Below, in pieces: positions 1-64,000 of a DNA stretch of 64,000 nucleotides. Where the stretch lies: contig NZ_RKQK01000005.1 in NCBI RefSeq assembly GCF_003814915.1, positions 124,001 to 188,000 on the forward strand, given 5' to 3'. The translations under genes and the position numbers were made by a program. Positions within the stretch are counted from its first letter, which is position 1; every line of letters starts with the position of its first letter. This DNA is from Pacificibacter maritimus (GTDB lineage: Bacteria > Pseudomonadota > Alphaproteobacteria > Rhodobacterales > Rhodobacteraceae). Under the pieces are notes generated by a model. The model ran no database searches and was not told the DNA's origin. It was given only the letters and a program-made list of their open reading frames with translations.

Positions 1-321
1 GTCGCGTTCGATTTTATCAAATATAGATTTATATTTTCCGCCATAAATACGCCCGTTATCGATGCGGTTTTGGCTGATGACAGCACGAGAAAAATCGATG
101 AAATCTTTTTTAAAAACACCTTGCGATCTGTCGGCTTTAATCACCGCAGGGCTTTGTTGCGCTGTGGCAAAAAACGCATTCACTGTGGATTGATCATGCC
201 CCAAACGTAGGGCTTCTGTTTTTGCGTTTTTGATGAAGCTTGAAAAAGTTCCACCACAAGGCACGTCGGCCAAAGCCGGAGTTGCATATGTCAGTGCCAT
301 AACGAAAGGAAGAAAACGCAT
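1..321 (-). CDS. Lytic murein transglycosylase, N-terminal part (runs off window)
   Basis: The first 107 codons of a leftward gene, starting at an ATG at 321 and leaving the window without a stop. The first 18 or so residues form a signal peptide (MRFLPFVMALTYATPALA), so the product is exported. The mature part has the pattern of the MltB/GH103-type lytic transglycosylases that cleave peptidoglycan: a short Cys-containing start (DVPCGGTFSSFI), then SRAVISQNRIDNGR, the segment that precedes the catalytic domain in this family. The catalytic glutamate would lie outside the window, so activity cannot be judged. The family call is from resemblance only. Confidence 0.7.
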   Translation of the reverse strand, partial: MRFLPFVMALTYATPALADVPCGGTFSSFIKNAKTEALRLGHDQSTVNAFFATAQQSPAVIKADRSQGVFKKDFIDFSRAVISQNRIDNGRIYGGKYKSIFDKIERD

Positions 322-405
322 AAGATCACCTGTTAAATATTGCGGTTGTGAACGCTCTTTGTGCGCACCCTAACGGCGGAACGTGACAGGTGCAAACATG
401 CAAGA

Positions 406-1335
406 TTAAGCTGCTAAAAACAGACCCCAAAGTCCAAATATCAAACAGGTCCAAAGACTGACAGCCCATGCCAACCACAGCCGCTGGCACGCCGCATGAA
501 TGTCATAGGGTTGTGCCGTTTTGCGCCCCCCGTCATTCACCCAAGGAAAGTCTTGCATCTGACCATGATACGCGCGAGGGCCTGACAGGGCGATGCCCAA
601 AGACCTTGACAGTGCGGCTTCGGGCCAGCCCGCATTGGGTGACCTATGTTTCTGCGCGTCTTTAGAAATTTCAGCAAAAGTCCGAAACGGGTGCCAATCG
701 TTAAATGGTCTGAGCAAGAGCATCGTGATGCGGGCGGGTAAGAGATTGAGAAAATCATCAAAGCGCGCTGAAGCCCAACCAAAGTCGGCATGTTTTGGCG
801 TAAGATACCCAATCATGCTGTCTGCTGTATTGACCATTTTGTAGACCATCAATCCAGGCAGGCCCCCAATTAGAAACCAAAAAGCGGGCGCGATGACACC
901 GTCAGAAAAATTTTCGGCGGCGGATTCAATAGCCGCACGCGCCACCGCGTGTTTGTCCATTTCATTTGTGTCGCGCCCCACGATCATGGCGACAGCTTTG
1001 CGTCCATCCTCTAGAGATTTTTCCAAACCAAATGCGACCGCTTTTACATGTTGAATAAGCGATTTATGTGCAAGCAAGATCGCCGCGGCGAGGATTTCAA
1101 GATAGGGGACAAGTGCGATGACGTAGCCCAGGGTTGCGGCAAGCATGACCAAGGCGATTAAGATAGCCGTGCCTTTTATCTTGCGTAGGCGACCTCTATT
1201 AAAACAGTGATCTGTCCAACTGATAAGGCGCCCCATCAAGACTGCAGGGTGGGGAAGGCGGGACCACAGCCATTTTGGCTCGCCAAATATGGCGTCCAAA
1301 ATAAGAGCAAAAAACAATGCCATTGCTGCGGTCAT
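406..1335 (-). CDS. cobD: Adenosylcobinamide-phosphate synthase CobD/CbiB
   Basis: 309 residues, the usual length for the integral membrane enzyme that attaches the aminopropanol (phosphate) side chain to adenosylcobyric acid in late cobalamin synthesis. Family marks are DAIFGEP near residues 14-20, HPAVLMGRLI near 29-38 and ESAAENFSDGVIAPAFW near 140, with several hydrophobic membrane segments. The ATG at 1335 overlaps the stop of cobC by four bases (ATGA), so the two are translationally coupled. Its partner CobC supplies aminopropanol phosphate. This is the last gene of a three-gene leftward operon. Some annotations call this family CbiB; the name cobD is used differently in Salmonella. Confidence 0.93.
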   Translation of the reverse strand: MTAAMALFFALILDAIFGEPKWLWSRLPHPAVLMGRLISWTDHCFNRGRLRKIKGTAILIALVMLAATLGYVIALVPYLEILAAAILLAHKSLIQHVKAVAFGLEKSLEDGRKAVAMIVGRDTNEMDKHAVARAAIESAAENFSDGVIAPAFWFLIGGLPGLMVYKMVNTADSMIGYLTPKHADFGWASARFDDFLNLLPARITMLLLRPFNDWHPFRTFAEISKDAQKHRSPNAGWPEAALSRSLGIALSGPRAYHGQMQDFPWVNDGGRKTAQPYDIHAACQRLWLAWAVSLWTCLIFGLWGLFLAA

Positions 1336-2327
1336 AAAGCGGCCTCAAGCTGGTCCCATTGGTCTGGTGCGGGCAAGCCAAGGCGTAGCCAAGACTTGGA
1401 ATATGGGAAGATGCGCGACCAAACTTTTCCTTTCGCCAGACGTGTTTGCCATGCACTTGCATTGTCGACCTCATACAAGCGGAACAACGTGGTGCCTCCG
1501 ATGCTGGTGGCGCCCTTTGCGGTCATAATGCGATCAAGCCGCGCGGCATCTTTGGACAGTCTTATGCGCGTCATCTGTGCCCAATCTGTATCCTCCAGTG
1601 CGCGTGCACCGATTTCCAAAGCAGGTCCAGAAACAGCCCATGGGCCGAGCATATCGGTTAGGCTAACATCGGGCACCCGTTCTTTTTGCAGTCCTTTGCG
1701 CAGAGTAATTTCTGGGTGCAAAGTGCTATGCCGCGCAATGGCAAACCCTAGGCGCAAACCAGCGAGGCCCCAAAATTTACCAAATGATTTGAGCACCACT
1801 GTACCGTGATCAGCGCTGAGTTCGATGTGGCTGGCCTCAGGGGCGACATCACAAAAACTTTCATCGATCACCGTCAATGCGCGCCCGCCCATCTGGGTGG
1901 CTGGCCAAAGGCGCCCGTCAGGATTGTTGGGATGCACATAGACATGGATCTGTGCGTCTCGGTCATCGCCACCCAGTAATTTGGAATGGGCTCGAAAAGC
2001 GGCTGCGTGTTCATTATAGGTTGGCTTAGGAATGTAAGCACCGATGTGGTCGGTTAATTGGGGCATGCAGGCAATAAGACTAGAGGCACCAGGTGCCGCG
2101 ATGATCGCAGCATCCTCTGGTACATTCCAAAAGTTGCGCGCAGCATCGGCCAACCGCTGCTGTGCCGCTTGGTCAGGCAGCGCCGCCCATGCCTGTGTTG
2201 AAATGTCGCCAATCGGATAAGGAACAGGGTTTATACCCGTGGACAGATCCACCCAAGTATCTTTGGTGCCGCCGAACTGATCAACCGCTGCATCTAACCC
2301 GCCACCGTGATCGCGTGTGTTTTTCAT
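1332..2327 (-). CDS. cobC: Threonine-phosphate decarboxylase CobC (PLP-dependent)
   Basis: A class I/II aminotransferase-fold protein of 331 residues that makes aminopropanol phosphate from threonine phosphate for the cobalamin nucleotide loop. The PLP lysine is in SFGKFWGLAGLRLGF, and the Asn-Pro turn VHPNNPDGRLW is also visible. I chose the ATG at 2327, starting MKNTRDHGGG, because its ATGA overlaps the stop of the upstream DUF1636 gene. The frame is open further upstream to 2390, but those extra codons lie inside the neighbour and look spurious. It sits between the DUF1636 gene and cobD, all coupled by four-base overlaps. Confidence 0.9.
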   Translation of the reverse strand: MKNTRDHGGGLDAAVDQFGGTKDTWVDLSTGINPVPYPIGDISTQAWAALPDQAAQQRLADAARNFWNVPEDAAIIAAPGASSLIACMPQLTDHIGAYIPKPTYNEHAAAFRAHSKLLGGDDRDAQIHVYVHPNNPDGRLWPATQMGGRALTVIDESFCDVAPEASHIELSADHGTVVLKSFGKFWGLAGLRLGFAIARHSTLHPEITLRKGLQKERVPDVSLTDMLGPWAVSGPALEIGARALEDTDWAQMTRIRLSKDAARLDRIMTAKGATSIGGTTLFRLYEVDNASAWQTRLAKGKVWSRIFPYSKSWLRLGLPAPDQWDQLEAAL

Positions 2328-2713
2328 GTCTCGATTGTTGGTAAGGGAAGGTGGCGCGAGACAAAGTGACCCTTGACGCCAATCGGCCATGTGCGAAAGG
2401 GCACCTGCCCTGTGGGCGATGCAGCATGAAGCGCAGCGAATTCTGTGATGGCTTGTGCGTCTTCGGGTGTGCCTGTGAAGCTGCCTAAAGAGTAGCTGAT
2501 TTTCGTTTCGCCCAAGTCAGTCTGCCCTTGGATAATCACATTGCAGGCGCGTTCGCATCCCATAGTGCAAGACACGCGGCGGGTTTTAATCCCTGCCTGA
2601 GCAGCCTGAGTTTCAATTGCGGAGGCTAAAGTCGCACCGTCTGTAACTGTTGCACTCCGTTCTGCCCAGTCGTTGCGCTTGCAGCCTTCGCAAGTGGTGA
2701 TCCAAGTTGTCAT
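2324..2713 (-). CDS. DUF1636 small Cys-containing protein
   Basis: 129 residues starting MTTWITTCEGCKRND, with CxxC at residues 8-11 and a second pair in CTMGCERACNV near the middle. Two cysteine pairs suggest metal or Fe-S binding. The family (DUF1636, as I recognise it) is regularly found beside cobalamin genes, but its biochemical job is unknown to me. The start at 2713 is preferred over the longer open frame to 2980, because the extra residues have no family character and run into the divergent promoter region. It is the first gene of the leftward operon with cobC and cobD. A role in cobalt handling is a guess from context. Confidence 0.8.
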   Translation of the reverse strand: MTTWITTCEGCKRNDWAERSATVTDGATLASAIETQAAQAGIKTRRVSCTMGCERACNVIIQGQTDLGETKISYSLGSFTGTPEDAQAITEFAALHAASPTGQVPFRTWPIGVKGHFVSRHLPLPTIET

Positions 2714-2767
2714 GTCATTCCTTTGATCTGTGCTTGTTCGGCGACAAGTTAAAATCCAATCTTTTAC

Positions 2768-2784
2768 TATCCTTTGGGATAGGT
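2768..2784. other. Small hairpin in divergent spacer
   Basis: The spacer 2714-2911 separates the leftward DUF1636-cobC-cobD operon from the rightward receiver gene and must hold both promoters. It contains a short perfect hairpin, CTATCC-TTTG-GGATAG, and a smaller one, CTTCC-GTTA-GGAAG, at about 2800-2814. Neither has a T run, so they are not terminators. I could not assign clear -35/-10 boxes. Confidence 0.25.
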
Positions 2785-2911
2785 AGCGATTCTCAGATTC
2801 TTCCGTTAGGAAGTCGTTATTCTTAACCATAGCATTCATTAATTTGAAAGATGGCTTTTCGAAGGTTTTCGCAATGAATATCCACATAGCATTGATGCCA
2901 CAGGAGACACG

Positions 2912-3289
2912 GTGCAAGTACTGATCGTTGAAAGTAATGCAGATCTTGCTGCGCTGTGGAAGGGGCACCTTCAACGGCAAGGCCTTGCCGTGGAATTGGC
3001 TTTAGATCAAATCAACGCTATCGATTTACTGCAAGAAAGGCAGTTTGATTTAGTTGTGTTGGATCTGGTATTGACTGAAGGATCCGCCTTTGCTGTTGCG
3101 GACTATGCCAATTATAAATACCCAGATATGCCTGTGATCTTTGTGACAAATTCTACATTTTTCTCAGACGGATCGATTTTTCAACATATGTCAAATGCCC
3201 GCGCTTTTGTGACCTCGCAAGTCGAGCCGAGTGACTTGACTGCGATGGTGCAACACTATGGAAGCACTTCTGAAAGCGCGGACAACTAG
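2912..3289 (+). CDS. Stand-alone receiver-domain protein, degenerate
   Basis: 125 residues made of a single CheY-like receiver domain with no output domain. The phospho-acceptor is probably Asp51 in LVVLDLVL, and Thr79 in VIFVTNST is the switch Thr. The N-terminal acidic pair is reduced to Glu-Ser (IVESNADL) and the conserved Lys near residue 102 is absent (AFVTSQVEP), so phosphorylation chemistry is likely altered. The start is GTG at 2912 with a good ribosome site (CAGGAG) just upstream. It converges tail to tail with the glutathione transferase-like gene (stop at 3289, next gene ends at 3290). Partner kinase unknown. Confidence 0.75.
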   Translation: MQVLIVESNADLAALWKGHLQRQGLAVELALDQINAIDLLQERQFDLVVLDLVLTEGSAFAVADYANYKYPDMPVIFVTNSTFFSDGSIFQHMSNARAFVTSQVEPSDLTAMVQHYGSTSESADN

Positions 3290-4264
3290 TTAGTCGCGGC
3301 CGTGTGGTTCCGACCAGTCCAACTCGGGTGTAATGGGCAGGATGCGGTGCGGATTAATCATATCGTGGCTGTAATAGTAGTGGCGCACACAGTGATCAAA
3401 TCGAGTTGTTTTTGCCACCCCTTGAGTTTGATACAGGTCGCGCGTGTATGCCCAAAGGTTTGGGTAATCTTTCAACATGCGCTTGTTGCATTTGAAATGA
3501 CCGTGATAGACCAAGTCAAAACGCGCCAGAGTTGTGAACAGGCGCCAATCTGCCTCGGTTTGGTTGTCTCCCATCAAATATCTTGTTTTTGACAGGCGCT
3601 CTTCGAGCCAATCCAAAGTGTCAAACAGCGGTGTGATCGCCGCGTCGTATGCATCTTGCGATGTGGCGAAACCTGCTTTGTAGACGCCATTATTCACGGT
3701 GTCGTAAATACGCTCGTTTACCTTTTCGATCTCATGACGTTCGGCTTCTGGCCAAAAGTCCAAAGTATTGCCTGTGATGTGATCAAAGGCTGAGTTGAAC
3801 ATGCGGATAATTTCCGAAGATTCATTCGACACAATTGTGCCGCGCTCTTTGTCCCATAGAATAGGAACCGTTACACGGCCAGAAACATCAGGCATGGCGC
3901 GCGTGTAGATGTCGCGAAGGTAAGGCAGGCCAAACAGATCATCCCCTGTGGCGCCGTTGAAATCGGTCGAAAATGTCCAACCATCGCTAAGCATATCGGG
4001 GTGCACAGCAGAGACTGTGATCAAAGCAGTGAGACCTTTTAATGTGCGAAAGATCAATGTGCGATGCGCCCAAGGGCAAGCATAGGACACGTATAGATGA
4101 TACCGACCAGCCTCGGCTTTGAAGCCTGATTCCCCAGTCGGGCCAGCAGCGCCATCTGGTGTGATCCAATTGCGAAACCCTGCTGTCGAGCGCACAAATT
4201 TGCCGCCCGTGCTTTTGGTGTCATACCAAGAATCGTTCCATTTTCCGTCTTGTAAAAAGCCCAT
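3290..4264 (-). CDS. Glutathionyl-hydroquinone reductase-like (omega/Xi glutathione transferase, YqjG/ECM4 type)
   Basis: 324 residues from the ATG at 4264 (MGFLQDGKWNDSWYDT). The thioredoxin-fold half carries the catalytic Cys63 in YVSYACPWAHR, the CPWA signature of the Xi-class enzymes that reduce glutathionyl-hydroquinones; the C-terminal half is helical. Length and motifs match the YqjG/ECM4 family well. The reading frame is open to 4357, but the extra residues are basic, Cys-rich and outside the family pattern. It is cytosolic and uses glutathione. It points away from the cobalamin operon at 4598 and shares its upstream spacer; no functional link is evident. Confidence 0.88.
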   Translation of the reverse strand: MGFLQDGKWNDSWYDTKSTGGKFVRSTAGFRNWITPDGAAGPTGESGFKAEAGRYHLYVSYACPWAHRTLIFRTLKGLTALITVSAVHPDMLSDGWTFSTDFNGATGDDLFGLPYLRDIYTRAMPDVSGRVTVPILWDKERGTIVSNESSEIIRMFNSAFDHITGNTLDFWPEAERHEIEKVNERIYDTVNNGVYKAGFATSQDAYDAAITPLFDTLDWLEERLSKTRYLMGDNQTEADWRLFTTLARFDLVYHGHFKCNKRMLKDYPNLWAYTRDLYQTQGVAKTTRFDHCVRHYYYSHDMINPHRILPITPELDWSEPHGRD

Positions 4265-4597
4265 GTAAATCTCCGCTATGGTCGAACGGTAACTTAGAGC
4301 CCTGTCCGAACAAAGCAATCTGCGCGGGTCTACAAGGTAAGGTGCGCATCTGCACAATCGTCGTCGTGCTAACCAACGCGGTAAAGGAATTGCGATTTTC
4401 CAGCGCCGCTTCTATAAGACGGGCAGGACGACGCCTGCACAAAAGCAGGCCAGAGAGGTTGGCTAGGCTGAATTGACCCAAACAGGGAATTCAAAATGGC
4501 ATCGTCAGGGTTCATCCCAACCTCCTTGAATTGAAACCGCCCAAGGGCGATAACGCAGTCGAGTTACCTCGGCTGAGGATTGAGACAAGGATATACT
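4265..4597 (+). promoter_or_regulatory. Leader/spacer before the cob operon, candidate cobalamin-responsive RNA
   Basis: No gene is seen in this 333-base divergent spacer. Reading rightward, 4406-4422 is CCGCTTCTATAAGACGG, which resembles the CCGCAACTGTAAGCGG core of cobalamin riboswitches at most positions. It is followed by GCAGG-ACGACG-CCTGC (4423-4438), and the same CCTGC can instead pair with GCAGG at 4445-4449, giving two mutually exclusive stems. 4448-4464 (GGCCAGAGAGGTTGGCT) is weakly like a B12 box. A third hairpin, CAGTCGAG-TTAC-CTCGGCTG (4556-4575), lies just before the ribosome site. This is not a canonical riboswitch; the call rests on context and partial similarity. Confidence 0.35.
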
Positions 4598-4831
4598 ATG
4601 CGGCACCTAATCACTGTAGCTTTCACCTTAATTGCAGCCCCTGCTTTGGCCCATGTCGGCCATGTTGGCGAACTTGCAGGCCATGATCACTGGATCGCTG
4701 GCGCCGCTTTGGGTGCAGCCGCAGGCATTGCGATCTGGGGCGCTCTGAAAGGTAAGAAAAAAGCCGCACAGCAAGACAAGATTGACGCCGAAGTCAGCGA
4801 CGACGCTGACAGCGATCTTCAGGAAGCGTGA
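4598..4831 (+). CDS. Small His-containing membrane protein of the cob operon
   Basis: 77 residues: a signal-like hydrophobic start (MRHLITVAFTLIAAPALA), a histidine-bearing segment (HVGHVGELAGHDHW), one transmembrane helix (IAGAALGAAAGIAIWGAL), then a Lys-rich and acidic tail. I chose the ATG at 4598 over an in-frame TTG at 4580 because it starts right at the signal peptide and has AAGG upstream. It is the first gene of the rightward cobalamin operon and its stop overlaps the GTG of the CbiX-like gene (GTGA). It may belong to the family called DUF6732. The histidines and position suggest a part in cobalt uptake or delivery, which is inference. Confidence 0.7.
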   Translation: MRHLITVAFTLIAAPALAHVGHVGELAGHDHWIAGAALGAAAGIAIWGALKGKKKAAQQDKIDAEVSDDADSDLQEA

Positions 4832-6075
4832 GTGCCATGAAAACTGGAGTTATGATCTGCGGCCACGGGTCTCGCAGCCAAGCCGCCGTGGATGAATTCG
4901 CGGTGCTGGCAGAAAAGTTGCCTGCGTTTTTGCCCAGCGATTGGATGATCGATTACGGGTATCTTGAATTTGCTAACCCCGTGATCCGCGATGGTCTAGA
5001 CCGTTTGCGCGAAGCGGGCTGTGATCGTATTTTGGCTGTGCCTGGCATGTTGTTTGCCGCAATGCATTCCAAAAACGATATCCCCACGGTGCTCAACACC
5101 TATGCCGCAAAGCATGGGATCGATGTGAAATACGGGCGTGAACTTGGCGTTGATCCCAAGATGATCGCCGCTGCTGGTGCGCGTATCAAAGACGCTGTTG
5201 CAGCCGCAAACGCAGAACACGGCGAATTGCCGTTGCACGAGACAGCTTTGGTCGTGATTGGCCGTGGCGCATCTGATCCCGATGCCAATGGTAATGTGTC
5301 CAAAATTGCGCGCATGCTTTGGGAAGGAATGGGCTTCGGCTGGGGCGAAGTAGGCTATTCGGGCGTGACATTCCCACTGGTTGAACCCTGTTTAGATCAT
5401 GTCGCTAAACTCGGTTACAAACGCGTGATCGTGTTTCCTTATTTCTTGTTTACCGGCATTCTGATTGATCGAATCTACGGCTTTACAGACCAAGTGGCCG
5501 CAAAACATCCTGATATTCAGTTTGTCAAAGCCGGCTATTTGAATGACCACCCTAAAGTTCTAGAAACTTTTGCAGAGCGTATTTTGGAACAACAAGGCGA
5601 TGTGCCTGTGCCCAATTGCGGCATTTGCGCCTATCGTACGCAAGTTCTTGAAATCGAAGGTCAAGAAACTCAAACGATTACAGCCGAAGCCCGCGCTGCT
5701 GCACGCGCTCAGGGGCAAAATCACCCTGCTTTCGGTGATGTGACGCCGCCTACCTGTGTGATGTGCAAATACCGCACACAGATCTTAGGGTTTGAAACCG
5801 AAGTGGGATCGATTCAAGAAAGTCATCATCATCACGTCGAAGGTCAAGGCGCTTCAGCGCCTGGATCTAACGTGGCCGATTGTGCGCTTTGCGATCACTT
5901 TTGTACGGGCATGTGTCGTTTGGAAAATGCTGGTCACCACCACCATCACCACCATGACCACAGCCACAGCCACAGCCACAGCCATGATCATGCACATGAT
6001 CACGACCACCATCATCACGCAGAATATCCCCATGCCAAACATCCGCATGGACCAGAATCTGCGCGTAAGTCGTGA
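4828..6075 (+). CDS. cbiX: CbiX-like sirohydrochlorin/precorrin cobaltochelatase with CxxC repeats and His tail
   Basis: 415 residues. Two CbiX/chelatase domains (about 6-130 and 140-255) hold His13 in CGHGSR and His80 in AAMHSKND, the expected metal and tetrapyrrole site. After them come two copies of a CxxCxYRTQ motif (Cys264/267 and Cys310/313), then CALCDHFCTGMC (Cys352-363), and a tail from about 370 to 407 that is nearly all His, Asp and Ser. CbiX of Bacillus megaterium also has a CxxC Fe-S site and a His-rich stretch, so cobalt insertion is the likely role; ferrochelatase activity is possible. The start is GTG at 4828 (four-base overlap) or ATG at 4837. The stop overlaps the next GTG. 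Confidence 0.85.
   Translation: MSAMKTGVMICGHGSRSQAAVDEFAVLAEKLPAFLPSDWMIDYGYLEFANPVIRDGLDRLREAGCDRILAVPGMLFAAMHSKNDIPTVLNTYAAKHGIDVKYGRELGVDPKMIAAAGARIKDAVAAANAEHGELPLHETALVVIGRGASDPDANGNVSKIARMLWEGMGFGWGEVGYSGVTFPLVEPCLDHVAKLGYKRVIVFPYFLFTGILIDRIYGFTDQVAAKHPDIQFVKAGYLNDHPKVLETFAERILEQQGDVPVPNCGICAYRTQVLEIEGQETQTITAEARAAARAQGQNHPAFGDVTPPTCVMCKYRTQILGFETEVGSIQESHHHHVEGQGASAPGSNVADCALCDHFCTGMCRLENAGHHHHHHHDHSHSHSHSHDHAHDHDHHHHAEYPHAKHPHGPESARKS
5959..5982 (+). repeat. Four tandem CACAGC hexamers coding Ser-His repeats
   Basis: Four exact copies of CACAGC inside the chelatase gene encode the HSHSHSHS part of the metal-binding tail. Such short in-frame repeats can expand or contract by slippage without breaking the frame, so the tail length may vary between strains. 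Confidence 0.85.
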
Positions 6076-7598
6076 AGCGCGATCTATTTGACGTGCATGT
6101 GATGGTGGACTGGTCCTCTGCCAGCACTGCACGTACGGGCAAAGACAGTATTTGGATCGCACAGGCGCGCGACAGCTTACAGGTGTCAAACCCTGCGACG
6201 CGCAGCCATGCCATGAAAATCATCTCGGGCATCCTCGATTCAGCGACAGCGCAAAATCAACGCGTGTTCTTAGGGTTCGACTTTGCATTTGGTTATCCAC
6301 AGGGGCTATCACAGGCTCTTGGGCCTCAGGCAGACTGGCGTGATGTTTGGGCGATGATTGCGCATGAAATCGAAGATGCTGACGACAATTCAAACAACCG
6401 CTTTGATGCGGCTGCCGCAATAAACCAGTTGTTCGCCGCGGATGGTCCGTTTTGGGGCAATGGCCTGAAGCGCGACATCGATGGGTTGCCGCGTAAAAAG
6501 CCTACGGGCTGGGGTGAAAGCTTACCCCAGAATTTACGCCAAGCTGACGAAGATGCGAAAGCCGCGCAAGAGGTGTGGAAGCTCAGCGGTGCAGGTTCGG
6601 TGGGTGGACAGACTTTAACTGGGATCGCAAGGTTGGAAAAACTGCGCCACGCACGGGGCGATCTGGCGATTTGGCCATTTCAAACCTTGGGAGAAGGACG
6701 TTCACATGTGGCTGCAGAAGTCTTCCCATCACTGATTGACATTGCGCAAAACGAAGCTGAGCCTCGTGACAAAACCCAAGTCGAAACTTTGGCGCGCGCC
6801 TTACAACAACTTGATCGTAACGGGCAGCTTGATGCCATGATGCGCGCCCCTTCGCGCAATACAATTGCGCTTAAACATGAGGCCAGCATCATGGGCGTGG
6901 CCCATCAAGCGAATGTGCAGCGCGCCGTACAATCCTCAACTCAGAAAGCGCCCAATCTTATGCGTCCCTATGAAAAAGATCCGCAAGCTATCTATGCTGC
7001 CAGCTTTGCCACAGTGCGTGCGGAGGCCAAGTTGGATAGGTTTGATGCGGGGATGGAACGCCTCGCCATTCGACTGATCCATGCCTGCGGAATGATCGAA
7101 GTTGCGGATCGTTTGGCCTATTCCGCAAATGCTTATGCCGCGGGCCACGAGGCCTTGAAAAACGGCGCACCAATCCTGTGCGATTGTGAAATGGTTGGTG
7201 CTGGTATCATTCGTCGGTACTTGCCAAAGGATAACAGCGTCATCGTCACGCTGAATGACCCGCGCACACCAGAGCATGCCAAGTCCATCGGCAATACACG
7301 CTCTGCGGCGGCTGTTGATTTCTGGGCAGATCATCTGGAAGGGGCGGTGGTGGCAATCGGAAATGCGCCAACAGCCCTGTTTCACCTGCTTGAACTGATC
7401 GATCAGGGTGCGCCCAAACCTGCTGTCATCCTAGGATTTCCTGTAGGATTTGTCGGCGCGGCTGAATCCAAGGCAGAACTGGCGGCCCATCCGCGGGGCT
7501 GCGATTTTGTTGCCCTGCGCGGACGGCGTGGCGGATCGGCAATTGCTTCTGCTGCCGTCAATGCCTTGGCGGTTGGTTTGCCAGAGATTGGCGAATGA
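6072..7598 (+). CDS. cobH: Precorrin-8X methylmutase CobH fused to an N-terminal RNase H-like domain of unknown role
   Basis: 508 residues. The last 210 or so (from about 298) are CobH/CbiC, which moves a methyl group on precorrin-8X to give hydrogenobyrinic acid; the catalytic His337 is in RLIHACGM and IGNAPTALFHLL is the family's pocket motif. The first 285 or so residues are a separate domain with acidic motifs MVDWSSAS (Asp13), VFLGFDFAFGYP (Asp70), then WPFQT and AEVFPSL, a layout like DUF429 or RNase H-fold proteins. CobH alone is about 210 residues, so this is a true fusion. The GTG start at 6072 overlaps the preceding stop (GTGA); the end overlaps cobL. The function of the extra domain is not known to me. 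Confidence 0.88.
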   Translation: MKRDLFDVHVMVDWSSASTARTGKDSIWIAQARDSLQVSNPATRSHAMKIISGILDSATAQNQRVFLGFDFAFGYPQGLSQALGPQADWRDVWAMIAHEIEDADDNSNNRFDAAAAINQLFAADGPFWGNGLKRDIDGLPRKKPTGWGESLPQNLRQADEDAKAAQEVWKLSGAGSVGGQTLTGIARLEKLRHARGDLAIWPFQTLGEGRSHVAAEVFPSLIDIAQNEAEPRDKTQVETLARALQQLDRNGQLDAMMRAPSRNTIALKHEASIMGVAHQANVQRAVQSSTQKAPNLMRPYEKDPQAIYAASFATVRAEAKLDRFDAGMERLAIRLIHACGMIEVADRLAYSANAYAAGHEALKNGAPILCDCEMVGAGIIRRYLPKDNSVIVTLNDPRTPEHAKSIGNTRSAAAVDFWADHLEGAVVAIGNAPTALFHLLELIDQGAPKPAVILGFPVGFVGAAESKAELAAHPRGCDFVALRGRRGGSAIASAAVNALAVGLPEIGE

Positions 7599-8791
7599 GC
7601 GCTTGGATCCATATCATCGGCATGGGGGACAATGGGCTCGAAAGCTTAACTCCTGCGACTCGCTGTATTTTGGAAAACGCTGATGTTATTGTTGGCGCGC
7701 AGCGTCATCACGATTTGACCAGTGAAATCGCAGCGGACCGACTGTCATGGCCATCGCCCTTTCACGCATTAACCGAGACCCTAGAAAATCTGCGCGGTAA
7801 TCAGGTGGTAGTTTTGGCCACGGGCGATCCGCTTTGGTATTCTGTGGGCGTTAGTATTGCGACCAAATTTCCCGCGCGTGATGTTTTATTTCATCCGCAA
7901 GTATCCGCTTTTCAATTGGCGGCCGCACGCATGCATTGGAGTTTGGGAGACGTCGAAACGCTCACCGTTCACGGGCGACCTGTTGAGACGATTCTACCCT
8001 TTCTTGCTCCGCAACAAAAACTCATCGTATTGACCGCAGGAGCGCAGACTCCGCATGAAATTGCACAGATTCTAACGGCACGTGGGTATGGTAAATCCAA
8101 GATGACGGTCTTGGCGCATATGGGCGGTGCGGCCGAGCAGCGCTTTGATGGCTTGGCAAACACTTGGGCACACCGCGTCCCTGACTTTCACAGCCTCGCG
8201 ATCGATTGCGTTCTTGAGTCGCATATATCACCGCAGCCTAGGATCGGACTACCTGATGATGCATTCATTTCTGACGGCACCATGACCAAGCGCGACATCC
8301 GTGCACTCACTTTGTCCAAGCTGATGCCGATGCGTGGCGCTACGCTTTGGGATATTGGATGTGGATCAGGATCGGTGGCCATTGAATGGCTGAGAGCTGC
8401 GCCGAATGCGCGAGCAATTGGCATAGAGCGCCGCGCAGATCGACGTAGCATGGCGTTGGAAAATGCCGTTACTTTAGGGGGGGCGAATTTGACTGTAGTC
8501 GACGGTATAGTGCCTGATGCTTTGGCTGATCTTGCCGCGCCTGACGCGGTGTTTATCGGCGGTGGGTTGTCTCATGCGACATTCGCTACCGCTTGGGCAG
8601 CTTTAAAAACACATGGGCGTTTGGTGGCCAATGCGGTGACGCTCGAAGGTGAAGCAGTTTTACTAGATTTATTTGCGCAGCACGGTGGTGATCTGAGCCG
8701 TATAGCTGTCAGTCACGCAGAACCTGTGGGACGATTAACGGGCTGGCGGGCAGCCATGCCTTTGACACAGTGGAGCATCGTAAAACTATGA
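7595..8791 (+). CDS. cobL: Precorrin-6Y C5,15-methyltransferase (decarboxylating) CobL
   Basis: 398 residues, a normal full-length fusion of a CbiE-type methyltransferase (about 1-195, starting AWIHIIGMGDNG) and a CbiT-type methyltransferase/decarboxylase (about 225-395, with the SAM-binding loop LWDIGCGSGSVAIEWL). It methylates C5 and C15 and removes the C12 acetate carboxyl of the precorrin-6 intermediate. The ATG at 7595 overlaps the cobH stop by four bases, and the end overlaps cobI the same way, so all are one translationally coupled unit in the cytosol. Confidence 0.95.
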   Translation: MSAWIHIIGMGDNGLESLTPATRCILENADVIVGAQRHHDLTSEIAADRLSWPSPFHALTETLENLRGNQVVVLATGDPLWYSVGVSIATKFPARDVLFHPQVSAFQLAAARMHWSLGDVETLTVHGRPVETILPFLAPQQKLIVLTAGAQTPHEIAQILTARGYGKSKMTVLAHMGGAAEQRFDGLANTWAHRVPDFHSLAIDCVLESHISPQPRIGLPDDAFISDGTMTKRDIRALTLSKLMPMRGATLWDIGCGSGSVAIEWLRAAPNARAIGIERRADRRSMALENAVTLGGANLTVVDGIVPDALADLAAPDAVFIGGGLSHATFATAWAALKTHGRLVANAVTLEGEAVLLDLFAQHGGDLSRIAVSHAEPVGRLTGWRAAMPLTQWSIVKL

Positions 8792-9516
8792 CCCATGCCC
8801 CTTTATCCCAAGTTAAGCGCGGAAAGGTCTATGGCATTGGACTTGGGCCCGGCGATCCTGAATTGATGACGCTCAAGGCCGCGCGCTTAATTCGCGAAGC
8901 ATCCGTTATTGCATACCCAACACTTGCAGGCGGAGCATCTTTCGCCCGCTCCATCGCTGCTGAATTTATCGCGCAGGGCACGCGTGAGATCGTGATGGAT
9001 GTGCCGATGACTGTCGCACGTGGCCCTGCACAACACGCCTATGATCAAGGCGCAGCCCGAATAGCCGAGGCATTGGAAGCTGGGCAAGACGTCGTTGTCT
9101 TATGTGAGGGCGATCCGTTTTTCTACGGGTCTTTTATGTATCTCTTTGCGCGTTTGAGATCAGATTTTCAGGTCGAAATTGTGCCCGGTGTCACCTCTGT
9201 AACGGCCTGTGCCGCTGTCGCACAGCTGCCGCTTGTGGCACGTAACGAGGTGATGACTGTTTTGCCTGCTCCGCTTGAAGATGCCTCATTGCGCGACAAA
9301 ATCGCAGGTAGCGATACAGTGATTGTGATGAAGCTCGGGCGCCATTTCAAACGTGTACGTGCGCTGATCGATACGGCAGGCCTCACCGAAAAATCCGTTT
9401 ATATCGAGCGCGCTACTGGCGCCAATGAAGTTGTGAAACCGTTGAAAGACGCGCCCGAGACAGCGCCGTATTTTTCAATGATCTTGATTGTGAAAGGGGC
9501 CGATCCGTGGCTGTAA
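8788..9516 (+). CDS. cobI: Precorrin-2 C20-methyltransferase CobI
   Basis: 242 residues from the ATG at 8788. The tetrapyrrole methyltransferase signature VYGIGLGPGDPELMTLKA is near the start and CEGDPFFYGSFMYL further on, both typical of CobI/CbiL, which uses S-adenosylmethionine to methylate C20 of precorrin-2. A GTG at 8770 would add six residues inside cobL; the ATGA overlap with the cobL stop favours 8788. It overlaps the next gene by ten bases. A normal-length single domain. Confidence 0.93.
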   Translation: MTHAPLSQVKRGKVYGIGLGPGDPELMTLKAARLIREASVIAYPTLAGGASFARSIAAEFIAQGTREIVMDVPMTVARGPAQHAYDQGAARIAEALEAGQDVVVLCEGDPFFYGSFMYLFARLRSDFQVEIVPGVTSVTACAAVAQLPLVARNEVMTVLPAPLEDASLRDKIAGSDTVIVMKLGRHFKRVRALIDTAGLTEKSVYIERATGANEVVKPLKDAPETAPYFSMILIVKGADPWL

Positions 9517-11294
9517 AACCCGTCGTCTTATGCTTGAACCGTTCAGGCGAAGAGGTGGCCCGCAAAGTCGCCGAACTCTTATCTGCAGACCTCCACGGCC
9601 GCGAGGGTCGCACATCTTGTGAAGTGACTTTTGCCAATGCTTTGGATCACGCACGTGATCTTTTTGCTGCGGGTGTGCCGATCATCGGTGTCTGCGCTTC
9701 GGGTATTTTGATCCGTGCCGTTGCGCCGTTGCTGAGCGACAAGCGCAGTGAACCGCCCGTCTTATCGGTCTCTGATGATGGGGCGGTTGTTATCCCCCTG
9801 TTGGGTGGGCACCGTGGTGCAAACCGTATAGCGCGTGACATTGCAAAAGGCATCGGCGCACAGGCTGCCGTGACAACTGCAGGTGATATCGGCTTGGGTA
9901 TCGCGCTGGACGAGCCGCCCTTGGGATACCGATTGGCAAACCCCGAAGACGCCAAAGATGCGATGGCGTCTTTGCTGGCGGGCGAGGGCGTCAGCCTCAC
10001 CGGTGAGAATATTTTTGACCTTGAAGATGTTGATGGCGCGATTGAGTTATGCGTCACGGACGCCCCTGTTCAGGGCAGTGCTACCAAGCTTGTCTATCAT
10101 CCTCAGCGCTATGCGTTGGGCGTGGGCTGTGCGCGTAATGCGGATCCAGATGAGCTTTGGGAATTGGTTCAAAAAGCGTTATACGACAACGGGATAGCTG
10201 AGGGTGCAATCGCGTCAGTAAACACGATTGATCTCAAGGCCGATGAACCTGCGATGAACGAATTGGCTAAGCGGTTGAATGTGCCATTACGCCTTTTCAC
10301 CGCAGGCGAGCTGGAAGAGTACGCAGCAGATTTGGCCAATCCGTCCGATGTGGTTTTTGCGGAAGTCGGCTGTCATGGCGTGTCCGAAGGGGCTGCTTTG
10401 GCCGCAGGTGGCACTCTGTCGGTTGAAAAAGTAAAGACCGCAAATACAACCTGCGCGCTGACACGGTCAGACGCGCCAATCACCGAGTATACAGGTCGTG
10501 CGCGTGGGCGTTTGGCTGTTGTCGGGATCGGGCCGGGCCAAGCCGCTTGGCGCACACCTGAGGTGTCAAAATTGGTGTCTCAGGCAGAAGAATTGGTAGG
10601 CTACGGCCTATATATAGATTTGCTCGGACCTTTAGCTGCTGGCAAAGCACGTAGTGATTTTCCGTTGGGTGGTGAAGAAGATCGGTGCCGTTATGCGCTG
10701 GAACAGGCTGCGCTTGGTAAAAACGTAGCACTAGTTTGCTCTGGCGATGCAGGCATTTACGCCATGGCAGCGCTTGTGTTTGAATTGCTGGATCGCGCCC
10801 CCGACGACCATGGCGTCTCTGATGCAGCGCACCGCGTTGAGGTGGTTTGCTCTCCGGGTGTGTCAGCTTTGCAAGGAGCAGCAGCCCGTGCGGGCGCACC
10901 TTTGGGGCATGACTTTTGCGCGATTTCGCTGTCAGATTTACTGACCCCGCGTGCTGATATTGTGCGCCGCTTGCAAGCCGCAGCTGAAGGTGATTTCGTG
11001 ATCGCTTTCTACAATCCAGTGTCGATGAGGCGCCGTACGCTGTTGGCAGAAGCGCGTGATATTTTGCTAAAACACCGTCCCGCAGATACGCCCGTCATGT
11101 TGGCGTCAAACCTTGGTCGGCCAACTGAAAACGTGCGGTATCGCCGCTTGGATGAATTGGAAGTCGATGAGGTTGATATGCTGACTGTCGTGCTGATCGG
11201 CTCAAGTAATACGCGTTTGGCGCAATTGGGCGAAGGCCCGCGTATGTATACGCCGCGTGGTTATGCACGTAAAATTGACGGAGATTTGTCATGA
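9507..11294 (+). CDS. cobJ: CbiG-CobJ fusion: cobalamin protein CbiG plus precorrin-3B C17-methyltransferase
   Basis: 595 residues in two parts. About 1-325 is CbiG (GVCASGILIRAVAPLL, LLGGHRGANRIARDIA, later CARNADPDELWELV), which opens the delta-lactone in the anaerobic route. About 333-590 is CobJ/CbiH (GRLAVVGIGPGQAAWRTPE, CSGDAGIYAMAALVFE, FYNPVSMRRRTLL), the ring-contracting C17-methyltransferase. The GTG start at 9507 lies ten bases inside cobI. The stop overlaps cobM by four bases. CbiG belongs to cobalt-early, CobJ-type naming to oxygen-dependent routes, so the pathway type cannot be fixed from this gene alone. Confidence 0.92.
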   Translation: MAVKPVVLCLNRSGEEVARKVAELLSADLHGREGRTSCEVTFANALDHARDLFAAGVPIIGVCASGILIRAVAPLLSDKRSEPPVLSVSDDGAVVIPLLGGHRGANRIARDIAKGIGAQAAVTTAGDIGLGIALDEPPLGYRLANPEDAKDAMASLLAGEGVSLTGENIFDLEDVDGAIELCVTDAPVQGSATKLVYHPQRYALGVGCARNADPDELWELVQKALYDNGIAEGAIASVNTIDLKADEPAMNELAKRLNVPLRLFTAGELEEYAADLANPSDVVFAEVGCHGVSEGAALAAGGTLSVEKVKTANTTCALTRSDAPITEYTGRARGRLAVVGIGPGQAAWRTPEVSKLVSQAEELVGYGLYIDLLGPLAAGKARSDFPLGGEEDRCRYALEQAALGKNVALVCSGDAGIYAMAALVFELLDRAPDDHGVSDAAHRVEVVCSPGVSALQGAAARAGAPLGHDFCAISLSDLLTPRADIVRRLQAAAEGDFVIAFYNPVSMRRRTLLAEARDILLKHRPADTPVMLASNLGRPTENVRYRRLDELEVDEVDMLTVVLIGSSNTRLAQLGEGPRMYTPRGYARKIDGDLS

Positions 11295-12058
11295 CAGTTT
11301 TCTTTATCGGCGCAGGTCCAGGTGACCCAGAACTATTGACCAAAAAAGCCGAACGTCTGATCGGTGAATGCCCTGTATGTCTTTACGCGGGATCGCTGGT
11401 TCCAGAACAAGTTGTGGCGGGGGCGCCCGCTGATGCCCTCGTGATGGACACCGCGCCGATGACTTTGGATGACACCCATGAGCAGATCAAGCGAGCCCAC
11501 GCAAAAGGTCAGGATGTGGCCCGCGTTCATTCTGGTGATCCGTCACTCTATGGCGCAATTGCAGAACAAATCCGCCGCCTGCGTGCTGATGGAATAGATT
11601 ATGAAATCATTCCGGGAGTACCAGCTTATGCTGCAGCAGCGGCGGCATTGGGGCAAGAGTTGACAATACCTGAAGTGGCACAATCCATTGTGCTGACGCG
11701 TGTGTCGATGAAATCGACATCTATGCCAGCCGGCGAAACACTTGAAAATTTTGCCAAAACAGGCGCAACTTTGGCTATTCACTTGGGTGTGCGGAACCTG
11801 CGTGAAATTGAACGTCAGCTCGCGCCATATTATGGTGAAAACTGCCCTGTGGCTGTCGTTTATCGTGTGGGGTGGCCCGATCAAATGTTGATTCGCGGTA
11901 CGCTAAGCGACATCCGTGAAAAGGTTCGTGTCGAAAAGATCACGCGCACGGCGCTTATTTTGGTGGGGCCCGCCATGGGCGAGGTGTCGGATTTTAAGGA
12001 TTCTGCGCTATATGACCCTGAAATGCCGCATGTATTACGCCCGAAAGTGAAACCGTAA
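11291..12058 (+). CDS. cobM: Precorrin-4 C11-methyltransferase CobM
   Basis: 255 residues, single tetrapyrrole methyltransferase domain with VFFIGAGPGDPELLTKKA at the N-terminus and ARVHSGDPSLYGAIAEQ further in, diagnostic of CobM/CbiF, which methylates C11 of precorrin-4. The ATG at 11291 overlaps the stop of the CbiG-CobJ gene (ATGA). It is the last recognisable gene of the rightward cob operon. No intrinsic terminator is obvious after it. Confidence 0.95.
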   Translation: MTVFFIGAGPGDPELLTKKAERLIGECPVCLYAGSLVPEQVVAGAPADALVMDTAPMTLDDTHEQIKRAHAKGQDVARVHSGDPSLYGAIAEQIRRLRADGIDYEIIPGVPAYAAAAAALGQELTIPEVAQSIVLTRVSMKSTSMPAGETLENFAKTGATLAIHLGVRNLREIERQLAPYYGENCPVAVVYRVGWPDQMLIRGTLSDIREKVRVEKITRTALILVGPAMGEVSDFKDSALYDPEMPHVLRPKVKP

Positions 12059-12120
12059 CAGTTGGACGAGACGGGTTTTAGGGCGGCAAACAAGTACTTT
12101 GTCTTTTTGTCATGAAAGGT

Positions 12121-12153
12121 TAACTTGAACGACAGTACGATTGTGTCAAGTTA
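12121..12153. promoter_or_regulatory. Inverted repeat upstream of a hypothetical gene
   Basis: TAACTTGA (12121-12128) and TCAAGTTA (12146-12153) form a perfect eight-base inverted repeat with a 17-base gap, 35 bases before the start at 12188. It could be an operator or a hairpin of the leader; there is no T run, so it is not an intrinsic terminator for cobM. Function unknown. Confidence 0.3.
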
Positions 12154-12187
12154 GCATCACCTGATCACTTAGACCTGCGGAGTTCCT

Positions 12188-12550
12188 ATGTCTGATTATG
12201 CACATGATTTTTTGCCCAAAGAGGTTCGTGAGGGTTTGGAGCTTGCGCGCAAACGGGATTTAAAACGTCGTTCACGATTGCGGGTGCGCACGGACGAGAA
12301 TGTTTATCCAATTTTGCGCTTGTGGGATAATGGTTTTGCGGTGGATCGCGAAAACGCAGAGCGTCTGCGCGGATACGTGGATATTTATGATGGCGCGCGC
12401 CACATGTACCAAGCTTTGATCGTCGCCTCGCAAGATGACGGTTTTGAAATGCTCTTTGATTTCAAGCGGTCGACAGCAACAACAGATCGCCCCGCTTTGG
12501 ATTACGACCAGCCCGAAGACGCGCCAGTCGCTTTGCTTTCAAGCCGTTAG
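12188..12550 (+). CDS. Conserved-looking hypothetical protein, 120 residues
   Basis: A soluble 120-residue protein with no signal or membrane segment. It has a very basic stretch near 20-36 (ARKRDLKRRSRLRVRT) followed by a beta-rich section (YPILRLWDNGFAVD, LRGYVDIYDGARHMYQALI). The arrangement of an Arg-rich strand then a short beta barrel-like segment is faintly like a PilZ domain, but the diagnostic motif is not clear, so I do not name it. It has its own upstream spacer with an inverted repeat and converges on the MalY-type gene 12 bases away. Confidence 0.75.
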   Translation: MSDYAHDFLPKEVREGLELARKRDLKRRSRLRVRTDENVYPILRLWDNGFAVDRENAERLRGYVDIYDGARHMYQALIVASQDDGFEMLFDFKRSTATTDRPALDYDQPEDAPVALLSSR

Positions 12551-12562
12551 ATGCCTTCGCGG

Positions 12563-13744
12563 CTATTGCAGATCCTCAAAGGCCTTTGCCAGACGCCGCG
12601 TGGCTTCCAGAACAAGGCTGCGTGGCGTTGCAAGGTTGAACCGTAAATAGGTTTCTCCACCCGCCCCAAAAGTCGGCCCATGGTTTGGGGCAATGTTCGC
12701 GTCTCTTTCAACACGCTTGGTAAATTCTTCGCGCGCCATGCCCGTGCCGCTAAAATCGACCCAAGCCAAATACGTGGCCTCAAGTGGCATAGATTTCAGG
12801 CCAGGAATGGCATTGATCGCCTCATCAAAAATGCGGTGGTTTTCTGCCAAATAAGCCGTCAAATCATCGACCCACGCGGCACCTTCGGCGGAATAGGCGG
12901 CGGTTGCTGTCGCCAAGCCGAATGAGTTTGGCGATATTCCAAGACCCATCATGGATTTTGCAAAACGTGCGCGCAGCGCTTTGTCTTCGATAATTACATT
13001 GCCTGCATGTGTGCCTGCGATGTTAAATGTTTTTGTCGTCGCAGTCATCATCACCAAGCGATTTGTAATGTCTTTGAACTGCGCCATCACAGTGTGCTGA
13101 GCTTCGCCCAAAATCAAATCGTGATGAATCTCATCTGACACAAGAATCAAGTCATGGCGTTTGCAAAAATCCGCGACGCCTTGCAATTCTTGCTGCGTCC
13201 ATACACGACCGCCTGGATTATGCGGAGAGCACAAGATTAACATGGTTTCAGCGCCAGTCATCTGCGCGTCCCATGTCGCAAAATCCATTGCGTATTTGCC
13301 ATTTTCTTGTGCCAATTTGCATTCGACAACCTGGCGGTCCGCGGCTTTAATCGTGCGAGCAAAGGCGTGATAGACGGGTGTCATCAAGACAACGCCATCG
13401 CCTTTTTGCGTGAATGCATCCAGACACATTGCTGTGCCGTTGACCAAGCCATGAGTGGTGAAAATCCAATCGGCCTCGACGTTCCAATTGTGACGGGTTT
13501 TCATCCACCAGCGAATGGCATCAGTATAGGCTGTTTCATCCCCCGAATAGCCGTAAATCCCATGTGTGACCATATCTTCTAGGGCTTTTTGAACGCGCGC
13601 AGGGGGACGAAAGTCCATATCGGCCACCCACATCGCGATCCCGTCTTTTGCGGGCACGTTGTAGATTTTTTCCATCAAGTCCCATTTCGCGCAATGGGTT
13701 CCGAAACGATTGATAACTTCGTCAAACGGCGATTGTTCGGTCAT
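12563..13744 (-). CDS. MalY/PatB-family PLP enzyme, probable cystathionine beta-lyase
   Basis: 393 residues of fold-type I aminotransferase. Visible marks are MWVADMDFRPP near the start (the MalY/PatB signature), the CSPHNPGGRVW turn, SDEIHHDLIL for the cofactor Asp, and the PLP lysine in TATTKTFNIAG. The family splits cystathionine or other Cys-S conjugates to give a thiol, pyruvate and ammonia. I start at the ATG at 13744 with AAAGGA seven bases before it; a TTG six codons upstream is less likely. It is divergent from the deformylase operon. Confidence 0.88.
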   Translation of the reverse strand: MTEQSPFDEVINRFGTHCAKWDLMEKIYNVPAKDGIAMWVADMDFRPPARVQKALEDMVTHGIYGYSGDETAYTDAIRWWMKTRHNWNVEADWIFTTHGLVNGTAMCLDAFTQKGDGVVLMTPVYHAFARTIKAADRQVVECKLAQENGKYAMDFATWDAQMTGAETMLILCSPHNPGGRVWTQQELQGVADFCKRHDLILVSDEIHHDLILGEAQHTVMAQFKDITNRLVMMTATTKTFNIAGTHAGNVIIEDKALRARFAKSMMGLGISPNSFGLATATAAYSAEGAAWVDDLTAYLAENHRIFDEAINAIPGLKSMPLEATYLAWVDFSGTGMAREEFTKRVERDANIAPNHGPTFGAGGETYLRFNLATPRSLVLEATRRLAKAFEDLQ

Positions 13745-13872
13745 TAGAAAATCCTTTGCCAATTTGGTTTGACCCTACTTTGCAAGTTCGCGAATGGAAA
13801 ATGACTTTTTTGATGTCAGGCGCATGCAGGCTGATGTTGCGAAATCCAAGTGGATTGACTAAATGCTGACGT

Positions 13873-14394
13873 ATGACATTGAAACCGATCCTTCTCCATC
13901 CCGACCCGCGCCTTAAAAAGGTATGTGACCCCGTGAGCGTTTTTGACAAAGACCTCGCGCAACTGGCTGATGACATGCTTGAAACCATGTATGATGCGCC
14001 AGGCGTTGGTTTAGCGGGGCCGCAGATTGGCGTGATGTCGCGCCTTTTGGTTATGGATTGCGTCAAAGAAGAGGGCGGTACCCCCGACCCCATAGCGATG
14101 GTTAATCCGAAAGTTGTTTGGGAAAGTGAAGATCGCAACATCTATGAAGAAGGTTGTTTGTCGATCCCAAATCAATACGCGGATGTCGAGCGCCCAAAAA
14201 TGGTGCGTGTGACTTGGCAGGATGTGACGGGTGCCGCGCAAGAACAAGAATTTGATGACTTATGGGCGACATGTGTTCAGCATGAAATCGACCATCTCGA
14301 TGGTACGTTGTTCATTGATTATCTGAAGCCGCTCAAACGCCAGATGATCACCCGCAAAATGCAAAAATACAAACGTGAGCTGGCGCGCGGATAG
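13873..14394 (+). CDS. def: Peptide deformylase
   Basis: 173 residues with all three catalytic motifs: [10 protein letters not shown] (44-53), EGCLSIP with metal ligand Cys95, and QHEIDHLDG with His137, Glu138 and His141. It removes the formyl group from new polypeptides and uses a bound metal. It is first in a three-gene rightward group with a deformylase-like gene and fmt, so the enzymes that add and remove the formyl group are encoded together. Confidence 0.97.
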   Translation: MTLKPILLHPDPRLKKVCDPVSVFDKDLAQLADDMLETMYDAPGVGLAGPQIGVMSRLLVMDCVKEEGGTPDPIAMVNPKVVWESEDRNIYEEGCLSIPNQYADVERPKMVRVTWQDVTGAAQEQEFDDLWATCVQHEIDHLDGTLFIDYLKPLKRQMITRKMQKYKRELARG

Positions 14395-14459
14395 AGGGTT
14401 GGGTCGCAGTCTTGCGGCACCTCTGGCATGTCCGCAATCCAGTGAAAGATCGGTAACTC

Positions 14460-14963
14460 ATGACCCAACGCCCTTTTGTGCCCTATCCCGATAAACGCCT
14501 CAAAACCATTTGTGCCCCTGTTGATACCATCACAGATGATATTCGCACCTTATGGTCTGACATGGTTGAAACAATGGATGCGATGCCTGGCTATGGCTTG
14601 GCAGGTCCGCAGATCGGTGTTTTACAGCGCTTGGCTGTGGTCGATTGTTCCCAAGAACGCGGCAAAGCTGTTTTGATGGCCAATCCTGAAATTTTGCATG
14701 CCTCCGCACAAATGCGCGACCATGAAGAAGCTTCACCAAACTTACCAGGTATGTCTGCTGTGATCGCACGCCCACGGGCTGTGACGGTGCGGTTCTTGAA
14801 CGCATCTGGCGAGATGGAAGAGCGCGATTTCGTGCATCTGTGGGCCACATCGGTTCAGCACCAGATTGATCACCTGAACGGCAAGATGTATTTCGATAAT
14901 TTGAAACCAGTCAAACGTCAGATGTTCTTGAAAAAGGCTAAAAAAATGGGAGCCATGAAATGA
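14460..14963 (+). CDS. Deformylase-like protein lacking catalytic residues
   Basis: 167 residues clearly homologous to peptide deformylase along the full length ([15 protein letters not shown], then [10 protein letters not shown] at 44-53). The second motif EGCLSIP is replaced by EASPNLP, so the metal-binding Cys is lost, probably replaced by Ser92. The third motif is QHQIDHLNG, with the catalytic Glu replaced by Gln135. Two of the essential groups are therefore missing and the protein is unlikely to be an ordinary deformylase. The frame is intact and the stop overlaps the fmt start (ATGA), so it is maintained and co-translated, not decaying. Role unknown; binding nascent chains or ribosome is a guess. 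Confidence 0.9.
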
Positions 14964-15865
14964 GAATTGTATTCATGGGATCTCCAGACTTTTCTGTCCC
15001 TGTTTTGAATGAATTGGTGGCAGCGGGGCATGAGATCGCTTGTGTCTATTGTCAGCCTCCGCGCCCTGCTGGTCGGGGAAAAAAAGATCGTATAACACCC
15101 GTTCATGCGCGCGCAGAAGAATTGGGTCTAATGGTGCGCCACCCTTTAAATTTCAAAGACCCTGCGGATATTGATGCCTTTGCAGCGCTGGATGCCGATG
15201 TCGCGGTTGTCGTCGCCTACGGTTTGATTTTGCCGCAAGCTTTACTTGATGCACCAAAGCGCGGCTGTTTGAATATCCACGCATCTTTGCTGCCGCGTTG
15301 GCGGGGGGCGGCGCCTATCCATCGCGCTATTCTAGAAGGCGATAACGAAACAGGCATTTGCATTATGCAGATGGAAGCGGGTCTAGACACTGGGCCAGTT
15401 TTGTTGCGGGTGGAAACCGATATTGAACCCGAAGACACCACGGCCACGCTGCATGATCGCTTATCTGAAATCGGCGCTGCTGCTATTGTTGATGGGCTCT
15501 ATGCGCTAGATCACCTCACACCAGAACCGCAATCGAGCCAAGGTGTCACCTATGCCAAAAAGATCGACAAAGCCGAGGCTAAGATCGATTGGACACAGCC
15601 TGCTGATCAAATTGATCGCCAAATTCGCGGGTTGTCCCCCTTTCCTGGTGCTTGGGCAAGCTATGCAGGTGAGCGGATTAAGTTTCATATGTCAAAACAT
15701 GTGCAAGGCACTGGACAAGCGGGTGAGGTGTTAGATGGATTCACCATCGCTTGTGGGGTGGATGCCGTTGAAATTCTCACGGCGCAGCGTACAGGAAAAC
15801 GTGCTATGCCTGCGGCAGAGGTCCTGAAGGGGCTTGAATTGCCAAAGGGCAGCACATTTGAATGA
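14960..15865 (+). CDS. fmt: Methionyl-tRNA formyltransferase
   Basis: 301 residues with the expected formyl-transfer motifs: [16 protein letters not shown] at the start, [20 protein letters not shown] holding the catalytic Asn-His, and [10 protein letters not shown]. It puts a formyl group from formyl-tetrahydrofolate on initiator Met-tRNA. The ATG at 14960 overlaps the deformylase-like gene by four bases. Normal length for the family. Confidence 0.96.
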
Positions 15866-15874
15866 GGGCCTAAG

Positions 15875-16117
15875 ATGTTTCCAGTTCTAATCGGTACGGT
15901 CGTGATCGCAGGTATTGTCGGCTATACGACCGAAAAGACAGGTTTTACCCACAATGGATATTTGCAATCGATTATCATCTGTATCGGCGGCGCGTTTTTG
16001 GCGTATTTTCTAAAGCTGATGTTCGGCATCGGCCTGCGCCCTGCGGGTGTGAACGCGATTGTGTCGTCCCTTGGTGCACTGGTCATCGTGCCTACGCATT
16101 GGCGTCGCAATCGTTGA
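15875..16117 (+). CDS. Small membrane protein, GlsB/YeaQ/YmgE-like
   Basis: 80 residues with three hydrophobic segments and Gly-rich turns (VLIGTVVIAGIVGYTT, IICIGGAFLAYFLKLM, IVSSLGALVIVPTHWRRNR), a layout like the small transglycosylase-associated (GlsB/YeaQ) family. It starts ten bases after fmt and is followed at once by an intrinsic terminator, so it is probably the last gene of the def-fmt operon. Function unknown; the family label is from pattern only. Confidence 0.7.
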   Translation: MFPVLIGTVVIAGIVGYTTEKTGFTHNGYLQSIIICIGGAFLAYFLKLMFGIGLRPAGVNAIVSSLGALVIVPTHWRRNR

Positions 16118-16127
16118 CGGCGTGAAG

Positions 16128-16165
16128 CGCCGCGCAGATTACCCCGCGCGGCGTTTTGTTATTTT
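16128..16165 (+). terminator. Intrinsic terminator of the def-fmt operon
   Basis: CGCCGCGC (16128-16135) pairs with GCGCGGCG (16146-16153), followed by TTTTGTTATTTT. It lies 10 bases after the stop of the small membrane protein gene and just before the converging phytase gene ends at 16159. Confidence 0.8.
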
Positions 16166-17208
16166 AGGCTCAACGCCGTTGCGACATCAGCCCACGACAT
16201 AATCTTAAAATTGGTCGAAAAGCCTGCGTTTTGGTCGTCCATCATCACCAAAGCACCTTTCGGGAACTTAGGCCCGAGCGGAGCTGCGACCACATCAAGC
16301 CCATCGGTTTCAGTCACGCCATCGAACTCGCCCGCCGCGATTTCAACAAGTCCAACACATGTTGGAATTATATCGCCATCAAGTGGGAAAAGCGCTGCAC
16401 GATGAATACCTTGCGACGATGCCACAAGATATTTCGCATCAGTGCCATCATAGATGGTTAGGCCTTCTATGTCGTCTTTGGGAAAGCAATCAGATGGGAT
16501 CTGGGTGATCAAAGTCGCAGTGTCCCCCTTGTCTGGCAAAGACGGAAAACGCCAAATCGCAACATCTTCTTCACCGACATATAAATGCCCTGCCTTGTCA
16601 TCCGTGACCATGCCTTCTGGTTGGCTGTCAACTTCTAGGCGGCGCAAATAGGTTAGGTCCAACTGGCCGTTTGTTTCGGTCACTTCGTATTGCAAAATAT
16701 CGCCAGACTTAAAATTCACCCATGCGAACAAGCGCCCTGTTTCGGGGTCGCTTTGAAGGGCTGATCCGTAAATATCTTTCACGGTGTCTGCCATCTGTGC
16801 GGGGACACCTGGAAATGCAAAAGGCGCTCCATGTGCAATCTGGCCATCTGCGTTGATCACATAAAAGACAAGGGTTTCATGTTCGCGCTCAGCCGCTGAA
16901 GCGATCCAAACGGCCTCGCCATTCAAAGAGAATGGTCGGATATCCACATTGTTGAGCTTTCCGTCTTCAAACAGCGCAACTTCGCGACCCTCCAGATCGA
17001 AAACATATAAGCCACGCGTTTTGTCGGTGCCTAAAATCAAGCTTTTAGCGCCGTCTGTGGGGTGGACCCAAATTGCAGGATCATCAGCATCGCCTTTTAT
17101 CGCAGCCGTTTCAGCTACAGCTTGAATTTGCACCTGTGGTATATCGGCATGCAGCAGCGTGGGCGTCATGAGTAAGGCGATAAACGCAGCTTTATTCATC
17201 AATTTCAT
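16159..17208 (-). CDS. Secreted beta-propeller phytase (3-phytase)
   Basis: 349 residues with a signal peptide (MNKAAFIALLMTPTLLHA) and the marks of the calcium-dependent beta-propeller phytases: DADDPAIWVHP, ILGTDKTRGLYVFDLEG and KLNNVDIRP near the start, then repeated blades rich in acidic residues. It releases phosphate from phytate outside the cytoplasm, so it may serve phosphorus supply. Two starts are possible, ATG at 17208 or at 17199; the second begins directly with the signal peptide. It overlaps the end of the upstream secreted-protein gene by 8-17 bases, indicating one operon. Confidence 0.88.
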   Translation of the reverse strand: MKLMNKAAFIALLMTPTLLHADIPQVQIQAVAETAAIKGDADDPAIWVHPTDGAKSLILGTDKTRGLYVFDLEGREVALFEDGKLNNVDIRPFSLNGEAVWIASAAEREHETLVFYVINADGQIAHGAPFAFPGVPAQMADTVKDIYGSALQSDPETGRLFAWVNFKSGDILQYEVTETNGQLDLTYLRRLEVDSQPEGMVTDDKAGHLYVGEEDVAIWRFPSLPDKGDTATLITQIPSDCFPKDDIEGLTIYDGTDAKYLVASSQGIHRAALFPLDGDIIPTCVGLVEIAAGEFDGVTETDGLDVVAAPLGPKFPKGALVMMDDQNAGFSTNFKIMSWADVATALSLK

Positions 17209-17815
17209 ATTCGTTCACCGGTACTGTAAAGGATGCCACTAGGTGATCATCGCCTCGTTTCGCATCTACATATCCGCCGATCATTCCATCGCCTTGCGGA
17301 TCAGACGTGCCAACGCCACTGTCCAATTCTAGCGTTAGCGTTCCTGTCCAATTCGCGATTTCTTCATTCACAGATGTCCCATTGCCTTCCCATTCAAATT
17401 CAAATTCTAGGTTTGATAAGGCCCCCATTGGGAATTCTTCGCTTTGCAAGTCAAAGGTCGCAGGCAGTGCAGCAGTTGAGAAATCGTGGTTTTCAAATTC
17501 TAGTTCAAAGGTTTTTTCCACCCCCGCGACAATCGCTTGGAGGCCGAATTCGAAATCGGCGTAGCGCAGCATTTCACCCTCAGGCAGGTATTCCCGCTTT
17601 GAGTCAACTCCTGCGATGAAATCGGCATTGAGATCCATGAATTGCGCGTCGAAATCATAGCCATTGATCGTGCCGATAAAGACGATGTGCGGGGTCGCAC
17701 CAAGCCAACTTTCTGGCGCGTTTGTATGGGCATTGCCCTCAGTGATTGTTGAAACCAAGGGATCTGCAAAAGCAGGAGCCGTGATCAATAGCGCTAATGG
17801 AAGCAATCTACGCAT
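17192..17815 (-). CDS. Secreted acidic protein of unknown function, paired with phytase
   Basis: 207 residues starting MRRLLPLALLITAPAFAD, a clear signal peptide, preceded by AAAGGA, so I choose the ATG at 17815 over the longer open frame to 17884. The mature protein is very acidic and beta-rich (DFDAQFMDLNADFIAG, LEFEFEWEGNGTSVNEE), with no lipobox or membrane segment. I do not recognise a family. It overlaps the phytase gene just downstream, so the two are likely made together; binding of calcium or of the phytase is possible but not shown. Confidence 0.75.
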   Translation of the reverse strand: MRRLLPLALLITAPAFADPLVSTITEGNAHTNAPESWLGATPHIVFIGTINGYDFDAQFMDLNADFIAGVDSKREYLPEGEMLRYADFEFGLQAIVAGVEKTFELEFENHDFSTAALPATFDLQSEEFPMGALSNLEFEFEWEGNGTSVNEEIANWTGTLTLELDSGVGTSDPQGDGMIGGYVDAKRGDDHLVASFTVPVNEYEIDE

Positions 17816-17954
17816 TCTGTGTCCTTTAACAAAGTGAATGCCGAAAGCTAGCGCCAGAACGTAACGGATGAATGAGGTTTCCATGACGGATATGTTACAT
17901 TCGTCGCGGGCGCATTTCTGTGGCGCGATGCTATGAAACCTGTACAGTTATGAC

Positions 17955-18194
17955 ATGCCCATCGTTTTACTCATCATACTTGGCGCAGCAGCCGGATTTA
18001 TCGCCACGCGGATTATGCGCGTGGACACAAGTATTGTTCTAACTGTTGCTATTGGCATCGCTGGCGCATTGGTCGGTGGCTTGGTTTTGCGTACGATCAG
18101 TGTTTTGACTGGGGCCTTGGGGGGCTTTATCGGAGCCTTGTTGGGCGCGATGATCCTAATTTGGTTTTGGCAAAAACTGAAAGGCAAAGATTAG
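17955..18194 (+). CDS. GlsB/YeaQ/YmgE-family small membrane protein
   Basis: 79 residues, almost entirely hydrophobic with Gly-rich helices (IILGAAAGFIATRIM, IGIAGALVGGLVLR, ALGGFIGALLGAMILIWFW) and a basic tail (QKLKGKD). This matches the transglycosylase-associated small membrane family better than the protein at 15875. The physiological role of the family is not settled. It is divergent from the secreted-protein/phytase operon and is followed without a gap by a 43-codon hydrophobic frame. Confidence 0.8.
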   Translation: MPIVLLIILGAAAGFIATRIMRVDTSIVLTVAIGIAGALVGGLVLRTISVLTGALGGFIGALLGAMILIWFWQKLKGKD

Positions 18195-18326
18195 ATGATT
18201 GGACTACTCGCCATTCCAGGCATGGCTATCCGCATCTTTTTAGGGCTCTGCCTTTGGTTGATGTTTCGACCTGGGGGATGGTTTGTTGTCTGCTGTCTTG
18301 GCATCGCCGCAACGTGGTATTTATAA
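18195..18326 (+). CDS. Putative 43-residue membrane microprotein
   Basis: The ATG begins on the base after the stop of the GlsB-like gene, so reinitiation is possible. The product (starting MIGLLAIPGMAIRIFLGLC, ending GIAATWYL) is one or two membrane helices with Cys and Trp. AAAGGCAAAGAT lies before the start. Composition is that of a real hydrophobic peptide, but a frame this short can arise by chance. Confidence 0.45.
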   Translation: MIGLLAIPGMAIRIFLGLCLWLMFRPGGWFVVCCLGIAATWYL

Positions 18327-18340
18327 GCGTACCAACTGCC

Positions 18341-18964
18341 CTATGATCGTGGTGGGCGTGATTTATAGCTTGGTAAAGTCCAGCCAAACACGATGCTTCC
18401 AGCCCGTAAAGCCAGCGTCAAAATGCAGCAAGCGGCATAGCCGTAAATCGGGGCGACACCCAATGTGTCTCCCATTACCAAAGCCAAAGATCCAGCAAAA
18501 GCGGCGGAGGCATATAGTTCGCCTTGTTTCAAAATAAGTGGAACTTCATTGCAAACCACATCGCGCATCAGGCCGCCAAAGCTGCCTGTCGCAACGCCCA
18601 TAAGCACGACAATTATAGGCGAGTGCCCTAGTTTCAAAGCCACACCAGAGCCAGCGGCGACCGCGACCCCAAGCGCTATAGCATCGGCCCAGATAATGGC
18701 TTTCATGCGGCTTTCTAGACGGTGTGCCGTGAAAAAGACGATCACAGAGGTGGCAACAGCCAGCAAAATATACGCGGGTTCATCAATCCAAAACACCACA
18801 TCACGGTTCAATAACACATCCCGAATAGTCCCGCCGCCGACTGCTGTCAGGCAGGCGACAAAGGCAAATCCAATCAGATCAAGTTGCTGGCGTGATGCGA
18901 CCAAAGCACCCGACAGGGCGAAAACCAAAACTGACGTATAATCTAGGATCGGGATGAAGTTCAT
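18341..18964 (-). CDS. TRIC/UPF0126-family membrane protein (YadS/YicG type)
   Basis: 207 residues with about seven hydrophobic segments arranged as two repeats ([19 protein letters not shown] with [11 protein letters not shown], and [18 protein letters not shown] with [11 protein letters not shown]). The repeated GG-x-RD motif is diagnostic of the bacterial TRIC-like family. Homologues form trimeric cation channels; the substrate here is unknown. The start overlaps the rnhA stop by four bases, so it is co-translated after rnhA. Confidence 0.88.
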
Positions 18965-19422
18965 GCGCGGGACTTCTTGAAGGGCGCCATGCCTGCGCGT
19001 GCCAGTTCATCGGCGTGCTCGTTTTCGGCGTGGCCTGCGTGACCTTTTATCCATTTCCACGTCACTTGGTGAGTCGCTTGCGCTGCATCAATACGTTGCC
19101 AAAGATCTACGTTTTTCACAGGCTTTTTATTGGCGGTTTTCCAGCCATTGCGTTTCCATCCGTGGATCCATCCTGTAACGCCATTTTTGACATAGGCGCT
19201 GTCGGTGGTGATGGTGATATTTGTCGGACGCGTCAGTGTTTCTAGCGCATTGATCGCGGCCAAAAGTTCCATGCGGTTGTTCGTCGTGTCTGCTTCACCG
19301 CCCTTAAGTTCACGTTCCTTTAGAACTGTGGTTCCATCCATCGCGCGCATCAAAACACCCCACCCCCCAGGGCCAGGATTGCCAGAGCAAGCGCCATCGG
19401 TCCAAGCGTGAATTTCGGGCAT
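18961..19422 (-). CDS. rnhA: Ribonuclease HI
   Basis: 153 residues with the standard motifs [41 protein letters not shown] and [16 protein letters not shown], which supply the acidic active-site residues. It cuts RNA in RNA-DNA hybrids. It lies between the DUF3429 gene and the TRIC-like gene in a leftward run (ispH, DUF3429, rnhA, TRIC). Confidence 0.96.
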
Positions 19423-19443
19423 GTCGATCCTTTCAAAGAAACG

Positions 19444-19935
19444 CTAAGTCGTCAGGCTAAACGAACCAAGGCTTAAGCACAGCACAACAACGCAAGTTAC
19501 GGGGACACGTAGCGTCATCCACCATGCAGGGGCAAGGTTGATTTTCTGGTACCAAAAATCCAAAACCAAAAGGGCTGTAAAGCCGACTGTCAAATGCAGC
19601 AAAACGTCACCGTGCTGTGCTTGGGCCAGCAGCGAGCGCCCGATATAGAAAAACGCATAAAGCGCGGGAAGCACGGCGATAATATAGGGCAGAGGCTTGT
19701 TAGGGTTCGGCGCTTTGCTGGCAAACCCCCAAAAGCAACCACACATATAGCTAAATATAACGAGGCCGTAGGTGCATAAAATGCCTATTCCGTCTTGGCC
19801 CACCATCAAAGGATACGATCCATCAGCAGGTATCGTTTCGCCTTTTCCTGCAAAGGATAGTACCGCACCCGCGATAAATGGCAGCAGACCTGCAGCGGTC
19901 AAGAGGATTGCAAAAAGGGGAGGGCGCTTGATCAT
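19444..19935 (-). CDS. DUF3429 membrane protein
   Basis: 163 residues with four or five hydrophobic segments ([55 protein letters not shown]). The pattern of a short first helix pair then GVHWG/GCFWGFA-like turn is that of DUF3429, a family of unknown function. Its ATG overlaps the ispH stop by four bases, so it is translated after ispH. Confidence 0.8.
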
Positions 19936-20894
19936 GCGGGTACGCGCAGAACACGCGGTACTTTGAATTCGATATTTTCTTGTGCCGTTTCGACCAGTTC
20001 CACAGTTACTTCAAAGCGCTCTCTAAAAGCGTCGATCACTTCGTTGACTAGGATTTCTGGAGCAGAGGCACCTGCGGTGATGCCGATGGAGCTGATACCA
20101 TCTAGGGCGCGCCAATCTATCTCAGTGGCGCGTTGTACAAGCTGCGCATAAGCGCATCCGTTGGCTGATCCAACTTCAACCAGACGCTTTGAATTTGATG
20201 AATTGGGAGCACCAATCACCAAGAGCCCATCGATCTTATTTGCGATGGCTTTCACCGCAGCTTGCCGGTTGGTGGTGGCGTAACATATGTCTTCTTTGTG
20301 TGGGCCAACAATCGTTGGAAAACGCGCGCGTAGGGCTGCGATGATATCAATAGTGTCATCAACAGACAGGGTGGTCTGGGTGATGAAGGCAAGCTTGTTT
20401 GGGTCGCGGACAGTCAACCCTGCCACGTCTTCTGGGGTCTCTACTAATAAAACTTCACCAGCAGGCAATTGCCCCATTGTCCCAATCGTTTCAGGGTGAC
20501 CCGCATGTCCAATCATCACCATTTGCAGGCCGTCTTGAGAATGGCGTTCTGCTTCGATGTGCACCTTTGAGACGAGCGGACAGGTGGCGTCGACATAGAT
20601 CATTTCACGCTTTGCAGCCTCGGCAGGTATCGCTTTGGGCACGCCATGAGCGGAAAAAATCACAGGTCTATCGTCGGGGCATTCATCAAGTTCTTCGACA
20701 AACACAGCCCCGAGATCTTTGAGGTTATCGACCACATATTTGTTGTGAACGATTTCATGGCGCACATAGACAGGCGCCCCCCATTTTTCCAAAGCGAGTT
20801 CTACGATCTTTATCGCACGGTCCACGCCTGCGCAAAATCCACGCGGAGCTGCAAGGTAAAGCGTTAGGGCGGGTTTGGTAAAAGTCTGCGTCAT
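19932..20894 (-). CDS. ispH: 4-hydroxy-3-methylbut-2-enyl diphosphate reductase IspH
   Basis: 320 residues from the ATG at 20894 ([20 protein letters not shown]). The three Fe-S cysteines are seen in [24 protein letters not shown] and the later [13 protein letters not shown] segment; [10 protein letters not shown] carries the substrate His. It makes IPP and DMAPP in the last step of the non-mevalonate isoprenoid route. Upstream in-frame ATGs at 20906 and 20918 are possible, and the frame stays open to 21029, but that extension runs into the terminator region before the NYN gene. Confidence 0.95.
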
Positions 20895-20974
20895 CGTGCC
20901 ATCCATTGTTTGACTCATACCTAAGACGCAAGGCCGCTTAGGTCCATGGGGGCGGGACAAGAATTGTCTCGCAG

Positions 20975-21010
20975 AAAAAACAAGCCCCCGCATTGTAAAA
21001 TGCAGGGGCT
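20975..21010 (-). terminator. Intrinsic terminator of the NYN-domain gene
   Basis: On the leftward strand AGCCCCTGCATT pairs with AATGCGGGGGCT over 12 bases with one mismatch and a four-base loop (20983-21010), followed by TG and six Ts. It ends the transcript from 21608 before ispH begins. Confidence 0.85.
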
Positions 21011-21038
21011 CCTGAGTAAACACCGCCACTTTAGCACG

Positions 21039-21608
21039 TTAGTCTTGTGGTGTTGCAGTTTCCGGCAGGTCTTGTGGTTCGCGCGTTGGGCGCCCCACAA
21101 CGTCTTTCAGATCTTCCAATTCGATGAAGTTGTCAGCCTGTCTGCGCAATTCATCTGCAATCATAGGTGGCTGAGACCGCATCGTTGATACGACAGAAAC
21201 GCGCACACCTTGGCGCTGCAGGCTTTCAATCAAGGGGCGGAAATCGCCGTCGCCTGAAAATATCACGATGTGATCGACATGTGGGGCAAGCTCCATGGCA
21301 TCGACAGCAAGTTCGATATCCATATTGCCTTTGATTTTACGGCGACCCATTGAGTCGGTAAATTCTTTTGCGGGCTTAGTAACCATGTTGAAGCCGTTAT
21401 AATTCAACCAATCGACCAAAGGGCGAATCGGTGAATATTCATCGTTTTCAAGCAATGCAGTGTAGTAAAACGCGCGCAGAAGTTTTCCGCGGCGCATGAA
21501 TTCTTGACGAAGCAATTTGTAATCGATGTCAAACCCCAGCGACTTTGCAGCCGCGTAGAGGTTCGATCCATCGATGAAAAGAGCGAGACGTTCGTCTCTG
21601 TAGAACAT
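21039..21608 (-). CDS. NYN-domain (LabA/DUF88-like) protein, putative nuclease
   Basis: 189 residues. The PIN-like NYN fold is shown by LALFIDGSNLYAAAKSLG near the start (first acidic residue), then DIELAVDAMELA and HIVIFSGDGDFRPLIESL (further acidic residues). The set of conserved aspartates fits a metal-dependent ribonuclease; the RNA target is unknown. It stands alone between divergent folK and its own terminator. Confidence 0.88.
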   Translation of the reverse strand: MFYRDERLALFIDGSNLYAAAKSLGFDIDYKLLRQEFMRRGKLLRAFYYTALLENDEYSPIRPLVDWLNYNGFNMVTKPAKEFTDSMGRRKIKGNMDIELAVDAMELAPHVDHIVIFSGDGDFRPLIESLQRQGVRVSVVSTMRSQPPMIADELRRQADNFIELEDLKDVVGRPTREPQDLPETATPQD

Positions 21609-21737
21609 TCGGTTAGTCCTTTTGGTTGTTTTGACTGTGGCGGTGTGTCAAATTTTAGATGTGCGTGGCATTAAGTTAGAACAGCTAGTCGGAAAATCCA
21701 CCCGTTGGAACATGTCTAAATATATAGGGTAAGTGCC

Positions 21738-22325
21738 TTGCAACGAGATAATTATTCGCAATTCGCGAAAAATCGCGCAGTTTTCGCATTTGGGGGGAAT
21801 CTCGACAGTTCTGAAGGGGGGGTAGCAGATACAATAGCATCTGCTATCGATACTTTAGGGTATAATTCGATTGACGTAACGGCATGCAGTAAATTTTATC
21901 AAACCCCATGTTTTCCTGAGGGAATGGGGCCGGATTACGTGAATTTGGTCGCTATTGTCGAAACCACGTTGCCTCCGCACCAACTGCTGGATGTGTTGCA
22001 TAGAATCGAAGCGCAATTTCAGCGGGCGCGTGGTGTGCGCTGGGCGGGGCGAACCCTTGATATCGACATTCTGGCCTATGAAAATTGCATTTTGCCAAAC
22101 TTGGAAGTCTACACCGAATGGAGAGATCTCCCTGCCGAAACCCAACGTAATGCCACCCCCGAGCAGCTGATATTGCCGCATCCTCGTATTGAAGATCGGG
22201 GGTTCGTGTTGATTCCTTTGTGCGAAGTTTGGCCTGACTGGCGACATCCTGTTTCGGGTAAAACCGCTCAAATGCTGTGTGATGCACTGCCTGCAAGTGA
22301 AATCAACGGGATAAAACCCTTATAA
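21738..22325 (+). CDS. folK: 2-amino-4-hydroxy-6-hydroxymethyldihydropteridine pyrophosphokinase FolK
   Basis: 195 residues with AFGGNLDSSEGG, RARGVRWAGRTLDIDILAY and LPHPRIEDRGFVLIPL, the HPPK motifs. It passes pyrophosphate from ATP to the pterin in folate synthesis. The start is a TTG at 21738 with only a weak ribosome site; no in-frame ATG or GTG precedes the first conserved block, so TTG is the best choice. A slightly longer protein than E. coli FolK (about 160). No other folate genes lie nearby. Confidence 0.9.
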   Translation: MQRDNYSQFAKNRAVFAFGGNLDSSEGGVADTIASAIDTLGYNSIDVTACSKFYQTPCFPEGMGPDYVNLVAIVETTLPPHQLLDVLHRIEAQFQRARGVRWAGRTLDIDILAYENCILPNLEVYTEWRDLPAETQRNATPEQLILPHPRIEDRGFVLIPLCEVWPDWRHPVSGKTAQMLCDALPASEINGIKPL

Positions 22326-22363
22326 TTCTTGGAAAAAGGCGCAGAACTAATGTCGATGATGCC

Positions 22364-22392
22364 TTGTCAATTGTAACATGAAGGCCTAAATA
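22364..22392 (+). promoter_or_regulatory. Probable sigma-70 promoter of rpoZ
   Basis: TTGTCA (22364-22369), a 17-base spacer and TAAATA (22387-22392), 40 bases before the rpoZ ATG. Spacing is ideal and both boxes are close to consensus. Confidence 0.55.
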
Positions 22393-22432
22393 GGGCGCTT
22401 GTATCCCTCGCCCAGTTGGAATTGGAGATCTC

Positions 22433-22786
22433 ATGGCTCGCGTAACAGTAGAAGATTGCGTCGATAAAGTTCCTAATCGCTTCGAACTCGTGATGCTCGC
22501 ATCACATCGTGCGCGTGAAATTTCGGCTGGGTCAACTTTGACCGTCGATCGTGACAACGACAAGAACCCTGTCGTTGCCCTGCGCGAAATCGCAGATGAA
22601 ACACAATCAGCCGCAGCGCTTCGTGAGCGTCAGATCGAGTCGAACCAGACTCAGATCGAAGTTGACGAACCAGAAGAAGACCAGATGGCGCTTCTTATGG
22701 GGCAAGAAACTGACCAGCCTGTTGAAGACGATATGTCTGAAGAAAAGCTTCTACGTGCTTTGATGGAAGCGCAAGGACAACAGTAA
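22433..22786 (+). CDS. rpoZ: RNA polymerase omega subunit
   Basis: 117 residues beginning [20 protein letters not shown], the canonical omega N-terminus, followed by RAREISAGS and an acidic C-terminal tail. It helps assemble RNA polymerase and, in proteobacteria, forms part of a ppGpp site. It is directly followed by the (p)ppGpp synthetase gene, the usual rpoZ-spoT pairing. Confidence 0.96.
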
Positions 22787-22835
22787 TACTGTCATGAGCT
22801 TAGCTCTGGCAATAAGCAGAAGAGTGCGGACCTAA

Positions 22836-24953
22836 ATGATCGACGTCGAAGACCTGATCGCACTGGTCCGCAACTACAACCCAAAGACCAATGCTGATCT
22901 AATTCGCGAGGCATATGCCTACGGAAAAGAAATGCACGAGGGTCAGTTCCGTCATTCTGGCGAGCCATATTTTACGCATCCCGTCGCAGTCGCTGCGATT
23001 TTGACCGAACAGGCTCTTGATGATGCGACCATCATCACAGCGCTTTTGCACGATACCATCGAAGACACCAGTTCGACGTACAGCGAAGTCGAGCGCAAGT
23101 TCGGCACAGATGTGGCCGAGCTGGTTGATGGTGTGACAAAGCTGACTAACCTTCAGCTTTCAAGTTCTGAAACCAAGCAAGCCGAGAATTTCCGCAAGCT
23201 GTTTATGGCGATGTCGAAAGACCTGCGCGTGATCTTGGTGAAGCTGGGCGACCGGCTGCACAATATGCGCACGATTAAATCAATGCGCCCTGAAAAGCAG
23301 CTGCAAAAAGCCCGCGAAACCATGGATATCTTTGCACCGCTTGCTGGGCGGATGGGGATGCAATGGATGCGCGAAGAGCTTGAGGATCTCAGCTTTCGTG
23401 TGATCAATCCCGAGGCGCGCAATTCGATCATTCGTCGGTTTATTACCTTGCAGCGCGAAACGGGTGATGTGGTTCACAAAATCACAAATGACATTCGCAC
23501 TGAACTTGAACGTGAAGGCATCGAGGCTGATGTGTTCGGGCGCGCAAAAAAGCCCTATTCGATTTGGCGTAAAATGGAAGAAAAGCAACAAAGCTTTTCA
23601 CGTCTGTCCGATATTTACGGGTTTCGTATTGTGACGAAATCCGAAAGTGATTGTTATCGTACCTTGGGTGTTATTCACCAAAGGTGGCGTGCAGTCCCGA
23701 CGCGTTTCAAAGATTATATTTCGCAACCCAAAACCAACGGCTACCGTTCTATTCATACCACAGTTTCAGGTCGCGATGGCAAACGGGTTGAGGTGCAAAT
23801 CCGCACCCGTCAGATGCACGAAGTTGCCGAAAGTGGTGTTGCAGCGCATTGGTCATACCGTGATGGTGTGCGAGCACAAAACCCCTTTGCGGTCGATCCC
23901 GCAAAATGGCTGGCTCAGCTGACGGAACGATTTGAAAACTCCGATGATCACGGTGAATTTCTTGAGCATGTTAAGCTCGAAATGTACTCTGATCAGGTGT
24001 TTTGCTTTACGCCCAAAGGCGAAGTGATCAAACTGCCCAAAGGTGCGACGCCACTTGATTACGCCTATGCTATTCACACCCGTATCGGTGATAGTTGTGT
24101 CGGTGCTAAGGTCGATGGTATTCGTGTGCCGCTTTGGACGCGGATGAAAAACGGGCAATCTGTTGAAATCATGACAGCCGAGGGGCAACGACCTCAATCG
24201 ACTTGGATTGACATCGTTGTGACAGGGCGCGCCAAGGCTGCGATCCGCAAATCGCTGCGGGAAGAAGATCGTGAGCGTTTCGTTCGTTTGGGGCGTGAAC
24301 TCGCACGTGTGGCCTTTGAACATGTGGGCAAAAAAGCCTCTGAAAAAGCTTTGGCAACTGCCGCCAAACAGCTTTCCTTGCCATCGGTACAAGAGTTGCT
24401 CGCACGTATCGGTTCTGCTGAATTGTCTGCCTCTGATGCGGTGAAATCTGTATACCCCGAGCTGGTTCATGCGTCTGGCGACGTAGATGCCAAACGTGCT
24501 GTTCTGGGGTTGAGCGAAGATCAAACCTATAATCGTGCACGGTGTTGCCAGCCTGTGCCGGGCGAACGGATCGTCGGTATTACCTATCGCGGTAAGGGGG
24601 TCATGCTGCATGCCATTGAATGCCCTGCGTTGGAAGAGCTTGAAAGCGATTTAGACAGGTGGGTCGATCTGCAATGGCATTCTGGTCCGCATGGGCCGAT
24701 TCATGCGGTTTCTTTGGATGTCACAATTTCGAATGATGCTGGTGTTCTTGGTCGGCTATGTACCTTGATTGGTGACCAGAAAGCCAATATTTCGGACATG
24801 TCATTTATGGACCGCAAACCAGATTTCTATCGGGTAATTGTCGATGCCGATGTCAGAGACGTAGAACATCTTCACGCATTGATGCTAGCGATTGAAGCTG
24901 AAAGTGATGTCGCTCGCGTGCGAAGATTCCGAGATTTGAGTAAAAAACCCTAG
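22836..24953 (+). CDS. Bifunctional (p)ppGpp synthetase/hydrolase, RelA/SpoT family
   Basis: 705 residues, the full long-RSH layout: an HD hydrolase domain (His72-Asp73 in LLHDTIEDTSS), a synthetase domain (DIYGFRIV, then RFKDYISQPKTNGYRS), a TGS domain (VFCFTPKGEVIKLPKGATP), a zinc-finger-like segment (RARCCQPVPGERIVG) and a C-terminal ACT domain (NDAGVLGRLCTLIGD). The RFKD motif in the synthetase is the form seen in bifunctional enzymes, so this is probably the only long RSH of the cell, making and degrading the stringent alarmone. Confidence 0.95.
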   Translation: MIDVEDLIALVRNYNPKTNADLIREAYAYGKEMHEGQFRHSGEPYFTHPVAVAAILTEQALDDATIITALLHDTIEDTSSTYSEVERKFGTDVAELVDGVTKLTNLQLSSSETKQAENFRKLFMAMSKDLRVILVKLGDRLHNMRTIKSMRPEKQLQKARETMDIFAPLAGRMGMQWMREELEDLSFRVINPEARNSIIRRFITLQRETGDVVHKITNDIRTELEREGIEADVFGRAKKPYSIWRKMEEKQQSFSRLSDIYGFRIVTKSESDCYRTLGVIHQRWRAVPTRFKDYISQPKTNGYRSIHTTVSGRDGKRVEVQIRTRQMHEVAESGVAAHWSYRDGVRAQNPFAVDPAKWLAQLTERFENSDDHGEFLEHVKLEMYSDQVFCFTPKGEVIKLPKGATPLDYAYAIHTRIGDSCVGAKVDGIRVPLWTRMKNGQSVEIMTAEGQRPQSTWIDIVVTGRAKAAIRKSLREEDRERFVRLGRELARVAFEHVGKKASEKALATAAKQLSLPSVQELLARIGSAELSASDAVKSVYPELVHASGDVDAKRAVLGLSEDQTYNRARCCQPVPGERIVGITYRGKGVMLHAIECPALEELESDLDRWVDLQWHSGPHGPIHAVSLDVTISNDAGVLGRLCTLIGDQKANISDMSFMDRKPDFYRVIVDADVRDVEHLHALMLAIEAESDVARVRRFRDLSKKP

Positions 24954-24972
24954 GGGTCTTTTAGGGGAAAAC

Positions 24973-25626
24973 GTGGTTTTCAAGCGCCGAGATAAATTGC
25001 CACTGATCAAGTGGGTGCAGCAATCGGTCTGGCCAAGGGGCGGCTGGTCGCGCGCTGTCCGCTATATGAAGCTGCGCCTTAACCGACTGCCCGGAACACC
25101 TGATAGCATTGCACGCGGTGTCTTCGCTGGGGTTTTTACCGCGTTTTCACCATTTTTCGGATTACATTTCGTTGTCGCAGCTCTTGTTGCCAAAGTGGTG
25201 CGCGGCAATGTATTGGCCGCTCTTTTGGCGACATTCGCGGGCAACCCTTTGACCTATGTGCCAATCGCAATCATTTCGCTGCAAACAGGGCACGCGATTT
25301 TGGGATCAGAGTTTGATTCGCACAACCAACGCTCTGTCGTGGGTAAATTTTACGATGCGGGTCACGATCTCATCTATAATATCACAGCGCTTTTTTCCTC
25401 GGGCACACCGAATTGGGAGAGCGTGTTGCGGTTCGGCCAAGAGGTTTTCTATCCCTACCTCGTGGGGGGCTTAATTCCAGGCGTGCTTGCAGGGCTCGTT
25501 GCGTATTTTGTCAGCCTGCCGATGATCACTGCCTATCAAAAACGCAGGCGCGGGCGGTTAAAATCAAAATTTGAAGAGCTGCGTCGCAAAGCAGGCGCTT
25601 TGGCGTCAAAAAACAAGTCACGTTAA
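24973..25626 (+). CDS. DUF2062 membrane protein
   Basis: 217 residues from a GTG at 24973. Typical DUF2062 features: a basic N-terminus (RLNRLPGTPDSIARGV), FAGVFTAFSPFFGLHF, the GNPLTYVPI turn and three or four membrane helices, ending in a basic tail. Function unknown; the family is often beside spoT and pdxJ in alphaproteobacteria, as here. Spacing of 19 bases to the preceding stop suggests co-transcription. Confidence 0.85.
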   Translation: MVFKRRDKLPLIKWVQQSVWPRGGWSRAVRYMKLRLNRLPGTPDSIARGVFAGVFTAFSPFFGLHFVVAALVAKVVRGNVLAALLATFAGNPLTYVPIAIISLQTGHAILGSEFDSHNQRSVVGKFYDAGHDLIYNITALFSSGTPNWESVLRFGQEVFYPYLVGGLIPGVLAGLVAYFVSLPMITAYQKRRRGRLKSKFEELRRKAGALASKNKSR

Positions 25627-25747
25627 ACCCTGTGATGGGGTGTATCACGATTTATCGGTTTCCTTTCTCATCCCTCAGTCTATTTTGCGAGATAAGAGAG
25701 CTTAGGCGCGTCTTGAGATCAGTCTCGGCCTATGCGGACAGAAAGGC

Positions 25748-26515
25748 ATGACTATGGAAAATACGGCGGCAAATTTGGCACCTCTGCGTTTGGGGATGAA
25801 TATCGATCATGTGGCAACCGTGCGCAATGCGCGTGGCTCTGCTTATCCAGATCCTGTGCGGGCCGCGAAGCTGGCCGAGGAGGCAGGCGCGGACGGAATC
25901 ACAGCGCATCTACGCGAAGATCGCCGCCATATCACAGACGCTGATATCGATGCATTGGTTGAGAATCTTTCAGTGCCTTTGAATTTTGAAATGGCCGCCA
26001 CACCCGAAATGCAAGCCATCGCCTTGCGCCACAAGCCTCACGCGGTTTGTATTGTTCCTGAAAAGCGTGAAGAACGCACGACCGAAGGTGGATTAGAGGT
26101 GGCACGCGAGGAAAACAGCCTTGCACATTTTATCGCGCCACTACGCGAAGCAGGAAGCCGCGTATCGATCTTTATCGCGGCAGATCGCGCTCAAATTGAG
26201 GCAGCGCATCGTATCGGCGCAGCTGTGGTTGAATTGCATACCGGCGCCTATTGTGACCTGCACGCAGAGGGTAATTTTTCCGCCCGTGATGATGAGTTAA
26301 AGCGGCTGACGGACATGGCCGATTTTGCCAACCATCTGGGTCTAGAGGTACATGCTGGGCATGGCTTGACCTATGACACCGTTCAGCCGATTGCAGCCTT
26401 GCCGCAGATCGTCGAGCTTAACATCGGTCACTTCCTTATCGGTGAGTCGATTTTCCGTGGCCTCAAACCCGCCATCCATGAAATGCGTCGTTTGATGAAT
26501 GAGGCGCGCGGGTGA
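25748..26515 (+). CDS. pdxJ: Pyridoxine 5'-phosphate synthase PdxJ
   Basis: 255 residues with the TIM-barrel signatures [37 protein letters not shown] (seen as two parts), EDRRHI and [14 protein letters not shown]. It joins aminoacetone phosphate and deoxyxylulose phosphate to give pyridoxine phosphate. Start at the ATG at 25748; the ATG six bases on is equally possible. Its stop overlaps the GTG of the exporter gene (GTGA). Confidence 0.96.
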
Positions 26516-27135
26516 TCCCCTTTGCTGATCTTTGGCCGATCCTCTTGGGTTGGGCGATTGCAGTCTCATCTCCTGGCCCTGCGGTTTTAGCTATCGTTGG
26601 TGCTGCAATGGGCGGTGGGCGTGCTAAAGGTGTGGCTGTTGCTGTCGGCGTTTGGAACGGATCAATGGTTTGGGCCACTGTCGCCGCCTTTGGGCTTGGC
26701 GCCGCAATGATGGCGCATGTTTGGATATTTGAACTCATTCGATATGCTGGTGCGGGTTACCTTTTGTGGCTCGCTTTCAAATCTGCGCGCAGTGCTGTGC
26801 AAGGCCAAAAACCAAGTGTGATTGCGCGATCTGAAAGCTTAGCGCAGGCTTGGGCGCGCGGCTTTACCATTCACCTGATGAACCCCAAAGCGCCCCTGTT
26901 GTGGGGATCATTATATGCCGTTGTCGTCCCCGCGCAGGCTGGCATTTTTGCGATTGTGCAGGTCGGTCTGTCTTGCGTGATGATTTCTTTAGTGATGATG
27001 TCGATCATGGCTCTCGTGTTTTCAATACGCTTCGTTTCTGCAGGCTATTTACGACTACACAGAATTTTTGACGCGACTTTCGCGACCTTGTTTGGCTCTG
27101 CAGCCCTGAAGGTGATGACATCGAAATTGGCATAA
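26512..27135 (+). CDS. LysE-family transporter
   Basis: 207 residues with six hydrophobic segments. [22 protein letters not shown] near the N-terminus (read as two parts) is the LysE/RhtB signature, and [14 protein letters not shown] is the second family motif. The family exports amino acids and related small molecules; the substrate cannot be read from sequence. GTG start at 26512 coupled to pdxJ, with acpS ten bases downstream. Confidence 0.85.
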
Positions 27136-27145
27136 GGCGCATGAC

Positions 27146-27568
27146 ATGATTTTAGGTATCGGAAGCGATCTAGCCAATATTGACCGCATTGCAGGCACGT
27201 TGGAGCGGTTTGGTGATCGTTTCAAAAATCGTGTTTTTACCGATGTTGAGCAGCGCAAAGCTGACAATCGAAAAGATGTGGCAGGCACCTATGCCAAACG
27301 CTGGGCCGCTAAAGAAGCGTGTTCAAAAGCCTTGGGGACAGGGCTTGCTATGGGGATTTCGTGGAAAGACATGGGGGTTTCCAATCTGCGTACAGGGCAA
27401 CCCACAATGAAACTCACGGGCTGGGCCAAAGAGCGTCTTGAGGCTATGACACCTGAGGGATATGAGGCTATCATCCATGTTACATTGACCGATGATCACC
27501 CATGGGCGCAGGCCTTTGTCGTAATCGAAGCGCGTTCGGCGCGAGAAAAGATCAAAGAAACCTTATAA
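27146..27568 (+). CDS. acpS: Holo-[acyl-carrier-protein] synthase
   Basis: 140 residues with [15 protein letters not shown] (Asp8 metal ligand) and [16 protein letters not shown] (Glu ligand), the AcpS motifs. It attaches phosphopantetheine to acyl carrier protein. It precedes lepB-rnc-era by 120 bases, the usual order pdxJ-acpS-lepB-rnc-era. Confidence 0.95.
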
Positions 27569-27688
27569 AGCTTGCTCAAATAGGGTTGTTTCGCGCGATA
27601 TACTTGACAGCACGCGCCCCTCTGAGCATGAAACCCAAAGCACGACAGACTTAGCGGCCATTGGCCAATCAAAGGTGAGATCGAATAT

Positions 27689-28465
27689 ATGAGCAAAGCA
27701 AAAGATTCTGTGACCGAGACAATTAAAACGGTTGTCTATGCCTTGCTCATCGCGGGGCTGTTTCGTTCTTTACTGTTCCAGCCATTCTTTATCCCCTCCA
27801 GCTCTATGAAAAGTACCCTATTGGTTGGCGACTTTTTGTTCGTGAATAAAATGAGCTACGGGTATTCGAAATATTCGTGCCCTTTCGAATTTATGTGTCC
27901 CTTCTCAGGGCGTATTTTAGACTCTGCGCCAGAACGCGGCGATGTGGTTGTGTTTCAACATCCGACCCAACATCGTGCTTTCGTAAAGCGACTGATCGGC
28001 CTGCCTGGCGATAAAATCCAAATGAAATCTGGCGTCTTGTACATCAATGGCGAAGAAGCCAAGCAAACCGACGCGGGCACGTTTTCAGAAGTGTTCGAAG
28101 CACAAGGACGCAGTGGAAACACGCCACGATGCTCCAATGCCGCTGTTGGGTTTGGCGGCGAATGCGTGAAAGAAAGCGTAACTGAAACCTTCCCAGACGG
28201 GCACGCGCACACCATCTTGAACATTGGCCCAACGCGTATGGATGACACTCAAGTCTTCACCGTTCCTGCGAAGCAATATTTCTTTATGGGTGATAACCGC
28301 GATAACTCTGCTGATAGCCGTATTGCGCAGCCCATGGGCGTTGGTTTTGTCCCCGAAGAATATTTGCTGGGTCGTGTTGATCGTGTCATTTTCTCTGCCA
28401 AAGGGAAGTCGCTGTTGTTTTTCTGGACATGGCGTTGGGACCGCATTTTTGAGGAAATCGTGTGA
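27689..28465 (+). CDS. lepB: Signal peptidase I
   Basis: 258 residues. One N-terminal membrane helix ([20 protein letters not shown]), then the catalytic Ser39 in [14 protein letters not shown] and Lys100 in [14 protein letters not shown], and the box [11 protein letters not shown]. It cleaves signal peptides at the outer face of the inner membrane. The stop overlaps the GTG of rnc (GTGA). Confidence 0.95.
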
Positions 28466-29148
28466 AAATTTCAACCGAACTTCAGGCCTTCGAGGCACGC
28501 CTTGGGCACAAGTTTGAAAACGCCGAATATTTAACACGCGCTGTGACGCATAGCTCGTTTTCATCTACCACGCGGCCAGACAATCAACGTTTGGAATTTC
28601 TAGGTGATCGTGTCTTGGGCCTCAGCATGGCTGGTGCCCTGTTTGAGGCAGATACCAAAGCCGCAGAAGGTCAGCTTGCCCCTCGGTTTAACGCGCTTGT
28701 ACGCAAAGAAACCTGCGCTGAAATCGCCCGCGACATAGATCTGGGCGCTGTGCTTAAGCTTGGCCGATCTGAAATGCTCTCAGGTGGTCGGCGTAAAGAA
28801 GCCCTGTTGGCCGACGCGATGGAAGCCGTGATCGCCGCCATCTATAAGGATGCAGGGTTCGAGGCCGCTCAAGCCGTGGTTCTGAAATTATGGGCGAACC
28901 GGATCAAAACCGTTGATGCCGACAGCCGTGATCCCAAAACGTCGCTGCAAGAATGGGCGCAGGCTCGTAAACAGTTGCCGCCAAAATATGTCGAAGTTGA
29001 ACGCTCTGGTCCCGATCACGCGCCAGTGTTTACAATCGAAGTACAGTTGCAGAGCGGGCAAACGATGCGCGCCGAAGCGACTTCAAAACGCAATGCTGAA
29101 CAGGCCGCCGCCAAGGCGCTATTGGATCAATTGGAGAGCGGACAATGA
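28462..29148 (+). CDS. rnc: Ribonuclease III
   Basis: 228 residues: a catalytic half with [19 protein letters not shown] (the acidic signature) and [13 protein letters not shown], and a C-terminal double-stranded-RNA-binding domain from about 155 ([20 protein letters not shown]). It matures rRNA and trims structured mRNAs. GTG start at 28462 within the lepB end, and the stop overlaps era by four bases. Confidence 0.95.
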
Positions 29149-30062
29149 CCGACGACACCACGACACGCGCAGGCTTTGTCGCCCTGATTGGTGAGCCTAA
29201 TGCAGGTAAATCCACCCTTTTGAACCGCATGGTCGGGGCTAAGGTTTCTATTGTTACGCATAAAGTGCAGACCACGCGTGCGCGCATACGGGGTGTTGCG
29301 ATTGAAGGCGATAGCCAAATGGTTTTCGTAGACACGCCAGGCATTTTTAAACCCACGCGCCGCCTTGACCGTGCGATGGTGGCCGCCGCTTGGGGCGGCG
29401 CTGCCGATGCGGATGTGGTTGTGCTTTTGATCGAAGCGCACCGTGGCATGACCAAGGGCGTTGAAGCCATTCTTGAAGCTCTGTCAGAGCGTACGGACGC
29501 GCGTAACATTTCACTTGCGATCAACAAGATTGACCGCGTGCCTGTGGATGAACTGTTGGCTCTGACCAGCAAAATGAATGACCGTTTCGATTTCAAAAAG
29601 ACGTTTCTAATCTCTGCAGAAAAAGGTCACGGCGTCGATGATTTGCGCGACTGGCTTGCCTCTGAAGTGCCTGTTGGCCCGTGGCTATACCCAGAAGATC
29701 AGATTGCCGATTTGCCGATGCGGATGATCGCTGCGGAAATGACGCGGGAAAAGCTGACACTTCAGCTGCACCAAGAGCTACCTTACCAATTAACGGTTGA
29801 AACCGAAAGTTGGGAAGAACGCAAAGATGGATCTGCGCGTATTGATCAGGTGATTTACGTGGCGCGCGATGGCCACAAAGGCATTTTGCTGGGCCATAAA
29901 GGTGAAACAATCAAACGTATTTCCCGTGCATCTCGCGAAGAACTGAATGAATTTTTAGGCCGCAAAGTGCACCTGTTTTTACAAGTTAAAGTACGACCGA
30001 ACTGGCTGGAAGAATCCGAGCGTTACGGTGAAATGGGCCTTGATTTTAAAGACGGAAACTAG
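29145..30062 (+). CDS. era: GTPase Era
   Basis: 305 residues. P-loop [28 protein letters not shown] are the G motifs, and the C-terminal KH domain contains [20 protein letters not shown]. Era binds 16S rRNA and helps 30S assembly. The ATG overlaps rnc (ATGA). The next gene follows without a gap. Confidence 0.97.
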
Positions 30063-30401
30063 TTGGAGGTGGCGCGTCTCACGGCTGATATTTGGGTGTC
30101 GGCTTACCTGACGCGCCTGCGGCTTAACGATATCCCCGTTTTTGTTGTGAAAAAAGGGGATGCAACAGCAGGCGCTGTTTTGGTCAAGGTGAACACACTT
30201 GATGGCAAGGCCTGCGTCTATGCGCGCCAATTTGATATGATGGCCGACAAGCGCGAATGGGTCGAATTGGCCAGCGGCCCAGAGCGCGACGTGGATGATG
30301 CACTGGCCAAGCAACGTGGCTATGACCCTGATCTGTGGATCATCGAAGTTGAAGATCGTGCAGGGCGAAGTCTTTTAAATGAGATCGGCCTGTCAGACTG
30401 A
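30063..30401 (+). CDS. DUF1491 protein
   Basis: About 110 residues with VARLTADIWVSAYLTRLRL at the start, the DUF1491 pattern. Function unknown. The start is uncertain: TTG at 30063, right after the era stop, or GTG at 30069, which matches where the family usually begins but places the ribosome site very close. It sits between era and recO. Confidence 0.8.
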   Translation: MEVARLTADIWVSAYLTRLRLNDIPVFVVKKGDATAGAVLVKVNTLDGKACVYARQFDMMADKREWVELASGPERDVDDALAKQRGYDPDLWIIEVEDRAGRSLLNEIGLSD

Positions 30402-30475
30402 CGCGCAATTGACCAAAAGCTTTTGCGGATGCACGATACGGCAAGTCTAGATGTAAGAAACGTAAGGATCTGCGG

Positions 30476-31228
30476 GTGATCGAATGGCATGATCAAGGTG
30501 CGGTTTTAGCTGTGCGAAAGCACGGCGAAACCTCGGTGATTGTAGATGTCTTTACCGAAAATCACGGGCGTCACGCGGGTGTGGTGCGTGGCGGAATATC
30601 CCGCAAAATGACCCCACATTTGCAACCTGGTGGGCAAGTGGCGCTAACTTGGAAAGCGCGGATTGAAGACCAACTGGGCAGTTTCACATTCGAACCAATC
30701 AAAAGCCGTGCTGCGGCTGTGATGAATGATCCGATGGCTCTGAGTGCGCTTAACTCCATAACCGCGATGCTGGCCTTTGCCCTGCCTGAACGCGAGGCGC
30801 ATAGCTATCTCTATGCCGACAGTATGACTCTGTTGGACAAGTTGGGCACGGATGCAAACTGGCCGCTGGATTATTTGCAATGGGAGTTGTCGATGTTGGA
30901 AGAGCTTGGTTTCGGCCTTGATCTCTCATCATGTGCTGCGACAGGGGGGCGCGACGATCTGATCTATGTGTCGCCCAAGTCTGGGCGTGCGGTCAGCCGT
31001 AAAGGGGCTGGTGAATGGGCGGATCGCATGTTGCCCCTGCCGCAATGCCTGTTAGGGCAAGCACCGCTTGAATACCGTGAAATCCAACGTGGAATGATGA
31101 CCACGGGCCATTTTCTAAACCGCTTTGCCGCCGAAATGGGGGGGCGGCCTATTCCTGTGGCGCGTGATCGTTTCATGGACAGGCTTGGAAAACGCGCAGC
31201 GCAAGAGCCTGCGCCCTTTGCTGGATAA
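30476..31228 (+). CDS. recO: DNA repair protein RecO
   Basis: 250 residues. The N-terminal OB-fold is shown by [21 protein letters not shown] and [14 protein letters not shown], followed by the helical C-terminal domain. It loads RecA with RecR in the RecF pathway. Only one Cys (SSCAATGG) is left where many RecO proteins have a zinc site. Start is GTG at 30476 with AAGGA upstream. Confidence 0.92.
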
Positions 31229-31317
31229 GCGTTTGAAATTTCTTATCGACATTTTCGTCGTGTGGTTTTGAACTAAACGCAGTAGCGTGCCTCCAAATCA
31301 ATCTAGCGGAGTTTGAT

Positions 31318-32088
31318 ATGGACTATATTTTCAACGATCTGTCACTATGGGCCATCGTATTTGCCATAGCTGTGACACTTGTCGCGGGCTTTGTTAAGGG
31401 GGCGACGGGCTTTGCTTTGCCGATGATTATGGTTTCTGGGCTTGCCACGGTTCTTCCCCCTGAAGTCGCAATTGCTGCTTTGATTGTCCCCACGGTTTTA
31501 TCCAACCTTTGGCAAGCTTTACGCGGGGGCGGCTTGACGGCAGCGGTGAAAAGTGCGGCCAAGTATAAGCTGTATATTTTTACGCTTTTGGCGGTCATCG
31601 TAATCGCATCGCAATTGGTGTCGGCAATGTCTCAGCAAGCCGTATTTTTGATGCTTGGTGGTCCGATAGTGATCTTGGCGCTTGTCCTATTGTCAGGAAA
31701 ATCAATTTCCATTAGCCCCAGCGGACGTGGATATGCTGATGTTATTGTCGGCGCGATTGCTGGATTTCTCGGCGGGCTTGCAGGGATTTGGGGGCCTTTA
31801 ACGGTGATGTATTTGACCGCTTTAGAGACACCGAAAAAAGAACAAATCCGCTTAACTGGCGTAATCTTTGGCGCTGGCGCTGTGGTTTTGGGTCTTTCGC
31901 ATTTGCGCTCTGGTGTCTTGAATGCTCAGACTTTGCCCTTGTCGTTTTTTATGATTCTCCCTGTGTTGATCGGGCAGAAGGTGGGGAATTTGGTGCAAGA
32001 CAGACTTGATCAACAAAAATTCAAACGGGCGACCTTGTTTGTTTTGATTGTCGCGGGGCTAAATCTTATTCGTCGCGGTTTGATGTAA
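31318..32088 (+). CDS. TauE/SafE-family membrane permease
   Basis: 256 residues and about eight hydrophobic segments. AGFVKGATGFALPMIMV near the start and GFLGGLAGIWGPLTVMYLTAL in the second half are the two repeated motifs of the TauE/SafE (DUF81) family, often linked to export of sulphur-containing anions. The substrate is not deducible. GGAG lies before the ATG. It converges on pckA across a shared terminator. Confidence 0.88.
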   Translation: MDYIFNDLSLWAIVFAIAVTLVAGFVKGATGFALPMIMVSGLATVLPPEVAIAALIVPTVLSNLWQALRGGGLTAAVKSAAKYKLYIFTLLAVIVIASQLVSAMSQQAVFLMLGGPIVILALVLLSGKSISISPSGRGYADVIVGAIAGFLGGLAGIWGPLTVMYLTALETPKKEQIRLTGVIFGAGAVVLGLSHLRSGVLNAQTLPLSFFMILPVLIGQKVGNLVQDRLDQQKFKRATLFVLIVAGLNLIRRGLM

Positions 32089-32131
32089 GTCTGGCGGCGC
32101 TATGCGCACTGGCCAATTGGATTTGGGCAAT

Positions 32132-32162
32132 AAAAAAGGCGCGCTGGAAGAGCGCGCCTTTT
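32132..32162. terminator. Bidirectional terminator between the TauE/SafE gene and pckA
   Basis: A perfect 12-base stem (AAAAGGCGCGCT / AGCGCGCCTTTT, loop GGAAG) with A and T runs on its two sides, so it can end transcripts from both directions. Confidence 0.9.
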
Positions 32163-32182
32163 AATATCAGAGGTGACGCTAC

Positions 32183-33781
32183 TTACCCGATTGCAGCGGC
32201 TTTTACGTCATCATCGATGTAGTCAATGTACTGCGCGAAGTTATCAGAGAACATTGAAACCAGCTTTTGAGCTTGCGTGTCATAAGCGCCTTTGTCGTTC
32301 CATGTGCGACGTGGATCGAGCAAAATATCAGCCACACCAGACACTGCAACTGGCACCTCAAAGCCAAAGTTATCATCCTTGCGGTATTCCGCTTCAGCCA
32401 AAGAACCATCAAGCGCCGCCGTTAACAAGTTGCGCGTTGCCTTGATCGGCATCCGAGACCCTGTGCCATAAGCGCCACCTGTCCAGCCTGTGTTTACCAA
32501 CCAACATGTAGCACCGTGCTTTGCGATCTTATCGCGCAGCAGGTTGCCGTAAGCTTCTGGACGGCGTGGCATGAAAGGCGCACCAAAACAGGTTGAGAAG
32601 GTTGGAATGGGTTCAACCACACCAACCTCAGTGCCCGGTGTCTTGGATGTAAAGCCAGACAAGAAATGGTACATGGCTTGTGCGGGTGTCAAACGTGCAA
32701 TCGGTGGCAGCACGCCAAACGCATCACATGTTAGCAATATGATGTTTTTCGGATGACCACCCAAAGCCGTATTTGACGCGTTGGAAATATAATCCAGAGG
32801 GTAAGCGCATCGCATGTTGTCGGTTAAAGAGTTGTCTTCGAAATCCAGCTCTTTGGTATGGGCGTCAAACACCATGTTTTCGATGACTGTGCCGAATTTA
32901 GATGTTGTGGCGTAGATTTCTGGTTCAGCTTCCGCAGATAGGTTGATCGTTTTCGCGTAGCAACCACCTTCAAAATTGAATGTTCCGCGCTCAGACCAGC
33001 CATGTTCATCATCCCCTATCAGCACGCGAGACGGGTCAGCAGAAAGCGTGGTCTTCCCTGTGCCAGACAGGCCAAAGAAAATCGCTGTATCCACAGGGTT
33101 GTTCGGCGCGTGGTTTGCAGAGCAGTGCATCGCCATAACGCCTTTGCCGGGCAAAATGTAGTTGAGCAATGTGAAAACAGATTTCTTGTTTTCGCCCGCG
33201 TATTCTGTGCCGCCGATCAAGATCACTTTTTTCTCAAAGTTCATCGCGATAACTGTTTCAGAGCGGCACCCGTGTTTTTCTGGGCTCGCTTTGAATGATG
33301 GGCAGTTGATAATCGTGAAATCTGCAACGAAATCGTCCAACTCAGCAAGAGCGGGGCGGCGCAACATTGTGCGGATAAACTGTGAGTGCCACGCAAGTTC
33401 TGTAACAACGCGCACATCCAAGCGGTGCGCTGGATCAGCGCCCCCGAACAAGTCCTGAACAAAATAGTCCTTGCCCTTCATGTGTGCGATCATATCAGCG
33501 TAAAGCACATCAAAAGCATCAGGCGCCATTGGCGTGTTGTTTTCCCACCAGATTGTATCTTCTACATCTTTGGTGCGAACCACAAATTTGTCTTTCGGTG
33601 AACGGCCCGTATGTGTGCCGGTTGTCACCAAAAGTGACCCACCTTTGCCAAGTTGAGCTTCACCACGTTTTAGCGACTCTTCTACAAGGGCTGGCTCAAG
33701 CAAGTTGTAATAGACATTCCCAAGTCCCTCGATGCCTTGTGTGTCCAGTGTGAAATCTGGGTTCACGCGTCCGTTTTTCAT
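32183..33781 (-). CDS. pckA: Phosphoenolpyruvate carboxykinase (ATP)
   Basis: 532 residues starting [19 protein letters not shown]. Kinase-fold motifs: [14 protein letters not shown], the P-loop [36 protein letters not shown] (metal and substrate site). It turns oxaloacetate to PEP with ATP at the head of gluconeogenesis. The start at 33781 has GGGGGAG upstream; the frame is open to 33988 but that extension is basic and unlike the family. It diverges from chvI-chvG. Confidence 0.96.
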
Positions 33782-34159
33782 CTTGCAAGCTCCCCCGCCG
33801 CTCGTTTTGCAGCGTCTCTTTGAGGTCAGTTTTCGCGAATATGCCTTCGCGCGCGGCCGCCGATCGGGGCCGGTAATAGAGCCTATAACATGCAAACCAA
33901 ACGGGTAAATAGGACGGAGGTGCACAGTTAGCGCAACCATCATCAGGTTAGCGCAAACACTTCCATCGGTCGTGCCGCTAATCCGCAAAATTCCGCTAAA
34001 ATATTGGAGAAGTGAGACAAATTAGCCATTTCTTGAGTTTTTCCAGATCTAATTTTCAGACGAAATGCAGGTGATTCGCGGTTTCTCTTGCCTTGGCTCT
34101 TTGAAAGGCCGATGATAGCAAAAAAATGAGCCAATTGAGCAGTTAAAGGAAATCAAGTT
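33782..34159. promoter_or_regulatory. pckA-chvI divergent control region with direct repeats
   Basis: A 378-base spacer with no gene. It holds two exact copies of GTTAGCGCAA at 33927-33936 and 33947-33956, exactly 20 bases apart, and nearby CCGCTAA at 33975-33981 and 33993-33999 with CCGCAAAA between. OmpR-family regulators such as ChvI bind direct repeats on one face of the helix, so these are candidate sites for control of pckA and/or chvI. AAAGGAAATC precedes the chvI ATG. Confidence 0.45.
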
Positions 34160-34861
34160 ATGTCTCGGATCGCATTGGTTGACGATGATAGAAATATTCT
34201 GACATCCGTCTCGATGACCCTCGAAGCCGAAGGGTTCGAAGTAGAAACATACAGCGACGGACAGGCAGCGTTGGATGCTTTCAATAAACGTCTGCCTGAC
34301 ATGGCTGTATTTGACATCAAAATGCCGCGCATGGATGGGATGGATCTGTTGCAGCGCGTGCGTCAAAAGACCAACATGCCTGTGATCTTCCTCACATCAA
34401 AAGATGATGAAATCGACGAAGTCCTTGGCCTGAGGATGGGCGCCGATGATTACGTTAAAAAACCATTCTCTCAACGCCTTTTGGTGGAACGCATTCGTAC
34501 TTTGTTGCGTCGTCAAGAAGCGCTCGAAGGTGTGGAAATCGCAGAGACTGAAGACACCAAAACCTTAACGCGTGGCGAGCTGTCAATGGACCCCCTGCGG
34601 CACGCAGTCACGTGGAAAGGCAAAGATGTTTCCTTGACCGTGACCGAATTCTTGCTGTTGCAGGCGCTGGCACAACGTCCTGGCTTTGTTAAGTCACGCG
34701 ATCAATTGATGGATGTTGCCTATGACGATCAAGTCTATGTCGATGACCGCACCATCGACAGCCACATTAAGCGTTTGCGCAAGAAAATGCGGACTGCAGA
34801 TGACGATTTTTCTGCGATCGAGACACTCTACGGCATCGGCTATCGGTACAACGAAGAATAA
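34160..34861 (+). CDS. chvI: Response regulator ChvI (OmpR family)
   Basis: 233 residues. The receiver domain (1-120) has [10 protein letters not shown], the phospho-Asp in [13 protein letters not shown] and Lys in DDYVKKPFS; the C-terminal winged helix (130-230) ends in [12 protein letters not shown] and [13 protein letters not shown]. It is the partner of the sensor ChvG encoded next, overlapping by one base. In alphaproteobacteria ChvG-ChvI answers acid and envelope stress. Confidence 0.94.
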
Positions 34862-36597
34862 TGGCTCTGATCTCTCGCATGGATAAAACCGCGAAAACGC
34901 ATTCCGAGGATGCAGATGTTGTACTCGGAGACGATTGGATTGCGCCGCGAACCTCGGATGCTGAACTGCGTGCCAAGCGCGAGCGTCGCCGCTTTATCGC
35001 GATCAATCGTTCCCCCTTGGCGCAAAAAATCATCACGTTCAACTTAGTTGCGATCATCTTGATGGTCGCAGGGATTCTCTATTTGAACCCCTTCCGCGAC
35101 AGTTTGGTCAAACAACGTGAGGTGGCGATGGTGTCGCAAGCTGCCCTTATTGCCAACATGGTGTCGCTGACAGCAGGCAGTGATGGTGTGTTGGATAGCA
35201 GTGATGGGTCGCAAGACCTTGCCGCATTGAACGATGTTCTGCTGATGCCCTTGCGCGAAAGCGTCTATGTTTTCGACCAAAGCGGCACAATGATTGGCAC
35301 TTCAGATGGCTTGGAAAGGCAGCTGCCTACGGAGGTTGCAAACCTCAACACCCAAGTTGAAACGACGGTTATTTCCGACTTTCTAAACAAAGCTTGGAAT
35401 GTCTTTGCAGTTCTGGGGCGTAAAGGTACGCAAGAAGAAAATACAGATAGCGAACAGAAAAATCTCACTGCGCTTGTCGCAACGGCCCTTCAAAACGAGA
35501 TCAGCGTCAGCTCGTTGCAAGACAGCAATGGATCGCCTGCCTTTGCAGTCGCTGCGCCAATTCTTGTGACTGAAAACGGCGTAAGCCGTACAATTGGCGC
35601 TGTTGGACTTCACTCAGCCAAAGGTGACATTGACCAACTGGTGCGGGTTGAACGCGAACAGATCCTGAGAGTTTTTGTAATCGCTATATTAGTTTCAATC
35701 GGTTTAAGCTTGGTTTTAGCATCAACGATCGCCAATCCTTTGGCCGATCTTGCTGCGGCCGCTGAAGTTGGGCGAGACAGAAACAGTCGGAAGGTCGCGC
35801 CCGGTCGTGTGCGTATACCTGACCTCAGCGGCCGTCCCGATGAAATCGGTCGGCTGTCTTCTGCCCTGCGCGGGATGGTTTCTGCGCTTTATGATCGCAT
35901 AGACGCAAACGAACAATTTGCCGCTGATGTCGCGCATGAAATTAAAAACCCATTAGCAAGTTTGCGTTCTGCCGTTGGATCACTGCGCATGGTCAAAAAA
36001 GAAGAACATCGCACCAAGCTTTTGGATGTTATCGAACATGACGTGCGTCGTCTTGATCGCCTCGTGTCGGATATTTCCAACGCGTCGCGTTTGGACAGTG
36101 AATTGGTGAAAGAGGAAGAAGAAGAGTTCAACCTGATCAAAATGTTGGCAAACTTGACAGAGTATCTTTCGCAAGAAGCGCAAGAGAAAGGTGTTGAGTT
36201 CATCGCTGACCTTCCTGAACGTCCGATTGTCGTATCTGGTCTAGAGGCCCGTTTGGCACAAGTCTTTGTCAATCTGATCACCAACGCCATTTCCTTTTGC
36301 GAAGAAGGCGATGCTATTCGGGTCTGGGTGCGCAAACGCGATAGTCGTGTATTGGTGGTGGTCGAAGACACAGGGCCAGGCATCCCAGAGCAAGCCCTGT
36401 CGAAGATCTTTAAACGGTTCTATTCCCATCGTCCTGACAACCAATTCGGAAATAATTCTGGCCTTGGTTTGGCAATTTCCAAGCAAATTGTCGAAGCGCA
36501 TGGTGGTGTCATTTGGTCAGAAAACATCCGACCCACGGATGCTGATATTACATCTGCGCCCCTTGGTGCGCGTTTTGTCGTAGGATTGCCTGTCTAA
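34861..36597 (+). CDS. chvG: Sensor histidine kinase ChvG
   Basis: 578 residues. A first membrane helix (ITFNLVAIILMVAGILYL) and a second (VIAILVSIGLSLVLASTIA) enclose a periplasmic sensor of about 220 residues; then a HAMP linker, the phospho-acceptor box AADVAHEIKNPLASLRSA, and an ATPase domain with NLITNAISFC, VEDTGPGIP and NSGLGLAISKQI. The ATG at 34861 shares a base with the chvI stop. The N-terminal cytosolic 60 residues may be shorter if the ATG at 34879 is used. It is followed by a terminator-like hairpin. Confidence 0.93.
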   Translation: MALISRMDKTAKTHSEDADVVLGDDWIAPRTSDAELRAKRERRRFIAINRSPLAQKIITFNLVAIILMVAGILYLNPFRDSLVKQREVAMVSQAALIANMVSLTAGSDGVLDSSDGSQDLAALNDVLLMPLRESVYVFDQSGTMIGTSDGLERQLPTEVANLNTQVETTVISDFLNKAWNVFAVLGRKGTQEENTDSEQKNLTALVATALQNEISVSSLQDSNGSPAFAVAAPILVTENGVSRTIGAVGLHSAKGDIDQLVRVEREQILRVFVIAILVSIGLSLVLASTIANPLADLAAAAEVGRDRNSRKVAPGRVRIPDLSGRPDEIGRLSSALRGMVSALYDRIDANEQFAADVAHEIKNPLASLRSAVGSLRMVKKEEHRTKLLDVIEHDVRRLDRLVSDISNASRLDSELVKEEEEEFNLIKMLANLTEYLSQEAQEKGVEFIADLPERPIVVSGLEARLAQVFVNLITNAISFCEEGDAIRVWVRKRDSRVLVVVEDTGPGIPEQALSKIFKRFYSHRPDNQFGNNSGLGLAISKQIVEAHGGVIWSENIRPTDADITSAPLGARFVVGLPV

Positions 36598-36606
36598 AGG
36601 ATACGA

Positions 36607-36637
36607 GGCCTGCATGCATGCGTGCAGGCTTTGTTTT
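36607..36637 (+). terminator. Hairpin with T run after chvG
   Basis: GCCTGCA (36608-36614) pairs with TGCAGGC (36623-36629), followed by TTTGTTTT. It may end or attenuate the chvI-chvG transcript before hprK. A start codon proposed inside the loop for hprK is therefore unlikely. Confidence 0.65.
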
Positions 36638-36661
36638 AAACCTGTCACGTCAAAGGAAGCC

Positions 36662-37105
36662 ATGCCCAGCGGTGCCCCCAAATCTGAGACTGTTCACGGG
36701 ACATGTGTTGCCACATCTCCCGACAGTGGCGTTTTGATCGTAGGCGCATCGAAGAGTGGCAAGTCGTCACTTGCGTTGCTGATGATGGGCTTTGGTGCGC
36801 AACTTGTGTCAGATGATCAGACAAGGCTGCAATATGATGAGCAAAGTAGCGCAATCCATGCGTCGGCTCCAAACGCCATAAAGGGGATGATCGAAGCACG
36901 TGGCGTGGGCTTACTCAAAGCTCAAGCGCTTGATAGGTGTAAACTCCGTGCGGTTGTTGACTTAGATCTGCCTGAAAGTGAGCGCTTGCCACCGAGGCGA
37001 ATAAGGCGCCTACTTGGATGTGATCTACCATTGATTCATCAAGGCAGCGGCCCAGTCTTTGCAGCTGCCTTGATGCAGTTGTTGAAAGAAGGGCGGATTG
37101 CCTAG
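36662..37105 (+). CDS. hprK: Short HPr kinase/phosphorylase-like protein
   Basis: 147 residues from the ATG at 36662, with AAGGAA upstream. It has the P-loop [13 protein letters not shown] (28-36) and LVSDDQTRL, and matches only the C-terminal catalytic domain of HprK; the N-terminal domain is absent, as is usual in alphaproteobacteria. It would phosphorylate HPr on the regulatory Ser. An ATG at 36614 lies inside the preceding hairpin and was rejected. RapZ, EIIA and HPr genes follow. Confidence 0.88.
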
Positions 37106-37110
37106 ATGCT

Positions 37111-38034
37111 ATGATAACAGGTGAACAAGATATCAATCCACATCAACGCCGGCTGGTTTTGGTCACGGGACCATCAGGGGCGGGGCGCTCTACAGCCATA
37201 AATGTGCTGGAGGATTTGGGATATGAAGTCATCGACAACATTCCCTTGTCTATCTTGCCACAACTTCTAGATGTTTCGACGCAAGGGCGCCCGCTTGCTT
37301 TGGGGTTGGATGTGCGCAACCGTGACTTTTCAACGAATGCGCTGATTGAACTTATCGACCAGTTGGGACAAAGCCCTGATTACGATGCGACCGTGCTCTA
37401 TCTCGACTGCTCCGCTGAGGTGCTGTCTCGACGGTATTCGGAAACGCGCAGACGTCACCCACTTGCCCCTGCAGAAACCGCACAACAAGGCATTGCGCGA
37501 GAAAGTGATCTGTTAGTGCCCATTCGCGCACGGGCTGATATCATTGTTGAAACTTCCGACATGAGCCCACATGAATTGCGTGACGAAATGGAGCGCTGGT
37601 TTTCGACAGAGGATCACGTAGCGATGGCGGTTTCTTTGCAGTCGTTTTCGTATAAGCGCGGTATGCCGCGCGGCTTGGATATGGTTTTTGATGTCCGTTT
37701 TCTTACTAATCCATATTGGGATGTGTCCCTGCGTGCCCTCAACGGTCAAGACATCGACGTGCAAACCTATATCCGAAAAGATGCACGCTATGAGGCATTT
37801 TTTCAACAGGTGCTCGATTTAACCCTGCTCTTGCTGCCAGCTTATACGGATGAGGGTAAAAGGCACTTGGCGATTGGGTTTGGCTGCACTGGCGGACAAC
37901 ACAGATCCGTGGCATTGGTTGAAATTATGTCTAGAGCCCTTGCGCAACATGATTGGCAAGTGTCAATTAGGCATAGAGAAATGGAGCGGCGCCAATCGGG
38001 TCAGCCGCGGATGGCGTCGAGGACTGAGGCTTGA
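37111..38034 (+). CDS. rapZ: RNase adapter/nucleotide-binding protein RapZ
   Basis: 307 residues with an N-terminal P-loop GPSGAGRST (20-28), [14 protein letters not shown] and LDVRNRDF, and the C-terminal [15 protein letters not shown]. The Walker Lys is Arg here. In E. coli RapZ brings RNase E to the sRNA GlmZ; whether that target exists here is unknown. The stop overlaps a TTG start of the EIIA gene (TTGA). Confidence 0.92.
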
Positions 38035-38414
38035 TCGGAATTGTTATTGTGGCTCATGGCGGCTTGGGGAAAGAATATCTCGCAGCGATTGAGCATGTCG
38101 TTGGGCGACAAAGCGGCATCGAAGCAATTTCCATTGCCCCCGACCATGACCGCGATGCCAAACAGACAGAGATATGTGAAGCAGCAGATCGCGTTGATGT
38201 GGGGCACGGCGTTGTCGTTGTAACCGATATGTTTGGCGGCAGTCCGTCCAATCTGTCTTTACTTGCGTGTAATCCAGACAATCGTAAAATTATCTACGGC
38301 GCAAATTTGCCTATGCTAATCAAACTTGCCAAGTCGCGGCACAAGCAAGTACCCGAGGCTGTTGATGCGGCTTTGATCGCAGGGCGCAAATATATTGATA
38401 GCTTTGGGTCCTAA
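38031..38414 (+). CDS. PTS EIIA component of the mannose type
   Basis: 127 residues beginning [17 protein letters not shown], with His9 as the likely phosphorylation site, and [16 protein letters not shown], the ManX-type EIIA pattern. No sugar-permease domain is nearby, so the role is probably regulatory: phosphate passes from HPr to this protein. TTG start at 38031 coupled to rapZ. Confidence 0.87.
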
Positions 38415-38437
38415 GATCAAAAATATAGGAATTTACT

Positions 38438-38713
38438 ATGTCATCTGTTGTACGCAGACATGAAATTTTGAACGTAAAAGGGCTGCACGCACGCGCGTCC
38501 GCCAAGTTTGTTGAAGTCGTTGAAAATCATGACGCCAGCGCAATTGTTGAGAAAGATGGCTTGGAAGCAGGTGGTGACAGCATCATGGGGCTTTTGATGT
38601 TGGCAGCCTCGAAAGGAACATCTATTGATGTGACGACAAAAGGCACTGATGCCGCAGCTCTGGCAGACGCGCTTGAGGCTTTGATACAGGATCGGTTTGG
38701 CGAGGGGATGTAA
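38438..38713 (+). CDS. Phosphocarrier protein HPr
   Basis: 91 residues with the active-site His17 in NVKGLHARASAKF and the regulatory Ser48 in GGDSIMGLLMLAAS, the site for the HPr kinase encoded upstream. Length and motifs are those of HPr/NPr. It ends the group hprK-rapZ-EIIA-HPr; the matching enzyme I is not in the window. Confidence 0.93.
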   Translation: MSSVVRRHEILNVKGLHARASAKFVEVVENHDASAIVEKDGLEAGGDSIMGLLMLAASKGTSIDVTTKGTDAAALADALEALIQDRFGEGM

Positions 38714-38743
38714 TCCCCGCGGACCAGATCAAACGAGGGTACT

Positions 38744-39625
38744 ATGGAACAAGACAATCAGGTGACGAATGCGCCCGTAGCTGGCGATCCTGATTTCGAG
38801 CGGTATGACGCACGTCGCCTGTCTTATGCGGGGACGTTTTCCGACCCTTCCAAGGTTTTGATCATCCGCTCTATCGAATGGATCACAGGTAAACTTCCGC
38901 TTTTGCGCCGCATTCGTCGATTTGAAAAAATGGGTGCCCCCAATGGTCAACCTTTTTTCACCCAAGCGCTTGATGTGATGGGAATCGACGTTCTAACCCC
39001 CGAAGAACAGATTGCTAAAATCCCCGCAACGGGTCCTGTCGTGGTCGTGGCGAACCACCCGCATGGGCTAGTTGATGGGCTGGTTATGGCGGAATTGATC
39101 GGCAAAGTGCGTACCGATTATAAAATCTTGACGCGCTCTTTGCTAACTGGAATTCAGGAAATCGATCCTTTTATGTTGCCTGTTCCGTTTCCTCATGAAG
39201 AAGACAGTCACAGGAAATCAATCTTGATGCGCAATGAGGCAATGGATTTGCTGAAACAGGGTGGCGTCATCATCCTCTTTCCTGCTGGAGCTGTTGCGAC
39301 GTCAGAAACATGGTTCGGCCCAGTAAAAGAGAAACCTTGGAACCCTTTTACTGCAAAGATGATCTTGAAATCAGGTGCAAAGGTCGTACCGATCTATTTT
39401 CCAGGACGGAATACACGTTTGTATCAAATTGCGGACAAAATTTCTGCCACCATTCGCCAAGCTTTGCTGCTGCATGAAATCGTTCATGCCTTGAATAAGT
39501 CGCAAGCACCAATCATCGGGGATCCGCTGACCCCAGAAGAATTCGTTGATTGGAAATCCAAGCCGGGCGGATTTATGGACTGGCTGCGCAGCCACACCTT
39601 AGCGCTGGGTGGCCGCACAGATTAA
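38744..39625 (+). CDS. Lysophospholipid acyltransferase-like protein
   Basis: 293 residues. VVANHPHGLVDGLVMAELIG carries the acyltransferase His-Asp motif in the NHP-x4-D form, and FPAGAVATSETWFGP is the second block. It probably moves an acyl chain to a lysolipid at the inner membrane, or acts in ornithine-lipid formation; the donor cannot be read. It begins 30 bases after the HPr gene and may be co-transcribed. Confidence 0.85.
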   Translation: MEQDNQVTNAPVAGDPDFERYDARRLSYAGTFSDPSKVLIIRSIEWITGKLPLLRRIRRFEKMGAPNGQPFFTQALDVMGIDVLTPEEQIAKIPATGPVVVVANHPHGLVDGLVMAELIGKVRTDYKILTRSLLTGIQEIDPFMLPVPFPHEEDSHRKSILMRNEAMDLLKQGGVIILFPAGAVATSETWFGPVKEKPWNPFTAKMILKSGAKVVPIYFPGRNTRLYQIADKISATIRQALLLHEIVHALNKSQAPIIGDPLTPEEFVDWKSKPGGFMDWLRSHTLALGGRTD

Positions 39626-39640
39626 TTGCATAGCGGCTGC

Positions 39641-40516
39641 CTACCTTGTTGGGATAGGTGTGTCGCCTGAGTAGTCGTAGAACCCCCGTTTTGATTTGCG
39701 CCCTAACCAGCCAGCTTCGACATATTTCTTAAGCAACGGGCAGGGGCGGTATTTTGTATCACCAAAACCTTCGTATAAAACTGTCATAACAGCCAAACAT
39801 GTGTCCAAGCCAATGAAGTCAGCAAGCTCAAGCGGCCCCATTGGCTGGTTGGTCCCTAATTTCATGGATTGGTCGATGGCTGTGACCGACCCGACGCCTT
39901 CAAATAATGTGTAGATGGCTTCGTTTATCATGGGCATCAGAATACGGTTGACCATGAAACCAGGAAAATCTTCTGATGAAGCGGGTGTTTTGCCAATTTT
40001 CTCAACAACTTCAATTAAAGCTGTATTGGTGCTTTCATCTGTCGCGATGCCCTTAATCAACTCTACGAGGGGCATCAGTGGCACGGGGTTGAAGAAGTGG
40101 AATCCCATGAATTTTTCAGGCCGATCTGTATAGGCTGCAAGGCGCGTGATCGACAAAGACGAGGTGTTTGACGTCAAAATCGTATTGGATGACAGATGGG
40201 GAACGAGCTGTTCAAAAATCACCTTTTTGACATCCTCGCGTTCTGTTGCGGCTTCGATCACAAGATCGCAGGCCCCCAGATCAGACGCCGTCAGGGTTGT
40301 TTGAATGCGGCCCAAGGCTGCATCCATATCAGCCTGCGAAATTGCTTCTTTGCTGACTTGGCGCGACATGTTTTTGGTGATGGTTGAAAGCGCCTTATCA
40401 AGGCTTTCTTGCGCGATGTCATTCAGATGCACGTGGTATCCAGCGAGCGCAAATACATGTGCTATCCCATTTCCCATTTGACCTGCGCCGATGATGCCGA
40501 CCTTAGAAATTGTCAT
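39641..40516 (-). CDS. 3-hydroxybutyryl-CoA dehydrogenase
   Basis: 291 residues from the ATG at 40516. Rossmann motif VGIIGAGQMGNGIAHVFALA at the start, FHFFNPVPLMPLVELI and DFPGFMVNRILMPMINEAI, then the C-terminal domain with LADFIGLDTCLAVM. It oxidises or reduces hydroxyacyl-CoA with NAD(P) in butyrate/PHB and fatty-acid metabolism. An in-frame start at 40549 adds a few unlikely residues. It converges on the acyltransferase gene (16-base gap). Confidence 0.93.
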   Translation of the reverse strand: MTISKVGIIGAGQMGNGIAHVFALAGYHVHLNDIAQESLDKALSTITKNMSRQVSKEAISQADMDAALGRIQTTLTASDLGACDLVIEAATEREDVKKVIFEQLVPHLSSNTILTSNTSSLSITRLAAYTDRPEKFMGFHFFNPVPLMPLVELIKGIATDESTNTALIEVVEKIGKTPASSEDFPGFMVNRILMPMINEAIYTLFEGVGSVTAIDQSMKLGTNQPMGPLELADFIGLDTCLAVMTVLYEGFGDTKYRPCPLLKKYVEAGWLGRKSKRGFYDYSGDTPIPTR

Positions 40517-40686
40517 TCTGAATTCCCTCTTATTTACCATGACGACCATAGGTTGCGTACCAGTTCGATCAAGTCTTGATATGAGAACTTGGTCTGTAAA
40601 ATTTTGACTGAATTGTTCGTTTAGCGATTTTGAAACCTGTATCTGCGAATCTCAGTTCGGGTGAAGTATTTAACGGGTGAATATAA

Positions 40687-41514
40687 ATGGCGTACCAAAA
40701 TTCAAACAACGGATCTTTGAACTATTTTCCATGCAGATATGGGCAATCTAAACTGTTGTTTCGTGGGCCAGAACAAGACTTGAATGGCGATTATATTGCC
40801 TTTGTGGGCGGGACTGAGACATATGGAAAGTTCATAGAAACGCCTTTTTCTGATCTTGTTGGCCAAGGGTTGCAAACCACAAGCGTGAACTTGGGCTGCG
40901 TCAATGCGGGGGCCGATGTGTTTCTAAGTGATGATACAGTTATGGGTATTTGCGCGAATGCGAAAGCAACGGTGATACAGTTGTCGGGCACACAGAATAT
41001 GTCCAACCGCTTCTATTCAGTTCACCCGCGTCGCAACGATCGCTTTTTGCGGGCCTCGACGTTGTTGAAAGCGATCTACCGTGATGTCGATTTCACAGAC
41101 TTCAATTTTACACGGCACTTGGTCTCTACGCTTGAAGGACACTGTCCACAAAAATTCGCCATGGTGCGTCAAGAGTTAAAAGATGCTTGGGTCGCCAGAA
41201 TGCAGATGATGGTCAAGAATGTGCCCGAAAAGGTTGTGCTGCTATGGATGTCAGATCACTCGCCAGATGATGCGGCTGCCTGTGCTAAAATAGTCGGCGA
41301 TCCTCTTTTTGTTGATCGTGAGATGATCGAAAAAATTCGACCTTTTGTTCAGGATATCGTGGAAGTCGTTGGTACAAAATCCGAAATCGATCAAGGCTAC
41401 GAGATGATGAATTTCTCTGATTTAGATGCTCTATCGGCGCGTGAAATGCTTGGGCCTGTCGTGCAAGCCAAAGTGGCCAAGGCCTTACAGGCATCGCTTT
41501 CCAAGATTGTGTAG
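40687..41514 (+). CDS. DUF6473-like protein
   Basis: 275 residues, soluble, beginning MAYQNSNNGSLNYFPCRYG. Blocks such as YIAFVGGTETYGKFIETPF and NLGCVNAGADVFL suggest an SGNH/sulphotransferase-like alpha/beta fold, and I recognise the pattern called DUF6473 in this order of bacteria. The activity is not known to me. It stands alone, with a strong terminator after it. Confidence 0.7.
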   Translation: MAYQNSNNGSLNYFPCRYGQSKLLFRGPEQDLNGDYIAFVGGTETYGKFIETPFSDLVGQGLQTTSVNLGCVNAGADVFLSDDTVMGICANAKATVIQLSGTQNMSNRFYSVHPRRNDRFLRASTLLKAIYRDVDFTDFNFTRHLVSTLEGHCPQKFAMVRQELKDAWVARMQMMVKNVPEKVVLLWMSDHSPDDAAACAKIVGDPLFVDREMIEKIRPFVQDIVEVVGTKSEIDQGYEMMNFSDLDALSAREMLGPVVQAKVAKALQASLSKIV

Positions 41515-41528
41515 CGGTTGCAAAATGA

Positions 41529-41557
41529 ATGAGGCCCGCTGAGATAGCGGGCCTCAT
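41529..41557. terminator. Bidirectional terminator between the DUF6473 gene and etfA
   Basis: Perfect 12-base stem ATGAGGCCCGCT / AGCGGGCCTCAT with loop GAGAT, in the 62-base gap between converging genes. The T run is weak on the rightward side. Confidence 0.7.
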
Positions 41558-41576
41558 AGGTTTACTGATGGTCGCG

Positions 41577-42497
41577 TTACAGCTTTTCTAGCAACTCAGG
41601 AACGGCTTGGAACAGATCTGCGGCAAGACCGAAGTCAGAAACTTGGAAAATTGGGGCTTCTTCATCTTTATTGATGGCCACGATAACCTTAGAATCTTTC
41701 ATTCCCGCAAGGTGCTGGATCGCACCGGAAATACCAATCGCAACGTAAAGATCTGGTGCGACGACTTTCCCAGTTTGACCGACCTGTAGGTCGTTTGCCG
41801 CATAGCCGCTATCAACCGCCGCACGGGACGCGCCAACAGCGCCACCCAGTTTATCGGCAAGTTTTTCGATGAGCGCAAAGTCTTCTTCAGACCCTACACC
41901 GCGACCACCAGACACAACCACACCAGCTGATGTCAATTCGGGGCGATCGCTTTCAGACACATCATCACTGACATGGGAGGATAAAGCCGCATCACCAGTG
42001 CCTGTAACAGCCTCAATTGCCGCCGCGCCTGTGTCAGCTGCAAGATCAAAGGTAGAGGTGCGGAATGTCACAACTTTGATTGCATCCGAGGTCTTAACAG
42101 TCTGCACCGCATTGCCCGCATAGACGGGGCGTTTGAATGTATCTGCGTCAACGACCTCAATCACGTCCGACAGGATCATCACATCCAGAAGTGCAGCAAC
42201 GCGCGGCAATACGTTTTTGGCAATTGATGTGGATGCTGCTGTGATATGCGTCACGCCGTCTTTTAAGCTGACGATCAAGGCGGCAATGTTCTCAGCCAGC
42301 CCATTCGCATAAGCAGGATCATCTGCCAACAATACGGTGCTTACGCCAGCGATTTTTGCTGCGTCTTCAGCTGCCGCTTTCGGGCCACATACCAGCAAGG
42401 TCACATCCCCTAATTTCGCAGATGCCGTCACGGCTTTTGAAGTTGCATCTAGCGCCAATGCGCCACCTGAGACTTCAGCAAGACAAAGAACAGTCAT
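41577..42497 (-). CDS. etfA: Electron transfer flavoprotein alpha subunit
   Basis: 306 residues. The C-terminal FAD-binding part carries [50 protein letters not shown] and [19 protein letters not shown]. With EtfB it passes electrons from acyl-CoA dehydrogenases to the ETF-ubiquinone oxidoreductase. The ATG shares a base with the etfB stop (TAATG). Confidence 0.97.
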
Positions 42498-43249
42498 TAG
42501 ACAAACCCTCCTTCTTTGAGTTTCGCAACCAGTTCATCCACAGAGCCAACCATAATGCCAGCTTCACGGGTCGCAGGTTCTTCGGTTGCGATAATTGTTT
42601 GGCGCGGCGTGATGTCGATGTCGAAATCATCGGCCGACTTTTCTTCCAAGGGCTTCTTCTTGGCCTTCATGATGTTTGGCAAAGACGCATAGCGTGGTTC
42701 ATTCAGGCGCAGATCTGCGGTGATGATCGCTGGCAATTTTACGGAAATTGTCTGCATGCCGCCATCAACCTCTCGGGTCACGATTGCGGCCCCATCTTCG
42801 ATTTTAACTTCTGATGCGAACGTCGCCTGACCCCAGCCCAAAAGGGCGGCAAGCATTTGGCCTGTTGCATTCATGTCGTTGTCGATGGCCTGTTTGCCAG
42901 CGATTACAAGATCTGGGGCTTCTTCGTCGATGACAGCTTTCAACAGCTTTGCAACGGCCAAAGGTTCGATATCTACGCCTTGATCTGTTGTGATGAGCAC
43001 GGCGCGGTCTGCGCCCATTGCCATTGCCGAACGCAGGGTGTCGGTAGCTTTCTTTTCGCCGATAGAGACTACAACCACTTCGGTTGCTGTGCCTGCTTCT
43101 TTCAAACGAATGGCTTCTTCGACTGCGATTTCGTCGAACGGGTTCATCGACATTTTAACGTTTGCGAGGTCAACACCACTGCCATCTGCCTTGACTTTGA
43201 CCTTAACATTGTAATCGATCACGCGCTTTACTGGCACGAGTACTTTCAT
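42497..43249 (-). CDS. etfB: Electron transfer flavoprotein beta subunit
   Basis: 250 residues beginning [20 protein letters not shown], with [18 protein letters not shown], the AMP-binding [10 protein letters not shown] and the [20 protein letters not shown] block. It forms the other half of ETF with the alpha subunit encoded just downstream. The hydroxybutyryl-CoA dehydrogenase gene is about 2 kb further on, a common neighbourhood. Confidence 0.97.
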
Positions 43250-43391
43250 CTGTATACTCCCTTAGAAACAGTGCAGTGCTAAATGCGCAGCACCAGATGT
43301 GATTAAATTTGACTATTTATGTCGAATATATTTGTAAATAAACACCCCAAAATGCGACGTTTTTGCGTAAGATCAGAACACAGGTTGAAAC

Positions 43392-43964
43392 CTACCTGTT
43401 TGCACCTGGAACCCAAAGAACGTCATCTTCGCCGCTGTTATTTGCCATACGGGAGGCGACAAAAAACCAATCTGACAAGCGATTTAGGTATTTTATTGCA
43501 GCTGGGTTCACATCGTCTGTGGTTGAAAGATCGACAGTCAGGCGTTCTGCGCGGCGTGCGACAGTACGACACAGGTGTAGATGCGCCGCCAATGCGCTGC
43601 CTCCGGGCAAAATAAAGGATCGCAACGGTTCCAGAGCATCATTCATAAGGTCAATTTCTGCTTCCAAACGGCCAACTTGATTTTCAGCCATGCGCAGTGG
43701 CGCATATTCCGCGTTGATATCTTTGTCCAAATGGGGGCGGCACAGATCGGCACCCAAATCAAACAAGTCATTCTGAATGCGCGCCAAAGCGATATCTTGA
43801 TCACCTGTGGCGTGCAGTCGTGCTAGGCCAACGGTGGCATTCAGTTCGTCAACTGTGCCGTATGCATCAACACGCGGCGCATGTTTCGCCACGCGTGTTC
43901 CATCGCCAAGGGCTGTTTCACCGCTATCGCCAGTGCGTGTATAAATCTTATTTAGAACAACCAC
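43392..43964 (-). CDS. PduO-type cob(I)alamin adenosyltransferase
   Basis: 190 residues with KIYTRTGDSGETALGDGTR (ATP-binding N-terminus), VDAYGTVDELNATVG, and CRTVARRAERLTVDL plus LNRLSDWFFVASR in the helical bundle. It puts the adenosyl group on cob(I)alamin or cobyrinate. It lies some 31 kb from the main cobalamin block, downstream of a HIG1-like gene, so it is a separate unit. Confidence 0.93.
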   Translation of the reverse strand: MVVLNKIYTRTGDSGETALGDGTRVAKHAPRVDAYGTVDELNATVGLARLHATGDQDIALARIQNDLFDLGADLCRPHLDKDINAEYAPLRMAENQVGRLEAEIDLMNDALEPLRSFILPGGSALAAHLHLCRTVARRAERLTVDLSTTDDVNPAAIKYLNRLSDWFFVASRMANNSGEDDVLWVPGANR

Positions 43965-43967
43965 GCG

Positions 43968-44174
43968 TCATCCTCCGTTTGAACGAAAGGCGACGAACAT
44001 AACGACCAATGCGACAACAATAACCTGCGCTCCAATGCGATATTGCATCATGCGGTTAGACTTTTTTGCGCCTTCCATACCGCCACGCCCCATAAGGCTG
44101 ATGCCGCGTGCAAGGATGAGGGCGACAATAATGCAACCGACAATGACGATCGCAAAAAGCGGATCACTAAACAT
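43968..44174 (-). CDS. Small two-helix membrane protein, HIG1-like
   Basis: 68 residues with two membrane helices (FAIVIVGCIIVALILARGI and IGAQVIVVALVVMFVAF) joined by a loop GGMEGAKKSNRMMQYR. The loop fits the hypoxia-induced HIG1 pattern, a family linked to respiratory complexes in mitochondria and alphaproteobacteria. It ends three bases before the adenosyltransferase start. Confidence 0.8.
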   Translation of the reverse strand: MFSDPLFAIVIVGCIIVALILARGISLMGRGGMEGAKKSNRMMQYRIGAQVIVVALVVMFVAFRSNGG

Positions 44175-44264
44175 GATACTGTCCTTTCAAGTAAGCTGGT
44201 GATGTAGACATAGCTTGATTTGCGGGAATGCCAAACACACGAAGTGCCGCAGGCTGACCGTTAA

Positions 44265-45092
44265 TTAAGCCTTCGACATGATGTAATCGATGATCCGTTG
44301 GGGCAGCAGGCGGCGCGCAATGGCGGCAATCCACGTGGGCATTGTGACATAATAATGGGCGCGCGGCTTTGACGAATTGAGAGCTTTTATCAATATGTCT
44401 GAGACGGCTTTGGATGGCAGCTCAAATTTGTCAGGATCTTTGGATGCGTTCGTCAATCTGGGCACGAGGCTGTTACGATACTGATCTGCGCGTGCGGAGG
44501 CTTTCCAGTCAATCCACTTATCGAATTGTAGTCGCGCGTTGCGGCGAAAATCACTGGTGATCGGGCCAGGTTCGATGGTCACAATATGAATTCCTGTGCC
44601 GCGCATTTCTAAGCGTAGGGTGTCGGTCAGGCCCTCTAGAGCGAACTTGGTCGAATTATATGACCCGCGCCACGGCATTGCGACCAATCCCAAAACTGAG
44701 GAACATTGGATAATGTGCCCGTGGCCTTGCCTGCGCATCACGGGAATCACGCGGCGGGTTAGATCGTGCCAACCAAAAAAGTTTGCTTCGAAATTCTGAC
44801 GTAAAGCCTCAACGGGCAGGTCTTCTACTGCGGCGGGAATTGCATAGGCCCCATTGTTATATAGCGCATCCAACGTACCATCGGTCAGGGTCATTGCGTG
44901 GTCAAAAGCATCTTTGATGGATTGGGGGTCTTCGTAGTCTAGAACGAAACTTTCTAGGCCTTCGCCTTTCAGGCGATCGCAATCTTTTTGCTGACGACAC
45001 GTGGCAAGCACGCGCCACCCCTGTGACTTAAGGGCGTGAGCTGCATCATAGCCAATGCCAGATGAACAGCCTGTCATAAGAATACTGCGCAT
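44265..45092 (-). CDS. Short-chain dehydrogenase/reductase family protein
   Basis: 275 residues, classical SDR. Cofactor motif TGCSSGIGYDAAHAL, the structural NNGAYA, the catalytic Ser in QCSSVLG and Tyr-x3-Lys in SYNSTKFALEGL. The substrate cannot be read from sequence; a long C-terminus ending in a hydrophobic helix (PTWIAAIARRLLPQ) suggests membrane contact. It stands alone. Confidence 0.88.
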   Translation of the reverse strand: MRSILMTGCSSGIGYDAAHALKSQGWRVLATCRQQKDCDRLKGEGLESFVLDYEDPQSIKDAFDHAMTLTDGTLDALYNNGAYAIPAAVEDLPVEALRQNFEANFFGWHDLTRRVIPVMRRQGHGHIIQCSSVLGLVAMPWRGSYNSTKFALEGLTDTLRLEMRGTGIHIVTIEPGPITSDFRRNARLQFDKWIDWKASARADQYRNSLVPRLTNASKDPDKFELPSKAVSDILIKALNSSKPRAHYYVTMPTWIAAIARRLLPQRIIDYIMSKA

Positions 45093-45155
45093 GTGATACC
45101 TTTCGATGATGGCGCGTGTTTGACAGATTGGTGCCGCCTGCGCCAGTGAAAGGTT

Positions 45156-45698
45156 CTATTGTGATAGGGCCGCTAGAAACTTTGAAGATATAAAACCTTC
45201 AATTCCGTCACCTTCGATTGAGATTTGCACCCAAGGATCATTGGGATTTGACAGGACGCGTACGATTTCGGCTTTGACCACTTGGCCCAAAACGGGGTTT
45301 GACGTTGATGGGCCTGAGCGCACATTCACGCGACGCGCAGTGACTTCGCGCAAGATCATTTCGGGTTTGGTCAAGGCGGCAAGTTTACTTGGGTCTGTGA
45401 CCGATGTTGTTGCTGCGAACCCTGCTGTAGCAGGTGTAGAATAGCTGGCGAGTTGAATTTCAGCGCCCTCAATAAAAGAGGTATCTGTGGCAGATGTGTT
45501 GATCATCGCGAGCGTTGGCGTGAAATTTTCATCGCGTCGAGGCGAAGGAGCAAATGCATTTGTTAAAGTTGTGACCACAGAGGTGCGGCTGGCGCGCAAT
45601 GCGTCTAGCTCTGCCTTCTCACTTGGGGAAAGTTCCCCGCCGAGGGCTAGAAAAGAAACAAAAAGACCCACAACAGTAACCGCAGACAAACGCCACAT
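45156..45698 (-). CDS. Exported SH3-domain protein
   Basis: 180 residues from the ATG at 45698, which begins a signal-like segment (MWRLSAVTVVGLFVSFLALG). A low-complexity middle follows, then a C-terminal bacterial SH3 domain (RRVNVRSGPSTSNPVLG, WVQISIEGDGIEGFISSKF). Such domains bind cell-wall peptides. The open frame upstream to 45803 was rejected because the signal segment would be buried. It is divergent from parC. Confidence 0.8.
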   Translation of the reverse strand: MWRLSAVTVVGLFVSFLALGGELSPSEKAELDALRASRTSVVTTLTNAFAPSPRRDENFTPTLAMINTSATDTSFIEGAEIQLASYSTPATAGFAATTSVTDPSKLAALTKPEMILREVTARRVNVRSGPSTSNPVLGQVVKAEIVRVLSNPNDPWVQISIEGDGIEGFISSKFLAALSQ

Positions 45699-45869
45699 AT
45701 CAATTCCCCTAAACACACTCGTTAACAGCTTTTCTATAGAAAAAAACTTTCTAGGTTGCGGGGAAAAACCATCAGGTTTTCCCGCGTTTTGGGGATGTGC
45801 CACATTCTTGTAACAATTGGAGGCCTATGGCGTCTTGCTCGTGGGCGACAGCGCTTGTATCACTAGCGC

Positions 45870-48227
45870 ATGAGCAGTGATTTCAAAGATAACCAAGACG
45901 GCCAAGGCAATGCAATTGGCCAGTCAACCGAAGCGTTGCGGACAGCTATTGGTGACCGCTACTTAACTTATGCGCTGTCAACGATCATGCATCGCGCCTT
46001 GCCAGATGCCCGTGATGGTTTAAAGCCTGTGCACCGCCGCATCTTATATGCGATGCGTGAATTACGCCTGTCATCTAACGGTGGGTTCCGCAAGTCGGCC
46101 AAGATCACCGGCGATGTGATGGGTAACTATCACCCTCACGGTGATTCTGCGATTTACGATGCTATGGCTCGATTGGCGCAAGATTTTAATGTGCGCTACC
46201 CTTTGGTTCACGGCCAAGGGAACTTTGGCAATATCGATGGCGATAACCCAGCAGCAGCGCGTTATACGGAAGCGCGTATGACAGTCGCAGCCGAAGCTCT
46301 GCTCGAAGGCCTAAATGAAGACGCTGTCAATTTCCGCCCCAACTATGATGGCACTCTGACCGAACCAGAAGTGTTGCCCGCTGCCTTTCCAAATCTCTTA
46401 GCCAATGGGTCCACGGGTATTGCTGTGGGCATGGCGACAAACATCCCACCACACAATGTGGTCGAACTTGTTGATGCCAGTTTGCATATGATCAAGACCC
46501 CAGATGTGCGTGATGAAACGCTTTTAAATTACGTCAAAGGTCCTGATTTTCCAACGGGCGGCGTGATTGTCGAGTCTCCAGAAAGCATGGCAAAAACATA
46601 TGCCACGGGGCGCGGTGCCTTCCGGCTGCGCGCAAAATGGGAAATCGAAGATCTCGGGCGTGGCGTTTGGCAAGTGGTCGTGACTGAAATTCCCTATCAG
46701 GTGCAAAAATCAAAGCTGATCGAAAAAATTGCAGAACTGATTCAAACCAAGAAAATACCAATCCTCGGTGATGTGCGCGACGAAAGTACCGAAGATGTGC
46801 GTTTGGTTCTGGAGCCTAAGTCTAAGAATGTTGATCCTGAGATGTTGATGAACATGTTGTTCCGCAACTCAGATTTGGAAATTCGTTTTTCCATGAATAT
46901 GAACGTGCTGATTGACGGACGGACGCCCAAGGTCTGTTCGCTCAAAGAAGTGTTGCGCGCATTTTTAAACCACCGCCAAGATGTGCTTTTGCGCCGCTCT
47001 CAGCATCGTTTGGAAAAGATAGATCACCGTTTGGAAGTCCTGCGTGGCTTTATCATCGCCTTTCTGAACTTGGATCGCGTGATTGATATTATTCGCTACG
47101 ATAACGACCCTAAAGCGGCTCTCATGGCTGAAGAATGGGGTCGTGATTTCGCGCGAGCGATGACGGAAAAAGACTATGTTTCGCCGTTGCCAGCTGTCGA
47201 TGGCGTAGGCGAATTGTCTGAAATCCAAGCCGAAGCCATCCTGAACATGCGTCTGCGCAGCTTGCGCCGCCTTGAAGAAATGGAACTGATCCGTGAGCGC
47301 GATGCTTTGATGGAAGAACGCGCTGGCTTGATCGAACTTTTGGCGAATGACGACGTGCAATGGGCGCGGATTGTTGAAGAGCTCAAAGACATTAAGAAAC
47401 GGTTCGGCAAAGACTATGCGCGCGGCCATCGTTTGACGCAATTCTCAGAGGCAAAAGAAGTCGAAGATGTGCCGTTAGAGGCAATGATCGAACGTGAGCC
47501 CATCACAGTTGTCTGTTCGCAAATGGGGTGGATTCGCGCCATGTCTGGCCATATCGATTTGGGACGTGAGTTAAAGTTTAAAGACGGCGATGGTCCGCGC
47601 TTTATCTTCCATGCTGAGACAACAGACCGCTTGCTTTTGGTCGGATCAAATGGGCGCGTCTTGACGCTGTCGGCCGCGAACTTACCTGGTGGTCGTGGCA
47701 TGGGAGAGCCTGTGCGCCTGATCGTTGATTTGCCGAATGAAGCTGAAATCGTTGATCTTTTCGTGCACAAACCCGGAGAAAAGTTGTTGTTTGCCTCCAG
47801 TGCGGGTGACGGCTTCATCGTGCCAGAAAATGACATTATCGCGCAAACACGCACGGGCAAGCAGGTTTTGAACGTCAAAGATGGTGCGGTTGCAGCCTGC
47901 GTGCGTCGTGTTGCTGGGGATCATGTTGCTGTGATTTCGAAAAACCGCCGCTTCCTCGTCTTCCCGATTTCCGAGGTGCCTGAACTGGGTCGCGGAAAAG
48001 GTGTGCGCTTGCAAAAATACAGCCAAGCGCGCGGTGCACAAGGCACGCTGGAATTGGATGGTGGCCTAAGCGATATCACAACTTTTAACCTTGAAGAGGG
48101 ACTAAGTTGGACGATGGGCGGTGGCAATACGCGTACCGAAAAAGACCTGAGCCAATGGGTAGGTAAGCGGGCAGGGGTCGGTAAGCAGCCCCCCCATGGG
48201 TTCCCGCGTGATAACACATTTGGATAG
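45870..48227 (+). CDS. parC: DNA topoisomerase IV subunit A
   Basis: 785 residues. Start region RTAIGDRYLTYALSTIMHRALP, LKPVHRRILYAM, the quinolone-determining GDVMGNYHPHGDSAIYDAMA and the catalytic Tyr in AARYTEARM identify the type II topoisomerase A subunit. Length (shorter than GyrA, with a reduced C-terminal domain) and HRILYAMREL point to ParC. Subunit B is not in the window. A strong terminator follows. Confidence 0.93.
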   Translation: MSSDFKDNQDGQGNAIGQSTEALRTAIGDRYLTYALSTIMHRALPDARDGLKPVHRRILYAMRELRLSSNGGFRKSAKITGDVMGNYHPHGDSAIYDAMARLAQDFNVRYPLVHGQGNFGNIDGDNPAAARYTEARMTVAAEALLEGLNEDAVNFRPNYDGTLTEPEVLPAAFPNLLANGSTGIAVGMATNIPPHNVVELVDASLHMIKTPDVRDETLLNYVKGPDFPTGGVIVESPESMAKTYATGRGAFRLRAKWEIEDLGRGVWQVVVTEIPYQVQKSKLIEKIAELIQTKKIPILGDVRDESTEDVRLVLEPKSKNVDPEMLMNMLFRNSDLEIRFSMNMNVLIDGRTPKVCSLKEVLRAFLNHRQDVLLRRSQHRLEKIDHRLEVLRGFIIAFLNLDRVIDIIRYDNDPKAALMAEEWGRDFARAMTEKDYVSPLPAVDGVGELSEIQAEAILNMRLRSLRRLEEMELIRERDALMEERAGLIELLANDDVQWARIVEELKDIKKRFGKDYARGHRLTQFSEAKEVEDVPLEAMIEREPITVVCSQMGWIRAMSGHIDLGRELKFKDGDGPRFIFHAETTDRLLLVGSNGRVLTLSAANLPGGRGMGEPVRLIVDLPNEAEIVDLFVHKPGEKLLFASSAGDGFIVPENDIIAQTRTGKQVLNVKDGAVAACVRRVAGDHVAVISKNRRFLVFPISEVPELGRGKGVRLQKYSQARGAQGTLELDGGLSDITTFNLEEGLSWTMGGGNTRTEKDLSQWVGKRAGVGKQPPHGFPRDNTFG

Positions 48228-48229
48228 TC

Positions 48230-48258
48230 AAAAGGGCGCATCTGTTGCGCCCTTTTTT
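48230..48258 (+). terminator. Intrinsic terminator of parC
   Basis: AAAAGGGCGCA (48230-48240) pairs with TGCGCCCTTTT (48246-48256), an 11-base stem followed by further Ts. Confidence 0.9.
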
Positions 48259-48650
48259 GTGTGCAGGGAGTATAAAATCGGCTCGCTGTAGCGAGGCAAT
48301 GATGTCTATTTGACTCAATAGCGCTTACGGCTTGCCGCAAGGGACCGCGCCATCCACGCAGTTCGGGGTGCAGAAATAATTCTGGCTGATTCGTCAGGAC
48401 GCGCGGTGCCGACTAGGTCTGAGATATTGGTCATATGATGAGCAATATGGATCTACCTTAAGTGTTACAAAATCTTCAAACAGCTCCAGCCATGTGGTCG
48501 TGCAGTTTCAAAGGCCCAAGTGGCCCCTGAAACCGCAAGGTTTTTGACCAAAAACTCCCAAGGTTGACAGGTTAAGTTGCGAAATTAGCGACTTGGGCAA
48601 AAAGAATTGCGGCAGATGCCGCTCATAGTGTCGCAAATTTCAACTGGTGC
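48259..48650. other. Spacer between parC and the tuf promoter
   Basis: About 390 bases with no firm gene. It contains GTTTTTG-AC-CAAAAAC, a near-perfect palindrome at roughly 48540-48556, GGTTGACAGG just after it, and a 39-codon frame on the reverse strand listed separately. The tail end probably belongs to the upstream control region of tuf. Confidence 0.35.
48315..48434 (-). CDS. Possible 39-residue basic peptide
   Basis: A short reverse-strand frame starting MTNISDLVGTARPDESARI and ending in a basic RKRY. It has no convincing ribosome site and no recognised family. The frame sits alone in the parC-tuf spacer. Listed because the composition is protein-like, but chance is a real alternative. 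Confidence 0.2.
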   Translation of the reverse strand: MTNISDLVGTARPDESARIISAPRTAWMARSLAASRKRY

Positions 48651-48679
48651 TTGATTTTATGTCTGGAAAACAATAATTA
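48651..48679 (+). promoter_or_regulatory. Probable sigma-70 promoter of tuf
   Basis: TTGATT (48651-48656), 17 bases, TAATTA (48674-48679), about 58 bases before the tuf ATG. A GC-rich stem (GGGCCGCACGCGGCCCC) lies in the untranslated leader. Confidence 0.5.
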
Positions 48680-48737
48680 GCCCGCGATGATAATTCGGGC
48701 CGCACGCGGCCCCTTCTGGATAAAAGGCGCCTAGGAT

Positions 48738-49916
<1,179 letters not shown>

Positions 49917-49938
49917 TTTACTCAGCGATATGACTAGG

Positions 49939-49972
49939 AAAGAGCCGTCCCTCGGGGCGGCTCTTTGCTTTT
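49939..49972 (+). terminator. Intrinsic terminator of tuf
   Basis: AGAGCCG (49941-49947) pairs with CGGCTCT (49958-49964), with inner pairs of CC and GG, followed by TTGCTTTT. Confidence 0.88.
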
Positions 49973-50114
49973 GTAACCAACGATATGATTATCAAAGCCG
50001 TTTTATTTGCATGGAATATCGATGGTTGATACTATCTGTACAACTAATGGAGAGTGTCGTGATTCAGTAACTGCCCTTTTTTCAGCTTAAATATGTAAAA
50101 AGCAGGAGCGCAGT

Positions 50115-50783
50115 ATGCCTTTTCTGAATCCAAATACACGTCACCCTATCCGATTACCCGATGGCAGCGGCTACAAAAACACTGTCTGGTTAAAATCTGT
50201 CATCGACCATCCGCAAATTGATGTAGGTGACTTCACCTATTATAATGATTTTGAGACCGTCACCGACTATGCTGCGCGCATAGCGCCTTACTTGCATCAA
50301 GGTGCACCAGAGCGATTAATCATCGGCAAGTTTGGCCAATTCGCTCATGGAACCCGTTTTATCACCGATAGTGCCAATCATGCGCGCGATTGGTTTACGA
50401 CCTATCCGTTTGGCGTTTTTAACACTGATGTTATGCCCTTCTTTGCACAGGAATACTTCGAGAACCGTCGAAACACGGTGATCGGCCACGATGTTTGGAT
50501 CGGCCACGATGCAAAGATTATGCCTGGCGTCACTGTCGGGAGCGGCGCAATTGTTGGGGCAGGGGCGGTTGTCGTCAAAGATGTGCCTGATTTTGCGGTT
50601 GTGGCGGGAAATCCTGCGACGCTCGTAAGGATGCGCTTCGACCAGCCCATTATCGAGGCGTTACTTGCGCTTGAATGGTGGCATATGACGCTCGAACAGA
50701 TTCGCGCTTTGATGCCTGTCTTAGCTTCTGCCGACCTTGCTGGGTTACATCGGGCCTTGGCTAAAAAGCAGAATGGGCAATAG
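50115..50783 (+). CDS. CatB-type hexapeptide acetyltransferase
   Basis: 222 residues with a left-handed beta-helix: NTVIGHDVWIGHDAKIMPGV and GSGAIVGAGAVVVKDVPDFA are hexapeptide repeats, and the loop with HARDWFTTYPF is typical of the xenobiotic acetyltransferases (CatB/Vat group). It would acetylate a hydroxyl of a small molecule; drug resistance cannot be claimed from sequence. It lies between tuf and tRNA-Trp, where core genes are expected, so it looks like an accessory insertion. Confidence 0.87.
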   Translation: MPFLNPNTRHPIRLPDGSGYKNTVWLKSVIDHPQIDVGDFTYYNDFETVTDYAARIAPYLHQGAPERLIIGKFGQFAHGTRFITDSANHARDWFTTYPFGVFNTDVMPFFAQEYFENRRNTVIGHDVWIGHDAKIMPGVTVGSGAIVGAGAVVVKDVPDFAVVAGNPATLVRMRFDQPIIEALLALEWWHMTLEQIRALMPVLASADLAGLHRALAKKQNGQ

Positions 50784-50814
50784 TCACGTCATCTCACTGA
50801 AATTAACTGGCTGT

Positions 50815-50841
50815 CCGTGGTTTTATGCTTGCAAACCACGG
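50815..50841 (+). other. Hairpin after the acetyltransferase gene
   Basis: CCGTGGTTT and AAACCACGG form a perfect nine-base stem with a nine-base loop; the sequence after it is T-poor at first (GCGGCTTTCG). It may slow or end transcription from the acetyltransferase gene, and overlaps the -35 box proposed for the tRNA. Confidence 0.5.
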
Positions 50842-50857
50842 GCGGCTTTCGTATTTC
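50829..50857 (+). promoter_or_regulatory. Possible promoter of tRNA-Trp
   Basis: TTGCAA (50829-50834), 17 bases, TATTTC (50852-50857), 11 bases before the tRNA. The -10 box is weak. Confidence 0.35.
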
Positions 50858-50868
50858 ATGCGCCTAGT

Positions 50869-50944
50869 AGGGGTATAGCTCAGTTGGTAGAGCGACGGTC
50901 TCCAAAACCGTAGGCCCACAGTTCGAGTCTGTGTGCCCCTGCCA
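50869..50944 (+). tRNA. tRNA-Trp (anticodon CCA)
   Basis: A complete cloverleaf of 76 bases including the encoded CCA end. Acceptor AGGGGTA pairs with TGCCCCT; D arm GCTC...GAGC; anticodon loop CTCCAAA with CCA; T arm with GTTCGAGTC. Its place just before secE is the usual one. Confidence 0.97.
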
Positions 50945-51069
50945 TTTCCCAATGTGCCAAGGATGTGACACCGTTTCACAGCACTTGTTGGCTATGGGGT
51001 TGAATTAGGCAGCGTGCTGGCGTACACGCCCTTCACGATATCGATTACGATCCACAGTCAGGAAAAGAC

Positions 51070-51267
51070 ATGGCCAAGGCAAACCCACTTCTGTTTATCC
51101 AGCAAGTTCGTGCAGAAGCATCGAAAATCGTTTGGCCAGCGCGCCGCGAAGTTGTTTTGACAACGGTGATGGTCTTCATCATGGCCGCTTTGACTGCGAC
51201 ATTCTTTTTTGTTGTCGATCTTGGTATTCGCAGCGGCCTAGCCGCACTGCTTGATTTCGTAGGCTAA
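51070..51267 (+). CDS. secE: Preprotein translocase subunit SecE
   Basis: 65 residues with the SecE core FIQQVRAEASKIVWPARRE and a single membrane helix (TVMVFIMAALTATFFFVV). It clamps SecY in the Sec channel. Normally nusG follows closely; here 534 bases separate them. Confidence 0.95.
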   Translation: MAKANPLLFIQQVRAEASKIVWPARREVVLTTVMVFIMAALTATFFFVVDLGIRSGLAALLDFVG

Positions 51268-51303
51268 ATTCTAAGTGCATGTTGTGGCCCAATAGGGTGC
51301 ATC

Positions 51304-51585
51304 GTGGCTGAACAATTTTCAAAATTTAGACGACGCTGAGATCGAGTTGATCCCGCGAGGGCACATTTTTTCAGTGCGTCCGCTGCCGAAGGCACTCGGA
51401 TTAATCTCACGCGACGGTCCACCGACATGCTGCGCGTCACAAGTCGCAACGAAGTTTTGTTTCTCGATTTTATTGGATCAAGCAATGAGGCCGCTGCGCA
51501 TTTCATTGTCGATGGTCGGCTGACGACAATGCTCTGCGCTTTTACGCAACGGCGCGGACTGTTTGTCGATAGGGTTGAATGTTGA
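51304..51585 (+). pseudogene. Frameshifted, truncated remnant of a pyridoxamine-phosphate-oxidase-family gene
   Basis: The secE-nusG spacer encodes pieces of one protein in three frames: VAEQFSKF from 51304, LDDAEIELIPRGHIF from about 51326, and from about 51364 HFFSASAAEGTRINLTRR, later LFLDFIGSSNEAAAHF and MLCAFTQRRG. The segments TRINLT, IGSSNEAAAH and MLCAF match the conserved blocks of the general PPOX (flavin-binding split-barrel) family. Two frameshifts and a lost C-terminus show it is dead. Stop at 51583-51585. Confidence 0.75.
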
Positions 51586-51801
51586 AAATATGCTGTAAAA
51601 GTCCAACCAAACTTGGGTGTTGCGGCGTGTAAGCACTTGAACTTATGGACGTGGCACGGTAATTGCAGCGCATTCCACTGAGCTGGCGTGCATCGATTCG
51701 TGTTGTGCGCCGATTTTCTGTTTAGGGAAAAGGCACATAAGTGTTTAGGAAATAACGATATCTGGCAGGAATGCTGGAGTGATTGAAAAGGCAAGAGCAT
51801 C
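51586..51801. other. Spacer before nusG
   Basis: 216 bases after the PPOX-family remnant. I see no gene, tRNA or clear hairpin. It probably holds the remaining remnant and the nusG leader; the ribosome site before the nusG ATG is weak (GGCAAGAGCATC). Confidence 0.4.
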
Positions 51802-52338
51802 ATGGCTAAGCGTTGGTATTCGGTAAGCGTTCTCTCGAACTTCGAGAAAAAGATTGCCGAAGCGATCAAAGTTGCTGTGGTCGAAAAGGGCCTAGAGGAT
51901 CAAATCGAAGAAGTTTTGGTCCCCACAGAAGAAGTCATTGAAGTGCGCCGCGGTAAAAAAGTGACCGCAGAGCGCCGGTTCATGCCAGGTTATGTGTTGA
52001 TCCGCATGGAGATGACTGACGAAGGTTACCATCTTGTGAATTCAATCAATCGCGTCACTGGTTTCTTGGGCTCTTTTGGGCGCCCTGTTCCAATGCGTGA
52101 CGCCGAAGTCGAGGCCATCATGGGGCGCGCAGAAGAAACCAGCGCAGAAGCGCCACGGTCGACCATCACCTTTGAAGTGGGTGAACAGGTGTCCGTTGCC
52201 GAAGGGGCCTTTGAAGGGTTCGACGGCATGGTTGAAGAGGTTGATGAAGAAGCGCAGCGTTTGAAAGTTGCTGTTTCTATCTTTGGCCGCGCAACGCCGG
52301 TCGATTTGGAATTCGGTCAGGTTAACAAACAAGCTTGA
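51802..52338 (+). CDS. nusG: Transcription termination/antitermination protein NusG
   Basis: 178 residues: RWYSVSVLSNFEKKIAEAI begins the NGN domain, with FMPGYVLIRMEMTDE and FLGSFGRPVPM, and the C-terminal KOW domain (GEQVSVAEGAFEGFDGMVEE). It binds RNA polymerase and links to Rho or the ribosome. It is followed 102 bases later by rplK. Confidence 0.97.
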   Translation: MAKRWYSVSVLSNFEKKIAEAIKVAVVEKGLEDQIEEVLVPTEEVIEVRRGKKVTAERRFMPGYVLIRMEMTDEGYHLVNSINRVTGFLGSFGRPVPMRDAEVEAIMGRAEETSAEAPRSTITFEVGEQVSVAEGAFEGFDGMVEEVDEEAQRLKVAVSIFGRATPVDLEFGQVNKQA

Positions 52339-52440
52339 TCGATACTGAGTGGGAGGTAAGGGCATCGCGATGTCCAAACCCGACCACGCAACATTAGTCG
52401 CCGCAGGACGCGTTCTGTGGCAGTTGAAAAGGAAAATACA

Positions 52441-52866
52441 ATGGCTAAGAAGCTCGCAGGTACAATGAAACTGCAAGTGCCAGCAGGCAAAGCGAACCCG
52501 TCCCCACCCGTGGGTCCGGCGCTTGGTCAGCGCGGCATTAATATTATGGAATTCTGTAAGGCGTTTAACGCAAAAACGCAGGATCTTGAGTCAGGCGCAC
52601 CGTGCCCGACTGTGATCACTTACTACGCTGACAAGTCTTTCACTATGGACATCAAGACGCCTCCAGCGTCTTACTTCCTCAAGAAAGCTGCAAAACTCTC
52701 TTCAGGTGCAAAATTGCCCGGTCGTGAAGTTGTCGGTTCCGTTTCTGTTGCTCAGGTGAAAGAAATCGCCGAAGCAAAAATGAAAGACCTGAACGCAAAC
52801 GACCTAGATGCTGCTGTGCAGATCATCTTGGGTTCCGCGCGCTCCATGGGCATCGAGGTGAAGTAA
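52441..52866 (+). CDS. rplK: 50S ribosomal protein L11
   Basis: 141 residues from the ATG at 52441 ([20 protein letters not shown]), with [20 protein letters not shown]. It builds the GTPase-associated centre and is needed for stringent signalling. The frame is open slightly further up, but the canonical L11 start is at 52441. The stop shares a base with the rplA ATG (TAATG). Confidence 0.98.
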
Positions 52867-53564
52867 TGGCTAAACTCGGTAAACGTACAGTTGCGGCACG
52901 CGAAGCATTCGCAGGCCAAGAAAACATCACTGTTGAAAACGCTGTAGCATTGGTGAAAACCAACGCGACTGCAAAATTCGACGAGACTGTTGAAATCGCT
53001 TTGAACCTTGGTGTTGACCCGCGTCACGCTGACCAAATGGTTCGTGGTGTTGTGTCTTTGCCAAATGGCACAGGCAAAACAGTACGCGTTGCGGTTTTCG
53101 CACGTGGCCCTAAAGCTGAAGAAGCGACAGCTGCTGGTGCAGACATCGTTGGCGCAGAAGACTTGATGGAAACCATTCAGAGCGGCAAGATCGAATTTGA
53201 TCGTTGTATCGCGACACCTGACATGATGCCTATCGTTGGTCGTTTGGGTAAAGTGCTTGGTCCACGTAACCTTATGCCAAACCCAAAAGTTGGCACTGTG
53301 ACTATGGACGTGAAAGCGGCCGTTGAAGCAGCTAAAGGTGGCGAAGTTCAGTTCAAAGCTGAAAAAGGTGGTGTTGTGCACGCTGGTGTTGGTAAAGCAT
53401 CCTTCTCTGAAGCGCAGCTTGCTGAAAATATTCGTGCATTTGTTGAGGCCGTTCAAAAAGCGCGCCCATCAGGCACCAAAGGCACATACATGAAAAAAGT
53501 TTCCTTGGCGTCCACGATGGGCCCAGGTGTTTCTGTTAGCATCGATAGCGCAACAGGCAACTAA
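52866..53564 (+). CDS. rplA: 50S ribosomal protein L1
   Basis: 232 residues starting [15 protein letters not shown], with the RNA-binding [19 protein letters not shown]-like block [18 protein letters not shown]1 forms the stalk by the E site and in many bacteria represses its own operon. A terminator follows. Confidence 0.98.
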
Positions 53565-53586
53565 GCTTTTTCACTATATTCTCTTG

Positions 53587-53615
53587 AAAGGCGCTCCATT
53601 GGGGCGCCTTTTTCC
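53587..53615 (+). terminator. Intrinsic terminator of the rplK-rplA operon
   Basis: AAAGGCGC (53587-53594) pairs with GCGCCTTT (53604-53611), followed by more Ts. It separates rplKA from rplJL. Confidence 0.88.
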
Positions 53616-53908
53616 TTAGGTCGCTTTGGTATCATTTCAACGGGCAGCACTTGCGCGTTTGATTAATCCCGTCTAAACACCTTCTTGCAGCCCAGCGTGC
53701 GATTCGTCGTGCGCTGTTTTGCGCTTCGTCCAAGACGGCGGGTGGAAAGTATTCTTTCCATAATTCCTGCCTGAGACGGGAAGACGAAAAGTTTATTTGA
53801 GGTATTACCTCGGGTGACTTTGGCGCAGCCCCGTAACGGACTTCGTGCCAACCTTGGTTGGTAGAATTGAGCCGGGAGGGGAAACCCTCCCAAAATTGGA
53901 GAAAAACT
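53616..53908 (+). promoter_or_regulatory. Long leader of rplJ, probable L10 autoregulation region
   Basis: About 290 bases between the rplA terminator and the rplJ start with no gene. They hold several GC-rich hairpin-forming stretches (for example CCAACCTTGGTTGG at about 53849 and GGGAGGGGAAACCCTCCC just before the ribosome site). Long structured leaders before rplJ bind the L10-L7/L12 complex in many bacteria; the structure here was not matched to a known model. Confidence 0.5.
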
Positions 53909-54424
53909 GTGGATAGAGCCCAAAAAGAAAAAATGGTCGACGAGCTCGGCCAAATCTTTGACAGCTCTGGCGTCGTTGTGGTTGCCCACTACGAAGGTCT
54001 TACAGTTGCTGATATGCAGGATCTGCGCGCACGCATGCGTGAAGTTGGTGGATCCGTACGCGTTGCCAAGAACAAGCTCGCCAAAATCGCCCTTGATGGT
54101 AAGCCTTGCGAAAGCATTGCAGAATACCTGACAGGCATGACTGTTATGACCTACTCTGAGGATCCTGTGGCTGCGGCCAAAGTTTCCCAAGAGTTCTCTA
54201 AGGATAACGAAAAATTCGTTATTCTTGGTGGTGCTATGGGTGATAACGCTCTTGACGTCGCCGGTGTTGCAGCCGTCGCCAAAATGCCTTCTCGCGAGGA
54301 GCTTATTGCTTCTATCGTTGGTTGCATTGGCGCACCTGCATCGAACATCGCTGGCGCGATTGGCGCTCCTGCTTCGAACATCGCTGGTATCTTGTCTACA
54401 ATCGAAGACAAAGCCGCTGCATAA
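53909..54424 (+). CDS. rplJ: 50S ribosomal protein L10
   Basis: 171 residues from a GTG at 53909 with TTGGAG eight bases upstream ([17 protein letters not shown]). It has the N-terminal rRNA-binding part ([27 protein letters not shown]) and a C-terminal stalk helix. Oddly the C-terminus contains a near-perfect direct repeat, [10 protein letters not shown] twice (about residues 140-160). An upstream frame to 53858 was rejected. Confidence 0.95.
54326..54391 (+). repeat. Tandem 33-base duplication in rplJ
   Basis: Two adjacent 33-base copies differing at a few third positions, each encoding [10 protein letters not shown] plus one residue. The silent differences imply an old duplication kept in frame. 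Confidence 0.8.
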
Positions 54425-54496
54425 GCAATTTGGGACTGACGTAGTTTGCATAAAGCACGCGTTGGAACAGAAATATAAACGAACGGAAACAGTACA

Positions 54497-54868
54497 ATGG
54501 CTGATCTGAAAAAACTTGCTGAAGAGATCGTAGGTCTTACACTTCTCGAAGCACAAGAATTGAAAACTATCCTTAAAGACGAGTACGGCATCGAGCCTGC
54601 TGCTGGCGGCGCTGTAATGGTTGCTGGCGCTGCAGACGCTGGTGCGGCTGCTGAAGAAAAGAGCGAATTTGATGTTGTATTGAAAGACGCTGGCGCGTCC
54701 AAAATCAACGTGATCAAAGAAGTTCGCGGCATCACAGGTCTTGGCCTGAAAGAAGCTAAAGATCTTGTTGAAGCTGGTGGCAAAATCAAAGAAGGCGTTG
54801 ATAAAGCTGAAGCTGAAGACGTTAAAGCAAAACTCGAAGCAGCTGGCGCAACAGTCGAGCTTGCTTAA
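54497..54868 (+). CDS. rplL: 50S ribosomal protein L7/L12
   Basis: 123 residues: N-terminal dimer domain ([20 protein letters not shown]), an Ala-rich hinge and the C-terminal factor-binding domain ([20 protein letters not shown]). It recruits the translation GTPases. Start ATG at 54497. Confidence 0.98.
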
Positions 54869-55124
54869 TCGCTTAGGCCTTTTTGAGGCCGTATAAAGTT
54901 AAGGCTGGATCCCGAAATTCGGGGTCCAGCCGAACCTGTCTTGGGGGCAGGATATGTTAATCCGCCTTAGTAAGTGTCCTATGATGGGACATTTTCTAAG
55001 GAGGGTTCGGATCGGGAGCCACCTGTGGGAGGGTGGCAGGAATAGATCGAGCACCTCTGTTTCGTAAGGGTACATCGGCCGGCGCCCAACGGTTCGATGC
55101 AGCTCGCGAAAAATTGAAAAGGTA
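54869..55124. other. rplL-rpoB spacer
   Basis: 256 bases without a gene. The main element is a long hairpin at 54903-54931, listed separately; two smaller stems (TGTCC...GGACA near 54980 and GCCACC...GGTGGC near 55020) follow. This is the usual place of an attenuator or processing site in the rplJL-rpoBC operon. Confidence 0.5.
54903..54931 (+). other. Long hairpin between rplL and rpoB
   Basis: GGCTGGATCCCG pairs with CGGGGTCCAGCC with one G-T wobble and a loop of about five bases. There is no T run, so it is not a normal terminator; an RNase III-type processing site, as in the E. coli rplL-rpoB spacer, is the likely role. Confidence 0.55.
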
Positions 55125-58100
55125 ATGATGCACATGGCTTCGACCTACCTTGGCCAGAAACGGCTCCGGAAGTACTACGGCAAAATTCGTGAAGTTCTAG
55201 AAATGCCGAACCTCATTGAGGTTCAAAAATCTTCATACGATCTCTTTTTGAAGTCTGGCGATGAGCCACAGCCGCTTGACGGCGAAGGCATCAAAGGTGT
55301 TTTCCAATCGGTTTTCCCGATCAAGGATTTCAACGAGACATCTGTACTCGAGTTTGTGAAATACGAACTTGAAGCCCCGAAATACGATGTAGAGGAATGT
55401 CAGCAACGTGACATGACTTACAGCGCACCACTGAAAGTGACGTTGCGCCTTATCGTATTTGATGTGGACGAAGACACGGGTGCCAAGTCTGTTAAAGACA
55501 TTAAAGAACAAGATGTATTCATGGGCGACATGCCTTTGATGACACCAAATGGAACCTTCGTCGTGAACGGCACAGAGCGCGTGATCGTGTCTCAGATGCA
55601 CCGTTCTCCTGGTGTGTTCTTTGATCATGATAAAGGTAAAACACACTCGTCTGGCAAGTTGCTGTTCGCATGTCGTATTATCCCATACCGCGGTTCTTGG
55701 TTGGATTTTGAATTCGACGCAAAAGATGCCGTTTATGTGCGTATTGACCGCCGTCGCAAATTGCCTGTGACGTCTTTGTTGTATGCTCTTGGTCTTGACC
55801 AAGAAGGCATCATGGACGCTTACTACGAAACTGTTGAGTACAAGCTTGAAAAGAACAAAGGTTGGGTGACCCCGTTCTTCCCAGAGCGCGTACGCGGCAC
55901 GCGTCCTACATTCGACTTGGTCGATGCTGGCACGGGCGAAGTGATCTGCAAAGCTGGCGATAAAATGACGCCACGCGCAGTGAAGAAGATTATCGATGAA
56001 GGTTCAGTTTCTGAGCTTCTTGTTCCCTACGAGAACATCATCGGTAAATACGTTGCGAAAGACATCATCAACGAAGAAACTGGTGCGATTTACGTCGAAG
56101 CTGGTGATGAACTTGAGCTAGAGATGGACAAAGACGGTACAGTCATCGGTGGATCTTTGAAAGATCTTTTGGATGCGGGTATCACTGATATCCCTGTGCT
56201 TGACATCGACGGCGTGAACGTTGGCCCATACATCCGCAACACGCTTGCGCAAGATAAAAACATGAACCGCGAAACTGCGCTCATGGATATCTACCGTGTG
56301 ATGCGCCCAGGCGAGCCACCGACCGTTGATGCAGCGTCGACTTTGTTCGAAAGCTTGTTCTTCGATTCCGAGCGCTACGATCTTTCCGCGGTTGGCCGTG
56401 TGAAAATGAACATGCGTCTTGATCTCGATGCGCCTGACACACACCGCACTTTGCGCCGCGAAGACATCATCGCTTGTATCAAAGCTTTGGTTGAATTGCG
56501 TGACGGCAAAGGCGACATCGACGATATCGATCACTTGGGCAACCGTCGTGTGCGTTCTGTTGGCGAGCTGATGGAAAACCAATACCGTGTTGGTCTTTTG
56601 CGCATGGAACGTGCGATCAAAGAACGCATGTCTTCTGTCGAAATCGACACAGTCATGCCGCAAGATTTGATCAACGCGAAACCTGCGGCTGCTGCTGTGC
56701 GTGAGTTCTTTGGTTCTTCCCAGCTGTCACAGTTCATGGACCAAACCAACCCATTGTCCGAAGTCACACACAAGCGTCGCTTGTCTGCGCTTGGGCCAGG
56801 TGGTTTGACACGCGAACGTGCAGGCTTTGAAGTCCGCGATGTTCACATCACGCACTACGGTCGTATGTGTCCAATTGAGACCCCAGAGGGTCCGAACATT
56901 GGTCTGATCAACTCACTCGCAACCTTCGCGCGTGTGAACAAATACGGCTTCATCGAAACACCATACCGTAAAGTTGTTGACGGTCAGGTGACTGACGATG
57001 TGCAGTACATGTCCGCGACCGAAGAAATGCGTCACACTGTGGCGCAGGCCAACGCATCTTTGGATGAAAACGGTCGTTTCACAAACGACTTCGTGTCCAC
57101 ACGTCAGTCTGGTGAGCACGCGCTCAACCCGCCTGAAAATGTAGACTTGATCGACGTTTCACCAAAACAGCTGGTCTCTGTCGCTGCGTCCTTGATCCCA
57201 TTCCTTGAAAATGACGATGCCAACCGCGCCTTGATGGGCTCGAACATGCAACGTCAGGCTGTTCCACTTTTGCGTGCGGAAGCACCGCTTGTGGGTACAG
57301 GTATCGAAGAAGTTGTGGCCCGCGATTCCGGTGCTGCGATCATGGCGAAACGTGCTGGTGTTATCGACCAAGTTGATGCGACACGTATCGTTGTACGTGC
57401 GACCCACGATCTTGAGCCTGGCGATCCAGGTGTAGACATTTACCGTCTGCGCAAGTTCCAGCGTTCGAACCAAAACACCTGTATCAACCAAAAACCACTG
57501 GTTAAGGTTGGCGACACTGTTGGCAAAAACGAAGTGATTGCTGACGGCCCGTCTACGGATATGGGCGAATTGGCTTTGGGTAAAAACGTCTGCGTGGCGT
57601 TTATGCCTTGGAACGGCTACAACTACGAAGACTCGATCTTGATCTCTGAGCGCATCGCACGCGATGACGTTTTCACATCTGTACACATCGAGGAATTCGA
57701 AGTTGCAGCCCGTGATACGAAGCTTGGGCCAGAAGAAATCACGCGCGATATTCCAAACGTCGGCGAGGAAGCTCTGCGCAACCTTGACGAAGCAGGGATC
57801 GTCTACATCGGCGCTCACGTTGAGCCAGGTGACATTCTCGTTGGTAAGATCACACCAAAAGGCGAAAGCCCGATGACACCAGAAGAAAAACTTCTGCGCG
57901 CCATCTTTGGTGAAAAAGCCTCTGACGTGCGTGACACATCTTTGCGTGTGAAACCAGGTGACTACGGCACAATCGTAGAAGTCCGCGTCTTCAACCGCCA
58001 CGGCGTTGAAAAAGATGAGCGCTCTGTTCAGATCGAACGTGAAGAAATCGAACGCCTCGCACGTGACCGCGACGACGAAATGGGCATCTTGGACCGCAAC

Positions 58101-59270
58101 ATCTATGCGCGTCTGAAATCCATGATCATCGGCAAAGTCGCGGCCAAAGGCCCCAAAGGCGTTGCGCCAAATGTTGTCATCGATGATGCACTTTTGGACC
58201 AGCTCTCAAAAGGTCAGTGGTGGCAGCTCGCACTTGAAGACGAAGACGATGCAATCATCGTTGAAGCTTTGAACGAACAGTACGAAATTCAAAAACGTGC
58301 GCTTGAGCACCGCTTTGAAGACAAAGTCGAAAAAGTCCGTCGCGGCGATGATTTGCCTCCGGGCGTGATGAAGATGGTCAAAGTCTTTATCGCTGTGAAG
58401 CGTAAGCTTCAGCCGGGTGATAAGATGGCCGGTCGTCACGGGAACAAAGGTGTGATTTCACGCGTTGTTCCAATGGAAGATATGCCGTTCCTTGCGGATG
58501 GTACGCCAGTTGATTTCTGTCTGAACCCCCTCGGCGTTCCATCACGTATGAACGTTGGTCAGATCTTGGAAACACACATGGGCTGGGCCGCGCGCGGCAT
58601 GGGTATTCAGGTAGACGAAGCTCTGCAAGAATACCGTCGCACCGGTGATATGACGCCTGTCAAAGACGCGATGAAATTCGTCTATGGCGACAATGTGTAC
58701 GACGAAGGTCTTGCTGATCTTGCAGATGAAGATCTGCTTGAAAAAGCGGGCAACGTCACAAACGGTGTTCCAATCGCGACACCTGTTTTTGATGGCGCTA
58801 AAGAGGCTGACATCAACGAAGCATTGGCAAAAGCTGGCTTTGACACCTCGGCACAGTCTGTCTTGTTTGATGGCCGCACAGGTGAGCAATTCTCACGTCG
58901 TGTAACCGTTGGCATGAAATACCTGCTGAAACTGCATCACCTTGTGGACGACAAAATCCACGCGCGTTCAACTGGTCCATACTCTCTTGTTACACAGCAA
59001 CCGCTGGGTGGTAAGGCGCAGTTTGGTGGTCAGCGCTTTGGTGAGATGGAAGTCTGGGCACTGGAAGCATACGGCGCGGCATACACGCTGCAAGAGATGC
59101 TTACAGTGAAATCAGATGACGTCGCTGGTCGTGCAAAAGTCTACGAGTCGATCGTCAAGGGCGAAGACAACTTTGAAGCGGGTATCCCCGAGTCCTTCAA
59201 TGTTCTTGTCAAAGAAGTCCGTGGCCTCGGTCTCAACATGGAACTCCTGGATGCGGAGGATGAGGAATAG
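55125..59270 (+). CDS. rpoB: RNA polymerase beta subunit
   Basis: 1381 residues with all beta-subunit blocks: [20 protein letters not shown] at the start, the rifampicin region [20 protein letters not shown] followed by [19 protein letters not shown] (residues of the sensitive type), the NADFDGDQ partner blocks and [20 protein letters not shown] at the end. Several ATGs cluster at 55125, 55128 and 55134; the last begins [11 protein letters not shown], the family's usual start, while the ribosome site AAAAGG suits the earlier two. Confidence 0.97.
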
Positions 59271-59325
59271 GGGCTTTGCCCTTATTTCTCTCCCCCTTTC
59301 CGCAACAATTTGAGGAACTCAAAAC

Positions 59326-63570
<4,245 letters not shown>

Positions 63571-63585
63571 GCTTCGGATAAGAGA

Positions 63586-63626
63586 CAAAAAAGGGCCTCG
63601 CAAAATTGTGGGGCCCTTTGCTATTT
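63586..63626. terminator. Terminator after rpoC
   Basis: AAAGGGCC (63590-63597) pairs with GGCCCTTT (63612-63619), followed by GCTATTTTT; an A run precedes it, so it may serve the leftward gene ending at 63674 too. Confidence 0.85.
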
Positions 63627-63673
63627 TTGCGCCAGACAACAAGGTGTTTATCAAAGGCCGCTGGCAAAGTCGG

Positions 63674-64000
63674 CTATGTGCGCAGTTTCTTCGCCGTAGC
63701 CATATGTTCAATGTAGCGTGAATCATCTCGCGGATCGCTACCGGTATTTTCATTCAACATCTTTACGTATTGCGCGCAGTTCAGATGGTGTAGCGCCTTT
63801 AAGTCTGGAACTGTCATCAAAGCATCGTAGATAGGCTGAAATCTATCTGTCAATTTTCGTGCACTTGTCTCACGCGTTTCGTTGCGGTTGTAGCGCTCGA
63901 AAAATTCAGCTGAATATCGCGGTTTGTTTGATTTGCGGTACAGGCCGCGCGCGCCAGCTTTGGCTGAAAAGCTTTCAAACCATTTGGTGATGTAATGATT
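63674..64000 (-). CDS. C-terminal part of an unidentified protein (runs in from the window end)
   Basis: The last 108 codons and stop (TAG at 63674-63676) of a leftward gene whose start is outside the window. The visible part is hydrophilic and basic (AGARGLYRKSNKPRYSAEFF, RNETRETSARKLTDRF), ending ATAKKLRT. There is no membrane segment or motif I can name. Only the frame and its position converging on rpoC are certain. Confidence 0.7.
   Translation of the reverse strand, partial: NHYITKWFESFSAKAGARGLYRKSNKPRYSAEFFERYNRNETRETSARKLTDRFQPIYDALMTVPDLKALHHLNCAQYVKMLNENTGSDPRDDSRYIEHMATAKKLRT

Follow-up and report, generated by a model that had tools for sequence, protein, structure and literature searches.

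Results

A disrupted gene lies between secE and nusG

The window, i.e. the whole 64,000-nt stretch that was analyzed (positions 124,001 to 188,000 of contig NZ_RKQK01000005.1), comes from the 3.08-Mb genome of Pacificibacter maritimus (family Rhodobacteraceae). The locus considered here carries, in this order, tuf, an acetyltransferase-like open reading frame (ORF), tRNA-Trp, secE, a gap, nusG, rplK and rplA. The gene at 48738-49916, which we take to be tuf, as well as the presumptive rplK and rplA, were named from their translations, and the 222-aa ORF between tuf and tRNA-Trp (50115-50783) presumably encodes a protein resembling hexapeptide-repeat acetyltransferases. Homologues of this ORF were found, at varying positions, in 14 of the 80 named nusG loci. 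The tRNA-Trp gene (50869-50944) is followed on the plus strand by secE (51070-51267, 65 aa; Pfam PF00584 SecE, E=1e-16) and, after a distance of 534 bp, by nusG (51802-52338, 178 aa; Pfam PF02357 NusG, E=3.6e-26), also on the plus strand.

Translation of the gap confirmed that it holds pieces of a flavin-binding split-barrel protein, as proposed in a sequence-only reading of the same DNA. The pieces indeed belong to one protein; however, six-frame translation placed them in two frames of one strand rather than in the three frames claimed. The remnant occupies positions 51304-51598, and its true end thus lies 13 bases beyond the previously given position 51585. It consists of four pieces on the plus strand and contains an in-frame stop. 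Piece 1 (51304-51318, frame A) opens with a GTG start codon and reads MAEQF, in alignment with the MAEQF start of the corresponding genes in three related genomes, G008, G009 and G010. Piece 2, recognized by translation and DNA alignment, reads QNLDDAEIELIPRGHIF in frame B (51320-51370). Piece 3 returns to frame A and represents the main N-terminal half (AHFFSASAAEGTRINL...LCAF, 51361 to about 51549-51552), and piece 4, again in frame B, is the C-terminal tail DCLSIGLNVENML with its stop codon (51557-51598).

When the intact 186-aa orthologue from G008 was searched against the window genome, the only match at E<=0.001 was the remnant (E=1.1e-21; residues 2-80 aligned at 62% identity, with one TGA inside); no second copy was found in this search. 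At the DNA level, the alignment with G008, G009 and G010 extends from the start codon to the 3' end of the gene, interrupted by a single large gap within the gene and by a few gaps of one base: the remnant tracks the intact gene to about residue 80 and picks up again over the last dozen codons. Because the genome contains this single match and the alignment spans the gene from its start codon to its 3' end, the similarity is not due to chance. In DNA, the first part of the remnant is 67-69% identical to the sister genes, and identity over the 176-178 bp immediately preceding nusG is 84% with G008 and 87% with G010.

We considered whether a sequencing or assembly error might have broken an intact gene. 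The frame changes do sit near short runs of T or A, where single-base errors are common in draft assemblies. However, compared with the three sisters, the spacer lacks 264-266 bp (534 bp versus 798, 800 and 800 bp), a net loss that is largely accounted for by the one internal gap and cannot be produced by base errors. Moreover, the substitutions in the retained part fall at all codon positions, which is not error-like, and the assembly comprises 8 contigs with 99.94% completeness. An artefact is therefore very unlikely.

Intact orthologues at the same junction

The comparison of this spacer in close relatives, suggested in the sequence-only reading, did reveal an intact gene. Among 19 sampled congeners, each species being represented by one genome, 10 carry an intact co-directional ORF of 185-199 aa between secE and nusG, which bears out the proposal that the locus formerly held a complete gene, which subsequently decayed. 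These include all three sister species (G008, G009 and G010, around Pacificibacter marinus), with which the rpoB tree groups the window genome. In the relatives, the intact gene begins about 35 bp past secE on the same strand. The junction genes are of two types, one found in four genomes near G008 and the other in six genomes at 50-55% identity to G008.

The remaining congeners display other states of the locus. In one of them, G007 (L005), a 345-bp spacer contains a second, differently decayed remnant with the N-terminal sequence MPGVFDTITDPL..., which a local BLASTN search aligned with the region of the intact gene in G019 at 63% identity over 177 bp. In the other eight, BLASTN recovered no trace of the coding part save for bits near the 3' end and the leader. 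One genome in which the gene was not detected, G016, is nonetheless nested among gene-bearing species in the rpoB tree. As a side observation, rpoB of G018 (L220/L221) consists of two overlapping pieces with stops within the first, possibly as a result of an assembly frame error.

To place the gene in a broader context, we compiled 108 nusG loci, which extend at most 1.5-2.5 kb on each side and of which eight repeat others. PPOX matches were present in 3 of these 108 loci, all three from the same genus, and no junction PPOX gene was found outside the genus in this set. PPOX homologues located anywhere in the genome are more widespread (59/198 family genomes, the window's own included). A set of 43 PPOX proteins was reduced to a 39-row alignment by removal of three near-duplicates and one further row. 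The two junction types form a clade with a support of 60, and in other genera two homologues away from this junction show similar identity to that of the second junction type (52-54% versus 50-55%). Since the support for monophyly is only 60, a single insertion is the simplest, albeit weakly supported, reading and not the sole one. In another genus, a PPOX homologue (G048:C1:2382012-2382538) is also in two separate pieces and is perhaps broken.

Relaxed constraint and loss of function

The dS values between the remnant and its relatives were saturated, and substitutions were thus compared by codon position. Relative to the three sisters where these agree, the window carries 10, 6 and 15 changes at the first, second and third positions, respectively, whereas positions that vary between the intact sisters number 8, 1 and 35 (Fisher p=0.0065; the test covers just 61 codons and has modest power). 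In the rpoB control, the window's private changes are distributed as 10, 3 and 155. From these contrasts, we conclude that purifying selection was relaxed at the remnant and not at rpoB. The remnant also lacks residues ~81 to ~172 of the intact protein, a stretch that includes 11 of the 25 positions that are invariant in the 39 intact homologues. Four further invariant residues are substituted in what is retained: Q19, P37 and T63 (G008 numbering) in the N-terminal piece 3 and T178 in the C-terminal piece 4.

Could what is left still be useful, either as a short protein made from the longest piece or as a product of programmed frameshifting? The remnant does contain a 52-aa ATG-led ORF (51427-51585) and retains about 70% amino acid identity to G008 (43/61 codons). 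Against any such use speak the loss of the internal stretch with its invariant positions, the spread of substitutions over the codon positions and the occurrence of the short form in 0/19 congeners, in which the gene is intact, undetected or reduced to a different remnant. We give this idea hardly any credence. Given that about 70% identity is kept over 61 codons, either the decay is young or constraint was long-lasting. The remnant thus combines the hallmarks of a pseudogene, namely an intact orthologue at the locus, a disrupted frame with loss of an essential part, and relaxed constraint.

The ancestral gene encoded a putative flavin enzyme

The family assignment derives from the intact orthologues and not from the window fragment: the window copy, unlike the proteins of PF01243, is broken and itself without a Pfam match, and its 74-aa piece alone matched neither Pfam nor NCBIfam. 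All 39 of the 39 intact homologues matched PNPOx_N (PF01243) at E<=1e-3, with a best value of 9.5e-14; the G008 protein alone scored 24.6 bits, below the curated cut-off of 28.1. Although a sequence search against solved structures returned no match, an AlphaFold2 model of the G008 orthologue (pLDDT 91.8) yielded top Foldseek matches with a probability of 1.00 and best TM-scores, normalized by target, of 0.7-0.8. The best of these are mostly FMN, FAD or F420 split-barrel proteins, together with heme-related members of the same fold; the predicted fold resembles those of the putative pyridoxamine 5'-phosphate oxidase 2htd and of HupZ. Judging from profile and model, the ancestor is a member of the PNPOx-like FMN-binding split-barrel family and a putative flavin enzyme.

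The secE-nusG gap is wide across the family

The sequence-only reading had assumed that secE and nusG usually lie nearly side by side. This does not apply to the Rhodobacteraceae, in which secE was found in 103 of the 108 loci, with gap lengths of 132-1982 bp (median 205 bp; 103 lengths, with six genomes counted twice). In other families of the class, the gap was 4-29 bp in the five genomes measured. In other genera of the family, the gap accommodates diverse genes. On the opposite strand, these encode aminoglycoside 3-N-acetyltransferase-like (Antibiotic_NAT), NAD-dependent epimerase-like and, by weak similarity, glycosyltransferase-like proteins; a weakly methyltransferase-like gene is co-directional with secE and nusG, and one ORF has no Pfam match. 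Thus, the secE-nusG gap is a recurrent parking place for genes. The loci with unrelated opposite-strand genes are L118/L079, L121, L141, L142, L172 and L162.

A promoter-like element and a hairpin precede nusG

Neither a simple sigma-70 scan nor a simple terminator scan of the window called the two elements described below, and comparative alignment was therefore needed. We aligned 118 distinct upstream regions of nusG from the family, many of which are related and hence not independent. This family comparison revealed a promoter-like element on the plus strand of the window (51637-51665), with TTGAAC at 51637-51642 and TAATTG at 51660-51665 separated by 17 bp; the window's -10 hexamer is less typical than those of the family. 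The combination of TTG and TA at a hexamer spacing of 17 was present in 115/118 leaders, whereas spacings of 14-16 and 18-20 gave 2-11. The more stringent TTGA/TA pair was found in 105/118 leaders, whereas 200 base shuffles gave 0.8 on average and never more than 4.

Downstream of this element lies a terminator-like hairpin with a T-rich tail (51682-51723, plus strand; stem-loop 51685-51711), whose start is located 23-27 nt past the first -10 base in 105/118 leaders. The covariance model R1 scored the window site at 47.1 bits (E=3.2e-12), compared with 18.5 for the next best site in the window, the window's copy being part of the set from which the model was built. For the hairpin alignment, 107 of the 118 rows were retained (102 distinct sequences) after dropping L095, which was too short, nine same-genus near-duplicates and L171. 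Although the alignment was not structure-fitted, the structure itself was read from it. In these rows, 91.2% of the stem cells are paired, 8 of the 10 pairs changed on both sides, and all five measures exceeded those of 500/500 shuffles. With the register shifted by 1-3 columns, no more than 57.6% of the cells paired and the covariation score dropped from 0.243 to 0.114 or less; with a shift of -2, two measures surpassed the true register (33 versus 22 both-side changes and 25 versus 23 further pair types).

The hairpin has the properties of an intrinsic terminator at the level of the family. At least 5 T in 8 positions follow it in 112/118 leaders, and its folding energy is -10 kcal/mol or lower in 100/107 sequences, with a median of -17.8 kcal/mol. 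The window copy is weaker than the family, its T run being interrupted. Compared with dinucleotide shuffles, folding of the leader was unexceptional, both in the window (z of -1.32 and -0.85) and in two relatives (-1.58 and -1.55). Plain terminators usually have no conserved loop. Here, the loop reads GA(T/A)TC in 91/107 sequences (74 GATTC and 17 GAATC), a possible contact for a protein or an RNA. A candidate antiterminator, an upstream GGGCGC segment with the potential to pair with the 3' arm, was recognized in Celeribacter-type leaders and not throughout the family rows inspected, and this candidate was dropped. A search of positions 50700-52900 against Rfam 15 at E<=1 gave no match in the leader, with only the tRNA (50869-50941) and a sub-threshold snoR109 (50775-50865) being reported. 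No description of the nusG leader was found in the literature at the level of titles and abstract openings.

At E<=1e-4, the model matched 139 of 198 family genomes, at least 33 of which had contributed to building it, and had no match in the other 59. Among the matches for which nusG positions were listed, a list that favours more conserved NusG proteins, 124/127 lie 33-105 nt upstream of nusG on the same strand. For an independent check, we used the best-scoring new loci (L252-L280), 18 of 29 of which share no more than 86% identity with any locus used for training; all 18 of these have the model match just upstream of nusG. Two genomes outside the training set, G090 and G238, likewise have matches (55.8 and 43 bits) adjoining nusG. 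A class-wide occurrence of the hairpin was also considered and rejected: 47/190 genomes gave matches at E<=0.01, but of 30 loci only three, from the same family, had nusG nearby, and the matches beyond these three scored at most 29.5 bits and look like generic terminators.

Of 8 distinct loci in which a foreign gene occupies the gap, 6 retain the hairpin (L118, identical to L079, and L121, L128, L141, L142 and L162), and it was not found at E<=0.1 in the other two, L101 and L172; more generally, the promoter-hairpin arrangement is mostly also present when other genes lie in the gap. The sequence-only reading had held that the insertion forces nusG to rely on readthrough or on a promoter of its own. 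This claim could not be sustained, because the promoter-like element and the hairpin are present with or without the PPOX gene. Since the arrangement occurs whether or not this gene is present, and mostly even where the gap houses different genes, it is very probably older than the PPOX insertion.

How nusG is likely to be transcribed

In one alternative, nusG would lack a promoter of its own and be read from tRNA-Trp/secE, with the hairpin serving as the terminator of the upstream unit or as a processing site. The co-direction of secE and nusG, the shortness of the gap and the T-rich tail of the hairpin are all compatible with this explanation. However, it does not account for the conserved -35/-10-like pair at a constant spacing upstream of the hairpin, nor for the opposite-strand genes that occupy the gap in several genera. 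Furthermore, no well conserved block was seen in the family alignment from the hairpin to nusG; this rest of the leader (51724-51801, plus strand) is poorly conserved across the family and has Shine-Dalgarno-like bases near the ATG. On balance, readthrough as the sole source of nusG transcripts appears improbable.

Somewhat more weight, though still clearly a minority share, goes to the possibility that the unit is chiefly a gene for a trans-acting small RNA of about 50 nt with the conserved GA(T/A)TC loop, flanked by promoter and terminator, with nusG transcribed as a by-product or from a separate start. The loop is better conserved than the 5' segment (mean column identity 0.88 versus 0.51), and UpsM, a leader-derived RNA from the same family, has a proposed function in trans according to the excerpted text of PMC5089854. 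Conversely, a free-standing small RNA gene need not keep so fixed a place before nusG, and just ~12-13 nt precede the hairpin.

We consider it likely that a complete split-barrel gene decayed near-neutrally at this locus and that nusG is transcribed from its own promoter with early attenuation. Under this scheme, an ancestor would have carried the complete PPOX gene between secE and nusG, transcribed together with secE and located upstream of the promoter of nusG. Because of this upstream position, loss of the gene would have been close to neutral for nusG, which was probably left unaffected. Transcription of nusG would start from the element at 51637-51665, about 12-13 nt before the hairpin; some transcripts would stop at the T-rich tail, giving rise to a short RNA of ~50 nt, and the remaining ones would continue into nusG. 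With a promoter upstream of the hairpin and, at the family level, an intrinsic terminator, both recognized computationally, we infer that the nusG leader is an early attenuator or a short leader RNA.

Discussion

The remnant represents a clean case of ongoing gene loss inside a highly conserved chromosomal region, and a single genus displays the intact, the twice-decayed and the undetected states of the PPOX gene. The remnant itself is ordinary, and the more interesting part is the conserved nusG leader, in which a covarying promoter-hairpin module precedes nusG in most of the sampled family members. If the module is attenuating, it would provide a point of feedback or tuning for NusG, a near-universal elongation factor. 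Rhodobacter, Ruegeria and Dinoroseobacter are genetic models within the Rhodobacteraceae.

More tentatively, in much of the Rhodobacteraceae NusG (or NusA or Rho) might set the NusG level by altering early termination in the leader, where a sigma-70-type promoter would be followed within about 12-13 transcribed nucleotides by the conserved terminator. The PPOX gene and other genes in the gap could come and go because the leader module would free nusG from the transcription of secE. NusG of Bacillus subtilis is an intrinsic termination factor (PMC8060035), and neither autoregulation nor secE was found when the text of that paper was searched.

The remnant resembles known bacterial pseudogenes, which likewise show frame changes, a stop codon, internal loss and a relaxed codon-position pattern, and differs from ordinary ones only by its place in the tuf/tRNA-Trp-secE-nusG-rplK region. 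The nusG leader, as far as sequence comparison can tell, appears strikingly like two described leaders, those of greA/GraL and mraZ/UpsM. UpsM also comes from the Rhodobacteraceae and, according to the excerpted text of PMC5089854, derives from a conserved mraZ leader; its intrinsic terminator lies 84 nt ahead of the first gene, and that gene has no start site of its own. It differs in length, UpsM comprising 206 nt before mraZ (PMC5089854), whereas the nusG leader RNA would be ~50 nt. In the Escherichia coli greA leader, as described in excerpts of PMC6829880, a promoter is followed after 19 nt by an intrinsic terminator, producing GraL RNAs of 37-59 nt; about two thirds of the transcripts stop there and the rest read into greA. 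Thus, in greA and, by prediction, in nusG, a promoter and, closely downstream of it, a terminator precede the gene of an elongation factor; the greA/GraL arrangement, including feedback by GreA, was shown by experiment (PMC6829880), whereas the nusG arrangement is a computational prediction.
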